Shown here one piece after another: positions 1-64,000 of a stretch of 64,000 nucleotides of DNA. The notes under the pieces were generated by a model. That model was given only the letters and a program-made list of their open reading frames with translations. It did no database searches and was not told the origin of the DNA. Position numbers and translations under genes: made by a program. The stretch's first letter is position 1, and each line of letters starts with the position of its first letter. Source of the stretch: Thermococcus bergensis (GTDB lineage Archaea > Methanobacteriota_B > Thermococci > Thermococcales > Thermococcaceae); assembly GCF_020386975.1 (NCBI RefSeq), contig NZ_JABFNK010000003.1:186001-250000 (forward strand), given 5' to 3'.

Positions 1-933
1 ATAAGCCACAAGCTGAGGGAAGTCATGGAGATAACCGACAGGGTAACCGTTCTAAGAAAAGGAGAGCTAATCGGGACTGTCAATACAAGAGAAACAACTC
101 CAAAAGAGCTCGCCAAAATGATGGTTGGGAGAGAGGTTGTTCTCAAAATAGAGAAGCCACCGAAAGAAGCTGGAAAGCCCGTGCTTGAAGTAAAAGACCT
201 GTGGGTAAAGGGAGACAGAGGGGAAGACGCAGTAAAAGGGCTGACATTTGAAGTGAGAGCCGGAGAGATATTCGGTATAGCCGGTGTAGAGGGCAACGGG
301 CAGACCGAGCTTATAGAAGCAATAAGCGGGTTGAGAAAAGTAGAAAAAGGCAAAGTAATTCTCAACGGGAAGGATATAACCGGCAGGCCACCGAGGGAGC
401 TTTACGACCTTGGAATGGCACATATCCCAGAAGATAGAATTCACATGGGTCTTGTAATCGAAATGAGCGTGGCTGAAAATTCAATTCTTGGACTCCACTG
501 GAGAAAGGCCTTTAGAGGGCCGTTGGGACTTATAAGGTGGGACAAAGTTAAAGAACATGCTGCAAAACTTGTGAGGGACTTCGAGGTTTCCGTCCCAAGT
601 ATAGAAGCCCCCGCAAAGAGTCTAAGTGGAGGAAACCAGCAAAAGCTCATAGTTGCAAGGGAGGTTAGCAAAGAGCCGGAATTTATAATCGCCTCTCAGC
701 CAACGAGAGGTGTAGATGTTGCATCAACTGAGTACATAAGAAACTACCTCATAAAGCTCAGAAACGAAAACAAAGCAGTTCTTTTGGTTTCTGCAGACTT
801 GGATGAGGTGCTGCAGCTCAGTGATAGAATGGCAATAATCTACGAGGGCAAATTCGTGGGTATAGTCAAGCCCGAAGAAGTTACTGAGGAGCAAATAGGA
901 CTGATGATGGGAGGTATCAAGAATGAGAGTTGA
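1..933 (+). CDS. Nucleoside/simple-sugar ABC transporter ATP-binding protein (5' partial)
   Basis: This is the C-terminal 310 residues of a two-domain ABC ATPase of the BMP/ribose type, which energises import through the two permeases encoded next. The reading frame is open to the window edge. It begins with ISHKL, the H-loop region that closes the first ABC domain, so the first domain lies mostly outside. The second domain has a degenerate Walker A (GVEGNGQTE, about residues 94-103), the signature LSGGNQQK (about 207) and a Walker B segment (FIIASQPTRG, about 228) lacking the usual Asp-Glu pair. This asymmetry is normal for RbsA/YufO-type proteins. It overlaps the next gene by 11 nt. The BMP-type binding lipoprotein probably lies upstream. 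The substrate (nucleoside or sugar) cannot be told from sequence. Confidence 0.9.
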   Translation: MSHKLREVMEITDRVTVLRKGELIGTVNTRETTPKELAKMMVGREVVLKIEKPPKEAGKPVLEVKDLWVKGDRGEDAVKGLTFEVRAGEIFGIAGVEGNGQTELIEAISGLRKVEKGKVILNGKDITGRPPRELYDLGMAHIPEDRIHMGLVIEMSVAENSILGLHWRKAFRGPLGLIRWDKVKEHAAKLVRDFEVSVPSIEAPAKSLSGGNQQKLIVAREVSKEPEFIIASQPTRGVDVASTEYIRNYLIKLRNENKAVLLVSADLDEVLQLSDRMAIIYEGKFVGIVKPEEVTEEQIGLMMGGIKNES

Positions 934-1954
934 TATCAAAGGGTTCACAAAGCCACTTGTAGAGAGCCTAGTAGCAATAGTTATTGGAATCTTAGTAGGT
1001 GCGATTATACTGGCATTCTCCGGATACAGCCCAGCTGAAGCATACATAGCACTTTTCAACGGAGCTTTAGGCTCAAAGTACGGATTAGCCATGACACTGA
1101 GCTCCGCAACTCCCATAATACTAACAGCTTTGACCTTTGGAATAGGAGCGAGAACAGGGCTTTTCAATATCGGTGGAGAAGGTACGGTGTATTTCGGAGC
1201 GATAATGGCAATCATACTAACAAATCTCTGGGGAAACGTTTTAATGGGCCTGTTTGGTGGAATACTAGCAGGAATGGCCTGGATGGCAATTCCAGCAATT
1301 CTAAAGGTTCTAAGAGGAGTAAACGAAGTTGTATCCACCATCATGCTTAACTGGATGGCATACTTCATAGCCCTTTACATCGTCCTGCAGAAAATACCTA
1401 ACCCAGAAGACCCGAATAAGACACTGGCAGTCCCGGTGAGCGCAAGATTCCCAATAATAATGAAAGGAACCGAGCTTTCATGGGCATTTGCGATTTCCGT
1501 AATAGCGGCCCTCATAACGTACTACATCTTATGGCACACGGAACTGGGCTACGAGCTCAGAGTGAGCGGGTACAATGAGAAAGCAGCCCGTTATGGTGGA
1601 ATAAATCCGAAGAAAGCAATTATATGGTCATTCTTACTTGGAGGTATCATGAGCGGCCTTGCTGGAGCAACAGAAGTCATGGGGAGGCCCCCAAGCTATG
1701 CAATAAGCCAGGGAATGGCGAACATATACGGCTATGGATTTGATGGAATAGGGGTTTCCCTCGTAGGAAGAAATCACCCGCTTGGAATAATATTCAGCGG
1801 CATCTTCTTTGGAATGCTTAGAGCTGGAGCAACAAGCATGCAGATTGAGGCAGGAGTGCCATTAGAGATGGTAAAAGTTGTCCAGGGAGTTATAGTTGTG
1901 ACCATTGCAATTCCAGGACTTTTAGACCTTCTAAAGAAGGTGGTGAGAAGATGA
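923..1954 (+). CDS. ABC transporter permease, BMP/ribose type (subunit 1)
   Basis: A 343-residue polytopic membrane protein with about eight to ten hydrophobic segments. It resembles the YufP/NupP-like permeases that partner BMP lipoproteins for nucleoside or simple-sugar uptake. The loop FNIGGEGTVYFGA near residue 85 and the segment RVSGYNEKAARYGGI near residue 215 are typical of the branched-chain/ribose permease superfamily. The ATG follows GGAGG at 8 nt. The gene overlaps the ATPase gene upstream and shares ATGA with the second permease downstream, so the three form one operon. Confidence 0.88.
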   Translation: MRVDIKGFTKPLVESLVAIVIGILVGAIILAFSGYSPAEAYIALFNGALGSKYGLAMTLSSATPIILTALTFGIGARTGLFNIGGEGTVYFGAIMAIILTNLWGNVLMGLFGGILAGMAWMAIPAILKVLRGVNEVVSTIMLNWMAYFIALYIVLQKIPNPEDPNKTLAVPVSARFPIIMKGTELSWAFAISVIAALITYYILWHTELGYELRVSGYNEKAARYGGINPKKAIIWSFLLGGIMSGLAGATEVMGRPPSYAISQGMANIYGYGFDGIGVSLVGRNHPLGIIFSGIFFGMLRAGATSMQIEAGVPLEMVKVVQGVIVVTIAIPGLLDLLKKVVRR

Positions 1955-2856
1955 TCGAGGCAGTTATTTCAACACTTATTGGAGCACTGACGGCCATGGT
2001 TCCACTAGTGCTTACAAGCGTGGGGGCTACAGTGAGCGAGAGAGCAGGTGTAGTAAACATAGGATATGAGGGGATACTTCTCATGAGTGCCTTCTTCGGA
2101 GCAATATTCGCAGAAATCACAGGCAATCCCTGGATCGGTCTTATTGGTGGGGCTTTTGTGGGCATGCTCCTTGGAATGCTTCACGGATTTATCACAGTCT
2201 ACCTGAAGGGAGACCATGTAATTCCCGGTATAGGTGTAAACCTCCTAGCACTGGGTGTAGTTGCCTTTGGAATTACAGCATACTGGGGAACTGCCGGTCA
2301 GCACCAAGTTCCGACGAACGTTAGAGTTGCGCCGATAATAAACACTCCATACGGAAGCCTAAGCCCAATGGTTCTCATAACAATTGCCATAGCAATCTTA
2401 ACCCACTGGGTTCTTTTCAGAACTCCATTAGGGCTTAGAATAAGGGCAGTGGGTGAAAATCCTGAAGCAGCGGATGCTCTTGGTATAAACGTCGAACGCT
2501 ACAGATTCCTAGCCACAGTCTACGGGGCAATGCTTGCAGGTCTTGGAGGAGCCTTCATGAGCGTTGACTGGCTTGGAACTGTCACAAAGCAGCTTTCAGC
2601 AGGTAGAGGATTTATCGCCCTAGCAAACATGGTGTTCAGCGGATGGAACCCATTAAGGGCACTCCTTGGTGGATTCATCTTCGGATTCTTCGATAACCTC
2701 TCAGTGTGGGTAAGAACGAATCCAGAAATCCAGAGAATCGTCCCATGGCAGTTCGTTGCTACACTTCCATATCTAGTGACATTGATCATTGTGGCAGGAA
2801 TAATAGGAAAAGTAAGGCCTCCAAAGGCCGATGGAAAGCCCTACAAGAGAGAGTGA
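1951..2856 (+). CDS. ABC transporter permease, BMP/ribose type (subunit 2)
   Basis: A 301-residue membrane protein, the YufQ-like second permease of the same importer. The FxIGxEG loop is repeated here as VNIGYEGILLMSA near residue 35, and the cytoplasmic coupling segment reads LRIRAVGENPEAADALGI near residue 170. It starts inside the stop of the first permease (4-nt overlap) and is the last gene of the operon. A T7 tract follows the stop, and a convergent gene ends 6 nt downstream. The heterodimer with the preceding gene is inferred from the family and from operon order. Confidence 0.88.
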   Translation: MIEAVISTLIGALTAMVPLVLTSVGATVSERAGVVNIGYEGILLMSAFFGAIFAEITGNPWIGLIGGAFVGMLLGMLHGFITVYLKGDHVIPGIGVNLLALGVVAFGITAYWGTAGQHQVPTNVRVAPIINTPYGSLSPMVLITIAIAILTHWVLFRTPLGLRIRAVGENPEAADALGINVERYRFLATVYGAMLAGLGGAFMSVDWLGTVTKQLSAGRGFIALANMVFSGWNPLRALLGGFIFGFFDNLSVWVRTNPEIQRIVPWQFVATLPYLVTLIIVAGIIGKVRPPKADGKPYKRE

Positions 2857-2876
2857 GCTCTTTCATTTTTTTATTA
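2857..2876 (+). terminator. T-rich terminator of the ABC importer operon
   Basis: A run of seven T (2866-2872) follows the stop codon by 9 nt. Archaeal RNA polymerase in this order terminates efficiently at such T runs without a hairpin. The site overlaps the 3' end of the convergent gene. Confidence 0.5.
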
Positions 2877-3822
2877 TTACTCCCACAGCTGTCCCAAGGG
2901 TAATGCCGACCACGAGGGCGAGGAGGATATACGTTGTGTTGAGGTTTGATTGCTGAAATACCTGTCCTTGCTGCGGAGCACAGCTTCTAAATGCTGATGC
3001 TACGCTGGCCGAATTTTGAGCTAAAATATCAGTGTAGTCTTTTCCGCTCCACATGACCGAAACTTCGACCGCTGGAACCCCAGTTCTTTTTGAAAGCTCA
3101 AGGGCGGCACTCTTTAACGGTTCTGGGGACTCCTCTGAGTAAACTATTACATCAACCGTTTTTGCAACATCAAGGAGCTCATCCACACTCTTGGCCGGCA
3201 CCTCTTCTTCAGGCAGGATAGAGCCGACCACCACAATTCCCATCCACTCCAGAGCATACTGCTGTGAGGGAAGCTCTACTAATGCCTTCTTTCCTTCCAG
3301 ACCCAGTTTTTGGTAGGCTAAAACAATACCCTCAACCTTTGCCTTAAATTCTAAAAACCGGGAATCATAAGCCGAGAATCCCAAGGCATCTTCCACAGCC
3401 TTTGCTATGGCAAGGGCATTGTAAGGGTCAAGCCAAATGCCGTGTGGGTTGTGCTTGTTGTTATACCACCTCTCGGGGAGATAGCGGAAGCCATATTTTT
3501 GATAATCCCCTATCCCAAGAACTTTTCCTTTCAAGATGCCTTCCTGCTCGAGCTCCTCTATTTTCTCTTCAGCCGGCAGGTGGCCAAGTGTAACTATAAC
3601 GTCTGCCCTTTGGATTCCCTCAATCTGCTCCGGTGTAAGCTGATATTGATGTGGGTCCACGCCTGGAGGAACAAGATATTCCACCTGAACAGCGTCCCCA
3701 AAGGCTTCCCTGAGTATCTCTGCTATGGGCGCTATGCTTGTAACAACTAAAGGCTTTTCCTGGGCAACAGTTAATGGAGAAAGAAGGATAAGTGCAAACA
3801 GCATTGCCACTACCTTTTTCAT
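2863..3822 (-). CDS. Metal ABC transporter substrate-binding protein, ZnuA/TroA-like, membrane anchored
   Basis: 319 residues with an N-terminal signal sequence (hydrophobic residues 4-20) and a C-terminal hydrophobic helix (about 296-316) ending in KK, so it is probably anchored in the membrane with the binding domain outside. The cluster A-I signature GVDPHQYQLTP supplies His58. HNPHGIWLDP supplies His124 and His127. Together these suggest Zn2+ or Mn2+ binding. The acidic or His-rich loop of true ZnuA is absent. The start is preceded by GGTGACC. No cognate permease or ATPase lies in the window, so it may work with a transporter encoded elsewhere. The specific metal is not determinable here. 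Confidence 0.85.
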   Translation of the reverse strand: MKKVVAMLFALILLSPLTVAQEKPLVVTSIAPIAEILREAFGDAVQVEYLVPPGVDPHQYQLTPEQIEGIQRADVIVTLGHLPAEEKIEELEQEGILKGKVLGIGDYQKYGFRYLPERWYNNKHNPHGIWLDPYNALAIAKAVEDALGFSAYDSRFLEFKAKVEGIVLAYQKLGLEGKKALVELPSQQYALEWMGIVVVGSILPEEEVPAKSVDELLDVAKTVDVIVYSEESPEPLKSAALELSKRTGVPAVEVSVMWSGKDYTDILAQNSASVASAFRSCAPQQGQVFQQSNLNTTYILLALVVGITLGTAVGVIIKK

Positions 3823-3875
3823 TTTAGGTCACCCTAACAGAATTGATGCATTGTGTTTTAAAGTTTTGCAGAGGG

Positions 3876-3885
3876 TTTAAATATA
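3876..3885 (+). promoter_or_regulatory. TATA box of the HExxH protein gene
   Basis: TTTAAATATA preceded by a purine-rich BRE-like GAGGG. The centre lies about 25 nt before ATG 3903/3906, which predicts a leaderless or almost leaderless mRNA and helps choose the start over the upstream ATG at 3843. Confidence 0.6.
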
Positions 3886-3902
3886 CCAAGACTAAAAACA
3901 GC

Positions 3903-5678
3903 ATGATGCTTATGAAAAGTAGGATACTTGCTTTCCTTCTTGTTCTGCTGTTGGCATTGAGCCTTAGTACATACCAGCAAGGTAGCGTTTTAGTGAAAAT
4001 AAATCCGAACGAGGAACTTCTGTCCATTGTTTACTACCTCGCATTTGGGCATGATGAGTTTGTAATCCACAGAGGGAAGTACATCAGCGATGTAGAGAAG
4101 TGGTTTGGAGCGTACAAAAACCACAGAGCGGTGGAGGTACTTAGGGAATACTTCAAAAATGCAAAAAGAATTCCCGAGAAGGACTATCTGTTATTTGTTC
4201 TTGATGCATATCTTCTGCAGTTCTCAGAGCCACCTGAAATGAAAAGAATCTACACAGAATGGCAGGATCAGGAGCTTGACAAAATAGTGGATGCTCTGAG
4301 GGAGTTTTCCAGGGATACAAACTTCATAGAATTTTTCAGGAAGCATGAAAACTACTACAGCGAAGACCTGGAAGTTTACACCTCTGCTATAGCCCTACTT
4401 CCTCCAGATGAATTCATGAAGTCGTATATGGACTTAACCAAAGTTCGGTTTGAGTTTCATTTTCCCTATCTGGTATGTATTCACGGGCACAGCTTCAGAG
4501 AAAAAATAAGCGAAACGGTAATCTACGGCTCCGGAGGAATGCATCCATTAGTCAGAAGAAACCCTCCCCAAACATACTGGGGCTTTCTTAGGGCAAAGGA
4601 CACAGTTTTTGGGCTTCCACTAAATAGTGTTTACGTTAACAACTCAGAATTTGACAGAGTGTGGATTTTGGAGTTTATCTACCACGAACTTGGGCACGAC
4701 TTAACCTCACCCAAGCTCGGCGAGTATTATGGATACAAGGTGAGACCCCTTAGGTACCTTGAAGACACCATAGAAGAGGATATGCCTTACTTGGCAACAT
4801 ACGACATCCACTTCTGGGGCGAAGCAACAATGATATACGAAAGTTTTGCAGATGGCTGGGCATACTTTGCCCTGAGTAGAATAAATAAGGACTATGCAGA
4901 ACTCTCTCTGGAGATGCAGAAAGCATGGGGAGAATTTTGGATCGAAGAGGTTGTAGAGCTCTACGAAAAATACGCCAGAATTGCCGTTGAAAACAACAGG
5001 CCTCTGGAAGAGTACATGCTTAACATTTTGACGGAGTTAGCCCAAAAAGTGCCTGAAGAGAAGGCAAAAGCCCTTTATAAGGAAAGAGTACCCGTGACTC
5101 CTTTGAGAGCCTTGGATGATGTGGTAAAGGAAGGAGAAGTGCTCATAGTCTACGGCACGCAAAATCCGGACAAAAGTGGTGTGGATTACGACAGGAAAAC
5201 CGCGGAAATAGTTAGAGATTACCTCCAGAGGTTTTATTCCCAGTGGACAGGAGAGATAAAGGTAGAAGTTAAGAGCGACCTGGAAGTGACCGACGAGGAT
5301 TTAAAGAAGGATCTGATTCTCATTGGAGGTCCAGCTAGTAACAAAGTCGTCGATCAGCTGGATGAAGGCTTTCCCTTGAGATTTGTGTTTTCAAACGGAA
5401 CATGGATTCTGGAGAAAAATGCTGAATTCAAAAACGTCAGAACGTTTCTAATAACGGATCAAAATATAAAAGAAATCGAATTTACCAGCAAAACCTATAA
5501 CTCACCCCTTACATCTCTAATAATGGCAATACAAAACCCATATCGGCAAGACAACTACATAATATGGATCGCCGGGACGGATAGATACGGAACAAGAAGG
5601 TATAAAAATCCAACCTACTACCTACTAAGCTACCAAATATATGATGGAAGAGTCATTGAGGACGGATTTTACTCCTGA
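3903..5678 (+). CDS. Secreted/membrane-anchored HExxH zinc-protease-like protein
   Basis: About 591 residues with an N-terminal hydrophobic segment (signal or anchor). YHELGHD (His261, Glu262, His265) is the zinc-binding HExxH motif of gluzincin-type metallopeptidases. An acidic segment YESFADGWAYF about 50 residues later could give the third ligand. The C-terminal third contains VLIVYGTQNPD and LILIGGPASNKV, which look like a separate alpha/beta domain, and ends in IWIAGTDRYGT. The first half may resemble DUF4932-type proteins, but I am not certain. The start is chosen from the TATA spacing; the alternatives 3906 and 3912 are equally good. The last 10 nt overlap a convergent gene. The substrate is unknown. 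Confidence 0.75.
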   Translation: MMLMKSRILAFLLVLLLALSLSTYQQGSVLVKINPNEELLSIVYYLAFGHDEFVIHRGKYISDVEKWFGAYKNHRAVEVLREYFKNAKRIPEKDYLLFVLDAYLLQFSEPPEMKRIYTEWQDQELDKIVDALREFSRDTNFIEFFRKHENYYSEDLEVYTSAIALLPPDEFMKSYMDLTKVRFEFHFPYLVCIHGHSFREKISETVIYGSGGMHPLVRRNPPQTYWGFLRAKDTVFGLPLNSVYVNNSEFDRVWILEFIYHELGHDLTSPKLGEYYGYKVRPLRYLEDTIEEDMPYLATYDIHFWGEATMIYESFADGWAYFALSRINKDYAELSLEMQKAWGEFWIEEVVELYEKYARIAVENNRPLEEYMLNILTELAQKVPEEKAKALYKERVPVTPLRALDDVVKEGEVLIVYGTQNPDKSGVDYDRKTAEIVRDYLQRFYSQWTGEIKVEVKSDLEVTDEDLKKDLILIGGPASNKVVDQLDEGFPLRFVFSNGTWILEKNAEFKNVRTFLITDQNIKEIEFTSKTYNSPLTSLIMAIQNPYRQDNYIIWIAGTDRYGTRRYKNPTYYLLSYQIYDGRVIEDGFYS

Positions 5679-5962
5679 TCCTCGCTGTTCTTTCCATTCT
5701 TTATGTATGGCTTGCCTATTGCTATGCTGAAGCCTTTGAAGGAGTCATCCTTGCGGTGGAACTCTATAGCCAGCGGCAGATTGTTATCTTCATTTATCAC
5801 TATTCTAACGATTCTGGCGCGCGAATGGTCGTTCAAATATTCTTCCTTAAGCTTGTCATAATGCTCCAGAGCTTCGTTTATAGCGTCCTCGTGCATGTTG
5901 TAGATTTCCCTGGAGTAGTTGCTGTGCTCCCTTATTGATTTTATCACATCCTCCTTATCCAA
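5669..5962 (-). CDS. Conserved hypothetical small protein (97 aa)
   Basis: A charged soluble protein. The N-terminal half is predicted to be helical (IREHSNYSREIYNMHEDAI). The C-terminal half has a beta-type pattern ending GFSIAIGKPYIKNGK. The start codon is TTG, 12 nt after the stop of the purine phosphoribosyltransferase gene on the same strand, with a GAGGTTGTGAT leader, so the two are probably co-transcribed. I recognise no family. The 3' end overlaps the convergent HExxH gene by 10 nt. Confidence 0.65.
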   Translation of the reverse strand: MDKEDVIKSIREHSNYSREIYNMHEDAINEALEHYDKLKEEYLNDHSRARIVRIVINEDNNLPLAIEFHRKDDSFKGFSIAIGKPYIKNGKNSEDQE

Positions 5963-5974
5963 GGTATCACAACC

Positions 5975-6622
5975 TCAGGCTTTGCGCCAGGATTGCCCAT
6001 CCCATTTAAATATTTTTCTCATCTGAGCAAATTTTAAAGCCTCTTCAAGCTTTTCCTTCGGAACCTCCATACCGTGGAGCTCTTTGAACAGCTCAACTAT
6101 TTCATCTGCAGTGAGGGCTTCCTTTTCCTCAAACAGGTTGCCCACAAGGTTTATCATATCCTCAACAAAGTTCCATGGGAAGACTATCCATGCCCAGTCA
6201 ATTTCTTCCCCAAAGTAATCTGGCTTAAACTTTGAGGTTTTTATCGTCAAAAGAGTTGCAACTTTTATTTCAGCTGGATTTTTGCTCTCAATGTAACTCT
6301 TTGCCAAGGTTAAGCTTTCTCCAGTGTCCGCTATGTCATCAACTATCAGAACTTTCTTACCTTCAAAATTGTATTGCGTGCCGTACTTAAGTTTGGCTTT
6401 TCCATCTGGAGTTGCCGTGACTCCCCAGTGCTCAACCTTAATGCTGACGAGGTCTTTAACGCCCAAATAGTCACAGTAAAGCCTCGCTGCAACCCAGCCG
6501 CCTCTTGCAAGGCCCACAATAACATCTGGCATCCATCCTTCTTCAAGAATCCTGATAGCTCCTTCTTTGGCCCACTTCTCTATATCGTCCCAAGAAGCTA
6601 GGTATGCTGGAAACTTCTTCAT
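5975..6622 (-). CDS. Purine (xanthine/hypoxanthine) phosphoribosyltransferase
   Basis: A 215-residue type I phosphoribosyltransferase. The PRPP-binding loop VLIVDDIADTGES lies near residues 102-114, preceded by the conserved DVIVGLARGGWVAARL segment. It fits the archaeal Gpt-like family that converts xanthine, guanine or hypoxanthine to the nucleotide in purine salvage. The protein is longer than bacterial Gpt because of a C-terminal helical extension (ALTADEIVELFKELHG onward). ATG 6622 is chosen over the longer frame (6685) because AAGGGAAATC sits just before it and a TATA-like CTTAAATAC lies 30-40 nt upstream. It is the first gene of a likely two-gene operon. Confidence 0.82.
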   Translation of the reverse strand: MKKFPAYLASWDDIEKWAKEGAIRILEEGWMPDVIVGLARGGWVAARLYCDYLGVKDLVSIKVEHWGVTATPDGKAKLKYGTQYNFEGKKVLIVDDIADTGESLTLAKSYIESKNPAEIKVATLLTIKTSKFKPDYFGEEIDWAWIVFPWNFVEDMINLVGNLFEEKEALTADEIVELFKELHGMEVPKEKLEEALKFAQMRKIFKWDGQSWRKA

Positions 6623-6671
6623 GATTTCCCTTACTGGCGTTAATGAAAAGGGAGTATTTAAGCTTTTCCCG

Positions 6672-6997
6672 AAGAAGGCATACATCTATACTATCTCCAA
6701 ATGGAAGTGGAAGGTCGTCGAGGTTGTCGCCCAGATGAGAGACTTCAAAGTAGCAAGGAGCTGATGAAAGACCCCGAGATGCGGAAGCACGGCAAGGAAG
6801 TTAGCAGGCCCATACAGCGCCTAATTAAGGAGAGAGCCTTCGAGGTGGAGCGCATAGATGAAGAAAAGGCCTTGAGAGAAGCGAAGGATTTCATGGAGAA
6901 GGAGCTCGGCATCGAGATAATCATCAACCCCGAGGAGGACAAGGGTGGAAAGAAGAAGGCCGCGATGCCGCTGAAGCCGGAGGTGTTTGTTGAGTGA
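6672..6997 (+). pseudogene. leuS 3' fragment (C-terminal remnant of leucyl-tRNA synthetase), frameshifted
   Basis: The translation AYIYTISKWKWKVVEVVAQ followed by MRDFKVAR and then, in another frame, ELMKDPEMRKHGKEVSR and the tail PLKPEVFVE matches what I know of the C-terminus of Thermococcales LeuRS. Only about the last 105 residues are present. Between GCAAGG and AGCTG (about 6756-6762) one G appears to be missing: GCA AGG GAG CTG would restore the frame. The 5' edge lies in the upstream region of the purine phosphoribosyltransferase gene, so a rearrangement has joined the two. A full-length leuS must exist elsewhere in the genome. Confidence 0.78.
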
Positions 6998-7012
6998 GGG
7001 TCTCTTTTCTTT

Positions 7013-7564
7013 TTAGTTTGTTTTGTTAGCCTCCTGAAGCAACCGTTTACACTTCCCGTTCATTTCATTCAGCCCGTTCACGATGTTCTCGTAGGTGGGT
7101 GGATAAACATAGGTAAAGTTCATGATCGCATCAATACCCCTATTGACGAGAGATACATCTTTGTTGGTCATGTTCCCGCTTTGGATGGACAAGTACACCA
7201 CATCAAGAAGCTTCACGCAGTCCCCGCCAGAGGGAGCCAGAGTATCATCTTCGTATCCTAGCCAAGCCCCCAAGTAATCTACGTTCATCTCCAGCTTTGA
7301 AAGGGAGTATTTTGTGTTGTTTAGCTCAATAAGTAGGGCGAGTTCTGATTTATTATTTTGGGGACTGTCCATAAGCCTTTTCACGAGTTTTGCATGATGC
7401 CTGACCTCGAAAATTTCGTGAGTGAGCTGAGAAGTCACAAGAGTTTCCTTTATACTCTTCTGTTCTTCTCTCAAACGCTCGTTTTCGCGTGAGACCGACC
7501 AAAGCTGGGCAATCAAAAGAAAAATAATGAAAAGGTACAATGCATCCCTTACCCCAAGCCTCAT
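7013..7564 (-). CDS. Hypothetical membrane-anchored coiled-coil protein
   Basis: A 183-residue protein with one N-terminal transmembrane helix (LYLFIIFLLIAQLW) followed by a heptad-rich stretch (ENERLREEQKSIKETL) and an alpha-helical C-terminal domain containing two Cys (SGGDCVKLL and NGKCKRLL) that could pair outside the cell. ATG 7564 is preferred over 7576 because GGGTGAT precedes it by 4 nt. It follows the stop of the truncated ORF 7569-7778 by 4 nt, which suggests a shared transcript. I recognise no family. Confidence 0.65.
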   Translation of the reverse strand: MRLGVRDALYLFIIFLLIAQLWSVSRENERLREEQKSIKETLVTSQLTHEIFEVRHHAKLVKRLMDSPQNNKSELALLIELNNTKYSLSKLEMNVDYLGAWLGYEDDTLAPSGGDCVKLLDVVYLSIQSGNMTNKDVSLVNRGIDAIMNFTYVYPPTYENIVNGLNEMNGKCKRLLQEANKTN

Positions 7565-7568
7565 AGTA

Positions 7569-7778
7569 TCACCCATGTGTTACGTATATTGGTATATTAG
7601 TGTTTATAGTCCTCACCTTTGTGGCATAAATGTATTCCCAGTAAACGGGAACCTTATAAAATGCATAAACTGGCGCCATGCCCCCGTCCCCTTCTTGGTA
7701 TTCTATTATGACACCCTCAACGTTTATCCTATCGCCCGCATCCGACAATTCAACATTGTCAAATATAAATCTAACGCT
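7569..7778 (-). pseudogene. Truncated ORF, C-terminal part of an unrecognised protein
   Basis: Reading the minus strand from 7778 to the TGA at 7569 gives 69 codons of convincing protein, including IFDNVELSDAGDRINVEGV, PVYAFYKVPVYWEYIYATKV and IPIYVTHG. No ATG, GTG or TTG with a ribosome site lies before this block, and a TAA closes the frame just upstream. The region upstream also holds the start of the divergent methyltransferase pseudogene. It therefore looks like the tail of a gene whose 5' part was lost or mutated. Its stop lies 4 nt before the next gene. Function is unknown. Confidence 0.45.
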
Positions 7779-7795
7779 TTAAGTATTAGGTACAG

Positions 7796-8554
7796 ATGTC
7801 CTTTCAAAAATTCCACTCCGAAACGAGCCGCCTTTGCCTCCCGACTGGTTGCATATTGAAATACTCGAACGCTTCCGTGTACTCAGGTTCGCGCCTCTAG
7901 AAGAGGGCATGAACGTCCTCGAAACCGGCTGTGGCGCCCATGCAATAACAACAGTTCCGCTCGCTTACCTCGTTGGTGAGACCAGCAGAGTAGTTGCCGT
8001 GGATAAAGCCCGCTGGCTAACGTCTGCAGCGGGGGCTGAAGCACAGGATACTCTCCATAAAACTCGACGCAAAAGAACTGCCCTTTCCCTTTAAGGCGTT
8101 TAATCTGGCAGTTCTCGTTCACGGCATCAGAAGCTTGAAAAACGAAGAAACCATTGTAAAGGTCATCTCAGAGATACTCCGCGTTTCCGAGAGGATTTTC
8201 ATAGCCGAGAGCCTCCCAATAGCAAACAACGAAGGCCAAAGGGCACACCTTGAACTGTACAACCTGAGGCAGGAGATATTCGAAGCCCTGTTCGGCGAGA
8301 AGGACGATCTGCACTACTTCCCGCTGGAAAAGCTGGAGGACTTCGTGGAGCGCGCCGGAGGAAGGATCGTTGAGAGTGGAACCTTTGAGCCCAACCTGCC
8401 GCACTACCTCGCATACATACCGCGGGAGTACGTAGCGCAGATAAAAGATGAGAAAAAGCGCTCTGAACTCCTGAAGCGGTGGGACAGGGCCTACAAAAAG
8501 TGGAAGAACGGGGCCGAACACCTGCCCGTGGGATGGCTGGTTGCCGAAAGGTAA
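7796..8554 (+). pseudogene. Class I SAM-dependent methyltransferase, broken by frameshifts
   Basis: The product would be about 250 residues. Motif I (NVLETGCGAHAIT) and the acidic VVAVDKARW strand end are in one frame (from about 7825). DAKELPFPFKAFNLAVLVHG and the rest to the stop at 8554 are in the next frame. An extra base near 8018-8024 (CTGGCTAACG) explains this switch, since TGG CAA CGT CTG or TGG CTA CGT CTG would continue. A second shift near 7822-7827 separates ATG TCC TTT CAA (7796) from PPLPPDWLHIE. The TATA-like AAATATAAA (7760-7769) lies about 27-36 nt before ATG 7796. The 3' end overlaps the region before the next ATPase gene. Confidence 0.72.
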
Positions 8555-8597
8555 ACCAGCCGAAAATCTTAAAATTAATAACGTGATATTAAATATC

Positions 8598-9965
8598 ATG
8601 ATACTAAAATTCATTGATCGGGAAGAGGAGCTCCATGCACTTGAGGAGCTTTACGCCCGGGACAAGGCTCACCTTATCCTCATCTACGGTAGGAGAAGGG
8701 TGGGAAAGACCGAGCTCGTGAAGCAGTTCATAAATGGAAAGAAGGCCTTCTACTTCTTAGCTAAAAAAGAGCCTATGGAGCTTGAGCTTGAACGGCTCAT
8801 AAAAGCGTTCAACAGGAAGTTCAACGTCTTCATCGAGGCAAGGAATCTTGAAGAGTTCTTTGAGAGAGTAAAAAAATTCGGAAAGATAGCCTTCGTAATA
8901 GACGAGTTCCCCTACTGGGTTGAGGAAGATAAGGGGATTCCCTCGACGTTTCAGTACATCTGGGATGAAGTGCTGAAAGACTCAAAGGTTTTCCTTATTC
9001 TGCTCGGCTCTTCGATCTCGACGATGGAGAGCCTTATGAGTTACAAGAACCCGCTCTACGGCAGGAGGACGGCCCAGATAAAGCTCTGTCCTCTTGAATT
9101 CTTTCACCTGAAGGAGGCTTTCCCACGCTACAGCTGGGAGGAGCTCGTTAGGGTCTATGGAACTATAGACGGAATTCCAGCTTACTTCCAGTACTTCGAT
9201 GACTCTCTTCCAGTGGAGAAAAACATCGAGAACAACTTCTACAATAAGGTGAGCGTCCTCTATGAAGACGCCGAGAGGTTGCTGAAAGACGAGCTGAGGG
9301 AACCGATTACGTACCTCAACATCCTGAAGGCCATAAACGACGGAAAGACGAAGCTCACGGAGATAGCTAATGAGACAAGGGTCGCTGTGACGAACCTCCC
9401 AAAGTATCTCAAAGTCCTCGAGACCCTCGACCTCGTGAAGAAGGAGTACCCGATAAACCAGAGAAAGCGCGGGCGCGGCGTTTACAGGGTGAAAGACTTT
9501 TACTACTGCTTCTGGCTCCGCTTTGTCTACCCCTACCGCGATGACATAGAGATCGGAGCAATAAGCTTCGAGGATTTCCAGAGCGACTTCAACCGCTACC
9601 TCGGCGAGGTCTTCGAGAGCGTTGCTGGACAGTTCCTAATAAGGATGAACCGTCTCGGAAAGCTGCCCTTCAGGTTTACAAAGCTCGGAAGATGGTGGCA
9701 CAGGGGGGAGGAGATCGACTTAGTTGCCCTCAACAGCATCACCGGGGAAGCGGGGTTTTTCGAGGCCAAGTGGAAGAACTTGAGCGAAAGGGAAGCGAGG
9801 GGGATCCTGAAAGACCTTGAAAGAAAAGCGGAGCTCACGGGAATATCTGGGAGCCACTTCGGACTGATCGGGAAGAGAGTGGAAGGAAAGGAAAACCTGA
9901 GGGAAGAGGGCTACATCGTCTTTGACCTCGAGGATTTCAACGAAGTTAGAGAGAAAGGGCGCTAA
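8598..9965 (+). CDS. Archaeal AAA ATPase with C-terminal DUF234 (nuclease-like) domain
   Basis: A 455-residue member of the archaeal-type ATPase family (Pfam Arch_ATPase plus DUF234). Walker A is GRRRVGKTE (residues 31-39) and Walker B is FVIDEF (Asp102). A winged-helix-like segment (KTKLTEIANETRVAVTNL) lies mid-protein. The C-terminus carries EEIDLVAL and FFEAKWK (Asp374, Glu and Lys near 389-391), the D...ExK arrangement of PD-(D/E)xK nucleases. Many copies occur in Thermococcales, often as mobile-like singletons; their role is unclear. ATG 8598 is chosen because homology normally starts at KFIDREEEL. The longer frame would overlap the preceding pseudogene. Confidence 0.85.
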   Translation: MILKFIDREEELHALEELYARDKAHLILIYGRRRVGKTELVKQFINGKKAFYFLAKKEPMELELERLIKAFNRKFNVFIEARNLEEFFERVKKFGKIAFVIDEFPYWVEEDKGIPSTFQYIWDEVLKDSKVFLILLGSSISTMESLMSYKNPLYGRRTAQIKLCPLEFFHLKEAFPRYSWEELVRVYGTIDGIPAYFQYFDDSLPVEKNIENNFYNKVSVLYEDAERLLKDELREPITYLNILKAINDGKTKLTEIANETRVAVTNLPKYLKVLETLDLVKKEYPINQRKRGRGVYRVKDFYYCFWLRFVYPYRDDIEIGAISFEDFQSDFNRYLGEVFESVAGQFLIRMNRLGKLPFRFTKLGRWWHRGEEIDLVALNSITGEAGFFEAKWKNLSEREARGILKDLERKAELTGISGSHFGLIGKRVEGKENLREEGYIVFDLEDFNEVREKGR

Positions 9966-11285
9966 CTATCCTCTCAATAACCTCATCGCCACCTCAGTGT
10001 AGAGTGCCGGCATCTTGCGGAGCGAGTCTATCTCAACGTACTCATTCGGCCCATGAATGTTGCCCCCTTTCGGCCCAAAGTCTATCGCCTTCACCCCATA
10101 AGGCGTGAAGAACCTTGAATCCGCCGCCCCTGGCCCTTCTACGGGTTCGGCTTTCTCGCCAAAGTTTTCAAGCGTTTCAAGCATTGCCCTCACTATCTCG
10201 TCCTCCGGGTGGGTAAAGAGATACCCGGCTTTCTCGTTATTGCTTACAGTAACTTCCGCTTCCGGTATATTGAAAGCCAAAACCTCCTTTATTGTGGTCT
10301 CGATGTCTTCATGAGAATGGCTCATTGCCCTTATATCGAGCCTCAAAACATGCTTACCGCCATTAAACGAATAGAGGTTGGGCGTTATCGATACTCCATA
10401 GTCGCTGTACTTTTCCGGCTTTATAGGCGCTCTCACCAGAGGCACTATCGCCTTTAAAAGCTTCGTTAAGCCAATATCTGCTTCAACTTCATCTCCTTCT
10501 CCCGGCTCAAGGTACTTGAGCGTTACCTCACTCGGCACAACGTTTCCTTTGAGGAACTTTCCTTCAAGAGAGACTGCCAAAACGTTTGAATTCCTCAAAA
10601 AGTGCGAGAGTGCTATCATCGGGTGAGTATCAACTCCAGGAAGGAAATAAGCAGCGTGCCTTGTCTCAATAACCGGGGTGCTTATCTTAAAGGTTCTCTC
10701 TTTTAGAAATCCCCTTACCCTGACTTTTTCAGAGGGTACGCTTATGGTGACGCCAAACCCCTTTCTCCTGCGTATTATGGGCTTCATGCCAATGCCGTCT
10801 GCATTGATCATATATTCCGGAAGTTTATTTTCGCTCTTCAGCTTTTCAGCAATGTGCATTGCAATTTTTCCACCAATTTCTTCATCCCCAGTAAAGGCAA
10901 ACAGAATCTTCCCCTCAAACTCCATTTTTGAGAGCTCCTTCAGTGCGAACATTATCGCAGCCACGTTTCCCTTGTCATCGGCGCTTCCCCTCCCATATGC
11001 TCTGTTGCCTTTAATGGTTAGCTCAAACGGTTCGGTTTCCCACTCTTCTCTGTTTACGGGAACTACATCAAAGTGGGCCATGAAGAGGAGCTTTGGCTTT
11101 CCACTTCCGATTTCACCACAAACCGCATAATAGCCGCCCTTTTCTATCAGCTCAGCTTCAATGCCCCAAGAGGACAGTGTTTCCATTATAAACTTCGGGC
11201 AGTCCTTTGGGGGTTTTATACCTTTTGCCGGGTCGTTCGTTGTGTCAAATCGTACCAGTTCAGAAAGGAGTTCAACAACATCCAT
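9966..11285 (-). CDS. M20 family metallopeptidase (ArgE/DapE/ACY1-like)
   Basis: 439 residues. Metal-binding and catalytic residues of the M20 family are present: MAHFDVVP (His71), GRGSADDKGN (Asp103), GDEEIGG (catalytic Glu135 and Glu136), an Asp in INADGIG, and a late His in NIHGPNEYV. It probably removes an N-acyl group or cleaves a dipeptide in the cytoplasm. The substrate is not identifiable. ATG 11285 follows GGTG by 8 nt. Its 3' end abuts the ATPase gene directly with no gap. Confidence 0.85.
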   Translation of the reverse strand: MDVVELLSELVRFDTTNDPAKGIKPPKDCPKFIMETLSSWGIEAELIEKGGYYAVCGEIGSGKPKLLFMAHFDVVPVNREEWETEPFELTIKGNRAYGRGSADDKGNVAAIMFALKELSKMEFEGKILFAFTGDEEIGGKIAMHIAEKLKSENKLPEYMINADGIGMKPIIRRRKGFGVTISVPSEKVRVRGFLKERTFKISTPVIETRHAAYFLPGVDTHPMIALSHFLRNSNVLAVSLEGKFLKGNVVPSEVTLKYLEPGEGDEVEADIGLTKLLKAIVPLVRAPIKPEKYSDYGVSITPNLYSFNGGKHVLRLDIRAMSHSHEDIETTIKEVLAFNIPEAEVTVSNNEKAGYLFTHPEDEIVRAMLETLENFGEKAEPVEGPGAADSRFFTPYGVKAIDFGPKGGNIHGPNEYVEIDSLRKMPALYTEVAMRLLRG

Positions 11286-11420
11286 AGACAACACCATTAA
11301 GATATTCATCGAAATGATATTTAAGAGTTTTCACCCTCGTTCACTGGTGTTAAAGAGAAAAGCTTACGATTCTCTAAGTCATCTCTCTAAAAGGGTGAAT
11401 CCCACGAGATAAACGCAAAT

Positions 11421-11461
11421 TTTATATACTTCGTATTGCACAACGTATTTCAAGTGGTATT
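11421..11461 (+). promoter_or_regulatory. vapBC promoter with three GTATT repeats at 12-bp period
   Basis: The TATA box TTTATATAC (about 11421-11429) is followed by GTATT at 11433, 11445 and 11457, exactly 12 bp apart, ending just before the ATG at 11464. Ribbon-helix-helix repressors often bind short direct repeats, so this is a good candidate for autoregulation by the VapB protein. Confidence 0.5.
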
Positions 11462-11463
11462 GT

Positions 11464-11685
11464 ATGGCTGTCATTACAGTTAGGGTTCCAGATGAGATAA
11501 AAGCAAAGATGAAGGGAATAAATATAAACTGGAGTGAAGAAATAAGGCAGTTCATAATCCAGCGCATAGAAGAGGAAGAAAGAAAGAAAAACCTCCAAAA
11601 AGCCCTTGAAATCCTTAAGGGGAGAAAGAACGTTGAGAAAGGTTTTTCAGCGAAGTCCGTGAGGGAGGATCGTGATAGTAATTGA
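11464..11685 (+). CDS. VapB-type antitoxin (ribbon-helix-helix)
   Basis: 73 residues. The N-terminus VITVRVPDEIKAKMKG is a classic RHH beta strand and first helix, followed by WSEEIRQFIIQRIEEEE as the second helix. The C-terminal tail would wrap the toxin. It overlaps the PIN-domain toxin gene by 14 nt, the normal toxin-antitoxin arrangement. It is expected to neutralise VapC and repress the shared promoter, which has 12-bp-spaced direct repeats. Confidence 0.85.
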   Translation: MAVITVRVPDEIKAKMKGININWSEEIRQFIIQRIEEEERKKNLQKALEILKGRKNVEKGFSAKSVREDRDSN

Positions 11686-12064
11686 TGCCTCTGCTCTCGC
11701 TAAAGTGATCCTTCAAGAAGAGAACTGGGAGGGTGTTCCACTAACGGAAAAAACTGCAACGCTGGATTACGCTCTCGTTGAGGCACTAAACGCTATTTGG
11801 AAAGCTGTTATCCAAAAACGGCTAGATGAAGAAGACGCAAAAGACAGAACTGAAGCACTAAAGTATCTCGCCAAAAGCCTGTTGCTCTTCGAAGCCAAGA
11901 ATTACTTTGAGCGTGCTTTGGAGATAGCGCTGAAGGAAAAAATTACCGTTTACGATGCTCTCTACATAGCCCTCGCGGAAGAACTAAAAGCTGATTTTTA
12001 TACCTCTGACGTTAAGCAGTTTGAGGCAGCGAAAAAATACGTGAGAGTAAAGCTCATCCAATAA
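11672..12064 (+). CDS. vapC: VapC-type PIN-domain toxin (ribonuclease)
   Basis: 130 residues starting at GTG. The four acidic PIN residues are visible: Asp5 (MIVIDAS), Glu37 (LVEALNA), Asp95 (TVYDALYIA) and Asp113 (FYTSDVKQF). These bind Mg2+/Mn2+ for RNA cleavage. The active site is intact, so the toxin is probably functional. The target RNA is unknown. It is translationally coupled to the antitoxin through a 14-nt overlap. Confidence 0.87.
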   Translation: MIVIDASALAKVILQEENWEGVPLTEKTATLDYALVEALNAIWKAVIQKRLDEEDAKDRTEALKYLAKSLLLFEAKNYFERALEIALKEKITVYDALYIALAEELKADFYTSDVKQFEAAKKYVRVKLIQ

Positions 12065-12106
12065 ATTTATTTTGCAAGAACCTCAAATCCATGAGGAGGT
12101 GAAAAA

Positions 12107-12361
12107 ATGAAGCCAAAACCAATGCTCTTTGAGGAGATACCAAACGAGGTCATAGCGGCTGAAGAAGGAGATGAGGGAGTGGAAGAGGAAACAACTGTGG
12201 AGCAGTTTTTTGCCAAGAGCAAGGGCAACACGCTGTATTTCTCCTACGCAACGACAAACGCAAAGATAACTATAGGGATAACCCACGACGGAGCAAGCCT
12301 TGAAGAAATGGTAAAAGCAGCAAAAGAACTCCTGGCAGAGTTCAAAAAGAAAAAAGAGTAA
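12107..12361 (+). CDS. Conserved hypothetical small acidic protein (84 aa)
   Basis: A strong ribosome site GAGGAGGTG precedes ATG 12107. The first half is acidic (AAEEGDEGVEEETTVEQFF). The second half contains a beta-rich core (NTLYFSYATTNAKITIGIT) and a C-terminal helix ending KKKKE. The stop codon abuts the stop of convergent cysS with no base between. I do not recognise the family. Codon use and the ribosome site argue for a real gene. Confidence 0.7.
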   Translation: MKPKPMLFEEIPNEVIAAEEGDEGVEEETTVEQFFAKSKGNTLYFSYATTNAKITIGITHDGASLEEMVKAAKELLAEFKKKKE

Positions 12362-13786
12362 TCAAACATTTATTCTTTTCCATATTGTCCCCTGAGGAGT
12401 ATCTTCAAGCTGGATACCAAGCTCTCTGAGCTCGCTCCTTATTTTGTCTGCCAGCTCAAAGTTTTTCTGTTTTCTAAGTGCACTTCTCACTTCAACTAAG
12501 AGCTCTATTAGCTCTTCCTCTTTTGTCTCTTTAGCCTCTTTGAAGTAGTCCTCGAATATGCCGAAGACTTCACTTATCATCTTGAAGAACTCAAGGGCTT
12601 TTCTGAGAACGCTTTCCTTTGGCCTCTCAACCCTCTCCAGATACCTGTTTACGGCATTTGCCACCTCGAATATTGGCTTCATAGCTTCGGCTGTGTTGAA
12701 GTCGTCGTCCATTGCTTCGTAGAACTTCTTCCTTGCATCCCTCACCACTTCATAAAGCTCGAATTCCTCTTTGTCCCATCTAAACGGCGTTTCTGCCTTT
12801 TCAAGGGCTATTCTTATGTTTTCGAGTGTGTTGTAAAGCCTCTCAAGGTTGTTCTTCGCGTGCTGGATTCCCTCTTCCGTGTAATCCAACGGAGAGCGGT
12901 AGTGCTTCTGAAGGACAAAGAACCTGATGACCTCAGGCGAGTATCTCTGAAGGAGCTCCCTGATGGTAACAAAGTTTCCGAGGCTTTTGCTCATTTTCTC
13001 TCCTTTGACCATTACAAAGCCCGTGTGAAGCCAGTAGCGCACCCATTCTTTGCCCGTACATGCCTCTGTTTGAGCTATCTCGTTTTCGTGGTGCGGGAAG
13101 ATTAGATCGTTGCCGCCACCATGAATGTCAAACTGCTCGCCGAGGTATTTGGTGCTCATTGTGGAGCACTCTATATGCCAGCCAGGCCTTCCCTCACCCC
13201 AGGGGCTTTCCCATTTGGGTTCCCCGGGCTTGGCTTTCTTCCAAAGCGCAAAATCTTCGGGGTTCTTCTTGCCCTCACCGGGTTCTACACGCGCGCCTTT
13301 GACAAGGTCATCGAGCTTTATCTTGCTGAGCTTTCCATAATCTTTGAACTTCCTTACCTCAAAATAGACCCCATCACTTCCCTCATAGGCATAGCCCTTT
13401 TCCTCAAGCTTCCTAACGAATTCAACTATATCCTGAATGTGCTCCGTTACCCTTGGATAAATGTCGGCAGGCTTTACCTTCAAAGCCCTCATGTCCTCAA
13501 GAAAGAGCTTCAAGAACTTTTCAGCCAGCTCTTTTGGGTCTTCCCCGGTTTCATTTGCCCTTCTAATAATCTTATCGTCTATATCGGTGAAGTTCATTAC
13601 CATTAGAACGGTGTAGCCTTTATGCTCCAAGTATCTCCTGATAACGTCAAAAGCCACGTAAGTTCTCGCATGGCCGAGATGAGTGTAATCGTAAACAGTC
13701 GGCCCACACACGTACATTCTAACCTCGCCTTCTCTCAAAGGCTTAAACTCTTCCTTCTGCCCGGACATTGTGTTGTAAACCTTCAC
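12362..13786 (-). CDS. cysS: Cysteinyl-tRNA synthetase
   Basis: About 474 residues, class I. It charges tRNA-Cys with cysteine in the cytoplasm. The HIGH-type motif reads THLGHART near residue 36, with the zinc ligand Cys27 in MYVCGPTVYDY. Further zinc ligands are in IECSTMS and FPHHENEIAQ. The KMSKS loop is GEKMSKSLGN near residue 265. GTG 13786 is preferred (GGTGATTGGA just before it) over GTG 13795. Length is normal for the family. Confidence 0.95.
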   Translation of the reverse strand: MKVYNTMSGQKEEFKPLREGEVRMYVCGPTVYDYTHLGHARTYVAFDVIRRYLEHKGYTVLMVMNFTDIDDKIIRRANETGEDPKELAEKFLKLFLEDMRALKVKPADIYPRVTEHIQDIVEFVRKLEEKGYAYEGSDGVYFEVRKFKDYGKLSKIKLDDLVKGARVEPGEGKKNPEDFALWKKAKPGEPKWESPWGEGRPGWHIECSTMSTKYLGEQFDIHGGGNDLIFPHHENEIAQTEACTGKEWVRYWLHTGFVMVKGEKMSKSLGNFVTIRELLQRYSPEVIRFFVLQKHYRSPLDYTEEGIQHAKNNLERLYNTLENIRIALEKAETPFRWDKEEFELYEVVRDARKKFYEAMDDDFNTAEAMKPIFEVANAVNRYLERVERPKESVLRKALEFFKMISEVFGIFEDYFKEAKETKEEELIELLVEVRSALRKQKNFELADKIRSELRELGIQLEDTPQGTIWKRINV

Positions 13787-13913
13787 TCCAATCACCCAGA
13801 AAGAGTCCTTCGAAGTTTTTATTAGATTATCGCTTCCGGCAAGTGCAAAGCTTAAAAACCCCCTTCCATAATCTAAACCAGTTTTTGAAAAAAGGAAAGA
13901 GGAGGTTATGATT

Positions 13914-14825
13914 ATGAAAGTTGCGAAGAAAGACGTGATAAGGCTCCACTACACCGGAAAGATAAAAGAAACAGGAGAGATATTCGATACCACTTATGAA
14001 GATGTTGCAAAGGAAGCCGGGATATACAACGAGAAGGGAATCTATGGACCGGTTCCAATTGCCGTCGGAGCTGGACACGTCATAAAGGGCCTCGATGAAG
14101 CTCTTGAAGGTCTGGAAGTTGGAAAGAAGCACACCATTGAGCTTCCACCGGAGAAGGCATTCGGAAAGAGGGATCCAAAGCTCATAAAGACCTTCACAAT
14201 CGGCCAGTTCAGAAGGCAGGGCATCTACCCATTCCCCGGACTTGACGTGGAGATAGAGACCGACAGCGGAACAAAGCTCAAAGGAAGAATAATAAGCGTC
14301 TCAAGCGGTAGGGTTAGGGTTGACTTCAACCACCCATACGCAGGGAAAACCGTTATTTATGAAGTTGAGATACTTGAAAAGATAGACGACCCAATAGAGA
14401 AAGTGAAAGCCCTAATCGAGCTCAGAATCCCAAGGATAGACTTTGAGAAAGTGCAGATTGAAGTAGGTGAAAACGACGTCAAAATAGACTTCGGAGAGCA
14501 GGCAATAGACCCAAGAACCCTTGTCCTAGGAGAAATCCTTCTTGAGAGCGACCTCAAGTTCCTAGGATATGAGAAGATCGAGTTCAAGCCAAGTGTCGAA
14601 GAGCTCTTGAAGCCACCAGAAGCCAAAATGGAGGAAGAAATCGAGGAAGCCGAGGCCAAAGAAGAAGTAGAAGAGAAAACAGAAGAAAAAGCCGAAGAAA
14701 CAAAAGAGGAAACCGAGGAGACAACAGAGACAGTAAAAGAAGAAAAAGCCGAAAAACAAGAGAAGAAAACAACCAAGAGAAGAACGAGAAGGACCTCCAA
14801 AGGACGCAAAAAGAAGAACGAGTGA
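13914..14825 (+). CDS. Long FKBP-type peptidyl-prolyl isomerase with charged C-terminal tail
   Basis: 303 residues. The N-terminal FKBP domain (LHYTGKIKETGEIFDTTY) has a SlyD-like inserted flap; HVIKGLDEALEGLEVG is typical. A C-terminal domain of about 90 residues follows, as in archaeal long FKBPs (FKBP26/29), and then an unusual tail of roughly 70 residues: first Glu-rich (EEIEEAEAKEEVEEKTEE), then basic (KRRTRRTSKGRKKK). It should act as a folding isomerase and chaperone. The acidic/basic tail is longer than I expect and low complexity. ATG 13914 is chosen since GGAGG lies 8 nt upstream; ATG 13908 would be too close. Confidence 0.88.
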   Translation: MKVAKKDVIRLHYTGKIKETGEIFDTTYEDVAKEAGIYNEKGIYGPVPIAVGAGHVIKGLDEALEGLEVGKKHTIELPPEKAFGKRDPKLIKTFTIGQFRRQGIYPFPGLDVEIETDSGTKLKGRIISVSSGRVRVDFNHPYAGKTVIYEVEILEKIDDPIEKVKALIELRIPRIDFEKVQIEVGENDVKIDFGEQAIDPRTLVLGEILLESDLKFLGYEKIEFKPSVEELLKPPEAKMEEEIEEAEAKEEVEEKTEEKAEETKEETEETTETVKEEKAEKQEKKTTKRRTRRTSKGRKKKNE

Positions 14826-14855
14826 GCCCTTTATCTTTTTTATTTGGTGAAGGCT

Positions 14856-15452
14856 TTGAGAAATGTTCTCCTCCTCTACGTTCTTGCCGGCTTTCTCATT
14901 GTGATCAACTATCGAGTAGGGGAAAACATCCACGAGTGGGCATTCTACGACGCCCTCTTCTATGTGGTTATACCCCTCATAGCCGCTTATCTGCTTGGTT
15001 TCAAGCCTCATAAATTAGGCTTTAAAATAGGACGAAGGGAAGGTTATATTTGGGCATTTGCTCTCTTTCTCCTCTCCTTCCCCATAAGCATTTATGCCTC
15101 TCATCTGGAAAGCTTCAGGGCTTATTACCCGATATTTGCCTACTCCTCCTGGAAGGACTTCCTCCTCAAGGAGCTCTTAATTGGCATCATCATGTTTGCC
15201 CATGAGGGGTTTTACAGAGGAATTCTCCTCTTTCCCGTGGCAGAGAAAAACGAGTGGGCTGGAATAATCGCCCAGAACATCCCTTATACCCTGGTTCACA
15301 TAGGCAAACCACCGCTGGAAATTCCATACTCCTTCATAGCGGGGATAATCTTTGCGAAAATAGATTTAAAGAGCGGAAGCTTTCTGCCGAGCTTCCTTCT
15401 CCACTGGGCCGGGGCAGTTGTTTTTGACGTCCTCTGCACTATAGGGACTTGA
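14856..15452 (+). CDS. CPBP-like (Abi family) intramembrane protein
   Basis: About 198 residues, with five or six hydrophobic segments. FAHEGFYRGILLF corresponds to motif 1 of CPBP intramembrane proteases (EExxxR), but the first Glu is His here. YTLVHIGKPP and SFLLHWAG supply the conserved His of motifs 2 and 3. It might be a protease variant or have lost activity. TTG 14856 follows GGTGA by 5 nt; GTG 14847 and TTG 14844 are alternatives. It starts 30 nt after the FKBP gene, past a short T run. Its last 14 nt overlap the convergent DUF4097-like gene. Confidence 0.7.
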   Translation: MRNVLLLYVLAGFLIVINYRVGENIHEWAFYDALFYVVIPLIAAYLLGFKPHKLGFKIGRREGYIWAFALFLLSFPISIYASHLESFRAYYPIFAYSSWKDFLLKELLIGIIMFAHEGFYRGILLFPVAEKNEWAGIIAQNIPYTLVHIGKPPLEIPYSFIAGIIFAKIDLKSGSFLPSFLLHWAGAVVFDVLCTIGT

Positions 15453-16110
15453 TAGTAATGGTACCGTTTACAGTAGAGAGCACAACCTCGTATTTACCGT
15501 TTCCAAGAACAGCGTTAAAAGATTTTGGACCATGGAACGGAGGCTTCGAAAGCTCTCCCGGAACTTCCGAATCTATTTTCCCATTGACAGCCGTGGCCTT
15601 AATTACGGCATCGGCATCTTTTGGAATGTAAGCTTCAATTCTTCCGTTAACCGTGGAAATCTTGATGTTATCGTTTATACGGGACAGCAGAGCTGTGATT
15701 GAACCGTTTACAGCAGATATTTTTTCGGCAGAAGTGTTTTCTATGGAAATGCTCCCATTTACAGTGCTAATTTTCCCTGCTTTTTCAACGTTCTTTATGG
15801 ATATTGCGCCGTTAACGTTTCCAGCTTTTTCTATTTCAACTCCTTTCGGCACGCGGATATTGAAATTGACAGAACTCCCACCAATGCCAACACCAAAGGT
15901 CTTTTGCTGTTCAACTTTAATCGTAAACATATTTCCCTCTTTTTTGACCTTTATTTTTGGCTCAGCACCCAAAAGCCCCCATTTTTTCTCGGCTTTCAGC
16001 TGTATTGTTTCACCTTCGTAGCCTTCAATTCTTATGGCTCCGTTTACGTTTCCAATCTTCAGCTTTGTTCCTTCTCCCACTTTATATTCCCTCTCAACAA
16101 CTTCAATCAT
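15439..16110 (-). CDS. DUF4097-like beta-helical repeat protein (VNG repeats)
   Basis: 224 residues built from a short repeat with the core VNGxIxI: GNVNGAIRIEGYEG, GNVNGAISIKNVEK, STVNGSISIENTS, SAVNGSITALLS, STVNGRIEAYI, TAVNGKIDSEV and STVNGTITIKSL, with a spacing of about 18-23 residues. This pattern is known from DUF4097/adhesin-like single-stranded beta helices. No signal peptide is seen, so it is probably cytoplasmic. ATG 16110 is preferred because GAGGTG lies 6 nt before it. Function is unknown. Confidence 0.75.
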   Translation of the reverse strand: MIEVVEREYKVGEGTKLKIGNVNGAIRIEGYEGETIQLKAEKKWGLLGAEPKIKVKKEGNMFTIKVEQQKTFGVGIGGSSVNFNIRVPKGVEIEKAGNVNGAISIKNVEKAGKISTVNGSISIENTSAEKISAVNGSITALLSRINDNIKISTVNGRIEAYIPKDADAVIKATAVNGKIDSEVPGELSKPPFHGPKSFNAVLGNGKYEVVLSTVNGTITIKSL

Positions 16111-16161
16111 ATTCATCACCTCAATATAATATACTGTGGTCAAATAAGAAGAAAAATGTGG

Positions 16162-18045
16162 TCAAAACTGATCAGTTAGCTTTGCGGTTCCATAGCCCAC
16201 AAAAAGAACTTTGTCCGGATCGAGGGCTTTGACTACTTCCGGCCTGTGGGTTATTATCAAAGCTGTTATGCCAGCTTCCCTTAGAATTTCACTCACCTTT
16301 TTGGCGACCCTCATGGCGGTGAGAGTGTCCAGATGAGCAGCAAATTCGTCCATTAGTAGAAGATTCGGCTTCTCCGCAAGTAAAGACGCTATCTTCGCCC
16401 TCTCCTTTTGACCAGTAGAGAGCTCACTGAACTTTGCCCTATAAAGAACGGCATCACTCAAACCAGAGCGGTTTAGGACTTCCACCGCTGCATTTAAATC
16501 CCCTATTTTTCTGTAAACATGCTCCAAAATGCTTTCATCGCCAAAGATGGGTTCCTGTTCCCCGGGCAACAGGGCTGAGACCTTGACGTTATCCGGCACC
16601 TTAATCTCTCCACTCGTAGGTCTGTACTTCTCTTCCCAGTATCCAAGTGCTGCGCCAAGGAGAAGCCTAATGAGAGTCGTCTTCCCAGCTCCACTTGCCC
16701 CAACCACCGCAACTAACTCCCCGGGCTTGATTTCAAAGTTCAAGTTTCTCAAAACAGGCCTCTGTATTACCCTATGTCTAACTCCAAAGGCTTCCAGAAG
16801 GAACCTTATTTCCTCTGGAAGGCCCTTTACGTCAAGCTCGCTCTCAAACACCTTGCTGACGTTTTTAAACACTATCGACCCCTTCAAAGGCTCAACCTTT
16901 CCATAGCTCGGCCTCCACAGCCTCCCATCCTTAGGAGCATAGGGGTCTTCTTTGAGGAACCTTTCGATATATTCTTTTGCTTCCTCCGTTAGGGGGTAGA
17001 AGAGCACGGGTCTTCCGCTTGCGGTTTCCCAGAGGAACTTAAACCCCACTTTCTCAAAAAACGGATTGAAGCGGGCCATCTGGGCTATAGTCTCGACAAT
17101 GTGTTTTCTCTTTCTCATCTCGGGAATTCTTCTTTCGCTTATCCACTCGAGGGCAGCTTTAACGCTGAGCTGTCCAAGTCCATCGCTTCTGTAGTCGGGA
17201 TGGACAACAACCCTCGCTATTCTGGCTCCTGCGGTGTTGCTCTCCCTCAAAGCCTGCCACTTAGCCTTTTCCCACAGCAAGTGACGTGCAATCTTTTTTG
17301 TATGCTTTTTCTTCAGTTCCTCATAGAGCTCCTTCATGATTCTCTCCGGCCAGAAAGAGGGTTTAAACCACTCCTCAGGAAAAACTTTCTCCCGTATGTT
17401 CTTCTCTATCCTCCCATCAGGCAAGCGACGGTGCATCAGTGGAATAGGTGGGTCAACTCTAACGTATGCCAATATTCTGGGCTCATATTCCTCCCGGTTT
17501 TCAAGCTCAAGGAGCAAAAACCGCGATGCTGGAGTGGAACCCTTAATCTCAAGGATATGAACGTCTTCACTTCCGCATACCGGGCAGGGTTGCTTCGTGT
17601 TTGCCTCGAAGATATGATTGTTCTCACACCTCCATAGGGCAACCTTCTCCTTTTGTGATGCGTAGTGATACTGCTCAAGCTCCGCTATTGCCTCAAAGTC
17701 TCTCTCATAAGTAGCTTCCCTCGCCCGGATTTTGTAAGTATAGAGAAGCTCTCCAGTCAGGGGAGAAAAGCGCTTTGCTTCGTACTCCTTTTCCCACAGG
17801 GGCCAGACCTTTATTTTGTCCCCTTCGTAAAACTTGTAGAGCTCATAATCATCAAAGTCAAGCACATTGTCTTTTTTGGGCTTGTTCTTGACGTGTATTT
17901 CCACTTCATCCCCCGTTACAAACCATTGAGCAATACCGCTCATGTAGAGCTTATATCTCTCCTCCGCTTCTACCTCAAGAATCCCAAACCACCTGTGCTT
18001 GAACCTAGGAACCTCACTGCCGACAACTTTTCCCCGGATTATCAT
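16162..18045 (-). CDS. ABC-type ATPase fused to a GNAT-like acetyltransferase domain (COG2401-like)
   Basis: 627 residues with no membrane segment. An N-terminal domain is followed by a zinc-ribbon-like patch (WRCENNHIF and PCPVCGSEDVH; Cys140, Cys154, Cys157). Next is a GNAT segment with the acetyl-CoA loop VVVHPDYRSDGLGQ (280-292), and then an ABC ATPase: Walker A GASGAGKTT (449-457), Q-loop LLPGEQEPIF, signature ELSTGQKERA (541-550), Walker B LLLMDE (562-567), switch His600. This architecture matches COG2401. The lack of a permease suggests a role in RNA or protein modification rather than transport, but the substrate is unknown. The start follows GGGTGGTTGA. Confidence 0.82.
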   Translation of the reverse strand: MIIRGKVVGSEVPRFKHRWFGILEVEAEERYKLYMSGIAQWFVTGDEVEIHVKNKPKKDNVLDFDDYELYKFYEGDKIKVWPLWEKEYEAKRFSPLTGELLYTYKIRAREATYERDFEAIAELEQYHYASQKEKVALWRCENNHIFEANTKQPCPVCGSEDVHILEIKGSTPASRFLLLELENREEYEPRILAYVRVDPPIPLMHRRLPDGRIEKNIREKVFPEEWFKPSFWPERIMKELYEELKKKHTKKIARHLLWEKAKWQALRESNTAGARIARVVVHPDYRSDGLGQLSVKAALEWISERRIPEMRKRKHIVETIAQMARFNPFFEKVGFKFLWETASGRPVLFYPLTEEAKEYIERFLKEDPYAPKDGRLWRPSYGKVEPLKGSIVFKNVSKVFESELDVKGLPEEIRFLLEAFGVRHRVIQRPVLRNLNFEIKPGELVAVVGASGAGKTTLIRLLLGAALGYWEEKYRPTSGEIKVPDNVKVSALLPGEQEPIFGDESILEHVYRKIGDLNAAVEVLNRSGLSDAVLYRAKFSELSTGQKERAKIASLLAEKPNLLLMDEFAAHLDTLTAMRVAKKVSEILREAGITALIITHRPEVVKALDPDKVLFVGYGTAKLTDQF

Positions 18046-18141
18046 TCAACCACCCAAGATATTTAGGCAATAGGATATTTAAGTGTTGAGCGAAACAATA
18101 CGTTTAATAACGTTGAGGCATATATCTGAGCGGTGATGACT
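18046..18141. promoter_or_regulatory. Divergent promoter region, GNAT-ABC gene / prolyl oligopeptidase gene
   Basis: For the minus-strand gene a TATA-like CTTAAATATC is read at 18073-18082. For the plus-strand gene TTTAATAA is at 18103-18110, about 30-40 nt before ATG 18142. AACGTTATTAAACGT forms a short imperfect palindrome around the second element. Confidence 0.4.
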
Positions 18142-20001
18142 ATGGAAGACCCATATATGTGGATGGAAAACTTAAACGATGAAAGAGTGATAGAATTCAT
18201 AAGCGAAGAAAACGCCCGGTTTAGAGAATTTCTTGGAGACCTCCCGGATAAGTTAATTGAAGAGGTTAGGAACTACTATTACCTCCCGAACGTTGTAGAG
18301 GCACGCATAACAGATAGAGGAACGTTTGTGAGGGTAAACGAGAAGGGCAGGCAGATTATAAAAATTCTCGAAACAAACGAAGTTATAGTTGATTCCAAGA
18401 AGCTTGAAGAGGAGCTGAAGGATGAAATTCTCCTGCAGAGCTTCACTGTAGACAGAGAAGGAAAAAGATTAGCGTACAGCTTTTCAATAGGCGGAGCCGA
18501 TGAGGGCATTACAAGGATAATTGACCTAGAGAAAGGCGAGGTAATTGAAGAGATAAAACCATCACTCTGGAACGTCGTTTTCCTTGATGATGGTTATTAC
18601 TTCGCACGCTTCTACAGAAAAGGGAAAACACCAGATGGAGTTGATGCTCCTGCGGAGAGAATTTTCCTCAAAAAAGGCGGAGAAGAGAGAATGGTCTTTG
18701 GAGAAGGGTTAAGCTCAGGATACTTTATGAGCCTCCACAAGAGCAGCTGTGGTAACTATGCAATGATAACTCTCTCGTTTGGGTGGAACAGGGGCGAGAT
18801 TTACTTTGGTCCCCTCGAGGAGCCGGAAAAGTGGAGAAAAGTGTATTCAAGCGAGGTTCCAGCATATCCAATTGACTACGTGGATGGAAAGCTCTACATC
18901 TACACAAGGGAAGGAAAGGGACTTGGCAAGGTAATTGCCATTGAAAACGGGAACGTAAAAGAGGTTATCCCGGAAGGTGACTTCCCACTGGAATGGACAA
19001 TAATCGTCGGAGACAAGATTCTCGCAGGTTATCTGGTGCACGCATCTTCACTGCTGAGGGTCTTCACACTCGACGGAGAGCTTATTGAGGAGATTAAATT
19101 TGACATGCCCGGGCAGGTTCACCCCCTCGACACCGACGGAGAAAAAGCGATATTGAGGTATGAGAGCTTTACAATTCCCTACCGCCTCTACCTCTTCAAG
19201 GAAAAACTCGAACTGATAGATGAGGTCAAAGTTGAGGGCAGCTTTAAGGTGGGCGAAGACTTTGCAACCTCAAAGGACGGAACAAAGGTGCACTACTTCA
19301 CCGTAAAAGGAGAAAAGGATGAAAAGAAGGCATGGGTCTTCGGATACGGTGGCTTTAACATCGCTCTGAAGCCGAGGTTCTTCCCACATGCGATACCGTT
19401 CATAAAGCGGGGCGGAACTTTCGCGATGGCGAACCTTAGAGGAGGAAGTGAATACGGCGAGGAATGGCACAGGGCTGGAATGAGGGAAAACAAACAGAAC
19501 GTCTTTGACGACTTTATTGCAGTCCTCGAGAAGCTCAAAAAAGAGGGTTATAAGGTCGCCGCCTGGGGAAGAAGCAATGGTGGGCTTCTGGTTTCGGCAG
19601 TTTTAGTCCAGAGACCGGACGTTATGGACGCTGCTTTAATAGGCTACCCCGTTATAGACATGCTTCGCTTCCATAAGCTCTACATCGGAAGTGTGTGGAT
19701 TCCGGAGTATGGAAATCCAGATGATCCCAAGGACAGGGAATTCCTCCTCAAGTACTCTCCTTACTACAACGTCAAACCCCAAAAGTATCCGCCGACACTG
19801 ATTTACACCGGGCTACATGATGACAGGGTTCACCCGGCACATGCGCTCAAGTTCGCAAAGAAGCTCAAAGACCTCGGGGCTCCAGTTTACCTCAGGGTGG
19901 AAACAAAGAGCGGACACATGGGGGCCTCGCCAGAGACGAGGATTAAAGAACTGACAGACCTGCTCGCTTTCGTTGTCAAGACATTAGGCACTAAAGTTTA
20001 G
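18142..20001 (+). CDS. Prolyl oligopeptidase family serine peptidase
   Basis: 619 residues. An N-terminal beta-propeller-like region is followed by the alpha/beta-hydrolase domain. The catalytic triad can be placed: Ser478 in GRSNGGLL, Asp in HDDRVHP (560/561) and His592 in SGHMG. RGGSEYGEEWH before the nucleophile is typical of S9A enzymes. It cleaves short peptides after proline in the cytosol, fitting a peptide-fermenting organism. The length matches P. furiosus-type prolyl endopeptidase. ATG 18142 is preferred over GTG 18133 and ATG 18136 because GGTGATG then serves as the ribosome site. Confidence 0.92.
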   Translation: MEDPYMWMENLNDERVIEFISEENARFREFLGDLPDKLIEEVRNYYYLPNVVEARITDRGTFVRVNEKGRQIIKILETNEVIVDSKKLEEELKDEILLQSFTVDREGKRLAYSFSIGGADEGITRIIDLEKGEVIEEIKPSLWNVVFLDDGYYFARFYRKGKTPDGVDAPAERIFLKKGGEERMVFGEGLSSGYFMSLHKSSCGNYAMITLSFGWNRGEIYFGPLEEPEKWRKVYSSEVPAYPIDYVDGKLYIYTREGKGLGKVIAIENGNVKEVIPEGDFPLEWTIIVGDKILAGYLVHASSLLRVFTLDGELIEEIKFDMPGQVHPLDTDGEKAILRYESFTIPYRLYLFKEKLELIDEVKVEGSFKVGEDFATSKDGTKVHYFTVKGEKDEKKAWVFGYGGFNIALKPRFFPHAIPFIKRGGTFAMANLRGGSEYGEEWHRAGMRENKQNVFDDFIAVLEKLKKEGYKVAAWGRSNGGLLVSAVLVQRPDVMDAALIGYPVIDMLRFHKLYIGSVWIPEYGNPDDPKDREFLLKYSPYYNVKPQKYPPTLIYTGLHDDRVHPAHALKFAKKLKDLGAPVYLRVETKSGHMGASPETRIKELTDLLAFVVKTLGTKV

Positions 20002-20004
20002 AGC

Positions 20005-22620
20005 CTAGGCGTTTTTGGACTCTTCTTTTATTTGTTTTTCACCTATCAGCTTCATAATCTTGCTGTGCAGCTGCTTGATTAGTTCTCGTCTATCCTCCAT
20101 GAGGACAACGTCGCTCGCTCCGATTACCTCAAGGTTGAACGCAAATGGACTCGGAAGCTCGTTGTGTTCAATGATAATTTTTATCTTCCCCTCTTTCACC
20201 CAGCTCAAAAAGAGCTCCGCGTTTTCTATGTCCATTTTGTCTTCCATTATCTCGCGGTAGACCTCTCTGAGCAGAGGAAAATCAGGATAGTTCTTCTTGA
20301 GAAGCCTTAACAGGGTCTGCGCATTCAGCTGCTGCCGGCTCAGGCTCTTCTTCCTCCCCATGTACCTCCTGAGAATAAGCAATCCCCTGTTGGCAACGTG
20401 TCTAAACCTTCTCTTCAAAAGCTCCGTGTTGTCCAATGCCCTCTTTAAAGTCTCCCTCAAGTCCTCAACCTGAAACAGTCCCTTAATTTCCTCTTCGCTT
20501 AGAGACTTTTCCTTGGGGAGTATCAGCACGAATCCGTTGTCGCTTATTGCCATTCCCACGTTTGTTTTCTTCTTTTTGCTGATGAGGTATGCAAAGACCC
20601 TGCTAATGGCTTCATTAGCCCTCCTTCCTATCAGCGTGTGGAAAAAGTACTTAACCCTTTTCTCGTCAAAGACCTCTTCAACTAAAAGAACCTCATCATC
20701 TGGAATTATAGAATACTTCTCCTGCTCCCTAAAATACCCCAAAATTGCCTTTGCGGCTTTTTCATCGATTTGATACTTTTTCATGAGGAACCTCCTAGCC
20801 CTTCTGTTGTTTAAAAGTCCTTTAACTTCTCGTCTAAACCTCTGAACGTCCAAAGCTAAGTCAAAGCTTAGTGGCAGCATCTCAGAAAACCATGCCGGAA
20901 TAGTGGGCTTTGCACCTTCTTTCGGCACAACGTATATTCTATTGCCCCGTGATTTCCTGAACTCATACGTCTTGCCAGCTAGAACAAATATATCACCGGG
21001 CATCAGCCTTTCGGCGAACTCTTCCTCAACGGTTCCTATGAACTTCTTATCAAGGGTGTACACTTCTATCTTTGCCTCATCCGGAATTGTTCCGGTGTTC
21101 ATATAGTAGATCGCCCTCGTCATTTTGCCTCTTTTGCCGAACTTTCCTTCCTCCTCATCGAGCCAGATTTTTGCGTAAACATTCTTCTCCTCCAAGCCCG
21201 CATATTCTCCCGCAAGATAACGTAAAACGCTCATAAAGTCATCAAAACTCAGGTTGCGGTATGGATAAGCCCTTCTAACAAGGGAATATGCTTCCTTTAT
21301 ATCCCAGACCCTTTCAAGAGCCATGCCAAGAAGGTGCTGTGCAAGGACATCCAACGCGTTCTGGGGGATTTTTATTCTATCGAGCCTTCTATTCCTTGCG
21401 TTATGGGCTAAAACCGTACATTCCACCAAGTCATCCCTGTCCAGAACAAGGATAATTCCTTTGCTTACTTCATGCAATCGATGGCCTGCTCTGCCTATAC
21501 GCTGCAGGGCCCTGTTTACGCTTTTTGGGGAACCTATTAGGACAACGAGGTCAATCGTTCCAATATCAATCCCCAACTCAAGTGATGTCGAGCTGACAAC
21601 ACATCGAAGCTCTCCTCTTTTCAGTTTCTCCTCCACCTCAAGCCTGACGTCTCTGGAGAGACTCGAATGGTGAGCTTCAATTAACTCGGCATATTTTGGA
21701 AACTTCTTCCTGAGATGGTATGTAACCCTTTCAGCACCGCTTCTTGTGTTTGTGAATATCAGTGTTGTTCTGTGCTGCTCTATAAGCTCGTCAAGCCTTT
21801 TATACAGGGCTTCACTGAGTTCATTTGCAGATGCGTAAACAAGGTCTTCAACAACGCTCTCAACCTTAATTTCAGTCTGCTTTGCAAAGCTAACATCAAC
21901 TATAATGCCCGGCCTTGGACTTCCATCATCGTTGTAGCCAAAGACGAACTTGGCAACTTCCTCAAGGGGATGAATTGTAGCACTTAGTCCAATCCTAACA
22001 AAATCTCCGGCAAGGTTTTGAAGTCTCTCGAGGCTTAAGGCCAAATGAGTGCCCCTTTTGTTCTCAGCCAGAGCGTGGACTTCATCGACGATGACATATT
22101 TAACCGTCTTAAGTTTTTGACTGAACTTGGGAGCATTTAGGGCGATTGCCAGGCTTTCAGGGGTGGTTATTAAAATATGGGGCGGCTTTTTCACCATCTT
22201 CTGCTTTTCATAGCTTGGGGTATCGCTTGTTCTCACTGCGACCCTTATCTCTGGCAGCTCATATCCAAGTTCTCTATAAACTTCCCTTATCTCACTTAAC
22301 GGCTCCTCAAGGTTCCTCCTTATATCGTTGTTCAAAGCCCTCAGCGGAGAAACGTAGAGAACGTAAATCTGATCTTCCAGCTTACCCTCTTTTCCAAGGA
22401 GGACAAGCTCGTTTATTGCGGCAAGAAAAGCCGATAGGGTTTTTCCACTACCTGTTGGGGAGGATATAAGAACATTTTCTCCCTTGTGAATTTCAACAAC
22501 CGCGTATCTCTGAGGGGGAGTAAAAGTTCCAAACTTACGCCTAAACCACTCGCCGATAGGCCTGTCAAGGATTGCATAGATTTCCTCATCGCTGTATTCC
22601 CTGCTCGCAAACCTTATCAT
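20005..22620 (-). CDS. Lhr-family ATP-dependent helicase
   Basis: 871 residues, superfamily 2. Q-motif TPPQRYAV, Walker A SSPTGSGKT (about 53-61), Ib and II segments with DEVHALAENKRG (about 177), SAT as LSATIHPLEE, FTNTRSGAERV, and motif VI QRIGRAGHR. The long C-terminal part has the winged-helix and Lhr-core regions typical of archaeal Lhr proteins. It probably unwinds RNA-DNA or DNA structures in repair or RNA metabolism. I cannot tell aLhr1 from aLhr2 by eye. Only 3 nt separate its end from the convergent peptidase gene. Confidence 0.9.
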   Translation of the reverse strand: MIRFASREYSDEEIYAILDRPIGEWFRRKFGTFTPPQRYAVVEIHKGENVLISSPTGSGKTLSAFLAAINELVLLGKEGKLEDQIYVLYVSPLRALNNDIRRNLEEPLSEIREVYRELGYELPEIRVAVRTSDTPSYEKQKMVKKPPHILITTPESLAIALNAPKFSQKLKTVKYVIVDEVHALAENKRGTHLALSLERLQNLAGDFVRIGLSATIHPLEEVAKFVFGYNDDGSPRPGIIVDVSFAKQTEIKVESVVEDLVYASANELSEALYKRLDELIEQHRTTLIFTNTRSGAERVTYHLRKKFPKYAELIEAHHSSLSRDVRLEVEEKLKRGELRCVVSSTSLELGIDIGTIDLVVLIGSPKSVNRALQRIGRAGHRLHEVSKGIILVLDRDDLVECTVLAHNARNRRLDRIKIPQNALDVLAQHLLGMALERVWDIKEAYSLVRRAYPYRNLSFDDFMSVLRYLAGEYAGLEEKNVYAKIWLDEEEGKFGKRGKMTRAIYYMNTGTIPDEAKIEVYTLDKKFIGTVEEEFAERLMPGDIFVLAGKTYEFRKSRGNRIYVVPKEGAKPTIPAWFSEMLPLSFDLALDVQRFRREVKGLLNNRRARRFLMKKYQIDEKAAKAILGYFREQEKYSIIPDDEVLLVEEVFDEKRVKYFFHTLIGRRANEAISRVFAYLISKKKKTNVGMAISDNGFVLILPKEKSLSEEEIKGLFQVEDLRETLKRALDNTELLKRRFRHVANRGLLILRRYMGRKKSLSRQQLNAQTLLRLLKKNYPDFPLLREVYREIMEDKMDIENAELFLSWVKEGKIKIIIEHNELPSPFAFNLEVIGASDVVLMEDRRELIKQLHSKIMKLIGEKQIKEESKNA

Positions 22621-22720
22621 AGCCCTCGATAATCCTTTATAGCCGGACTTTAAAAGTTTTGATACGATTTTCGAACAGAATCATTTAAAGATCCAGAACT
22701 AAATTTCAACAGGGAGAGTC

Positions 22721-23002
22721 ATGGAGAAGCTTAAAAAAGCCATTGAGGAATTTAACAGACTTCATGGAAGCGAAGCCCAGGCCAAGATAATAGAGATAAG
22801 AGACGATGAAGCGATAATTGAGTTTAAAGGCTATTTCTGCAAGACCTGTGGGCTTTTTGATTACTTTGAGGACATCAAATGGGAGGCTATGGAGTTTGAA
22901 CTAAAAGTGGAGCCGGTTGAGGTCATTGAGGAGGAAGAAGATTTTGAAAAGGGAAGGTATGTGGTAAAATATAAAATTCACGCCAGAGAGGCGAGTGAAT
23001 AA
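22721..23002 (+). CDS. Conserved hypothetical protein with CxxC (93 aa)
   Basis: A small acidic protein. IIEFKGYFCKTCGLFDYFED holds one CxxC pair that could bind metal or act in redox chemistry. The C-terminal half is strongly acidic (VIEEEEDFEKG). A GGGAG ribosome site precedes ATG 22721. It is divergent from the Lhr helicase gene with a 100-bp shared promoter region. The last 25 nt overlap the convergent permease gene. The family is not recognised. Confidence 0.68.
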   Translation: MEKLKKAIEEFNRLHGSEAQAKIIEIRDDEAIIEFKGYFCKTCGLFDYFEDIKWEAMEFELKVEPVEVIEEEEDFEKGRYVVKYKIHAREASE

Positions 23003-24087
23003 AGGAAGAGCACAAAGAAGACCAGCCCAGAGAAGTAAGCGACTGAGTGCGGAATGTTAAGGTGAAAGCTCCCATGCTGCCTCTTTGCCTTCAAATACAT
23101 CGCTGTTGGCAGTATGCCTGCATAGAGAATTCCTCCAAAAGTTCCTGCCAGCCATAGGGCATTTACAAAGCTCTTAAGACCGGCAAAGTATATCAGCAAA
23201 GGTGGAAACACTGTTAATGCCCATGCATAAGACCTGTTCATCCGCAGGACATCTTTCATATTGTCCATCTCTGAGAGCGCCACACCTATATAGCTCGTGC
23301 ATATTGCTGCAAGAGGCAATACAAGGCCCAGAATTCTGCCCAGACTTCCGTATAACCTCTCAAGTGCAGTTGTTGCGAGTTCAGGCGTATCTGCACCAAA
23401 GGCCCCTACAAATGAAAGAGCAAAGAAAGCGTAAAAAACCATTGGGACTAGGTAGCCTATAAATACTGCTTTTGTTGTTGTTTTCACATCTTCAAGTCCT
23501 TTAAGGAGCTCAGGGATTACCATGTGGCTGACATAAGCAAAAATCACAACTCCCAACCCATTTAAAGCTGCAGAGGTGTTGAAAGTAGATAAATTCTTCA
23601 CATCAATTTTTCCGAAAACAAGACCTATCGACAGTGCAAGAACCAAAAGGAGGACTGCTGTTAGAGTTAGCTCCGCCTCGCCGGATACTTTAAGCCCCAT
23701 ATAGACTATCAAGCTCATTATGCCCCAGAAAGCTAAAGCAGCGAGTTCGGGTTTAACTCCAGTCAAGGAGGATAAAATATCGGCACTTCCTGCAATGTAC
23801 GCTATGAGAGCCCCATAAGCCAAAGCGGAAATGCTGATAAACATTAAAGCTCCACCTATTTTTCCCAAGTGTTCTTCTGTGAGTTTTGAAAGGCTCTTTC
23901 CCGGAGTTTTGGACGAGACCTCAAGGACGAAGAGAGCCGTCAAAAGCGTCATTAGTCCTGCCAAAACCACGACCAAAACTCCAAGAATTCCCGCTTCCCT
24001 CAGTGCGTAAGGTAAGCCTAAAACACCCGCACCGATTTGAGTACCTATAAGTATTGCACTTGCCTCAGCGAGTGTCAGCCTCTTCAT
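22978..24087 (-). CDS. Amino acid permease (aromatic amino acid/APC-type)
   Basis: 369 residues with about eleven transmembrane helices. The first helix IGTQIGAGVLGLPYALREAG has the GxG unwound helix typical of the APC fold, matching the Trp/Tyr permease or AAAP family. It probably imports an amino acid with a cation. The start follows CAGGTGAGAAC. The promoter CTTTTATATC (24119-24128, minus strand) survives just downstream of the insertion sequence at 24146, so expression may now be affected by it. Confidence 0.8.
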   Translation of the reverse strand: MKRLTLAEASAILIGTQIGAGVLGLPYALREAGILGVLVVVLAGLMTLLTALFVLEVSSKTPGKSLSKLTEEHLGKIGGALMFISISALAYGALIAYIAGSADILSSLTGVKPELAALAFWGIMSLIVYMGLKVSGEAELTLTAVLLLVLALSIGLVFGKIDVKNLSTFNTSAALNGLGVVIFAYVSHMVIPELLKGLEDVKTTTKAVFIGYLVPMVFYAFFALSFVGAFGADTPELATTALERLYGSLGRILGLVLPLAAICTSYIGVALSEMDNMKDVLRMNRSYAWALTVFPPLLIYFAGLKSFVNALWLAGTFGGILYAGILPTAMYLKAKRQHGSFHLNIPHSVAYFSGLVFFVLFLYSLASLA

Positions 24088-24145
24088 GTTCTCACCTGTT
24101 GTGAAAGGGATTTCATAGATATAAAAGACTTGCTATATGTAAAGA

Positions 24146-25014
24146 GGGCGTGTTTATAGTAACCTTTATTAGGGTTTTTGCCGAATTCTTTCAGGTGGTT
24201 GCCGTGATCCCCAGATGGGATCACAGACTCAAAGACCCTGAAAGCGTGGCATTCACAATTCTTGACGTTTTAGCAGACTTCGAATCAGAAGGAAAGCTGA
24301 AGAACCTGCCAAAATCCAAAAAATTTCCAGTAAAAACAATACTGGCAATACTCCTCTTTAAACAATACTACAACCTACCCCTCAGAGACGCCCAGCACTA
24401 CGGCAGAAAATTCTTCGGAGCAAACATTCACTACTCAACCCTCCACAACTGGGAGAAAAAGCTGAACCTCGAAGAACTGACAAACCACCTCCTGAAAAAA
24501 CTCCAGAAATTACCCTACGCCAGCACTCAAGCAGACTCAACCATTATCACAAATAAAAAAAGGGCAGGATAGAAGTTCAGGCAATAACGAGAATCCTGCC
24601 GGGTTTACTGTATCCGGTTGCTGTGAGGATCACAACTTCTGAGAACGAGCTGATTGAACTCCTGCCGGAGGGTTCTGGGAATTTTTATGCTGATGGGGCT
24701 TATGATTCAAAGAAAGTTCTGAACACTGTGGTGGAAAAGGGTTATCGGCCGATTGTTAAGAAAACTAAGAACCCTCCAGGTGGTTTTGGTAGTAAGAGGA
24801 GAGATAGAGTGTTTTCTGAAGAAGAGTACAGGCATAGGAATCCTCATGAGGGGTTCTGGGGTGCGTTTACAACGTGGTTTGGCAGTAGGATCCCCTGTTT
24901 TCTGAAAAAGACTACTGTAACCCGAATCCTGCTTGGGGTAATGTGTTATGGTCTGAAAATCCTCCTCAGAGTCAAATACTGTTTAAATAACAGGGGGTGA
25001 AACTAAACACGCCC
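24146..25014 (+). mobile_element. Insertion sequence (869 bp), DDE transposase, 10-bp target duplication
   Basis: Ends are exact inverted repeats GGGCGTGTTTA (24146-24156) and TAAACACGCCC (25004-25014). Flanks carry a perfect 10-bp direct repeat TATGTAAAGA (24136-24145 and 25015-25024). The duplication is intact, so the insertion is recent. It lies about 20 bp upstream of the TATA box of the amino acid permease. The transposase suggests an IS4/IS5-like DDE_Tnp_1 group; the 9-12 bp target size would fit IS4-like elements better, but I did not assign a family. Confidence 0.9.
24204..25000 (+). pseudogene. Transposase (IS4/IS5-like), reading frame split at an A7 tract
   Basis: The first frame runs from GTG 24204 (GGTGG just upstream) to TAG 24572 and ends QADSTIITNKK. 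The second frame continues KGRIEVQAITRILPGLL to the stop at 25000. They join if the ribosome slips back one base at AAAAAAAG (24555-24562), or if one A was lost. The joined product is 265 residues. DDE residues: Asp in ADSTII, Asp in YADGAYD, and a late Glu in the RHRNPHEGFWGAF region. An upstream GTG at 24150 lies inside the terminal repeat and is unlikely. It is either programmed frameshifting or an inactivating indel. Confidence 0.75.
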
Positions 25015-25072
25015 TATGTAAAGAAAAGCTCTATAAAAGACAAATAAATACACTGGAGTATACTTACACGCA

Positions 25073-26107
25073 TTAAAAGACATGAATTGCCGTTGCTTTA
25101 AAGCTCAGGTATACTTCGCTTCCCTCTTCAATCCCCATTTCCACAAGGGAAGAACGGGTGATAAAAGCCCTAAGCTCGATTCCACCAATACCAAGTGTTA
25201 ACCTTACCAAAGACCCCAAATCTTCAACCGCCAGAACTTTAGCCTTGAATTCGTTTCTTGCAGAGGTTTTTATGGGTTCGCTGGATATGACAATATCCTC
25301 AGGCCTTATTCCAATTCTCAGCTTGCCTTTAAATTCTCCCGGCAGCTCTATTGAAATCCCGTTTGCCCTTAATACTCTCCCCTCCGCAATCCCTTCGATT
25401 ATGTTCTCAAATCCAAGAAACCTTGCGACTTCCTCATTTTTGGGCTTGGAGAAAACTTCCCTGACTTCTCCGGTTTGGATTAACCTACCGTTCAGCATTA
25501 CGCCAACCCTATCCCCAAGGCTAACAGCTTCCTCGAACGAATGCGTCACGTGTAAAGCTGTAAAGCTGAGCTCCTTTCTCCAGCGCTTCATTTCCTGAAT
25601 TAACCTAGCCCTTGTTTGGACATCCAGATTCGCAAAGGGCTCGTCAAGGAGTATTAAACTCGGCTCCAGCACCAAAGCCCTGGCTATAGCCACTCTTTGG
25701 GCTTCACCGCCGCTTAATGTTTTTGGTTTTCTGTGCAAAAGGTGAGAAATTCCAAGGATTTCTGCTATCTCCTTAACCCTCTTTTCAATTTCATTTTTCG
25801 GGACTTTTCTAAGCTTTAGCCCGTAGGCTATATTGTCGTAAACTTTCATATGAGGAAAGAGGGCGTAGTTTTGGGGTATGTAGGCTAAGTTCCTCTTCTC
25901 CGGTGGAAGAAAAGTTATCTCCTTCCCATCCATAAAGATTTTTCCAGAATCTGGTGTAAAGATGCCAGCGATGAGTTCGAGGAGAAGGGTCTTTCCAGCA
26001 CCACTGGGGCCCAAAATTATGAAGTATTCATTCGCTCTAACCTCAAAGCTGATGTCTTTAAGTTTGAACTCCTTCCACTCTTTGCTGACGTTTTCGACCC
26101 TAAGCAT
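25073..26107 (-). CDS. wtpC: Tungstate/molybdate ABC transporter ATP-binding protein
   Basis: 344 residues. Walker A GPSGAGKT (about 33-40), signature [15 protein letters not shown] (about 130), Walker [13 protein letters not shown], His in HVTHSFEEA. The C-terminal part (ATAIHVF end) is a TOBE-like domain that may sense oxyanion. Its start overlaps the end of wtpB by 8 nt. Together with wtpB and wtpA it imports tungstate or molybdate for molybdopterin enzymes such as aldehyde ferredoxin oxidoreductases. Assignment rests on the operon and on the similarity of WtpA to the P. furiosus type. Confidence 0.9.
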
Positions 26108-26843
26108 TTCTCGACCTCCCTACAATCCACCTTAGAACAACGAAGATGCTCAAGCTCAGCAGTACAAGGATAACGGAAATCGGCCTTGAAGCCCTCAACC
26201 CATAGTTGTTAAAGTACTCCATGACCAGAACCTGCGCAGTTTTTGGGTAATATGCAACGATTAGAATCGCACCCACTTCGCTTATTGCCCTTGCCCACGT
26301 CATTATGGCACCGCTCAAGATAGAGGGCATCGCAATGGGAAGCGAAATCGTCAAGAATGCCCTAAGCCTACCCGCCCCTAAGGTTCTTGCCACATGCTCA
26401 AGCTTCTCATCTACCGCCAAAAACCCGTCTCTGGCAGCATTGATTGTGAAAGGCGCAGAGACAAAAAGCATTGCCATTATTATTCCTAAATAGCTATCCA
26501 AAATTTTGTTTGAAAATGTCACAAGAAGCATTATGCCAACAACGGAGTGTGGGATAACTATTGGGACGTCAACAACGGCCTGAACAAAACTCTTCCCCAC
26601 AAAATCCTTCCTTGCGAGTATATAGCCAAGGGGGACTCCAAAAAGGAGAGAAATAAGCATTGTAGCCGTGGAAGTTAGGAGAGAATTTTTAAGGGCTTCC
26701 AAAACAAGGCCATCGTGGAGCGTCTCTACTAGCATCTCCCAGTCCAAAAGCTGCTTCCCTATGATAACGGCTAACGGAAGGAGGATGTACAGAACAAGGA
26801 ACGTGCCGAGCAGAGCGAAGAACCATGTTACGTAATCCCTCAT
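26100..26843 (-). CDS. wtpB: Tungstate/molybdate ABC transporter permease
   Basis: 247 residues with six predicted transmembrane helices. The EAA-type coupling loop reads [20 protein letters not shown], typical of ModB/WtpB permeases. The start follows GAGGTGAGGAT. It is the middle gene of wtpABC; 31 nt separate it from wtpA and it overlaps wtpC by 8 nt, so one transcript is expected. Confidence 0.9.
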
Positions 26844-26874
26844 ATCCTCACCTCTGAAGAAAAAGATAAAAAGT

Positions 26875-27981
<1,107 letters not shown>

Positions 27982-28012
27982 TTAAACATTTTGAGTAAAC
28001 AGATGTGTTAAA

Positions 28013-28032
28013 GTTAAGCTAGTTTGCTTAAC
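28013..28032. promoter_or_regulatory. Palindrome GTTAAGC-N6-GCTTAAC upstream of cpgS
   Basis: A perfect 7-bp inverted repeat with a 6-nt spacer sits 10 nt upstream of the TTTTATA box (28043-28049) of the cDPG operon and about 25 nt from the divergent wtpA TATA. This is a good position for an activator or for a repressor of either gene. Confidence 0.5.
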
Positions 28033-28082
28033 TCCAGAAGGATTTTATACCTAAACTAACTTAAACTTCTAAAGGTGAGAGA

Positions 28083-29387
28083 ATGAGAATGGTGCTTATT
28101 GACGGGGAGCACTATCCAGATGTAACTGCATGGGCTATAAAACAGCTCGGAAATGTATGCTGTGCAGTGTTTTTGGGAGGCACGGAAAAGATAGGCGATA
28201 TGAAGTCCTTGGAGAAAAAAATAGGTGTCAAGCTGTATTCTGGTGAGGACTATCTTATTGAGATAGAGCGAGCTATCAAAGAGAACAAAATTGAGGAAGT
28301 CGTTGACCTGAGCGATGAGCCTGTTCTGAACTATGAGGACAGATTTAGAATAGCGGCAGTGCTCTTAAAGAACGGTGTAAAATACAAGGGTGCTGATTTT
28401 GAGTTCTCTCCCAAAAAGATCACCAAAATCAACAAACCGAGTATTACCATATTAGGAACCGGAAAAAGAGTTGGAAAAACAGCGGTAAGTGGTTTTGTTG
28501 CAAGGACTCTAAAACAAATTGCAAAGCCCATAATAGTAACAATGGGCAGGGGAGGGCCAGAAGAACCGGAGATAATTGAGGGAGATAAGATAGAGATAAC
28601 TCCCGAGTTTCTGGTAAAAATTGCGGAGTCAGGTAAGCATGCTGCTTCTGACCATTTTGAAGACGCTTTAACGGCTAGAGTTTTAACTATCGGATGCAGA
28701 AGATGCGGAGGCGGAATGGCAGGCTTCAGCTTTTTTGACATAGTTGACAAGGGAGTAAAGCTTGCGGAAAAGCTTGAAGGAGATATAGTGATACTCGAGG
28801 GAAGCGGCGCAACTTTCCCCGCGGTTAAGGCAGATAAATACATAACCGTCGTTGGTGCAACTCAGAGAATTGAGTTCATAAGGAGCTATTTTGGACCGTT
28901 CAGAGTAGGACTTGCGGACTTAATCGTGGTCACACTTGCCGATATGGTAAGCAAAGAGAAGCTTGAAGAGCTCCAAAGAGTTTTGAGGGAAATAAATCCA
29001 AAAGCTGAAATTCATTTAACGGCCTTTAGGCCAAGACCTTTGGGAGATGTGAGGGGCAAAAAAGCCCTTCTTGTCATGACCGCACCTCCAGAAGGGCTTG
29101 AGAAGGCGGCAAAGCATCTTGAAGAAAACTATGGAGTGGAGATAGTTGGAAAAAGCCCAAACTTAGCAAACAGAGAAAAACTCAGAGAGGACTTGAAACG
29201 CTTTGTTAACTACGATACGGTTGTAGTAGAACTAAAAGCAGCTGCCGTAGACGTGGTTACAAAGGAAGTCCTCCAGCGCGGAAAAGAAATAATTTACCTT
29301 GACAACGAGCCGGTGAATATGGACGGTAAGGACTTGAAGGAAGCGATTCTGAAAATCGGAAGAGAACTCAGAGGGGATGTCAGATGA
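28083..29387 (+). CDS. cpgS: Cyclic 2,3-diphosphoglycerate synthetase
   Basis: 434 residues. The N-terminus MVLIDGEHYPDVTAWAI and the P-loop LGTGKRVGKTAVSG (about residue 122) are characteristic of cPGS, which closes 2,3-diphosphoglycerate to the cyclic anhydride with ATP. In some hyperthermophiles the product is a thermoprotective solute. CRRCGGGMAGFSFFD is a conserved Cys-containing stretch. GGTGA lies 5 nt before ATG 28083. It is followed by the 2-phosphoglycerate kinase gene with ATGA overlap, giving the full two-step pathway from 2-phosphoglycerate. Confidence 0.9.
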   Translation: MRMVLIDGEHYPDVTAWAIKQLGNVCCAVFLGGTEKIGDMKSLEKKIGVKLYSGEDYLIEIERAIKENKIEEVVDLSDEPVLNYEDRFRIAAVLLKNGVKYKGADFEFSPKKITKINKPSITILGTGKRVGKTAVSGFVARTLKQIAKPIIVTMGRGGPEEPEIIEGDKIEITPEFLVKIAESGKHAASDHFEDALTARVLTIGCRRCGGGMAGFSFFDIVDKGVKLAEKLEGDIVILEGSGATFPAVKADKYITVVGATQRIEFIRSYFGPFRVGLADLIVVTLADMVSKEKLEELQRVLREINPKAEIHLTAFRPRPLGDVRGKKALLVMTAPPEGLEKAAKHLEENYGVEIVGKSPNLANREKLREDLKRFVNYDTVVVELKAAAVDVVTKEVLQRGKEIIYLDNEPVNMDGKDLKEAILKIGRELRGDVR

Positions 29388-30283
29388 TAATCGTCGTTGA
29401 CCCTGAGAAAAACACCAAGCTGCCCTTTTCAAGAGGCATCCTGACAAGGTCAATAACCTCAGCTGGTGTTGACGTTGGAGTTGCCTACTCAATAGCTGCG
29501 GAGATAGTAAAGGAACTCGAGAGAAAAAAGACAAAGATCATTACCAAAGAGGACATCCGAAAGATGACCTATAAGAAGCTCCTGGATCATGGACTGAAAG
29601 ATGCCGCTAGGAAGTATCTTTTCTGGCATGAGCTTAGAAGGCTGAAGTATCCAATGATAATTCTCCTTGGAGGAGCAACGGGAGTTGGAAAGTCCACGCT
29701 GGCCACGGAGTTAGCCTTTAGACTTGGGATAAGGACTGTAATAGGAACTGACACCGTTAGAGAGGTAATGAGGAAGATAATAAGCAAAGACCTCTTGCCA
29801 TCAATTCATACATCATCGTTTCTGGCATGGAAAGAGCTAAGAAATTTGCCAAAGGGAGTGGACCCCCTCCTATACGGGTTTGAGAACCAAGTGAGGTACG
29901 TAACAGTGGGAATTAACGCCGTTGTAGAGCGTTCTTATAGAGAGGGTTTCAACACGATAATAGAAGGAATCCACCTTGTTCCGGGTTATGTAAGCCTGAA
30001 CGACAGAAGCTTTATGTATCTCATAACTGTAAAAAACCTTGAGGCACTTGAAGCAAGGTTCTATGAAAGGGCCCGTTACAGCCTCAGGCCGGCAGAATAC
30101 TACGTAAAAAACATAGACAACATAATGCGCATCCAAGAGTATTTAATCGAAAAAGCAAAAGAACATGGAATTCCAATTATAGAGAACGTCGAGCTCGAAC
30201 AGTCTGTAAATGCAATAATGAACAATCTCATGGAAGAGATACCAAAACGGCTTAAAGAAAGAGGTATTGAACTCTCAGTTTGA
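29384..30283 (+). CDS. pgk2: 2-phosphoglycerate kinase
   Basis: 299 residues. It phosphorylates 2-phosphoglycerate to 2,3-diphosphoglycerate, the substrate of the cPGS encoded just upstream. It has an N-terminal ATP-cone-like region (LTRSITSAGVDVGVAYSIA) and a P-loop kinase domain with GGATGVGKSTLATEL (about 98-112). IGTDTVREVMR and EGIHLVPG follow as in the family. It overlaps cpgS by 4 nt, so the two proteins are translationally coupled. Confidence 0.9.
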   Translation: MIIVVDPEKNTKLPFSRGILTRSITSAGVDVGVAYSIAAEIVKELERKKTKIITKEDIRKMTYKKLLDHGLKDAARKYLFWHELRRLKYPMIILLGGATGVGKSTLATELAFRLGIRTVIGTDTVREVMRKIISKDLLPSIHTSSFLAWKELRNLPKGVDPLLYGFENQVRYVTVGINAVVERSYREGFNTIIEGIHLVPGYVSLNDRSFMYLITVKNLEALEARFYERARYSLRPAEYYVKNIDNIMRIQEYLIEKAKEHGIPIIENVELEQSVNAIMNNLMEEIPKRLKERGIELSV

Positions 30284-30343
30284 GGACAAAACTCTTTTAT
30301 CTTTTGAGTCCAACTAATGTTGAGAGCTTTTGCGGTGATTCCA

Positions 30344-30754
30344 ATGGATGAAAATGCACCTATTAAAGTTTATATGACAAAGAAACTCATAGGGGTGGGA
30401 CCTGAGGATAGTGTCCAAGAGGCGTGCAAGGTAATGGTAGAGTTTGACATCGGCTCTCTGGTGGTTATTGATGAAAACGACAGCGTAGTGGGCTTCTTTA
30501 CAAAAAGCGATGTTATAAGAAGGGTAATCGTTCCCGGTCTGCCCTACACAACACCCGTGAAGGAGATTATGACAAAAGACCTCATTACCGTAGACACGAA
30601 CACACCGCTAAAGGAAGTGCTGAAGATTATGGCTGCAAAGAGGATAAAACACATACTGATCAGAGAAGAAGGAAAAGTAGTGGGGATTTTTACGCTGAGC
30701 GATCTGCTTGAGGCAAGCAGAAGAAAGCTCGAAACGTCGATAGCGGCAGAGTGA
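30344..30754 (+). CDS. CBS-domain protein
   Basis: 136 residues forming two CBS motifs: VYMTKKLIGVGPEDSVQEA with SLVVIDENDSVVGFFT, and EIMTKDLITVDTNTPLKEV with HILIREEGKVVGIFT. Such small CBS-pair proteins bind adenosyl nucleotides and regulate partners. GGTGATT lies just before ATG 30344, which is preferred over TTG/ATG codons at 30317. It is probably co-transcribed with the phosphoesterase gene that starts at its stop codon. The partner is unknown. Confidence 0.85.
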   Translation: MDENAPIKVYMTKKLIGVGPEDSVQEACKVMVEFDIGSLVVIDENDSVVGFFTKSDVIRRVIVPGLPYTTPVKEIMTKDLITVDTNTPLKEVLKIMAAKRIKHILIREEGKVVGIFTLSDLLEASRRKLETSIAAE

Positions 30755-30759
30755 TGGAA

Positions 30760-32271
30760 ATGAAAATAGCTCACATAAGCGACACCCACATAACCAGCGG
30801 TGAAGCCTACAAGAGGTACGCCTACGATTTAATAGCCAACGAAATCAACACGCTCGACTATGATATAGTTGTTCACACGGGGGACGTGACAAATGAAGGG
30901 TTGAAAGAAGAATACGAGAGAGCAAGCTATGAGTTGAAAAAAATCCAGAAGCCCCTAATAGTTGTTCCCGGAAACCATGATGCAAGAAACGTCGGCTATG
31001 AGCTATTTGAGAAGTATATAGGGCCGCTAAATGGCGTTTATGAGAAGGACGACCTCGTCATTATATGGGTTGATTCCACGATACCGGACCTAAGCGATGG
31101 AAGGATAGGCGGATACAAGTTCCAGTGGCTTAAAGAAAAGCTGGAGGAGTATTCCCACAAAAAGTTCAAGATTGTTGCCTCCCACCACCATTTAGTCCCT
31201 CTACCAGACACGGGGAGGGAAAGGAACGTCTTGTTCAATGCTGGAGATGTTTTAGACTTGCTTTTAAAGCATGAAGTCAACCTCTATATCTGCGGCCACA
31301 AACACGTACCCAACATCTACAAAGTTGAAGGGCTCATAGTGGCAAACGCTGGTTGCACCTCCTGCAGAAAGACCAGAAAAGGCGACGTAAACAGCTACAA
31401 CATAATTAAAATCAAGGAAGATGGAAAAATCTCGGTAAGCATAAAGCGAGTGACGGGAGAAATCGCAAGAAGGGAATTCAAAATCAAAAAGCAGAGGATT
31501 TTCGTTCCAAAGAAAAGAAGGCTGCTAAGAATCGTCCAGATGAGCGAGAGTAATGTATCAGACAGGGTTTATTTCAGGGAGAGAATTTTGAAAAACGCAA
31601 TTAAAGCCATCAACGAAAAATATAAGCCCGACTTAGTTATCCACTGCGGAGACGTGGTAGATGTTGGAACAGAGCGTTATTATGCAAAGGCCTACGAGTT
31701 CTGGGAAAAAATTAAGCCGGAGAAGATTATAGTGCCGGGCCACAACGACATCACTTACCTCGGCTACGAGCTCTTCAGAGAATATTTTGGAGAACCAAAA
31801 ATTCTGGAAATGGACAGTTTTGCCTTCATCCCGATAATCTCAGCCCAATATGAGACTCCTATAGGTGTGGTTGGAAGAATAGGTCAGAAGATTTTGAAGC
31901 AGCATCTGAGAGAGCACGAAGATAAGTTTAAGGTTGTTGTAATGCACCACAATATAATTCCGATACCCAGAAGCAGAGAGATAGGATTTCTGGAAGATGG
32001 TGGCAACGTTTTGAAAATACTGACAGAAGAAAAGGCAGAGTTAGTTTTAACCGGTCACGGTGGCAATACGCTTGGAATAAAAGTTGAGGAAACTCCAATA
32101 ATAAACGCAGGCTCGATAAGCTGGGAGCTCCATAGAAACCCATTTGGAAACTCCTTCAACTTAATAGACATCTATGAAGACATGATAGCGGCATTTGAAA
32201 TACAGGCGACTTGGGGCTCAAGAAAACTTCTCGGGATATGGAAAATAAAAACAAAAGTGCCGTGGGCTTAG
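30760..32271 (+). CDS. Tandem calcineurin-like metallophosphoesterase
   Basis: About 503 residues comprising two phosphoesterase domains. The first is complete: SDTHI, GDVTNEG, GNHD, SHHHLVP and CGHKHVPN, the metal-binding set. The second (from about residue 265) retains HCGDVVDVG, PGHND, MHHNIIP and TGHGG, but its first motif is SESN instead of DxH, so one metal site may be incomplete. It may hydrolyse a phosphomonoester or phosphodiester in the cytoplasm. The substrate is unknown. ATG 30754 is an alternative start. The 3' end overlaps a convergent gene by 4 nt. Confidence 0.8.
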   Translation: MKIAHISDTHITSGEAYKRYAYDLIANEINTLDYDIVVHTGDVTNEGLKEEYERASYELKKIQKPLIVVPGNHDARNVGYELFEKYIGPLNGVYEKDDLVIIWVDSTIPDLSDGRIGGYKFQWLKEKLEEYSHKKFKIVASHHHLVPLPDTGRERNVLFNAGDVLDLLLKHEVNLYICGHKHVPNIYKVEGLIVANAGCTSCRKTRKGDVNSYNIIKIKEDGKISVSIKRVTGEIARREFKIKKQRIFVPKKRRLLRIVQMSESNVSDRVYFRERILKNAIKAINEKYKPDLVIHCGDVVDVGTERYYAKAYEFWEKIKPEKIIVPGHNDITYLGYELFREYFGEPKILEMDSFAFIPIISAQYETPIGVVGRIGQKILKQHLREHEDKFKVVVMHHNIIPIPRSREIGFLEDGGNVLKILTEEKAELVLTGHGGNTLGIKVEETPIINAGSISWELHRNPFGNSFNLIDIYEDMIAAFEIQATWGSRKLLGIWKIKTKVPWA

Positions 32272-32738
32272 CCGAAGAAGGCACCCATCATGTCCATCTG
32301 CTCTTCAGAGAAGCCCTTAACTTTGAACTCGGGCATTTTGGCAATAAGCTCTTTGTATTTTTTCTCGTCTATTTTTTTAACATCACTACCTTTCACATGA
32401 AACGCCCTTATTGTATCTTCTGACCTATAAGCAACAAGGAATTCCTCACTCTCTATGTTTTCGAAGTTCACGAATATGGCATTTCCACCGGTGTAGGGCT
32501 TCTTACACTTGAAGGGGAAGCTCGCAGAGTTCAACATTGCATCTCCAAGGGCAAAGTTAGCCTTTTTACCGTTTATTTCAGTCCAAAACGGCTTTCCCTC
32601 AAAGTCCCCTTCAACAACTACGAGAGTCTTCTGTCCATCAAACTCTATAACCGGTGCGCCCTTCTTTTCAAGTATGTCAAAGAGCTCCTCGATTGTTTCG
32701 GCATCCTTCAAACTTGCAACAAATCCTTCAACTTTCAT
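32268..32738 (-). CDS. Conserved hypothetical protein (156 aa)
   Basis: A soluble alpha/beta protein. Sequence features: DGQKTLVVVEGDFEGKPF, ASFPFKCKKPYTGGNAIFV, and a C-terminus rich in Met and Phe (EEQMDMMGAFFG). GGAGG lies 8 nt before ATG 32738, so the start is clear. Family not recognised. Its 3' end overlaps the tandem phosphoesterase gene by 4 nt. Confidence 0.7.
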   Translation of the reverse strand: MKVEGFVASLKDAETIEELFDILEKKGAPVIEFDGQKTLVVVEGDFEGKPFWTEINGKKANFALGDAMLNSASFPFKCKKPYTGGNAIFVNFENIESEEFLVAYRSEDTIRAFHVKGSDVKKIDEKKYKELIAKMPEFKVKGFSEEQMDMMGAFFG

Positions 32739-32778
32739 TTCAAATCCTCCATTTCTCCTTTCAAAAAGGAGTTTATAA

Positions 32779-33375
32779 CTATTCCTCTTCTTCTATGAAC
32801 TCTCCTTCCTCCCCTTTTTCATTGGAAAGCTCCCTCAGGCGATCAATTCCTGAACCTACAGCTATTAATATGTCCCCCTCTTCGATTTTCTCGTCCTTGG
32901 AGGGGTTATAAATGTATTTCCCTCCCCGCTTTATCGCTATCACTCTCACACCCACTTTAGTCGGAAGCTTGAGCTGTTTGAGGGATTGTCCTATTAGTAT
33001 TGATCCCCTGTTAACCTTTATGCGCCCTATTTCTTCATCAACATCGTGCATTATTTTCCTTATTATGGGGTGTGGCTCAACGTCCCTGAGAACAAGATCG
33101 GCTATTTCATAGGCAGAATCGCTTATCTGCTCGTTTATTGTGGCCATCTCAATTATACTTAAGAGTGTCTCGGGATTTTCTTCATGCTTAGCGGCCCTCA
33201 AAGCAAGCTTTTTCACCTTTAACGTAAGCTCGTCCATTTTTTCTTCTAGGATATAAACCTCATCAGCTATGTCCTCGCTGTCGTACATGACGGCGGAAAA
33301 AGCAAGGTCAACCATTAGCGAAGAGAGGTTTTTCATCTCTATTAAACAGCCTCTTATCTCCTCAAGCTCTTTCAT
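32779..33375 (-). CDS. PhoU-like plus TrkA-C (RCK_C) domain protein
   Basis: 198 residues. The N-terminal half is a PhoU-type helical bundle (LEEKMDELTLKVKKLALRAA). The C-terminal half has the RCK-C beta fold (LPTKVGVRVIAIKRGGKYIY, EEGDILIAVG), which binds small ligands. This architecture is typical of archaeal regulators beside ion channels or transporters. ATG 33375 is chosen since GGTGG lies 5 nt before it. It overlaps the stop of the next PhoU/TrkA-C gene by 14 nt, so they are co-translated. Confidence 0.82.
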   Translation of the reverse strand: MKELEEIRGCLIEMKNLSSLMVDLAFSAVMYDSEDIADEVYILEEKMDELTLKVKKLALRAAKHEENPETLLSIIEMATINEQISDSAYEIADLVLRDVEPHPIIRKIMHDVDEEIGRIKVNRGSILIGQSLKQLKLPTKVGVRVIAIKRGGKYIYNPSKDEKIEEGDILIAVGSGIDRLRELSNEKGEEGEFIEEEE

Positions 33376-33979
33376 CGCCAACCACCCTAATAACTCCCCT
33401 CGCAATCTCTTTGAGGTGCTCAACCGACGTATGCGTTCCCCTCCCTATCAAAATGTCCCCGGGCTTTATCTTGAAGTCCTTGTCGGGAGCAAAAATCCAC
33501 CTTTTGCCTCTCTTTACCGCTATTACCCAGACACCGGTGTTGGTGGCAAGATTAAGTTCTCCGAGTGTTTTTCCAACAATAACAGAATCCCCGGAGACAG
33601 GGATTTTTGCTATTACTTCCTCGCTTTCCATAATCGCCTCAGTAATCACCGGATGAAGCTCAACACCCTCAAGAACCATCTTTGCCAGGTCTCCAGCAGC
33701 GTTTGAGATGTCTTCTATTGAATTCGCCATCTGCAGGACGGAGGTTATCTGCTCGGCCTCTCTTGGGTTCCTAGCCGCTAAAACTGCATGCGTCATGAGG
33801 TGGTAATTAAGGAGATCCATTCTCTCCTCGAGGTCAAGCACTTCCTCAGCTATTTCTCTATCTTTAAAGAGAATTGCGGTATAAGCGAGATCAATCATGA
33901 GCTCAACAATATTTTTCATTTCTATGAAAATTTCCTTAACACTTTTAGGCTTATACTCAAACTCCTCAAACTCTTCCAT
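33362..33979 (-). CDS. PhoU-like plus TrkA-C (RCK_C) domain protein (paralogue)
   Basis: 205 residues, the same architecture as its downstream neighbour (EERMDLLNYHLMTHAVLAAR; NTGVWVIAVKRGKRWIF; KPGDILIGRGT). The two may form a heteromeric sensor that gates the adjacent MgtE-like transporter. GGAGGATAAGAG precedes ATG 33979. It lies 56 nt after the transporter gene on the same strand, so one operon is likely. Confidence 0.82.
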   Translation of the reverse strand: MEEFEEFEYKPKSVKEIFIEMKNIVELMIDLAYTAILFKDREIAEEVLDLEERMDLLNYHLMTHAVLAARNPREAEQITSVLQMANSIEDISNAAGDLAKMVLEGVELHPVITEAIMESEEVIAKIPVSGDSVIVGKTLGELNLATNTGVWVIAVKRGKRWIFAPDKDFKIKPGDILIGRGTHTSVEHLKEIARGVIRVVGDERA

Positions 33980-34035
33980 CCTCTTATCCTCCCGTTTTTA
34001 TCTCATATCCCCTTTCTTTTAAGGTTTTCTCAAAC

Positions 34036-35220
34036 TTAAACAATCAAATAAGCAACTCCTACAGTGAATAGAGTTGAAAATATATCCGCTAAAGTCGTTA
34101 TAGTTGGAACAGTGGCATTATCCGGATCCAACCCAAGCCTATCAAAGATTATTGCAAAGAAGTACCCTATAAACATGTTAAACAAGACCAAGAATGGATA
34201 AAGAATGATAAACGGGAAAACCAACCCCACATTCTTCCCCAAGCTCACCTTTACAACCCCTATTGCCACTACGTTCATCAAAATCGCGATGAAAAAGCTT
34301 GTCACAAAGTATACGAAAATGTCCAAGAGAGAATCTCTGTTAAGAACACTCTCGATTTCTCCAAGGTGAAGCTTCGTTGAAGTTTTTGCCCCAATAATGG
34401 ATCCATAACTCCCGGCAGTACCAAGAATTGCGGGATACATAACACTGAACACCACTGATGCGTAGATAACCTCACTGTAAGATTCGAGTAGCCCTCCCGA
34501 AATGCTTGAGAAAAGTGCTAAAACCCCAATAATCCCCAGAATTTCCCCAACCATGCGCTTTTCTTCACTTTCAAATTTTGTTCTGAAACCCATAACCAGC
34601 AAAAGAAAAACTGCCAGAAGCACTAGAATATCAAAAAGACGCGGGAGATCTTCATGGAGAAGAATAAAGAGTACCAAAAAAGGTATCGTAACAAGATCAC
34701 CAGCAGAAGTTACCAGCGGAGCTGCAACAGTATCGGGGTCAATACCTCTCTTAAAAGGTAATACCGTGGCAATAGCAGTAGCATAACCCATTATCAAGCT
34801 AACAAAAATTGTAGAAGTCAGCACGATTAAAAGAACAATTACTCCTGATGCAACATTTCCTACCTTAATGACTCCCACAATCCAGAGCACGATAACAGGG
34901 AGCACTGACAGAAGAATACCCAAGAAGATGTTTTTTACAACATTTTTATCTCTTAGCTTTGGCTCCATCTCACCAAGGTGGAGCATGGTAGTAAAACGAG
35001 AAGCCATTGCACCGAAAATGTTGCCCCTCAATCCCATAAGACCCGGGAGAATTACAAATATAACCGGATAGCTCAGCATAATCTTTTCAAAAAACCTACC
35101 CAAGAATGCTCCAGCAAAGAAGTCCAGAATAAGACAAACTATTAGCGCCGGAAGTGCTATCAATGCCTCTCTGAACTTCTCTGAAAGCTCCCTCCAGAGC
35201 ACTACTTGGAGGTTTTTCAT
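34036..35220 (-). CDS. MgtE/SLC41-like divalent-cation transporter
   Basis: 394 residues, about ten transmembrane helices arranged as two MgtE-type integral domains. Signature pieces: LPGLMGLRGNIFGAMASR with DPDTVAAPLVTSAGDLVTIP, and GTAGSYGSIIGAKTSTK with DPDNATVPTITTLADIF. The cytosolic CBS/N domains of bacterial MgtE are missing, as in SLC41-type proteins. It probably transports Mg2+ or a related ion. The two PhoU/TrkA-C proteins downstream probably control it. The TATA-like TTTTTATATAA is near 35290-35300, giving a leader of about 50 nt. Confidence 0.82.
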   Translation of the reverse strand: MKNLQVVLWRELSEKFREALIALPALIVCLILDFFAGAFLGRFFEKIMLSYPVIFVILPGLMGLRGNIFGAMASRFTTMLHLGEMEPKLRDKNVVKNIFLGILLSVLPVIVLWIVGVIKVGNVASGVIVLLIVLTSTIFVSLIMGYATAIATVLPFKRGIDPDTVAAPLVTSAGDLVTIPFLVLFILLHEDLPRLFDILVLLAVFLLLVMGFRTKFESEEKRMVGEILGIIGVLALFSSISGGLLESYSEVIYASVVFSVMYPAILGTAGSYGSIIGAKTSTKLHLGEIESVLNRDSLLDIFVYFVTSFFIAILMNVVAIGVVKVSLGKNVGLVFPFIILYPFLVLFNMFIGYFFAIIFDRLGLDPDNATVPTITTLADIFSTLFTVGVAYLIV

Positions 35221-35356
35221 ATTCCTCCCCCCTCATTTCTGCTCCCTCCATGCTATTTTCTCCTACCTTACCGAGTAAATCTTCAAAAATTATATAAAAA
35301 GATTTTGGTGACCCCAGCTAAAGAAAAAAGAATGGAGATAGGATTTCTCGCATATG

Positions 35357-37231
35357 CTAACTCTTTTCTAACTGGAAGGGGGATACGTAGTCTCCATACT
35401 TCTCCTTAGCCTTAAGAAGTCTTTCTCTTTCCTTCTCCAAGACCTTAAAGAGCTCTTCCGGGATATTACCAACATCCCTATAAATCTTCTCAATCCTCTC
35501 TATCTTGGCAAGGAACTCTGGAACCCTTATGGTGAACTGCTTTTCATAGTCCTCTCTACTGTAGTCCTTGTTGAGGACTTCCTTAAAGAGCCTCTTCAGG
35601 TCTTCATATTTTGGAATGTACCCAACGGGAGTCTCTATTGCATCAACATCCCCGTGAACCCTCAGCTCCATCCACTTGAGCCACACGGCTTTGTCGAGCT
35701 TGTGGTTCAGCCAGTTGCCGTCTTTATCCCTCAGGAAGTAGTTAACGGCAAATATCTTTGGCTTTATTCTCAGCTTTTTTTCGAATTCAAGATAGTTTTT
35801 AAGATAGTCCCCAATATGAACGCTCAGGAAATCCAAAATAGCCATTGGATTAAATGCCCTCACTCCTTCCTTTCCAAGAGTAGCTGCAGTTGTTTCGCTT
35901 TCCAGTGCTGCACCCATGGTAACTACTCCGTGTGCCCAGTCAAAGGCCTCTCTCACAGGAGGCCAAGTATCTGCATCTCTGCCACCGAATATCATTCCCC
36001 CAATCCTAACCCCGCATGGAGCTTCAAGGGCTTCTAAATCAACGTTTGGAAATGCCTCAAGGCTGACTGTGAAGCGAGCATTTTTGTGGCTCGGTGGAAT
36101 CTCGTTACCCTCGGCATCTTTCTTTCCTCTCCACCACTTCCCGCTGTGGTTCTCGCCTTCGTCTGGAATCGGAATGCCCATGTCGTTCCAGTAGGGCTTT
36201 CCATCTTTAACGAGAACGTTCGAGAAGATTATCTCATTCGGTGAGTGAAGAACCTGCCATATTATTGGGTCATCCTCCTGGTTGACTCCCTGGATTATTC
36301 CAAAAACACCCTTCTCGACGTTAGCCCCTCTGGCTTCACCTTTCATGTCAACTATGAACGTGAGGTCGTCGCCCACTATGTTCTCCCATGGAAGCATTGC
36401 TGTTGAGGTTTTGCCGCACATAGATGGATAAGCTCCCGTGAAATAGGTTTTTCTCCCATTAGGTCCGTTCACGCGCATAAGAAACATGTGCTCGCTCAAC
36501 CAACCTTCTTGAACGGCTCTCCTAATCGTAAGCCTGAAGGCGAGCTTTTTGAGCCCTATTGTATTGCCACCGTACTGTGTGTTTGCTGAATAGACAGTCT
36601 CCCCTTCAAGGTCAATGTAAATCCTTCTCTTATCTATGTTCTTGCTGGTCTTTCTTTCGTCAAGTTCCCCCGCAGAATGGACAAACTTCAAAAACTTTGC
36701 ATCTCTTCCAAGGCGTTTAAACTCCTCGTAACCTTTTCTGTAAAGGATAAACTCACTGTGAGCAACATATGCGGAATCGGTGAGCTGAACAGCGGGAATC
36801 GTGAAGATTGAGTTCTTAGGGCCGAGCACAAAGAAACATACAAACAGCTCCTTACCTTTTGCAATATCTCTCATGATTTCATGAATCTCCTTAAGCCCTT
36901 CTTCCCTGTCCATAGTATTTATGAATGGAATCTCCACCCCCTTAGGAACCAAGATTTTAGTCCTAGCTTTATCTCTAGCTTGATCGTAATAGCCATCGTA
37001 GTGGACGGTATGCCCTTCCATCGCGAGGGGCTTCTCCTCCCCGTATTCAATTGCCTTTCTCCTTACATAGTCCTCATCTTCCTTCGAGTCTGTGCAAACA
37101 AAAACTTTTGCAGGATTCAAAAGATCAATGTACTTTGCCAAAAATTCATGAAGTTCAGGATTGTCAATTACCTTAATTTTCTCAAACTGTTCTGGATCAA
37201 GTCTATTTTGAAGATATTCCAAAGGCTCCAT
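35357..37231 (-). CDS. pckG: Phosphoenolpyruvate carboxykinase (GTP)
   Basis: 624 residues. GTP-dependent PEPCK: P-loop GAYPSMCGKTSTAMLPW with the reactive Cys, substrate-binding VHSAGELDE, kinase-2 region VGDDLTFIVDMKG, and PCGVRIGGMIFGGRDAD. It converts oxaloacetate and GTP to PEP, CO2 and GDP. This reaction serves gluconeogenesis or anaplerosis in Thermococcales. GGTGATGTAA precedes ATG 37231. A 15-bp palindrome lies between the TATA box and the start, suggesting repression. Confidence 0.95.
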   Translation of the reverse strand: MEPLEYLQNRLDPEQFEKIKVIDNPELHEFLAKYIDLLNPAKVFVCTDSKEDEDYVRRKAIEYGEEKPLAMEGHTVHYDGYYDQARDKARTKILVPKGVEIPFINTMDREEGLKEIHEIMRDIAKGKELFVCFFVLGPKNSIFTIPAVQLTDSAYVAHSEFILYRKGYEEFKRLGRDAKFLKFVHSAGELDERKTSKNIDKRRIYIDLEGETVYSANTQYGGNTIGLKKLAFRLTIRRAVQEGWLSEHMFLMRVNGPNGRKTYFTGAYPSMCGKTSTAMLPWENIVGDDLTFIVDMKGEARGANVEKGVFGIIQGVNQEDDPIIWQVLHSPNEIIFSNVLVKDGKPYWNDMGIPIPDEGENHSGKWWRGKKDAEGNEIPPSHKNARFTVSLEAFPNVDLEALEAPCGVRIGGMIFGGRDADTWPPVREAFDWAHGVVTMGAALESETTAATLGKEGVRAFNPMAILDFLSVHIGDYLKNYLEFEKKLRIKPKIFAVNYFLRDKDGNWLNHKLDKAVWLKWMELRVHGDVDAIETPVGYIPKYEDLKRLFKEVLNKDYSREDYEKQFTIRVPEFLAKIERIEKIYRDVGNIPEELFKVLEKERERLLKAKEKYGDYVSPFQLEKS

Positions 37232-37248
37232 TTACATCACCGTAAAAA

Positions 37249-37263
37249 TTGTCATTATGACAA
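37249..37263. promoter_or_regulatory. Palindrome TTGTCAT-T-ATGACAA in the pckG promoter
   Basis: Perfect 7-bp arms around one central base. It lies 18 nt upstream of ATG 37231 and just downstream of a TATA-like TTTTTAATTTG read on the minus strand (37262-37270). This covers the expected transcription start, the usual place for an archaeal repressor. The sequence does not match the known Thermococcales glycolytic motif (TATCAC-N5-GTGATA). Confidence 0.55.
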
Positions 37264-37338
37264 ATTAAAAAGATTTCCAATAAAACCACCATAAATTATA
37301 TTAACTGGGAAATCCCTAAACTTTATGGTGGCAGTTAC

Positions 37339-38424
37339 ATGCAAGCAGTTATTCTAGCGGGCGGAAAAGGCACAAGATTGCTTCCTCTAACCGTCTACCG
37401 CCCCAAACCAATGATTCCATTTTTCAACAAACCCATGATGGAGTACATAGTCAACGCCCTAGTAAACGCTGGAGTGGAAGAGATATTCGTACTCGTTGGA
37501 TACCTAAAAGAGAGAATCATGGAGTATTTTGGAGACGGAAGTGATTTTGGGGTTGAGATTCACTATTCAAATGGAGAAAACATAAAGCTTGGAACCGCAG
37601 GAGCAACAAAAAAGGTTGTGGACAAAATAGAGGACACGTTTATAGTCGCTTCAAGTGATGTTCTCACCAATTTAAACATTAGAGCTCTCTATGAGTACCA
37701 CAAGAAAAAGAAAGCCCTCGCAACAATAGCCCTCTCGCAGGTTGAAGATCCAACCCAGTATGGGATAGCGATTGTAGATTCAGAGAACAGAATAATAAGG
37801 TTCAAGGAAAAACCAAAGCCGGAAGAGGCATTTAGCAACCTTGTAAATGCAGGCATCTACGTCTTCGAACCAGAGGCATTCGATCTAGTACCCAAAGGGG
37901 AAAACTTTGATTTCTCACTCAATCTGTTTCCCAAAATGCTCGAAGAGAATTTGCCCCTTTATGGTTTTCCGTTTAAAGAATACTGGAACGACGTGGGGAG
38001 GCCATCAAGCTACCTTCAAGCAACTGAGGACGTGTTCTTGGGGAGACTGAGACTCCCACAAATAAAAACTGAATCCCTAAAAGGAAACCTGGAACACGGG
38101 GGCTCTCTTTACAGCGGTAAGAGATGTCAAATCAGAAACCCGCGTATAAGAGGATTTGCCGTCTTGGGCGATAACGTTAAAATAGGCAGAAACGTTAAAA
38201 TAGAGCGGTCCGTAATATTCTCCAATGTGACCATTGAGGAAGGAGCAGAGATACACGAGGCGATAATTGGGGAAAACGTTTACATTGGAAAAGGTGTTGT
38301 TATTGAAAGCGGTAGCGTTATTGGAGATAACTCCGTGATTGAAGATTTCACAAAAATTGGGGCAAATGTAAAAGTCTGGACTGAGTCAAGAATTGGAAAA
38401 GAAAGTATAATACTTCCAGATTGA
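37339..38424 (+). CDS. Sugar-1-phosphate nucleotidyltransferase with left-handed beta-helix
   Basis: 361 residues. The N-terminal nucleotidyltransferase domain has VILAGGKGTRLLPLT (residues 4-18), YRPKPMIPF, LGTAGATK, ASSDVLTN (Asp for Mg2+), NAGIYVFEP and YWNDVGRPSSY. The C-terminal third has hexapeptide repeats (NVKIGRNVKIERSVIF, GENVYIGKGVVIESG), a trimer-forming or allosteric domain. It makes an NDP-sugar (GDP-mannose, UDP- or dTDP-glucose are all possible). GGTGG lies 8 nt before ATG. The next gene is 10 nt away and encodes an inactive phosphohexomutase-like protein, suggesting a complex. Confidence 0.88.
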   Translation: MQAVILAGGKGTRLLPLTVYRPKPMIPFFNKPMMEYIVNALVNAGVEEIFVLVGYLKERIMEYFGDGSDFGVEIHYSNGENIKLGTAGATKKVVDKIEDTFIVASSDVLTNLNIRALYEYHKKKKALATIALSQVEDPTQYGIAIVDSENRIIRFKEKPKPEEAFSNLVNAGIYVFEPEAFDLVPKGENFDFSLNLFPKMLEENLPLYGFPFKEYWNDVGRPSSYLQATEDVFLGRLRLPQIKTESLKGNLEHGGSLYSGKRCQIRNPRIRGFAVLGDNVKIGRNVKIERSVIFSNVTIEEGAEIHEAIIGENVYIGKGVVIESGSVIGDNSVIEDFTKIGANVKVWTESRIGKESIILPD

Positions 38425-38434
38425 GGTGATGATT

Positions 38435-39145
38435 ATGGAGATTTACAAATCCGAGGAATTCAACCCAGAAGAGCTTGCTCTGCTCGGTAGGGCAATAGGA
38501 ACCGTAGGACAGGGAACTATAGTGGTAGGACGAGACGGAAGAGCTATCTCAAGGTATGGAAAGAGGGCACTCGTAGTGGGGATTGTAAGTACCGGAGCAG
38601 CAACTATGGACGTCAGGCTTATCCCGCTAATAGCCCTCAAAGATTTTGCCCATAAGAAAGGCCTTCCTCTGGTGTATGTTTACTACCACAACGGGATAAG
38701 GGTAGAAGTTAGCGGTCTTGATCCAGATGAAATAAAGGCTATAATGGAGAGCAGGAAGTTTATAGAAGCAAATCCCAATGATATAGGAGCAACGATTTAC
38801 TATCCTAACGCTCTAGATGACTTTTTGCATGACATTTTCAGACACTATAATTTTGAGATAGAGGGAACTGCACTGGTAGATTGCATGAATACTCCCGCAG
38901 TACTCTTCTTCCCCAGGCTAAATGAGCACTTTGGGTTTGAGGTGGAGCTTCTCAATGACATGATGACCAGCTACCTGCCACCAAAACCAAAAGAAGTCTA
39001 CCTTCAAAAGCTCAAAAAGGGAGAGTATACTTTTGGACTCCGTTTCAAGCCAAATGGATACGTAGAGTTCCACAAAGGGGAAGAGGAAAAAGAGTTTGGA
39101 AGCATGTGGAAGCTCCTAGACCACATGAAGAAAACTCTCCTCTGA
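38435..39145 (+). CDS. Truncated, catalytically dead phosphohexomutase-like protein
   Basis: 236 residues. TIVVGRDGRAISRYGKRALV and GIVSTGAATMDVRLIPLIAL align well with domain I of phosphomannomutase. VYVYYHNGIRVEV replaces the active-site TASHNP-EYNGIKV: the phospho-Ser and the Pro are lost and the loop is shortened. GTALVDCMNTPAVLFFPRL and GFEVELLND match domain II, but the Mg2+ loop DGDADR is replaced by FKPNGYV. Domains III and IV are absent. It therefore should not be a mutase; a regulatory or structural role for the upstream nucleotidyltransferase is my inference. The ATG follows GAGGTG by 6 nt, and the gene is 10 nt after its neighbour. Confidence 0.8.
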   Translation: MEIYKSEEFNPEELALLGRAIGTVGQGTIVVGRDGRAISRYGKRALVVGIVSTGAATMDVRLIPLIALKDFAHKKGLPLVYVYYHNGIRVEVSGLDPDEIKAIMESRKFIEANPNDIGATIYYPNALDDFLHDIFRHYNFEIEGTALVDCMNTPAVLFFPRLNEHFGFEVELLNDMMTSYLPPKPKEVYLQKLKKGEYTFGLRFKPNGYVEFHKGEEEKEFGSMWKLLDHMKKTLL

Positions 39146-39220
39146 TTTCACCAAAAAGAAATACAAAAGGCAAAAGCCGTAAACAAAAACCAAGCGAGAT
39201 GCAACTCTGGAGGTGTATTT

Positions 39221-39850
39221 ATGAGCATATTCATTGTCTTAGAGGGAATTGATGGAGCGGGAAAGTCAACCCAGGCAAAATTGCTTGCAGAGTGGTTTGA
39301 AGAGAGAGGATACGAAGTTGTTCTAACCAAAGAGCCAACAGATACTGCTTTTGGGAAACTGATAAGGAGGCTTGTACTTACAGGAGGAAAAGAGGGAATA
39401 ATAGATGGTGCACGAATAAGCAAAGAAGCTGAGGCATTACTCTTTGCTGCAGATAGAGCAGAGCACGTTAAAAAACTCATAGAGCCCTCCTTAAAGGCTG
39501 GAAAGGTAGTTATATCGGATAGGTATTTCTACTCATCCCTAGCCTACCAGTGGGCAAGGGGCCTTGATTTGGAATGGCTTATCAACTTAAATGCATTTGC
39601 TCCAAGAGCAGACCTTGTAATCCTCCTTGATTTGCCTGTTAAGGAGAGCATAAAACGCATAAACGGTAGAAGTATCAAATCGGAGTTTGATAAGATTGTT
39701 GAGCTCCAAAAAAAGGTAAGGGAAAACTATCTGAAGCTTGCCGAGAGGTTCGATGAGATAAGAATTGTAAACGCCCTAGCCCCTGTTGAGGACATCCACA
39801 AGGATATTGTGGCTTTAGTCGAGCATGAACTCCTCGAAAAAAGAGAATAA
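39221..39850 (+). CDS. tmk: Thymidylate kinase
   Basis: 209 residues. P-loop [15 protein letters not shown] near residues 5-19, [18 protein letters not shown] and [11 protein letters not shown] are typical of Tmk. It phosphorylates dTMP to dTDP with ATP in dTTP synthesis. GGAGGTG precedes the ATG. A divergently transcribed C/D sRNA ends right after its stop codon on the opposite strand. Confidence 0.93.
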
Positions 39851-39851
39851 A

Positions 39852-39909
39852 ACGGTCAGATAGTGCCGATATCATCACTGCTCAGACCGGTAAACGCACA
39901 TCATCCCAA
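39852..39909 (-). ncRNA. C/D box sRNA (minus strand)
   Basis: Read on the minus strand: C box ATGATGT (39904-39898, one base off RUGAUGA), guide of 12 nt (39897-39886), D' box CTGA (39885-39882), linker GCA, C' box GTGATGA (39878-39872), guide of 12 nt (39871-39860) and D box CTGA (39859-39856). Both spacers are exactly the 12 nt used by archaeal C/D guides for 2'-O-methylation with fibrillarin, Nop5 and L7Ae. Targets follow the D+5 rule but were not searched. A TATA-like CTTTTTAAAG (39940-39929) lies 26 nt upstream of the start. Confidence 0.78.
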
Positions 39910-39940
39910 ACTTTTTAACTCCCTATTCTTTAAAAAGTGT
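39908..39940. promoter_or_regulatory. Interlocked divergent promoters of two C/D sRNA genes
   Basis: For the plus sRNA the TATA-like CTTTTTAAC is at 39911-39919. For the minus sRNA CTTTTTAAAG is read from 39940. Each TATA lies about 26 nt from the other RNA's start side, so the two promoters overlap within about 33 bp and the transcripts run apart. Confidence 0.5.
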
Positions 39941-39941
39941 T

Positions 39942-39998
39942 AGCCGATGATGAGCGTTAGCCACTCTGATGATGATGACAAGAGGGTTAGCTGAGGTA
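39942..39998 (+). ncRNA. C/D box sRNA (plus strand)
   Basis: C box ATGATGA (39947-39953), guide GCGTTAGCCACT (39954-39965), D' box CTGA (39966-39969), a 2-nt linker, C' box ATGATGA (39972-39978), guide CAAGAGGGTTAG (39979-39990) and D box CTGA (39991-39994). Every box matches the consensus and both spacers are 12 nt, the archaeal standard. It should guide 2'-O-methylation at the position pairing with the fifth nucleotide upstream of D or D'. The targets (rRNA or tRNA) need a search. Confidence 0.85.
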
Positions 39999-40239
39999 TC
40001 TGTCCGTCATAAGGTTTTATGAGCAAATATGAACAAACCTCCGCCCATTCAAATTAATTCTCACGACAGGTTTGGCTTTGCCTTGTGGAGGCATATTACT
40101 CCAAGTGATAATGCACTCGTGCTGTTTTATGCTCATCAAAGACCAATTTGTGCTTTTTTATGGTCAAGATTGCCTAACTGCACTTTCTCGGCAAAGCTTA
40201 TATAGACTTTTACCGATACGAAACTCGGTGATTGTAAAA
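39999..40239 (+). other. Intergenic region upstream of the acyl-CoA synthetase operon
   Basis: About 240 bp without a supported gene. At the right end TTATATA (40198-40204) is a good TATA box, with GGTGATT as ribosome site and ATG at 40240. From 40000 to 40195 I see no recognised feature. An open frame through 40072-40239 is only an upstream extension of the downstream gene. Confidence 0.6.
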
Positions 40240-41607
40240 ATGCTTGATTATTTCTTCACCCCAAAAAGCGTTGCCGTATTGGGAGCATCCAATGACCCAC
40301 TGAAACTCGGCTATGAGGTCTTCAAGAACCTCAAGGAATACGGAGGAAAGGTTTACCCAGTGAACATAAAAGAAGAAGTAGTCCAGGGAGTCAAAGCATA
40401 CAAGAACGTCAAGGAAATCCCCGACGATGTGGATTTAGCCGTCATAGTCGTTCCCAAGCCATTTGTCAAGCAGTCAATCATTGACTGCGGAGAAAAAGGC
40501 GTGAAAGGTGCCGTAGTAATAACAGCAGGATTCGGTGAAACCGGCGAAGAAGGGAAGAAAGAGGAGAGAGAACTTGTCGAAATAGCACACAAATATGGAA
40601 TGAGGATCATCGGACCAAACTGTGTTGGTATAATGGACACACACAGCAACCTGAACGCAACGTTTATAATGAAGGCCAAGAAGGGCAGTGTCGCTTTCAT
40701 ATCCCAAAGCGGTGCCCTCGGTGCAGGAATAGTTTACAAGACCATCAAAGAAGACATAGGCTTTTCTAAGTTCATAAGCGTTGGAAACATGAGCGATGTG
40801 GACTTTGCAGACCTGATGGAGTACCTCGCTGATGACGAAAACAGCAAGGCAATTGCCCTTTACATAGAGGGCATAAAAGATGGAAAGAGATTCATGGAAG
40901 TCGCAAGAAAGGTCAGCAAGAAGAAGCCAATAATAGCCCTAAAAGCTGGAAAAAGCGAAAGCGGTGCAAGAGCCGCTTCATCCCACACGGGTTCTTTAGC
41001 TGGAAGCTATGCCATCTATGAAGCCGCATTTAAGCAGAGCGGAATTCTGGTTGCAAACACTATAGACGAGATGCTGAGCATGGCAAGGGCCTTCACCCAG
41101 CCACTGCCAAAAGGAAAGAGAGTCGCAATAATGACCAACGCAGGTGGCCCGGGGGTTCTAACGGCTGACGAGATAGACAAGAGAGGACTAAAGCTGGCCA
41201 ACCTAAAAGAGGAAACCATGGAGAAGCTCCGCTCATTCTTACCGCCAATGGCAGCAGTTAAAAACCCTGTTGACATGATTGCCTCAGCGAGGGGAGAAGA
41301 GTACTACAAGACCGCAAAGCTCCTTCTTGAAGATGATAACGTTGACATGCTCATAGCAATATGTGTCGTGCCGACTTTTGCAGGGATGACTCCAACAGAG
41401 CACGCTGAAGGAGTTATAAGAGCGGTAAAAGAGGTCAACAACGGAAAACCGGTTTTGGCATTGTTCATGGCAGGTTACGTTAGCGAGAAGGCCAAAGAGC
41501 TTCTTGAAAAAGAGGGAATCCCAGCCTATGAAAGGCCCGAAGACGTTGGAGTAGCTGCTTATGCTTTAGCTGAATTCGCTAAGGCAAAAGGTGTTATTAA
41601 AGAATGA
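40240..41607 (+). CDS. acdA: Acyl-CoA synthetase (ADP-forming), alpha subunit
   Basis: 455 residues. CoA-binding Rossmann domain SVAVLGASNDPLKLGYEV, then two succinyl-CoA-ligase-like domains. The catalytic phosphohistidine is in ASSHTGSLAGSY; AFISQSGALGAG and TNAGGPGVLTADE are typical. With the separate beta (ATP-grasp) subunit it makes ATP from an acyl-CoA, releasing the acid. It is followed by iorA 10 nt later, as in P. furiosus where the second isoform (ACS II, aryl acids) has this neighbour, so it probably handles aryl-CoAs from aromatic amino acids. The beta subunit is not in the window. Confidence 0.9.
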   Translation: MLDYFFTPKSVAVLGASNDPLKLGYEVFKNLKEYGGKVYPVNIKEEVVQGVKAYKNVKEIPDDVDLAVIVVPKPFVKQSIIDCGEKGVKGAVVITAGFGETGEEGKKEERELVEIAHKYGMRIIGPNCVGIMDTHSNLNATFIMKAKKGSVAFISQSGALGAGIVYKTIKEDIGFSKFISVGNMSDVDFADLMEYLADDENSKAIALYIEGIKDGKRFMEVARKVSKKKPIIALKAGKSESGARAASSHTGSLAGSYAIYEAAFKQSGILVANTIDEMLSMARAFTQPLPKGKRVAIMTNAGGPGVLTADEIDKRGLKLANLKEETMEKLRSFLPPMAAVKNPVDMIASARGEEYYKTAKLLLEDDNVDMLIAICVVPTFAGMTPTEHAEGVIRAVKEVNNGKPVLALFMAGYVSEKAKELLEKEGIPAYERPEDVGVAAYALAEFAKAKGVIKE

Positions 41608-41617
41608 GGTGGTGTAA

Positions 41618-43558
41618 ATGGCTAAAGTTAGTGATATCGTCCTATGGGACAAACCTGGAGAAAAAGTTCTGCTTTTAGGAAACCAGGCAATAGCTAGAGG
41701 AGCTTTAGAAGCAAATATTGCGGTCTATGCCGCCTATCCCGGAACCCCAAGCTCTGAACTTACCGATACAATGGCTGCCGTAGCAGAGAAGGCAGGCGTT
41801 TACATGGAGTACTCCACAAACGAAAAGGTAGCCTTTGAGACCGCTCTAGCAGCAGCCTGGAGCGGACTCAGAGCAATGACCGCAATGAAGCATGTTGGTT
41901 TAAACGTTGCCGCCGACACATTCATGAGCGCCGTCGGAATGGGTGTCGAAGGCGGGTTCGTCATAATGGTGGCAGACGACCCAAGCATGTGGTCTTCTCA
42001 GAACGAGCAGGATACGAGGGTTTACGCCAAGTTTGCAAACGTTCCTGTTCTTGAGCCAGCCGATCCTCACGAGGCAAAGGAGATGACAAAATATGCTTTC
42101 GAGCTCAGTGAGAAGTTCAAGCACTTTGTAATCTTAAGGACAACAACAAGGACATCACACGCAAGGGGAGACGTAGTCTTAGGAGAACTTCCAGAGGAGA
42201 TAAAACAAGGAAAGAGGAAGTTTGGAAAATTCAAGAAAGACCCAAGCAGATTTGTTGACGTTCCAGCCAACGCAAGAAACTTCCACCCGATAATCCTTGA
42301 GAAAATTGAGAAAATTAGGGAAGAGCTCAACAACTGCCCATTCAACTGGATAGAGGGCAAAGAAGACGCCAAGGTAGGTATAATCGCCCCAGGCTTGAGC
42401 TACGCCTATGTGAAAGAAGCCCTCGCCTGGCTTGGCGTTGATAACGTCAAGATCCTCAAACTCGGAACACCATTCCCGGTTCCCTACGGGCTATTAGAGA
42501 AGTTCTTGGAAGGGCTTGAGAAGGTTCTCATCGTAGAGGAGCTCGAGCCAGTCGTTGAGGAGCAGGTAAAAACATGGGCCTATGACAAAGGAATTACAAT
42601 TCCAATCCACGGCAAAGACCTCGTGCCAAGGATTTATGAGATGACAACGAGGAGAGCAGTAACTGCCATAGCGAAGTTCCTTGGAGTTGAAACGCCAATA
42701 AACTTTGAAGAGCTCGACGCAAAGTACGAGAAAGTTAAGCCCCTCCTACCGCCAAGACCTCCCTCACTGTGCCCAGCCTGCCCGCACAGAAACAGCTTCT
42801 ACGCAATAAAGAAGGCAACAAAGGGCAAGGCAATCTACCCCAGCGACATAGGGTGCTACACTTTAGGACTGCTCCCACCGCTTCAAGCGGTTGATACCAC
42901 TGTTGCCATGGGAGCTTCAATTGGAATTGCCCACGGATTGAGCATAGCCCAGAACGGAAGCCTCAGCGAAGAGCAGAAGAGCCCAGAGAAGCAAGTGATA
43001 GTTGCCACAATCGGTGATTCAACGTTCTACCACACTGGACTCCCCGCTCTGGCAAACGCAATCTACAACCGCTCGAACGTGCTGGTAGTCGTTCTTGATA
43101 ACCTCGTTACCGCTATGACCGGTGATCAGCCAAATCCAAGCACCGGACAGACCCCACATGGTATGGGCAAGAGGATACCCATTGAGGATGTTGCAAAAGC
43201 CATGGGAGCTGACTTTGTGGCAGTGGTTGACCCCTATGACATAAAGACAACATACGAGACCATGAAGAAAGCCCTAGAAGTTGAGGGTGTTAGCGTTGTG
43301 GTGGCAAGACAACCATGTGCTCTCTACAAAGTGGGACAAATGAGAAGAAGAGGAATGACGTGGCCAATCTACCAAGTCAATGAGGAGAAGTGTACAGGAT
43401 GTAGGGTATGTATCAACGCCTACGGCTGTCCAGCGATTTACTGGGACGAGGAGAAGAGACAGGCAAGAGTTGAGCCAACAATGTGCTGGGGATGTGGAGG
43501 TTGTGCCCAAGTATGTCCATTCGGAGCTTTTGAGCCTGTAAAGGAGGGAGCAGAATGA
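41618..43558 (+). CDS. iorA: Indolepyruvate ferredoxin oxidoreductase, alpha subunit
   Basis: 646 residues. Decarboxylates aryl-2-oxoacids (from Trp, Phe, Tyr) to aryl-CoA, reducing ferredoxin. The N-terminal pyrimidine-binding region ([13 protein letters not shown]) is followed by the thiamine-diphosphate domain with [14 protein letters not shown] (GDSxx28xNN-like). The C-terminal domain holds two ferredoxin-type clusters: [14 protein letters not shown] and [26 protein letters not shown] precedes the ATG. It overlaps iorB by ATGA, and the acyl-CoA synthetase gene is just upstream, so the products feed directly into ATP formation. Confidence 0.95.
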
Positions 43559-44163
43559 GGGAGTATAACATAGTCATCACTGGAGTAGGCGGCCAGGGAG
43601 TTTTGACCGCGGCAAACATCCTTGGATGGGCCGCCTTAAGGGCTGGATACAAGGTGAGGTTGGGAGAAGTCCACGGGATGAGCCAGAGATTTGGAAGCGT
43701 TATTTCCTACGTGCGCTTTGGAGAGGATGTTTACGGGTCAATGGTACCTGAAGGTAAGGCCGATGTTATGTTGTCTTTTGAGCCAGTTGAAGCTTTAAGA
43801 TACATAAACTACCTAAAAGAGGGTGGAATGGCCGTTATAAACACAAAACCAATTGTTCCAGTACAGGTTTCAATGGGAATGGCTAAGTACCCAAGCCTGG
43901 ACGAGATAAGGAGAATTTTCGAGGAGGACTTCAAGGCGAAGTGGATTGGCTTTAACGCAGAAGAGCTTGCCGAAAAAGCGGGACACGTGGTTACCACCAA
44001 CACAGTCCTCATTGGAGCACTAACACAAATTCCAGAGTTCCCACTCGATGCAGAGCACGTTAGGGAAGTCATAAAGATAAGTGTTCCACCAAAAGCTGTG
44101 GACGTGAACATGAAGGCCTTCGACCTCGGAATACAAGCCGCAAAAGATATTTTAGGGCTTTAA
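43555..44163 (+). CDS. iorB: Indolepyruvate ferredoxin oxidoreductase, beta subunit
   Basis: 202 residues. The N-terminus [21 protein letters not shown] is the Gly-rich start of the 2-oxoacid oxidoreductase gamma/IorB domain. [18 protein letters not shown] is also conserved. It completes the IorAB enzyme encoded just upstream (4-nt overlap). A T run (CTCTTTTTACC) follows the stop and could terminate the operon. Confidence 0.94.
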
Positions 44164-44218
44164 GCCCTCTTTTTACCTGATTCCACCATTTTTTCTGTAT
44201 AGAAAAGTTAAAGAAAAA

Positions 44219-44785
44219 TTAAAACTCTTCTTCAATGAGGCCGTACTTTTCAAGCTCGTGGAGGAGCTTTCTAACAGCTTCCCACGCATCTTGTTCGCTC
44301 TTTGCCCCACTGCACACGATTTTTCCTGAGCTGAAGAGAAGGATAACAGCCTTTGGGTCTTTAACACGATAGATGACACCGGGGAACTGCTCAGGCTCAT
44401 ATTCACAGTTGGGCAGGACAAGAGCAACAGCATCGAGATTAAACTCCATCTTAAGGTCTCCACTAAACACCATATTTTGGATATCTATCTCAGGCTCTCT
44501 GGTGAACTTAGTCCCGATCTTTGAGAGCATTTCAACAAGCTTTGAAACCGCAGCCTTTATGTCTTCAACACTCTTTGCACCGGTGACCACGAGCTTGCCG
44601 GAGCTGAATACAAGAAGGGCAACTTTTGGTTCATCAAAGCGGCATATTATCCCTGGGAACTCCTCCGGGTTGTATTTTGAGTGCGGACAAATTTCTATCA
44701 CTTTTTCGAGATCAAGAGGAGCAAAAAGATCCACAGAGGCTACTATATTTTCTATCTTAAGTTCAACATTGCTCATATCAACCAA
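44219..44785 (-). CDS. tbp: TATA-box-binding protein
   Basis: 188 residues. Two direct repeats of the TBP saddle: [19 protein letters not shown] and [19 protein letters not shown] start them, with [16 protein letters not shown] and [26 protein letters not shown] in each. It ends in an acidic tail. It recruits TFB and RNA polymerase at all promoters. TTG 44785 is chosen because GGAGGTG lies 6 nt upstream and the product then begins MVDMS as in P. furiosus TBP. Confidence 0.97.
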
Positions 44786-44846
44786 GGCTTACACCTCCAC
44801 TGGGTTTAAAAACCCTTTATAAATAAACCCATAGGGGTTTTTAAAG
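44786..44846 (-). promoter_or_regulatory. tbp promoter with two inverted-repeat elements
   Basis: Read from the minus strand, CTTTAAAAAC (near 44837-44846) and TTTATAAA (44816-44825) are TATA-like. Two inverted repeats lie here: GGGTTT-AA-AAACCC (44802-44815) and AAACCC-ATAG-GGGTTT (44825-44840). A TBP promoter that has TBP sites at its own start could be autoregulated; this is an inference. Confidence 0.4.
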
Positions 44847-44932
44847 TTTAGTGAGAGGCCATTAAAATGCAAATCTTAACGCTATTAAAAAACTTTAAGT
44901 AGTTTGTCTCAATTTATTTTTTGGTGAAAATT

Positions 44933-45931
44933 ATGCTAGTTGAGATGCTCAAAGAGATAACCCAACTTCCCGGTATTTCCGGATATGAAGAGAGAATACG
45001 GGAAAAGGCCATAGAATGGATCGAAGACTATGCCGACTATAAGGTCGATGCAATTGGGAACCTCATCGTGGAGCTCGGAGAGGGTGAGGAGAAAGCTATT
45101 TTCATGGCACACATGGACGAAATCGGACTTATGATAACCGGGATAACAAACGACGGAAAGCTAAAGTTCAGAAAAATAGGGGGAATAGACGACAGACTGC
45201 TTCTGGGGAGGCATGTAAAAGTAATAACCGAAAAGGGGGAGCTGGACGGAGTTATAGGGGTCACTCCCGTTCATCTAAACCTCGAGAGAAAGTTCGACAC
45301 AATTCCCTGGCACAGCCTCGAAATAGATATCGGCGCAGAGTCAAAGGAAGAGGCCGAGGAAATGGGAGTAAAGGTTCTGGACTTTGCTGTATTTAAAAAG
45401 CACTTCAGCATCTTAAACAACAAATATATCGCAACGCGCTCCCTGGATGACAGATTTGGTGTTGTTGCTCTTGTTGAGGCCATAAAAGACCTCGTTGACC
45501 ACGATCTAGATGGAAAGTACATTTTCGCTTTTACAGTTCAAGAAGAAATAGGACTCAAGGGGGCCAAGTTTTTGGCAAACAGCTATTCACCAAAATACGC
45601 AATTGCTGTAGACTCCTTTGCATGCTGTTCTTTCCTTACGGGAGATGTAAGGCTCGGAAAAGGCGCTGTAATAAGGGCCGTTGACAACGCAGCAATTTAT
45701 ACGCCCTCCCTTGCAAGGAAGGCTCTCGAAATAGCAAAGAAGAACAACATCCCGGTGCAGATTGGAGTTACTGGTGGAGGAACCGACGCATCAGCTTTTG
45801 AGTTCAAGAGCCAAACCCTAGCTTTAAGCGCCCCCATAAGATACCTCCACAGTGAAACGGAGATGCTCCACTTGGATGATCTCAAAGCTCTGATAAAGCT
45901 AATAGAAGCCCTTGTGTTTGAACTTGAGTAG
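44933..45931 (+). CDS. M42 family metallo-aminopeptidase (TET-like)
   Basis: 332 residues. The M42 metal ligands are visible: AHMDEIG (His), SLDDRFG (Asp), QEEIGLKGA (catalytic Glu pair) and the late His in RYLHSETE. Such enzymes form dodecameric TET particles that trim peptides in the cytoplasm, fitting the peptidase-rich context. GGTGA lies 6 nt before ATG 44933; the upstream TTG 44921 and GTG 44924 are less likely. Ends 13 nt before the next TTG start. Confidence 0.88.
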   Translation: MLVEMLKEITQLPGISGYEERIREKAIEWIEDYADYKVDAIGNLIVELGEGEEKAIFMAHMDEIGLMITGITNDGKLKFRKIGGIDDRLLLGRHVKVITEKGELDGVIGVTPVHLNLERKFDTIPWHSLEIDIGAESKEEAEEMGVKVLDFAVFKKHFSILNNKYIATRSLDDRFGVVALVEAIKDLVDHDLDGKYIFAFTVQEEIGLKGAKFLANSYSPKYAIAVDSFACCSFLTGDVRLGKGAVIRAVDNAAIYTPSLARKALEIAKKNNIPVQIGVTGGGTDASAFEFKSQTLALSAPIRYLHSETEMLHLDDLKALIKLIEALVFELE

Positions 45932-45944
45932 CGGAGGTGGTAAT

Positions 45945-46709
45945 TTGCTTAAATACCTAGGGTATTTTGGTGTTGGGATTTTTATAGGCATACTGGCAGC
46001 CCTCTTCGGCTTAGGGGGAGGGTTTTTGATTGTACCCACTCTAAACCTTCTGGGGGTCGAAATTCACCACGCGATTGGGACTTCAAGCGCTGCGGTTGTT
46101 TTCACTTCTCTAAGCTCCGCCATAGCGTACCACAGGCAGAGGAGAATACACTACAAAGCGGGCCTTCTCCTGGCAAGCACTGCCGTGATAGGAGCTTATA
46201 TAGGAGCATGGATGACGAGCTTTATAAGCGCAAGCCAGTTAAAGGTCATCTTTGGTGCAGTCCTATTCCTCGTGGCAATAAGACTTTACCGCAAAAAGAG
46301 CAAAGAGCCACACGAAGTAGATTTGAGCCAGATAAAGCTCGATTACAAAGTAGTACCTCTCGGCGGGTTCGTAGCCGGAATAGCCAGCGGTCTGCTTGGT
46401 ATAGGTGGCGGAGCGATAAACGTTCCGTTCCTAACTTATATGGGATTACCAATACACTATGCAGTGGCAACTTCGAGCTTTGCCATAGTTTTCACAGCAA
46501 CAAGCGGGGCTTTGAAGCACTACATGCTGGGAAACGTTGAAGTGGAATGGTTGCTCCTCCTTGTTCCGGGACTAATAGTTGGAGCCCAGTTGGGAGCAAG
46601 AATAGCAAAAAGAACCAAAGCGAGCAACCTGACAAAGGCTTTCGCTGTTGTGATGGCGTTCCTAGCCATCAGGATGATCCTCAAAGGACTCGGCTACCCA
46701 ATTCCCTGA
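45945..46709 (+). CDS. TSUP (TauE/SafE) family membrane permease (copy 1)
   Basis: 254 residues, about eight transmembrane helices. FGLGGGFLIVPTLNLLGVEIH and LLGIGGGAINVPFLTYMGLPIHYA are the two halves of the TSUP repeat (GxGGGxxxVP). These transporters export sulfite, sulfonates or organic acids; the substrate is not predictable. TTG 45945 follows GGAGGTGG by 4 nt. It is a paralogue of the TSUP gene at 47709, separated now by an IS982-like element. Confidence 0.85.
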   Translation: MLKYLGYFGVGIFIGILAALFGLGGGFLIVPTLNLLGVEIHHAIGTSSAAVVFTSLSSAIAYHRQRRIHYKAGLLLASTAVIGAYIGAWMTSFISASQLKVIFGAVLFLVAIRLYRKKSKEPHEVDLSQIKLDYKVVPLGGFVAGIASGLLGIGGGAINVPFLTYMGLPIHYAVATSSFAIVFTATSGALKHYMLGNVEVEWLLLLVPGLIVGAQLGARIAKRTKASNLTKAFAVVMAFLAIRMILKGLGYPIP

Positions 46710-46732
46710 GCTTTTTGTTATTATCTTTTTGG
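46710..46732 (+). terminator. T-rich terminator after TSUP copy 1
   Basis: Two T5 runs (GCTTTTTG and TCTTTTTGG) follow the stop within 23 nt. This is a plausible archaeal intrinsic terminator before the insertion at 46751. Confidence 0.4.
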
Positions 46733-46750
46733 GAAAAGAGATTTAAAGTA

Positions 46751-47680
46751 CCCTAGTTCCCACCACCTGTGAAGTTGTATAATCTGTCCAGATTCACGGC
46801 CAGAATCGCCCCTAAAATCCTGACAGCTAACCCCCTCAAACTAACACTCCTGCTCGGCCTCAGAAGAAACTCAGAAAACTTCGAAAACAAAGTCTCAATC
46901 CTCCTGCGAAAGTCAGACAAGTACTTGTAAAACTTCTTCTCCTCCAGATTACTAACCTGATTCTCCCGCTTCACCGGCGTGTAAACAACGCCAAACTTCA
47001 GGAATTCCTCCTGAAGTTCTCTACTAACGTAACCCTTATCCAAAAACAGAAAACAGCCAGAAAACTCCTCAACAATCACCCAGAACTTTTCCCTGACAAC
47101 ACTCACATCATGCTTATTCGCCGGATCAACGGACAGCAAAGCCAGCAAATTTCCATCAGAGTAACAGGTCAGCTTGTACCCATAGTAAAACTTTTTTTAG
47201 AGGGAACAAACCCAACTGCGGGCTTTTCAGAGATGACTTCTGAAGAACCCTCCTTATCCTTCCTGTTTTTTCTGGCCAACTCCTTGGTCTGAATGGGCTT
47301 TGAGTCCAGTATTCTAACGTATTCTCTGGCGTGTTTTTTGAATAATTCTTCCTGCGCTAGGAGCAGGAGTTTTTCGTGCCTGTTCAAGCGTTCTGTTAGT
47401 TTGTTGTACCTGATTTTGGGGAACAGCTTCATTTCTTCGATTAGGACTCTGTAAGCGTGCTTGTAAACTCCGTTAAAGTGCAAGTGTGCTAGTATTGCGA
47501 AGGTTATTAGGTCGTAGAGGCTGATTATTTCCCTGTGAGTGTTTTTCGGGTAGTGTTTGCTGATTATCGGATAGATTTCGGATTTTATGATCAGGATTTC
47601 CTGCTGAAAGTTCATAACAACCACCAATCAACCAAAAGACTTAAGTGCTTATAACTCTAACGATCTAATGGGAACTAGGG
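46751..47680 (-). mobile_element. IS982-like insertion sequence (930 bp) with 8-bp target duplication
   Basis: Terminal inverted repeats CCCTAGTTCCCA (46751-46762) and TGGGAACTAGGG (47669-47680). Flanking direct repeat TTTAAAGT (46742-46749 and 47681-47688), with one extra A at 46750 that may belong to the element. The transposase is read on the minus strand and resembles IS982-family enzymes. The target contains the TATA-like sequence TTTAAA, so the insertion duplicated the promoter element of the downstream TSUP gene. Ends and duplication are intact, indicating recent transposition. Confidence 0.88.
46753..47615 (-). pseudogene. IS982-like transposase, split at an A7 tract
   Basis: First frame: MNFQQEILIIKSEIYPI to GFVPSKKSFTMGTS at about 47169. 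Second frame: KKFYYGYKLTCYSDGNLLA then SVDPANKHDVSVV, LFLDKGYVSRELQ and FRRRIETLFSKF to the stop at 46753. A backward one-base slip on the A7G tract (complement of 47191-47198) joins them into a 287-residue protein. Catalytic acids: ILDSKPIQ, SVDPANKHD or LFLDKG, and RIETLF. Start ATG 47615 follows GGTGG. It is either a one-base loss in a homopolymer or programmed slippage. Confidence 0.78.
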
Positions 47681-47688
47681 TTTAAAGT
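47681..47688 (+). promoter_or_regulatory. TATA box of TSUP copy 2 (also IS target duplication)
   Basis: TTTAAAGT is the right copy of the target repeat and lies about 21-28 nt before ATG 47709, the normal TATA spacing for a leaderless mRNA. The left copy at 46742 has moved 930 bp away. Confidence 0.6.
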
Positions 47689-47708
47689 GGTTTTTTCGAA
47701 CTTTTTTC

Positions 47709-48443
47709 ATGATTAATTATTTCCTCTATTTCATCCTTGGGGCTGCAATAGGAGCAATAGCAGGGCTTTTTGGGGTAGGTGGAGGTTTCCTTATAGTCCC
47801 GGCACTTACTCTTACAGGATTACCTATTCACACTGCAATCGGAACAAGCCTCGCATGCATAGCAATTAGCTCTTTTGCCTCCGCTTATACTCACATTAAA
47901 AATGGAAAAGTTCTTTTTAAAGTGGTGGCAGCTAAAGAAATATTTTCAATACCTGCTGCATTAATAGGAGCCCACATGACGGCATCTTTACCGGAATCTT
48001 TCCTACGAAGGGCATTCTCAATACTGCTGTTTTATCTGGCATACAAAATGGCCACAACTCCCTCAAAACCACATTACGATGAAAACCTCAGAATAAACTA
48101 CAGGAATATCCCCATAGTAGGAGTGCTTTCGGGATTTTTGTCTGGTCTGCTTGGAATAAGCGGAGGGATTCTGAACGTCCCCTTATTCCATGTTCTTGTC
48201 GGCATACCGGTTAGATACGCAATCGGAACATCTAGCGTGGCACTCTTTTTCACAGCCCTGGCTGGAACTTATGGACATTTCAAAGCGGGAAATGTGGGCA
48301 TTGAAACCGCACTTCTCTTGGCTCCGGGATTAATAATAGGGGCGTATCTGGGGGCAAGAAGCGCTCACAACTTACATCCAGAAAGGTTAAAGCGCTGGTT
48401 CGCCATTATACTCATTTTGATCGGGGTTAAAATGTTGATTTAG
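47709..48443 (+). CDS. TSUP (TauE/SafE) family membrane permease (copy 2)
   Basis: 244 residues, paralogous to the TSUP gene at 45945. FGVGGGFLIVPALTLTGLPIH and LLGISGGILNVPLFHVLVGIP are the two repeat signatures. No clear ribosome site precedes ATG 47709, while a TATA box lies about 25 nt before it, so the mRNA is probably leaderless. The two TSUP genes were presumably neighbours before the insertion. Confidence 0.85.
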   Translation: MINYFLYFILGAAIGAIAGLFGVGGGFLIVPALTLTGLPIHTAIGTSLACIAISSFASAYTHIKNGKVLFKVVAAKEIFSIPAALIGAHMTASLPESFLRRAFSILLFYLAYKMATTPSKPHYDENLRINYRNIPIVGVLSGFLSGLLGISGGILNVPLFHVLVGIPVRYAIGTSSVALFFTALAGTYGHFKAGNVGIETALLLAPGLIIGAYLGARSAHNLHPERLKRWFAIILILIGVKMLI

Positions 48444-48518
48444 ATTAAATTAGCATTGCTTAGAACTAAAAACAACAGCCACTCTTATGGAACAATCAAA
48501 GGAAGAAAAGAAAAGGCT

Positions 48519-50708
48519 CTAACGAACCTTTGCTCCCAATTTCACTTCTTTTTCCGGTGTTAGAAGGGCAACGTTTTCTCCATCATCCGCTGCCAGAAGC
48601 ATTCCCTGGCTTTCAACGCCTCTAAGCTTCTTTGGTTCTAAGTTGGTGATAACAGCCACATACTTGTTGAGGAGCTCCTCTTTCTTGTAGTATGCCTTTA
48701 AGCCAGCTACAAGCTGCCTGACTTCGTCCCCAATGTCGACCTTAACAACGTAGAGCTTATCAGCGTTCGGGTGGTCTTCGACGCTGATTATCTTTCCAAT
48801 TCTTATATCAATCTTGGCGAAGTCATCAAACTTCACATAGCTCATGTCTTTCCCTCCTTTTTGTTTTTTCTCCGGTGTTTTTGTTTTAACATTTTCACCA
48901 TAAATTTTCCTCAAAATTACCTCGGCTTCATCCCCGAGCCTTTCTTTAGCTACCTTAACAACATCTTCCATTTTGTAATACTTATCAAGCAAAATCCTTG
49001 CACTCTCCGGATTGCCCCTGCCGATGTAGTTCACTATGTAGGCTATTATATCAGCATCCTCCACTTTTCTAAAGAGTATTTCAGCCCTTCTAACTTTGTG
49101 TCCCGGTTTAAGCGGTTCAAACTTCCATTTCTTGACTTCTTCAAGGTTTAAGAGGTGCCATATCCTTTCACTTGCGTCCGGGAGGAACGGTTCAAGGAGG
49201 ATGCCCAGAGCTTTGACGATTTGGAGAGAGACGTTTACAGTCGTTCCGGTTCTAACTCTATCGCTCTTAGCCGTCTTCCAGGGCTTCTGGTAGTCAAAGT
49301 ACTGGTTGCCGAAGATTGCAAGAGCCATAACCCTCTTGAGGGCTTCTTTGAACTGGTACTTTGATATTAACTCGCCAACTTCAGCAAAAGCTTTTTCTAT
49401 CTCCTCGAATGCCTTCTTATCGAGCTCATCAAGCTCCCCAGCTTCTGGAACCTTTCCATCGAAGTACCTGTTAACGAAGGTCAGCGCTCTGTGCACGAAG
49501 TTTCCAAGGTTGTTTACAAGCTCCTCATTGATTTTCTTCTTGAAGTCCTCAAAGCTGAAGTCGCTATCCCTTGTTTCTGGCAGTATGGATGTCAGATAAT
49601 ACCTCAAGTAGTCTGCGGGAAATGCATCGAGGAACTCATGTACCCATATAGCCCAGTTTCTGCTTGTTGAGAACTTTCTGCCTTCGAGGTTTAGGTATTC
49701 ATTTGCAGGGATGTCATAGGGCAGAAGCCAGTCAAATTTGCCTTTTTCATCCTTGTACTTGCCATAAGCCATTAGGAAAGCCGGCCAGAATATGGCATGG
49801 AAGGGAACGTTGTCCTTTCCGATGAAGTGCACAATCTTCGTCTCGCCGTCGTATCCACTAAGCCAGTATTTCTTCCATTCTTCCTCCTTTCCAAGCCTCT
49901 TAAAGTACTCAATCGTTATAGAGATATATCCTATAGGAGCTTCAAACCAAACGTAGAGCACTTTTCCTTTGATGTCCTCATCTTCCAGGGGCACGGGAAT
50001 TCCCCAGCTGAGGTCTCTGGTTATTGCCCTCTCTTCCAATCCCTCGTTAATCCACCCCAAAACCATATTCCTGACGTTTGGCTTCCAGTGCTTCTGGTTT
50101 AAAACCCACTCCTTAAGCTTCTCCTGAAAGTCCTGCATTTTTATGTAGTAGTGGGCAGAGTCCTTGAATGTGATTGGGCTTCCACATATATTACACCTTG
50201 GGTTTACAAGCTTCTCCGGGGTTAGCGGGTGACCGCAGACCTCACACTGGTCGCCCCTCTGGTCTTCTGCGCCACAATAGGGGCATGTGCCAATAACGTA
50301 TCTATCGGGAAGGAACATTTTGTCGTGCTCACAGTAAGCCTGCTTTTCAACTTTTTTAACAAGGTGCCCGTTCTCAAGGGCTTTTAAGAAGAACTCCTGA
50401 CTTATCCTGTAGTGGACGGGAAGTTCAGTTCTCCCAAAATAATCAAAGCTTATCTTTGCCCGTTCAAATGTCGTTTTGATGTGTTCGTGGTAGTAGTCCA
50501 CAATCTCCCTCGGGCTCTTGCCCTCCTTCAATGCTCTGAAAGTTATTGGAGTGCCATGTTCGTCGGTTCCGCATATGAAAATAACGTCCTCTCCTTTTAG
50601 CCTCAAATAACGCACGAATATGTCCGCTGGAAGGTAGGCTCCAGCCAGATGCCCTGCATGTATGGGCCCGTTAGCGTAAGGCAGTGCAGATGTTACAGTG
50701 AACCTCAT
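48519..50708 (-). CDS. metG: Methionyl-tRNA synthetase with C-terminal tRNA-binding domain
   Basis: About 729 residues. Class I catalytic domain with NGPIHAGHLAGAY (HIGH) and RKFSTSRNW (KMSKS variant). Two zinc knuckles: CPYCGAEDQRGDQCEVCG and CNICG. The C-terminal 110 residues (DFAKIDIRIGKIISVEDHPNADKLYVV) form the EMAP-like tRNA-binding OB fold, joined through a Lys-rich linker. It charges initiator and elongator tRNA-Met. ATG 50708 is chosen since GGAGGTGG lies just upstream. Confidence 0.95.
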   Translation of the reverse strand: MRFTVTSALPYANGPIHAGHLAGAYLPADIFVRYLRLKGEDVIFICGTDEHGTPITFRALKEGKSPREIVDYYHEHIKTTFERAKISFDYFGRTELPVHYRISQEFFLKALENGHLVKKVEKQAYCEHDKMFLPDRYVIGTCPYCGAEDQRGDQCEVCGHPLTPEKLVNPRCNICGSPITFKDSAHYYIKMQDFQEKLKEWVLNQKHWKPNVRNMVLGWINEGLEERAITRDLSWGIPVPLEDEDIKGKVLYVWFEAPIGYISITIEYFKRLGKEEEWKKYWLSGYDGETKIVHFIGKDNVPFHAIFWPAFLMAYGKYKDEKGKFDWLLPYDIPANEYLNLEGRKFSTSRNWAIWVHEFLDAFPADYLRYYLTSILPETRDSDFSFEDFKKKINEELVNNLGNFVHRALTFVNRYFDGKVPEAGELDELDKKAFEEIEKAFAEVGELISKYQFKEALKRVMALAIFGNQYFDYQKPWKTAKSDRVRTGTTVNVSLQIVKALGILLEPFLPDASERIWHLLNLEEVKKWKFEPLKPGHKVRRAEILFRKVEDADIIAYIVNYIGRGNPESARILLDKYYKMEDVVKVAKERLGDEAEVILRKIYGENVKTKTPEKKQKGGKDMSYVKFDDFAKIDIRIGKIISVEDHPNADKLYVVKVDIGDEVRQLVAGLKAYYKKEELLNKYVAVITNLEPKKLRGVESQGMLLAADDGENVALLTPEKEVKLGAKVR

Positions 50709-50816
50709 TTCTACCACCTCCAAGAACTAACTTGCTGCCCTTTATAAGTTCTCGCCAATTTTAAATATTACGGTGAGTTATTTTCTGCATATGGAAATAT
50801 ATCTATTATTGCATAA

Positions 50817-51100
50817 TCACTTGCCCATGTTGATCTCCGAGGCCTTAATGACCACACATTTTTCGGGCAACTCCACCTCCCCTCTGTAAACAATCAAAGC
50901 TCCCTCTAAAGGCATAATTGTAACCCTAATCTTTCTCAGACCAAAACCAGATGAAGAAAGCTCACCAACTACTACAAGAGGTGCCTCTTTAAGCTCTAAG
51001 AGCTTGAAAAAGCTCTCCTTGTCAACGTAAACTATTAACCCTCAACTATTAACCCTCCAGCTACAACCCTCTGCGCCGGAACCTCAATTCCACAACTCAT
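50817..51100 (-). pseudogene. Small gene (89 aa) broken by a 14-bp tandem duplication
   Basis: From ATG 51100 (GGTGGTATC before it) the frame gives MSCGIEVPAQRVVAGGLIVE then stops early. If one copy of the 14-bp direct repeat AACTATTAACCCTC (51030-51043/51044-51057) is removed, the frame runs to the TGA at 50817 with 89 residues: GGLIVYVDKESFFKLLELK, APLVVVGELSSSGFGLRK and VIKASEINMGK. The length after removal is an exact multiple of three. The intact product is unknown to me. It could revert easily by loss of one repeat. Confidence 0.75.
51030..51057. repeat. 14-bp perfect tandem duplication
   Basis: AACTATTAACCCTC occurs twice in direct succession (51030-51043 and 51044-51057). The copy number change shifts the frame of the small gene on the minus strand. 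Confidence 0.9.
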
Positions 51101-51153
51101 GATACCACCAAAGTATTTTAACTATCAAAACCCAAAATTCTTTCGGTGGGAAA

Positions 51154-51501
51154 ATGAAAGCGAGGATTAGAGAAAAGTTCGTGTTTGATGCAGCTCATGC
51201 GGTAACGATAAACGGGGAGCCTGAAGAGATTCACGGCCACACATTCAGAGGCGAAATTGTCATTGAAGGAGAAATAAAAGATGGTTACATAATGGATTTT
51301 CTGGAGCTTAGAAAGATTTTGGACAGTGCAATTGCTCCGCTAAGACATAAAAATCTAAACGTGCTTTTCGAAAACCCCACAACCGAGAACATCGCCCTCT
51401 GGATTGCCGAGAGAATTAGGGAAAACCTACCCAAAGATATTAAGCTGCACAAAATCGTCCTGTGGGAAGGAGATGAAAATGGGGTTGAGTTTGAGTTTTA
51501 A
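51154..51501 (+). CDS. 6-pyruvoyl-tetrahydropterin synthase/QueD-like protein
   Basis: 115 residues. The zinc His triad is His15 (FDAAHAV), His27 and His29 (EIHGHTF). The usual catalytic Cys before HGH is missing and Glu residues stand there (NGEPEEIHGH), as in the PTPS-III-type variants. LRHKNLNVLF and PTTENIALWIAERI are conserved. Such variants can make a pterin precursor by cleaving dihydroneopterin-type substrates rather than queuosine precursor; in archaea this would serve folate or methanopterin-like cofactors. GGTGGGAAA precedes the ATG. The precise reaction is unproven. Confidence 0.8.
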   Translation: MKARIREKFVFDAAHAVTINGEPEEIHGHTFRGEIVIEGEIKDGYIMDFLELRKILDSAIAPLRHKNLNVLFENPTTENIALWIAERIRENLPKDIKLHKIVLWEGDENGVEFEF

Positions 51502-51556
51502 AATCCCACCAAAAAGCTAAAATTTATTAAAGCGGAGGTAGTAGAGGTGAAGAAAA

Positions 51557-52729
51557 ATGAAAGATTTTTACATAGCACATGAAGATGACATAAAATCGGG
51601 AAAAACTACTGACGTTTACTTTATCCGAACCAAGAAGGTGTTGGAAGAAAAAGGGATACACAAAAAAGTCTTTGCCGATATTACAACAACTTCCCTTCCA
51701 AAAGGCTGGAAGTGGGGAGTACTAGCTGGAGTGGAAGAAGTTGCAAAGCTCCTCGAAGGGCACCCTGTGAACGTTTATTCTATGCCCGAAGGAACGATAT
51801 TTCATCCCTACGAACCCGTAATGCAGATTGAGGGCTACTACGAAGAATTTGGGATATTTGAAACCGCACTGCTCGGAATGCTGAGCCAAGCAAGTGGAAT
51901 AGCAACAGCAGCCCTTAGAGTCAAAATGGCGGCAAAGTTCAAGCCTGTGTATTCTTTCGGCATAAGGCACATGCACCCCGCAATCGCCCCGATGATTGAT
52001 AGAAGTGCCTTCATAGGCGGCTGCGATGGAGTTAGTGGCGTTTTAGGTGCAGAAATGATTGGCGAAAAACCTGTAGGAACAATGCCCCACGCGTTAATTA
52101 TAACCGTCGGGGACCAGGTAAAGGCATGGAAATATTTCGATGAGGTCATGCCAGAAGAAGTTCCGAGGGTGACTCTCGTTGATACCTTCTGCGATGAAAA
52201 AATGGAGGCCCTAATGGCGGCCGAGGCTTTAGGAGAAAAGCTGGCCGCAGTGAGACTCGATACTCCAAGCTCAAGAAGGGGGAACTTCAAACGCATAGTA
52301 GAAGAAGTAAGGTGGGAGCTGGATTTAAGAGGTTACAAGCACGTTAAGATATTCCTGAGCGGAGGACTTAATGAGGAGAGCATTAAAGAGCTCGCTGACA
52401 TAGCAGATGCATTCGGTGTTGGAGGAAGCATTGCAAGTGCAAAGCCTATAGACTTCTCCCTCGACATTGTTGAGGTCGAAGGAAAGCCCTTGACCAAGAG
52501 AGGAAAGCTGAGCGGCAGGAAACAGATATACAGGTGTGAAAATGGCCACTACCATAGAGTTCCAGCAGAGAAAAAGCTTGAAAAGTGTCCTGTTTGTGGA
52601 GCAAAGGTTGAACCATTGCTAAAACCACTAATTGAGAACGGAGAAATAGTTGCAGAATTACCAAAAGCAAGAGAGATTAGAGAATACGTCCTTGAGCAGG
52701 CAAAGAAGTTTGGTTTAACACTTGAATAG
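51557..52729 (+). CDS. pncB: Nicotinate phosphoribosyltransferase
   Basis: 390 residues. It converts nicotinate and PRPP to nicotinate mononucleotide in NAD salvage. Conserved parts: ADITTTSLPKGWKWGVLAG, YSFGIRHMHPA (catalytic His region), VRLDTPSSRRGN and FLSGGLNEESIKEL with GVGGSI. A C-terminal zinc ribbon (YRCENGHYHRV and CPVCGAKV) is typical of the archaeal branch. GAGGTGAAG precedes the ATG. A T-rich terminator follows. Confidence 0.92.
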   Translation: MKDFYIAHEDDIKSGKTTDVYFIRTKKVLEEKGIHKKVFADITTTSLPKGWKWGVLAGVEEVAKLLEGHPVNVYSMPEGTIFHPYEPVMQIEGYYEEFGIFETALLGMLSQASGIATAALRVKMAAKFKPVYSFGIRHMHPAIAPMIDRSAFIGGCDGVSGVLGAEMIGEKPVGTMPHALIITVGDQVKAWKYFDEVMPEEVPRVTLVDTFCDEKMEALMAAEALGEKLAAVRLDTPSSRRGNFKRIVEEVRWELDLRGYKHVKIFLSGGLNEESIKELADIADAFGVGGSIASAKPIDFSLDIVEVEGKPLTKRGKLSGRKQIYRCENGHYHRVPAEKKLEKCPVCGAKVEPLLKPLIENGEIVAELPKAREIREYVLEQAKKFGLTLE

Positions 52730-52730
52730 C

Positions 52731-52746
52731 CTTTTTTCGTTTTTAT
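52731..52746 (+). terminator. T-rich terminator after pncB
   Basis: CTTTTTTCG then TTTTTATC directly after the stop codon. T6 and T5 runs fit an archaeal intrinsic terminator. Confidence 0.5.
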
Positions 52747-52756
52747 CAATTTATCC

Positions 52757-52823
52757 CCGGGATGATGAAGAGCCCGCTTAATCCCTGAGCTTAGCTGTGA
52801 TGCTTGGTGGGGGCTCTGACCGT
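52757..52823 (+). ncRNA. C/D box sRNA
   Basis: C box ATGATGA (52762-52768), spacer of 16 nt (52769-52784), D' box CTGA (52785-52788), an 8-nt linker, C' box GTGATGC (52797-52803, last base off), guide TTGGTGGGGGCT (52804-52815, 12 nt) and D box CTGA (52816-52819). GG before C and CC after D can pair to close the kink-turn. The D guide is the canonical length, while the D' side is looser. It lies in the intergenic region after pncB. Confidence 0.65.
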
Positions 52824-52899
52824 CAAAGTTCTCAAAAACCATTAACACCCAAAAACTCAAATTTTAAAGAAGGAGAAGTCAATAAAAAAGGAAAGAAGT

Positions 52900-53100
<201 letters not shown>

Positions 53101-53238
53101 TCAAAAATAGAGGGAAAGCTAAGTTTAAAAATCTTTTTCAAACTAAAGGTTATACTACACATTCTAAAGAAAGAGGTCAATGCTTGGGATCAAAAAAGAA
53201 AACAGAAAGCAATACAAAAGAGAAAATTGATGAAAACA

Positions 53239-53508
<270 letters not shown>

Positions 53509-53525
53509 AAAATTTAGGGAATAAC

Positions 53526-53843
53526 TCAGATCATTCCCAACCTTTTCTTGACCTCTTCACTTATTCTGTCCGGAGTCCAAGGCGGATCAAATGTGAGCTC
53601 TATTTCCGCATCCTTAACTCCAGGAATTTCGAGAATTTTCTGCTCCACAGCTTGAAGGAGCCACAGCGTAAGGGGACAACCAGGGGTTGTCATGGTCATC
53701 TTAACGTAGACGGTATTGTCGGGGTTTATCTTGAGCTCATATATAAGCCCCAAGTTGACAACGTCAATCCCAATTTCCGGGTCAATAACTTCTTTAAGCT
53801 TTTCGAGAATCATCTCTTCTGTGAGCTTGGTGTTTTCACTCAT
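53526..53843 (-). CDS. DUF59/MIP18-type Fe-S assembly protein
   Basis: 105 residues. IDPEIGIDVVNLGLIYEL and TMTTPGCPLTLWLLQAV (with the conserved Cys) are the hallmark of the MIP18/SufT/PaaD-like family that supports maturation of iron-sulfur proteins. The neighbouring ferredoxin genes fit. ATG 53843 follows GGTGAGGAAA. It is on the same strand as the two ferredoxins and may be co-transcribed. Confidence 0.87.
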   Translation of the reverse strand: MSENTKLTEEMILEKLKEVIDPEIGIDVVNLGLIYELKINPDNTVYVKMTMTTPGCPLTLWLLQAVEQKILEIPGVKDAEIELTFDPPWTPDRISEEVKKRLGMI

Positions 53844-53912
53844 TTTCCTCACCTGAAAAAAGTTTCCAAACAACAAATTTAAACCTTATGGGACAAAAAT
53901 GTAGAAAAGAAA

Positions 53913-54965
53913 TTAAGTTGTGGAGCTTTCCTCATCATCGTATAGTTCCTTGCCAACTGTAATTTCCTCTTCGTAGCCCCTGGATCCCTCGATAGTTTGA
54001 ATTCTAAACATATAGCTCTTGTACCAGTTGTACGTAGGCATGGTCTTTATTGGTAAGAGTTTCCACGCTCTCGTTTCCTCCACGTATCCCCAGTTGACGT
54101 ACTCATTAAAGTTCCTTATTATGTCAGTTATAACTACGTTGAACTCTGTTATGAGAATCTTTTCCACCTGGTGCCACTTATCGACTGAGCTTTCTCTTCT
54201 TGTAATTCCGAAGTAACCTGCACATCCTGGGCCCTTTAGTGTTGCAATTCCCCTTCCAACAAAAGCCCTAACAGCATCGACTGTCTCGGGAGGATCGGTG
54301 ATGAAAGTATCGAACTTCCTTAAGGCATAATCTGGTAAAGGCTTTCTGAGGTCGAAGGTGAATATCTCCACGTTACTGTAGCCGATTTCCTCCGCAGTTT
54401 TCTCAATGAACTTTGTGAGTCTATCATCAATATCGAGGACTGCAATCCTCTTTGGAAGGCCTGAAAGCATGAGGGCAACGCTCGTTAGGTCGTCATCTCC
54501 AAGGACAAAGACCTCCTTATTTTCAAGGTCTCCCCTCGTATGCATTAAGGCTACCCTTGCAACTGTCGTCTCGGGAGTTACATATGCCTGATCAAACTCG
54601 TGCTTTGGCTCGGGCCTGTTTTTCACTATTTCTTTGAACTCCTCAAGGAGGTCCCTAAAAGCATCAAGTTCAACTGTTTTTCCTTGGCAGTGCCTGCAGG
54701 TGTAGTCTTCTCTCTTTCCAATCCCATACTTCTCCACGAGCTCCTTCCCCTTCTGGGTAAGGATTATTCCATCTTTGAACTCCACGTAGCCTAAATCGTG
54801 AAGCGCTTCAACCACTGCAACTACGAGAGGAAGTGGTTCTTCGCTAAGGTCTACTATCCTCCACGGATCGCTGCTCGCAAGAATTGCACTCAACACATTT
54901 TCAATGGTTCTCTCATAAACGGGTATTGATGTTTTCTCTCTAACTCTCTCGACAATCGCCTTCAT
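53913..54965 (-). CDS. bpsA: N4-bis(aminopropyl)spermidine synthase (branched polyamine synthase)
   Basis: About 350 residues. A winged-helix N-terminus (VYERTIENVLSAI) is followed by a methyltransferase-like fold with FVLGDDDLTSVALMLSG and VLDIDDRLTKF, then DTFITDPPET. GDDDLT is the catalytic acid loop of BpsA, which transfers two aminopropyl groups to spermidine, making a branched polyamine important at high temperature. TCRHCQGKTVE is a zinc-like CxxC. ATG 54965 is chosen because GGAGGGAG lies just upstream. Confidence 0.9.
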   Translation of the reverse strand: MKAIVERVREKTSIPVYERTIENVLSAILASSDPWRIVDLSEEPLPLVVAVVEALHDLGYVEFKDGIILTQKGKELVEKYGIGKREDYTCRHCQGKTVELDAFRDLLEEFKEIVKNRPEPKHEFDQAYVTPETTVARVALMHTRGDLENKEVFVLGDDDLTSVALMLSGLPKRIAVLDIDDRLTKFIEKTAEEIGYSNVEIFTFDLRKPLPDYALRKFDTFITDPPETVDAVRAFVGRGIATLKGPGCAGYFGITRRESSVDKWHQVEKILITEFNVVITDIIRNFNEYVNWGYVEETRAWKLLPIKTMPTYNWYKSYMFRIQTIEGSRGYEEEITVGKELYDDEESSTT

Positions 54966-55082
54966 CTCTGCTCCCTCCATTAACTTTCATCAAAACCGTC
55001 GAAAGAAGTTCATGAAAAGCTATTTTAAAGTTTTTGGAATAAATTTTTAGCCCCACTTTCATTAGAAAAAGAGGTGAGAAAA

Positions 55083-55877
55083 ATGGCGATATACTTTATA
55101 GGACTGGGACTTTATGATGAAAAGGACATCACCCTTAAGGGTCTAGAAATAGCGAGAAAGTGCGATTTGGTGTTTGCAGAATTTTACACCTCTCTCCTAG
55201 CCGGTACAGACATAAGGAAGATAGAAGAACAGATAGGAAAACCAATAAGACTACTAAACAGAGAAGACGTTGAGCTGAACTTTGAGAGGATAGTCCTCAG
55301 CGAGGCGAAAACCAAAAATGTTGCCTTTCTAACGGCAGGAGACCCGATGGTAGCGACAACTCATGCGGACTTAAGGATAAGGGCAAAGCAGATGGGAGTA
55401 GAGAGCTACGTTATCCATGCTCCCTCCATCTACTCTGCCGTTGCCATAACCGGACTTCAAATCTACAAATTTGGGAAGAGCGCCACCGTTGCCTACCCGG
55501 AAAAGAACTGGTTCCCAACCAGCCACTATGACACAATCAAAGAAAACAAAGAACGCGGTCTTCATACGCTTCTCTTCCTCGACATTAAAGCAGACAAAGG
55601 GAGGTACATGACTGCCAATGAGGCTATGGAGATCCTCCTACAGGTAGAGGAGAAGAAGAAAGAAGGAGTTTTTACCGAAGACACCTTTGTGGTCGTCCTA
55701 GCAAGAGCAGGTTCTCTGAACCCAACACTGAAAGCTGGCTATGTAAGAGATATGATGAAAGAAGACTTCGGAAAGCAGCCACACGTTTTAATAGTCCCTG
55801 GAAAGCTACACATAGTTGAGGCGGAGTATTTGGTAGCCTTTGCCAATGCTCCCAAGCAGATATTAAATGAAGTGTAG
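55083..55877 (+). CDS. dphB: Diphthine synthase
   Basis: 264 residues. A tetrapyrrole-methylase-like fold: MAIYFIGLGLYDEKDITL, LTAGDPMVATTHADLR and HAPSIYSAVAITGLQIYKFG are characteristic of DphB/Dph5. It trimethylates the modified histidine of elongation factor 2 with SAM during diphthamide synthesis. GAGGTGAGAAAA precedes ATG 55083. Its end overlaps the malic enzyme gene by 15 nt in antisense. Confidence 0.94.
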   Translation: MAIYFIGLGLYDEKDITLKGLEIARKCDLVFAEFYTSLLAGTDIRKIEEQIGKPIRLLNREDVELNFERIVLSEAKTKNVAFLTAGDPMVATTHADLRIRAKQMGVESYVIHAPSIYSAVAITGLQIYKFGKSATVAYPEKNWFPTSHYDTIKENKERGLHTLLFLDIKADKGRYMTANEAMEILLQVEEKKKEGVFTEDTFVVVLARAGSLNPTLKAGYVRDMMKEDFGKQPHVLIVPGKLHIVEAEYLVAFANAPKQILNEV

Positions 55878-57167
55878 CTTTTTTCTTTCTCTGTTTATTG
55901 GGGCAATGTAACGCTGGTAAAACTCCCTCAGCTTCCTTGTGTGCTCCTCCACCCATTCTCCACTGACTTTTCTCCTTGCAACCCCATCCTTTACAGCCTG
56001 CTCAGCAACTGCCCTCGCTTCCTTGGGATACACATCGGGATGGAACGGGGTGGGGATTATGTAGTCTTCTGACAGCTCTTCATCGCTCACACAGCTCGCT
56101 ATAGCCTCAGCCGCAGCTATGTTCATGTTCAGGGTGATTTCCCTTGCCCTGACATCCAAAGCCCCTCTAAAAATTCCCGGAAAGCCCAAGACGTTGTTAA
56201 TCTGGTTTGGGTAATCACTTCTTCCAGTTGCAACTATTCTTGCCCCGGCTTTCTTGGCCTTTTCGGGCGCAATTTCCGGAACCGGATTCGCCATTGCAAA
56301 AACCACTGCATCGTCCGCCATCTTTTTGATCATCTCTCCGCTGACGATATTTCCAGTGCTTACGCCTATGAAAACATCAGCCCCCTCAAGCGCCTTTGAA
56401 AGGTCGCCCTCAATGTTGTGGATGTTAAACCTTGCAACTTCCCTTTTGTATGGGTTCAGGTCGTCCCTTCCCTCGTGAATTATCCCTTTTCTGTCAACCG
56501 TTACTATTTCCCTAACCCCTACGTGGTGCAGAAGCTTCGCTATGGCAATTCCTGCAGCGCCCGCGCCGCTTATGGCGACCTTTATATCACCAAAGTCCTT
56601 TCCAACAAGCTTGAGAGCGTTCATTAAACCTGCAAGGGTCACAACGGCCGTGCCGTGCTGGTCATCATGAAAGACCGGGATGTCGAGATCTTTCTTAAGC
56701 CTTTCCTCGATTTCAAAGCACCTTGGAGCGGAGATGTCCTCTAAGTTTATGCCCCCAAAGCCCTTTGAAATCAGCTTAATTGTGTTTACAATCTCATCCA
56801 CGTCATTGCTGTCCACCAGTATTGGGAACGCATCCACACCAGCCAGGGCTTTGAAGAGAACGCATTTGCCTTCCATCACGGGCATGCCCGCTAAAACTCC
56901 AATGTTGCCCAAACCAAGTATCGCAGAGCCATCTGTAACCACAGCCACAGTGTTTGGTATGGATGTATAGTCTTCGTGGCTCTCCCCATTTGCTATAGCC
57001 TTACAGGGCTCAGCAACGCCCGGAGTGTATGCAAGGCTTAGATCATAGAAATCCTCAACTTTGACCTTCGGAATAACCTCTATTTTTCCATTTCCCGGAA
57101 AGTTGTTTCGATGGTACTCAAGGGCGTCCTTCCCAAGCTTTTTTCTTTGCTCTTCGCTAATCCTCAT
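55863..57167 (-). CDS. NAD(P)-dependent malic enzyme
   Basis: 434 residues. SLAYTPGVAEPCKAI (catalytic Tyr), PVMEGKCVLFKALAGVDAFPI (catalytic Lys region), FHDDQHGTAVVTLAGLMNAL (metal) and VAISGAGAAGIAIAKLL (Rossmann). It oxidatively decarboxylates malate to pyruvate in the short archaeal and bacterial form, without the large C-terminal phosphotransacetylase domain of MaeB. GGGGATGAATTC precedes ATG 57167. In Thermococcales it links pyruvate and C4 acids. Confidence 0.93.
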   Translation of the reverse strand: MRISEEQRKKLGKDALEYHRNNFPGNGKIEVIPKVKVEDFYDLSLAYTPGVAEPCKAIANGESHEDYTSIPNTVAVVTDGSAILGLGNIGVLAGMPVMEGKCVLFKALAGVDAFPILVDSNDVDEIVNTIKLISKGFGGINLEDISAPRCFEIEERLKKDLDIPVFHDDQHGTAVVTLAGLMNALKLVGKDFGDIKVAISGAGAAGIAIAKLLHHVGVREIVTVDRKGIIHEGRDDLNPYKREVARFNIHNIEGDLSKALEGADVFIGVSTGNIVSGEMIKKMADDAVVFAMANPVPEIAPEKAKKAGARIVATGRSDYPNQINNVLGFPGIFRGALDVRAREITLNMNIAAAEAIASCVSDEELSEDYIIPTPFHPDVYPKEARAVAEQAVKDGVARRKVSGEWVEEHTRKLREFYQRYIAPINRERKKLHFI

Positions 57168-57300
57168 GAATTCATCCCCTATCTTCTGGAGGGCTATTTC
57201 AATTAAACTCTTTCCATGTTTTTGTTTGACACTTTTATGTTCAAAATGTTTAAATATGCTGGTTGTTTTATCATTTTCGTATCAATTAGAGGTGGGAGAG

Positions 57301-58638
57301 ATGAGGGCTCTTGAGAGGTATTTCGAGTTTGAGAAGTACAGAACGGATATGAGAACCGAAATTTTAGCAGGAATAACCACTTTCATGACAATGGCTTACA
57401 TTCTCTTCGTAAACCCCGCAATCTTAAGCGATGCAATGGGAAAAGAGGCCTTTAACTCACTTGTGGCGGTAACGGCACTTGCGGCAGGAATTTCCACAAT
57501 AATAATGGGTGTCTATGCAAAAAAGCCCTTTGCTCTGGCTCCGGGAATGGGGCTGAACGCTTACTTTGCCTACAGCGTTGTGCTCAGAATGGGTTACGAC
57601 TGGAGAGTGGCACTTGCAGCCGTTTTTGTTGAGGGAATAATCTTCATACTTCTCACTGTCACCAAAGTTAGGAGTGCAATAATCCATGCAATCCCTCTAA
57701 GCCAGAAATACGCTATAGGAGCTGGAATAGGGCTGTTCCTTACATTTATAGGGCTCAACGATGTCGGCCTTCTCACTGCTGTTGCTGGCGAAGATGGTGT
57801 GCTTAAGTTCACCGGCCTCAACGCCTCAGCACTCGGGACAAAAGCAGGTGTTTTATTCCTCTTTGGACTGTTCTTAGCTGCAGTTCTCATAAGCCTCCGT
57901 GTAAAAGGAGCCCTGTTAATCTCAATCCTCACCACAAGCATTTTAGGGTGGATAAGCGGAGCAGCACCCTGGCCGGAACATCTCTTTTCAACTCCAGACA
58001 TAAGCTACACCTTCCTAAAACTTGACCTTCAAGGCCTCCTTAACGTAGGGGCAATTGGTGTGGTGTTTGCATTCTTCATGGTAGACTTCTTCGACACCCT
58101 TGGAACAGTAACAGGGTTGAGTGCTAAGGCAGGCTTCCTGACAAGAGAAGGCAAAGTGCCAGATGCTGAGAAAGTCCTTTTGACGGATGCAATAGGCACA
58201 ACACTTGGAGCACTCCTTGGAACTTCAACAGTAACAACGTACATAGAAAGCGCCGCTGGAATTGAAGAGGGCGGAAGAACAGGGATGACAGCCCTGGTGA
58301 CAGGTCTGCTCTTCCTTGCCATAGGATTGTTCATAGCACCCATTGCGCAAGCAATTCCTGCTTTTGCTACCGCACCGGCTCTCGTTATAGTTGGTTACTA
58401 CATGCTGAGCGCAATAAGAGGAGTTGACTTCGACGACGCAACCGAAGCTATCCCGGCGTTTCTAGTGCTTATCACAATACCCTACACATATTCAATAGCA
58501 GACGGAATAGGAATGGGCTTCATAAGCTACACGATAATAAAGCTGTTCAGCGGAAGAGGAAAAGAGATACACCCACTGATGTACGTATTGGCATTAATCT
58601 TCATGGGCTACTTTGCCTACTTAGGAGGACTCTTTTGA
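57301..58638 (+). CDS. Purine permease, NCS2 AzgA-like
   Basis: 445 residues with about twelve transmembrane helices. TTFMTMAYILFVNPAILSDAM and LAPGMGLNAYFAYSVVLRMG are diagnostic of the AzgA-like hypoxanthine/guanine branch; DFFDTLGTVTGLSAKAG contains the conserved Asp. It likely imports a purine base with H+. The TATA box TTTAAATA is at 57249-57256. GAGGTGGGAGAG precedes ATG 57301; the frame is open upstream but that part lies over the malic enzyme start. A salvage phosphoribosyltransferase at 5975 would use the product. Confidence 0.87.
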   Translation: MRALERYFEFEKYRTDMRTEILAGITTFMTMAYILFVNPAILSDAMGKEAFNSLVAVTALAAGISTIIMGVYAKKPFALAPGMGLNAYFAYSVVLRMGYDWRVALAAVFVEGIIFILLTVTKVRSAIIHAIPLSQKYAIGAGIGLFLTFIGLNDVGLLTAVAGEDGVLKFTGLNASALGTKAGVLFLFGLFLAAVLISLRVKGALLISILTTSILGWISGAAPWPEHLFSTPDISYTFLKLDLQGLLNVGAIGVVFAFFMVDFFDTLGTVTGLSAKAGFLTREGKVPDAEKVLLTDAIGTTLGALLGTSTVTTYIESAAGIEEGGRTGMTALVTGLLFLAIGLFIAPIAQAIPAFATAPALVIVGYYMLSAIRGVDFDDATEAIPAFLVLITIPYTYSIADGIGMGFISYTIIKLFSGRGKEIHPLMYVLALIFMGYFAYLGGLF

Positions 58639-59072
58639 GTTTCCGCTTCTTCTTTTTCCATGTGTTCTTTAAGAAATTGCTTGAGGACATAGGGGCAATG
58701 CTCCTGGATATACTGTGCGAACTCTTTCATCCTCTCAGCGGTAATTTCATGAACGTAATGCTCAAACTGGCACGCATCTTCCTCCGCTATTTCTGGAGGA
58801 ATTCCAAGTATCTCGGTGAAAAACTTCATCAGGAGAACGTGCTTTTGGTAGGTCTCTTTAGCTATTTCAAGCCCTTTTTCGGTTAAAATAATCCTATCGT
58901 ACTTTTCATAATTTATCAAACCTTTTTCATTTAGCTTTTTCAGTGCATCAACTACACTCGGTGGCCTAACGTTCAGCTTTTTCGAAATATCCTTCACCCT
59001 GATTACACCCTTATTCTTTTGAAGTATGTACATAGTCTCAAGGTACTCTTCCTCTCTCTTTGTTATTTCCAC
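58617..59072 (-). CDS. DtxR/MntR-type metal-dependent transcriptional regulator
   Basis: About 151 residues. Winged helix (KDISKKLNVRPPSVVDALKKL) and metal-binding domain with EEDACQFEHYVHEITAERMKEF, giving Cys, His and Glu ligands for Fe2+ or Mn2+. GTG 59072 is chosen because GGTGAGG precedes it; GTG 59081 is also possible. A TTAG-N6-CTAA element covers the promoter, which suggests autoregulation. The last 22 nt overlap the purine permease gene in antisense. Confidence 0.88.
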   Translation of the reverse strand: MEITKREEEYLETMYILQKNKGVIRVKDISKKLNVRPPSVVDALKKLNEKGLINYEKYDRIILTEKGLEIAKETYQKHVLLMKFFTEILGIPPEIAEEDACQFEHYVHEITAERMKEFAQYIQEHCPYVLKQFLKEHMEKEEAETQKSPPK

Positions 59073-59086
59073 AAACCTCACCTGAA

Positions 59087-59111
59087 TTAGTTTAACCTAA
59101 ATAATTTAAGT
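59087..59111 (-). promoter_or_regulatory. Promoter of the DtxR-type gene with TTAG-N6-CTAA
   Basis: TTAG-TTTAAC-CTAA (59087-59100) overlaps the expected transcription start, just downstream of the TATA-like CTTAAATTAT read on the minus strand (59101-59110). This is a natural place for self-repression. Confidence 0.42.
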
Positions 59112-59144
59112 GCTTTTTGGTTATCCAAGAATGAGAAGAAGAAA

Positions 59145-59726
59145 TCATCTGGCAAGTTCGATTCCCCTTTCAAATGCTTTAATGTTGATATCCCAAAGCT
59201 TTGGTTTTAGTGTTTCCTGAATCCCCTCTATAATGCTCTCTTTCTTTAGTGGAATCAAGCCCTTACCATAAGCGAACCCAAGCATCAGCACTCCCAGAGT
59301 GCGTGGGTTTATCTTATCTGCCTCTTTCTGGAAGTTCTCCATTTCAACGGCACATATCTTTGAAAGGGCGTTGCGTATTTCCTCAAGACTCGGATACTTC
59401 TCTTTTCCAACCAATGTTGTGGCCGTATGAACGGGATAAGCGTTTACTATTGCATGGCTCTTATGGTTTAGGAACCTTGCATTCCTCAAGGCCTCAGCCG
59501 GTTCGAGGGCAAGCATCAAATCCGCTTCCCCTTCTTCGATGAGGGGAGAATAAACTTCCTCTCCAAATCGGAGATAGCTGAGCACACTGCCATAGCGCTG
59601 ACTCATACCAAGGGTTTCGCCTATTCTAACATTGTACCCCTCTTTCATCGCAGCGTTTCCGATAATTCTTGACAGAGTAAGCCCACCCTGGCCCCCAACT
59701 CCCGCGATTATAAGATTGAACTCCAC
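59145..59726 (-). CDS. IorB-like 2-oxoacid oxidoreductase gamma subunit (orphan paralogue)
   Basis: 193 residues. FNLIIAGVGGQGGLTLSRIIG and GETLGMSQRYGSVLSYLR correspond closely to IorB. No alpha subunit lies next to it. It may pair with an enzyme encoded elsewhere or form an alternative IorA complex. GTG 59726 follows GGTGG by 5 nt; TTG 59738 is the longer alternative. The 3' end has no close neighbour except the DtxR-type gene. Confidence 0.82.
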   Translation of the reverse strand: MEFNLIIAGVGGQGGLTLSRIIGNAAMKEGYNVRIGETLGMSQRYGSVLSYLRFGEEVYSPLIEEGEADLMLALEPAEALRNARFLNHKSHAIVNAYPVHTATTLVGKEKYPSLEEIRNALSKICAVEMENFQKEADKINPRTLGVLMLGFAYGKGLIPLKKESIIEGIQETLKPKLWDINIKAFERGIELAR

Positions 59727-59807
59727 AATCACCACCAATAAAACTAAGGGCAGAAAGGTTAAAAATCTGGCGGAAGGTTTATTTGGTGACCAGTCTTAGT
59801 CTTTAAC

Positions 59808-60491
59808 ATGGGATTCAAAGAGTACTATCGCAAATTTAAGGCATATACCGACATAGACTCCAAAGAATATCAAAGGAGACTAGAAGAACTTGAACCTCAC
59901 TTGCTCAGGTTTCTAAAGGAAAAAGGGAAAGTTTTAGACTTAGCATGTGGCGTAGGGGGATTTTCCTTCCTTCTTGAAGAGTACGGCTTTGAGGTTGTGG
60001 GAATTGATATAGACGATGAGATGATTAAAAAAGCAAGAGAATACGCAAAAGAAAAAAATTCTAAGGTGGAATTTATTGTTGGGGACGCAAGAAAGCTGCC
60101 TTTTGAAGATGAAACGTTTGACTACATTCTCCTTCTTGGAAACACAATTTTGCATTTCTCACCCAGAGAACTCAGCGAAGTCTTTAAAGAAGTTAAGAGA
60201 GTCCTCAAAAAAGACGGACTGCTCTTGATAAACTTTATAGACATGAGAGAGCTCCTCTCGAGAGTCCAAATGGGAACTGTTGTTGGAGAGGAGTACTGGA
60301 TAAGTAGCGTCATGATTGACGACGAAGAAAAAAGCGCCGTAATAGAGTATAAGAGTGAGAAAAATTCATTTAGGATAAAGCTCACGGTATGGGGAAAAAC
60401 TGCCGTAGAGTTGCTTGCAAAACTTTACTTCACTCCCATAGAAAGCGTTAAGCTTGGTGAAATGTCATATCTAAATGTGTATAAAAAATAA
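59808..60491 (+). CDS. Class I SAM-dependent methyltransferase
   Basis: 227 residues. Motif I VLDLACGVGGFSFLLEEYG, the Asp-rich VVGIDIDDEMIKKA, VEFIVGDARKLPF and FDYILLLGNTILHF fit a small-molecule or RNA methyltransferase of the methyltransferase_11/25 type. ATG 59808 has no strong ribosome site; a TATA-like GGTTTATTTGG lies about 27 nt upstream, which fits a leaderless mRNA. The substrate is unknown. It is convergent with lysS, 4 nt apart. Confidence 0.85.
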   Translation: MGFKEYYRKFKAYTDIDSKEYQRRLEELEPHLLRFLKEKGKVLDLACGVGGFSFLLEEYGFEVVGIDIDDEMIKKAREYAKEKNSKVEFIVGDARKLPFEDETFDYILLLGNTILHFSPRELSEVFKEVKRVLKKDGLLLINFIDMRELLSRVQMGTVVGEEYWISSVMIDDEEKSAVIEYKSEKNSFRIKLTVWGKTAVELLAKLYFTPIESVKLGEMSYLNVYKK

Positions 60492-60495
60492 AAAA

Positions 60496-62076
60496 TCAAC
60501 CTTCAAGCCTAAGCCTCTTTATCACGAATTCCTTATCAAGTGAAGCAAGGAACGGAGCAAGTCTTGGCCCCCTGTCTTTTCCTATGAAGAGGTTGTAGAG
60601 AACTTTGAAGTACTTCTTGCTTGGGATGCTCCTCTTCTTGGCGGCGTCAAAGATAATCGAATTAAACTCATCGACGGTGAATTTTTCTCTTTCCTCAAGC
60701 CAATCTGCAACTTCTCTGAGAGCATCTTTTATTTCTTCGCTTATCTCAATTTGTGGGAGTTCTTCCTGGAGCTCAAATTTAACATCCTCCGGAGCATATT
60801 TTTCGACCCAGTTTTTGGCAAGATATATCCTGAGGCGAATTCTGTTAAGGTCTTCCTCGTCAAGCTGTGCCGGAACGTGACCCTGTTCTTTTAGTATTTC
60901 AATTATTTTCTCTTCAGTTAGGTGGGGCATCTGGACGAGCACCACGAGAAATCTAAACGGGGCCTGAGCAACCAGACGGCTCGGCAGGGAAGGCATTGAA
61001 AGCTCGTATGTCCTCTTGAGTTCTTCAGCTTCCTCGGGATTTTTGGCCTCCTCCAAGCCAAAGTACAGCCTCTCAACACTATCAAACTCGTCGTAAAGAT
61101 TCAGCAAGCCCAACCCCAAATCAATCTTGATTTCCTTGTTTGGCCTGTGCCTTGCGTAGATGAACCTTATAACACCCGGCTCAAGAACTTCATAGAGATC
61201 GCTTAGTAGGATAACGTTGCCCTTGCTACCGCTCATTTTGCCCTTTTGGCCCTTTATGCCAACGAATTCATACATGAGCGTCATTGGTGCATTCCAGCCA
61301 AAGATTTTCTCAACTATCTCCTTTCCGGTATCGTATGAACTTCCCGCTGCGAGGTGGTCTTTTCCAGCAGGTTCAAAATCTACTTTGAAATGCGCCCATC
61401 TCATTGGCCAATCAACACGCCAGCGGAGCTTGACGTTGCCCTCCCTTATGTCGGTCTCGCCCTCGGCGCCACAGTGAGAACACCTATAGGCGACCTTCCA
61501 CTCACCATCCCATTTAACAAACTCCGCTTCTTTTCTGCACTTTGGACAGTAAATCTGTATCGGTTGCCAGTCCTTCGGCAGATGGGGCTGTTTTGCCATA
61601 TCCCTAAACTTGTTCAAGATTTCCATTATTTCACTTCTCTTTTCCAAGGCAAGTCTAATTTCGTTTGCGTATTCCCCGCCCTTGTAGAGCCTACTTGCCC
61701 TTAGAAAATCAACCTCAATCCCAAGCTTTTCAACTTCTTCTTCAAAGATGCTCATAAAATGATCCGCATAGCTGTCATGACATCCCCACGGGTCTGGAAC
61801 TTCGCTCACAGGCATGGTTAGGTATTCGCTCCACTCCTTGGGGACATTTTTTGGTACCTTTCTAAAGCGATCGTAATCATCCCACATGTGAATGTGCCTG
61901 ACCTTCTTCCCTTTGTCCCTCAGTGCATGCCCCACGATGTAAGCCGTAAAAAGCTCTCTAAAGTTCCCTATGTGAACGTAACCACTGGGAGTTATTCCGC
62001 TTTCTACCACATACTCCTCTTTGTCTCCTCTCTCTTTGATGATCTTTTCAGCCATATAGTCTGCCCAATGCACCAT
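60496..62076 (-). CDS. lysS: Lysyl-tRNA synthetase, class I
   Basis: About 526 residues. Class I LysRS found in most archaea: HIGH motif [10 protein letters not shown] near residue 37 and KMSKS motif GKMSGSKGN near 285, with a zinc knuckle ([11 protein letters not shown] and [11 protein letters not shown]). It charges tRNA-Lys. ATG 62076 follows GGTGAGGAGA, preferred over the longer frame start at 62136. The C-terminal helical domain is complete. Confidence 0.95.
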
Positions 62077-62520
62077 TCTCCTCACCTGCGGGTAAGTATG
62101 AGAGACACTTTTTAAGCTTTGGCCAGTGGAATTCAAAAATTACAAAAGAAATTTGGCAAAAAGTATATTAGTTTCCTCACCATTTAATTTTCTTTGGTGA
62201 AATCAATGTTTCCTGAATGGTTGCTCTATGCAGGCATTGCAGCAAGCATTATTATCCTCGCGATAAGACTCACAAAAAAGCTTGGAGGGGAATATGCTTG
62301 GATCAATAGAAAGATAATCCACTTCAGCATTACGCCTGCGGCAGTACTCTACTATTTTGAAAAAATTCCAAAAGAGGTCTTTGCCCCTGCAGCTTTTGCC
62401 TTTGCAGTGGTTCAGTTAATATTTCATCTAAAGAAGGAAAAGCTTTCTTGGTATCAGCTGGATAAGAACTACGGAGAGGTGTTCTTTGCCTTGTCCGCTT
62501 CTTTTGTGGTTGCTTTTCTT

Positions 62521-63299
62521 GACACTGTCAGGATAAGCAGTGGGACGTTAGGTTTAAGTTTCTGATACCTCTTCAGAAAAGGGGAGAGAAATGAGGACTG
62601 AAACCATTATTTACTTACTGGTTTCAGTCTTAAAAACCTTTCGCCGGAACAAAATCCCAGCAAAAAAGAAAACCAGGGCAATAAACCTGTACCTGCACGG
62701 ACTAAGTTACAGACAGGTAGGAACAATCCTCGAAATCAGCCACACAACAGTCTGGGAAACAGTCCAAAAATTCGCGAAAGCAGTTTACCAGCCGAAAATC
62801 CTCGCAGTCAAAAAACAGAGAAACTTCATCGCAATTGACGAGACAGTGATAAAGATCAACGGCCAGAAGAGATTTCTCTGGGCTGCAATCGACGTTGAGA
62901 GCAAAGAAATCCTAGCAGTATGGATTACAAGCGTTAGGAACTGGTGGATTGCCAGGGACTTCATTCTAGTTGTTTTGAAATCCTGCGAGGGACAGCCAAT
63001 TTTCCTGGTTGACAAAGGGCCGTGGTATAAATCAGCGTTTAAATCTCTCGGGCTGGATTATCTGCATGTGACTTTCGGGCCGAGGAACTGTGTTGAGCGC
63101 TGGTTTAGGACTGTTAAAGAGAGAACAAAGCGTTTCTGGAATAACTTCAGGGCTAGAGACTGGAGGAGGGTTCACAGGTTTGTTTTTCTGTTTTCATTCT
63201 GGTATAATTTTGTTAGAATTCATTCTCGGTTTGGTGGACCGCCTGGTGATGTGACTGAATGGCTTCAGGAGGTGATACCCCAGTTATCCTGACAGTATC
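62521..63299 (+). mobile_element. IS6-like insertion sequence (779 bp) with target duplication
   Basis: Ends: GACACTGTCAGGATAA (62521-62536) and the inverse TTATCCTGACAGTATC (63284-63299), 15 of 16 matching. A 9-bp direct repeat GCTTTTCTT flanks it (62512-62520 and 63300-63308); IS6-type elements usually duplicate 8 bp, so one base may be chance. It encodes one IS6-family transposase in the + direction. Both the termini and the duplication are intact, indicating a recent insertion. Confidence 0.88.
62591..63292 (+). CDS. IS6-family transposase
   Basis: 233 residues. N-terminal helix-turn-helix (YRQVGTILEISHTTVWETV), then the DDE core: FIAIDETVIKING, IFLVDKGPWYK and NCVERWFRTVKERTKRFWNNF. GLSYRQVG and SVRNWWIARDFIL are typical of archaeal IS6 (ISPfu-type) enzymes. 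The frame is intact, so the element could be active. GGGGAGAGAA precedes the ATG. Confidence 0.93.
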   Translation: MRTETIIYLLVSVLKTFRRNKIPAKKKTRAINLYLHGLSYRQVGTILEISHTTVWETVQKFAKAVYQPKILAVKKQRNFIAIDETVIKINGQKRFLWAAIDVESKEILAVWITSVRNWWIARDFILVVLKSCEGQPIFLVDKGPWYKSAFKSLGLDYLHVTFGPRNCVERWFRTVKERTKRFWNNFRARDWRRVHRFVFLFSFWYNFVRIHSRFGGPPGDVTEWLQEVIPQLS

Positions 63300-63608
63300 G
63301 CTTTTCTTCCAAGAGAGTACGCAACAGCGGTGTTGCTTGTTATGGCTATAAGTGATGGTATTACCGGTATTCTGAGATTTTATTATTTCAAAAGAAACGG
63401 GCACAATGTGAAACTCAAAAAACACTGGAGCGGCAGCTTGGGATACTTCATAACAGCTCTTTTAATAGCGTTTGCAGTTCTCCCGGAAAGCTCATACGCA
63501 ATAAAAATAGTATGGAGCGGAATACTAACACTGGCAGAGTATCAAAGGTTTCTAGACGATAACCTAGCCGTCCCCCTCGTGGCCACTTTTCTCTATCCGC
63601 TAGTTTAA

Positions 63609-64000
63609 CTATTCGGCCCATCTTACTTTGAGGCTGTCTTTTTTCACTTTAACGAACTCTTCAACCAGGGCCTTTCCGCTCTTTTCCATAAACTCCTGAA
63701 TATCAAGAATTCCAAGCTCTTCAAGCCCGATTGCATTAACGCCCTCTGGAATTCCCTTTGCCTCAACGTTTATCCCGATGTGTATCTTTATGCTAACCGG
63801 TGAAACAGTAGCTATTGAAATGCTAAGCTTCCTGCCATCAACGTAGATGTCATCCCCTTTCCGGGAGGTTTTTATGCCATATTCCCCCAGCAGCTCGCAA
63901 AGCTTTGCTATGAAGAGCTTTTGAAGAGCAGAAGCCAGGAGGACATTGGGAAAATCAAAGATTTCTATTATATAGTGAACCATGTCATCGCTTTTAATTT
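63609..64000 (-). CDS. DUF366-like archaeal protein (5' end outside the window)
   Basis: The frame continues upstream past the in-frame ATG 63983 (codons IKSDD before it) with no stop, so the gene is truncated by the window. IKSDDMVHYIIEIFDFPNVL, RKGDDIYVDGRKLSISIAT and SPVSIKIHIGINV match what I recall of the C-terminal half of the archaeal DUF366 family; its role is unknown. The stop abuts the stop of the convergent split gene with no gap. Confidence 0.65.
   Translation of the reverse strand, partial: IKSDDMVHYIIEIFDFPNVLLASALQKLFIAKLCELLGEYGIKTSRKGDDIYVDGRKLSISIATVSPVSIKIHIGINVEAKGIPEGVNAIGLEELGILDIQEFMEKSGKALVEEFVKVKKDSLKVRWAE

Follow-up and report, generated by a model that had tools for sequence, protein, structure and literature searches.

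A probable pseudo-phosphohexomutase conserved in Thermococcales with or without its neighboring sugar nucleotidyltransferase

Introduction

Proteins that derive from enzymes but are catalytically dead have usually been explained as helpers of an adjacent enzyme. In GMPPA/GMPPB and GlgD/GlgC, a noncatalytic protein is paired with a sugar nucleotidyltransferase. GMPPA is described in PMC11228364. In Thermococcus kodakarensis, four COG1109 genes (TK1108, TK1404, TK1777, and TK2185) are named in a review (PMC11940775); it gives TK1777 as a phosphopentomutase and, as a secondary report, says that only TK1108 among the remaining three yielded PGM and PMM activity. TK1405 is a PEP carboxykinase (PMC11921379). 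In bacteria, nucleotidyltransferase and mutase domains occur in one polypeptide, and the Streptomyces protein SCO1388, which has this fusion architecture, was called apparently bifunctional, its disruption having little effect (PMC5982138).

We analyzed a gene, here named P2, in a stretch of 64,000 nucleotides of Thermococcus bergensis (the window; contig NZ_JABFNK010000003.1, positions 186,001–250,000). An earlier note on this DNA had read P2 as a phosphohexomutase-like pseudoenzyme, plausibly a dedicated subunit of the sugar-1-phosphate nucleotidyltransferase (NTase) encoded just upstream. A literature search found no published description of P2 as a pseudoenzyme.

Results

In the window, the gene order is pckA, NTase, P2, and tmk, the last three on the forward strand and pckA divergent (Table 1). 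The ATG of P2 is at 38435, its stop codon at 39143–39145, and the NTase stop codon at 38422–38424; the position, strand, and 10-nt spacing given for P2 in the earlier note were thus all correct. A GTG at 38426 is likewise open as a start, but the ATG is favored because the N-terminus M-E-(I/V/L)-Y is conserved.

Table 1. Coordinates of the genes, domains, and motifs at the P2 locus in the window.
Feature	Coordinates	Strand	Basis
pckA, GTP-type phosphoenolpyruvate carboxykinase, divergent neighbor	35357..37231	-	Locus comparison
NTase (sugar-1-phosphate nucleotidyltransferase) of 361 aa; intact catalytic motifs, C-terminus a left-handed beta-helix	37339..38424	+	Profile matches, structure match, motif census
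Likely P2 ribosome-binding site (GAGGTGAT region), overlapping the last part of the NTase stop codon	38424..38431	+	Sequence
P2 (236 aa), pseudo-phosphohexomutase with two domains; starts with ATG, stops with TGA	38435..39145	+	Sequence, Pfam, model, motif census
P2 domain I, residues 1 to about 106 (approximate boundary)	38435..38752	+	Pfam PGM_PMM_I, model
Retained GRDGR loop, residues 32–36, invariant in 93/93	38528..38542	+	Conservation, motif census
YVYYHNGIRV, residues 81–90, replacing TASHNP...NGIKV; catalytic Ser/His lost, NGxK lysine to R	38675..38704	+	Alignment
P2 domain II, residues about 107–236 (approximate boundary)	38753..39142	+	Profile and fold matches, PDB mutases
P2-specific conserved NDMMTSYLPPKPKEV, residues 174–188, replacing mutase LNxxPDGxFP..EP loop	38954..38998	+	Alignment, conservation
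FKPNGYV, residues 204–210, replacing DGDADR; metal-binding loop lost	39044..39064	+	Alignment, motif census
tmk, thymidylate kinase, next gene 3' of P2 in 93/93 genomes	39221..39850	+	Sequence, family knowledge

The gene downstream of P2, which we take to be tmk from its sequence and established family knowledge, follows at a distance of 7–147 nt in every one of the 93 genomes. The upstream neighbor varies, being pckA, a DnaG-like primase, or threonine synthase; pckA adjoins the locus in most Thermococcus-like genomes and not in the Pyrococcus genomes examined. The constant linkage of P2 and tmk deserves attention because Thermococcales chromosomes are heavily rearranged and inverted, according to one study (PMC5495485), although a shared promoter may be all that lies behind it. 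Two C/D-box sRNAs lie just 3' of tmk on opposite strands, sR34 at 39943–39996 (+, 76 bits) and sR12 at 39855–39906 (-, 51 bits). Elsewhere in the window, two adjoining genes on the reverse strand (32779–33979 and 34036–35220), reported as slightly overlapping, resemble by eye PhoU/TrkA-C-type regulators, and the membrane protein beside both resembles, also by eye, a divalent-cation transporter (MgtE/SLC41-like).

P2 is a homolog of the alpha-D-phosphohexomutases, with significant profile similarity and the fold of their domains I and II. Pfam PGM_PMM_I (PF02878) recognizes domain I at 2e-7, above the family cut-off, and Arch_GlmM matches residues 7–195 at 1.4e-16, far under its curated cut-off, while domain II is supported by a profile search against PDB mutases together with structure. 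The first model, made from 50 P2 orthologs only and zero mutase rows, had a pLDDT of 70, with domain II good and parts of domain I poor; even with this mutase-free alignment, the best PDB matches were still mutases. For the second (AlphaFold; pLDDT 94.4, pTM 0.88), the alignment was enlarged by the domain I–II part of 23 intact Thermococcales mutases, and the model is partly informed by those rows. Searched with Foldseek, it gave an E of 4.8e-14 and a TM of 0.74 on the query, and P2 superposes on domains I–II of the T. kodakarensis phosphoglucomutase (the top match), phosphopentomutase, and others. Pfam, profile, and both models agree with the original proposal that domains I and II are kept and III and IV missing; the open frames of three intact mutases elsewhere in this genome measure 453–464 aa, against the 236 aa of P2, which holds I–II only. 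One P2 domain is also matched by PDB 2eiu, the 120-residue Aquifex protein AQ1627 of unknown function, a hint at further stand-alone mutase-domain fragments.

The catalytic motifs are gone throughout the family. In the motif census, SHNP, DxDxDR, and the N-terminal FGTxGxR were each found in 0 of the 93 P2 orthologs, so that the replacement of both catalytic signatures, first noticed in the window, is fixed, and no ortholog with intact catalytic loops, the counterexample named at that time, occurs among the 93. Nor does P2 have what defines an active alpha-phosphohexomutase: T(A/G)SHNP and DGD(A/G)DR are both at 0/93 and the four-domain arrangement is absent. The lesions go beyond those listed earlier, in that the N-terminal phosphate loop is deleted and the NGxK lysine has become R, rarely N; in the alignment, all three loops carry deletions. 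The sequences in place of the lost loops are themselves highly conserved. GRDGR and G(L/M)RF(K/R)PxG are present in 93/93, and the invariant positions (80 of 236 across the 93 genomes) cluster in GRDGR, RYGKR, Y.YY..G, DIGA..YYPNA, NDM...Y.PPKP, and G.RF.P.G.

The NTase has its best family match in the Rv3264c-type mannose-1-phosphate guanylyltransferases (NF052502), at 257 bits against a curated cut-off of 440, and its best PDB match in the UTP-glucose-1-phosphate uridylyltransferase 8x7s; most copies retain intact catalytic motifs. Of 94 Thermococcales genomes, 93 have exactly one copy of P2, and the one in which it was not found is a 73%-complete assembly; the same search gave strong NTase matches in 66 of the 94. 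When the loci of the 93 genomes were read, 64 had the NTase (including G083, where it is split across contig ends), six had a broken or fragmentary copy (G003, G026, G029, G036, G049, and G057; the G003 stop codon, located on a fragment at the edge of a contig, is possibly an error), and 23 had none. Measured from its last sense codon, the NTase of the 64 is 13–17 nt upstream of P2. Most of the 23 have clean pckA–P2 junctions, the two genes being about 110–430 nt apart. P2 adjoins pckA in G024, where the NTase is absent; in G001, also NTase-less, a threonine-dehydrogenase-like gene lies between them on the opposite strand (L047, 2823–4016). Adjacency of the pair, raised in the earlier note as a point to check, thus holds for every intact NTase, but in 29 of the 93 genomes an intact P2 stands beside a missing (23) or decayed or fragmentary (6) NTase. 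The reverse case, NTase without P2, was seen in no genome of the order, and P2 was broken or decaying in none of the 93.

Dollo parsimony on a P2+tmk+pckA tree, some nodes of which are weak, gave a minimum of 13 NTase losses, which suggests roughly a dozen separate losses in Thermococcales. Within this one order, NTase decay beside P2 is graded, from copies containing stops to short fragments and clean deletion (L065, L053, L099, L132, and L127). Relocation of the NTase was ruled out, as NTase-less genomes have no intact match at E<=1e-80, and so was an assembly artefact, many of these genomes being single-contig and 99% complete. Other NTases are still present in those NTase-less genomes examined.

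Outside the order, no P2 homologs were detected in 72,556 plasmids, apart from weak partial chance matches, or in 21 non-Thermococcales genomes of the phylum, where four weak matches were, or seemed to be, canonical mutases. A contig scan gave matches in Thermococcales only; it used near-exact peptides, which distant forms escape.

P2 behaves as a protein under selection even where the NTase is gone, with the frame intact and dN/dS well under 1: about 0.02–0.2 without the NTase (median 0.11, vs. 0.07 with it), the lowest value being 0.018 at a dS of 0.64 in the NTase-less pair G019/G033. Relative to tmk+pckA, P2 divergence was 1.4–2.5 times in most NTase-less pairs and 0.8–1.3 times in those with the NTase (the pairs are nonindependent), while the closest NTase-less pairs showed no excess (0.66, n=7). 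Because P2 diverges faster in NTase-less genomes, a residual link between the two is plausible; these comparisons are suggestive of a constraint that came in part from the NTase, with a core that did not.

Among plasmid-borne NTases, most of those that match the NTase of the window with the highest coverage and identity form the front half of fused bacterial proteins of 832–845 aa. The mutase part of all four examined has lost both TASHNP and DGDADR (L072, 3001–5538; L073, 3001–5517; L074, 3001–5499; L075, 3001–5505). The earlier remark on fused GMP/PMM proteins was therefore apt, as the fusions with the most similar NTase carry dead mutase domains. Fusions like these should not be taken to be active mutases, and their annotation as bifunctional GMP/PMM is doubtful.

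Discussion

That P2 is a catalytically dead pseudoenzyme, as first proposed, is well supported by the missing motifs, by purifying selection, and by the published lack of PGM and PMM activity for TK1404. The latter is probably the T. kodakarensis ortholog of P2, going by synteny (TK1405 is pckA) rather than by an annotated record, and "phosphomannomutase" labels on genes of this type are probably wrong as to function.

Sequence comparisons show P2 as a dead descendant, reduced to domains I and II, of an alpha-phosphohexomutase, now a single-copy core protein of Thermococcales. We consider it fairly probable that this lineage-specific pseudoenzyme, in an operon with tmk, binds a ligand or partner, the NTase not being the main one. 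Conservation alone leads us to infer that P2 would act by binding and not by catalysis. The conserved loops (GRDGR, SRYGKR, YVYYxxGVRV, DIGATVYYPNALDD, NDMMTSYLPPKPKEV, and GLRF(K/R)PxG) are predicted to line the old cleft between domains I and II, and the remodeled cleft could hold a small ligand (a nucleotide or a sugar phosphate, perhaps) in a pocket, offer a docking face to a partner protein, or do both. Such a partner should exist in every Thermococcales cell. In genomes that have the adjacent NTase, P2 probably also served it as a regulatory or scaffold subunit, while the essential partner would be elsewhere; candidates are the universal paralogous NTases, the mutases, or the neighboring thymidylate kinase. 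A more specific version is a long shot: throughout Thermococcales, P2 would be a sensor of a sugar phosphate or nucleotide and would control some essential step, possibly thymidylate kinase, with the NTase a secondary and dispensable partner; if true, it would link carbohydrate status to DNA-precursor supply.

The role suggested in the earlier note, in which P2 would be dedicated to the adjacent NTase as its regulatory or scaffold subunit, in principle as GMPPA is to GMPPB, now appears unlikely, and as the sole role of P2 it is largely refuted. In its favor, all intact full-length NTase orthologs found in the order sit just upstream of P2, and the P2 ribosome-binding site overlaps the stop codon of the NTase; P2 also evolves faster in genomes without the NTase, and in bacteria a similar NTase is fused to a dead mutase domain. 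However, the obligate co-occurrence expected of a dedicated subunit is not seen: 29 of the 93 genomes keep an intact, selected P2 and no working NTase, none has the NTase and no P2 or a decaying P2, and the constant neighbor is tmk. P2 has outlived the NTase about a dozen times, and its operon neighbor is therefore not the reason for its conservation. What may survive of the suggestion is a former or partial NTase role, consistent with the faster evolution of P2 after the loss. The retention of P2 where the NTase decayed or was deleted would point to some other job for the dead enzyme. Its truncation and catalytic death, next to an NTase that does decay, might suggest a relic heading for loss, but purifying selection refutes this reading, which has next to no probability for a universal, single-copy gene with low dN/dS and an intact frame in 93/93. 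A new catalytic activity in the remodeled cleft, through the invariant polar residues R36, R40, K43, R44, D59, Y83, Y84, D116, N125, D129, K184, and R203, is improbable as well: polar and aromatic residues are very highly conserved at the former active-site loops, but P2 has none of the nucleophile, metal, and phosphate-clamp elements known from the superfamily and no domains III–IV, the bearers of sugar and phosphate binding, and the review cited above (PMC11940775) reports no PGM or PMM activity for TK1404.

The origin of the pair is a separate matter, compatible with the binding role that we favor. P2 and the NTase could be a split form of the bacterial NTase–pseudomutase fusion family, with domain III lost, a derivation that we regard as possible but rather doubtful. 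The order of the two genes is that of the fusion domains, the best-covered plasmid NTase matches are mostly in fusions, and actinobacterial fusions share with P2 FG(V/L)RFxPxG and a domain I PL instead of PT. On the other hand, the NTase tree has no specific grouping of the window NTase with fusions, the mutase-domain tree sets P2 by itself, at the end of a very long stem (1.75), with fusions and canonical mutases on the other side, the loop lesions differ, P2 having deletions where the fusions keep loop length, and with a P2 profile, two canonical Thermococcales mutases score above the fusions. Either the pair is a split relative of the fusions, or the linkage of a dead mutase to a sugar NTase arose on two occasions.

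The puzzle that remains, why a dead enzyme should survive the loss of its partner, is real and testable. Gene knockouts are routine in T. kodakarensis, and the question of P2 can be addressed there directly.

Compared with known systems, P2 is closest to the alpha-D-phosphohexomutase superfamily (PMM/PGM, GlmM, and archaeal phosphopentomutase; COG1109), with 9du5, 9ix8, and 1wqa as the closest PDB mutases. It resembles these enzymes in the fold of domains I–II, the GRDGR loop, and the order of secondary structures, but is without the N-terminal FGTxGxR loop, TASHNP, DGDADR, the NGxK lysine, and domains III–IV. TK1404, annotated as a phosphomannomutase and one of the four COG1109 genes, is very probably the P2 ortholog and adjoins pckA, in an NTase-less genome. 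In the bacterial NTase-LbH-PMM fusions (SCO1388-like), a similar NTase is joined to a mutase-like domain with lost catalytic loops in four of four cases; unlike P2, these are fused and keep extra C-terminal sequence, and their lesions differ. Finally, the regulators in GMPPA/GMPPB and GlgD/GlgC are homologs of the NTase itself, whereas P2 is a homolog of a mutase and is kept without the NTase.
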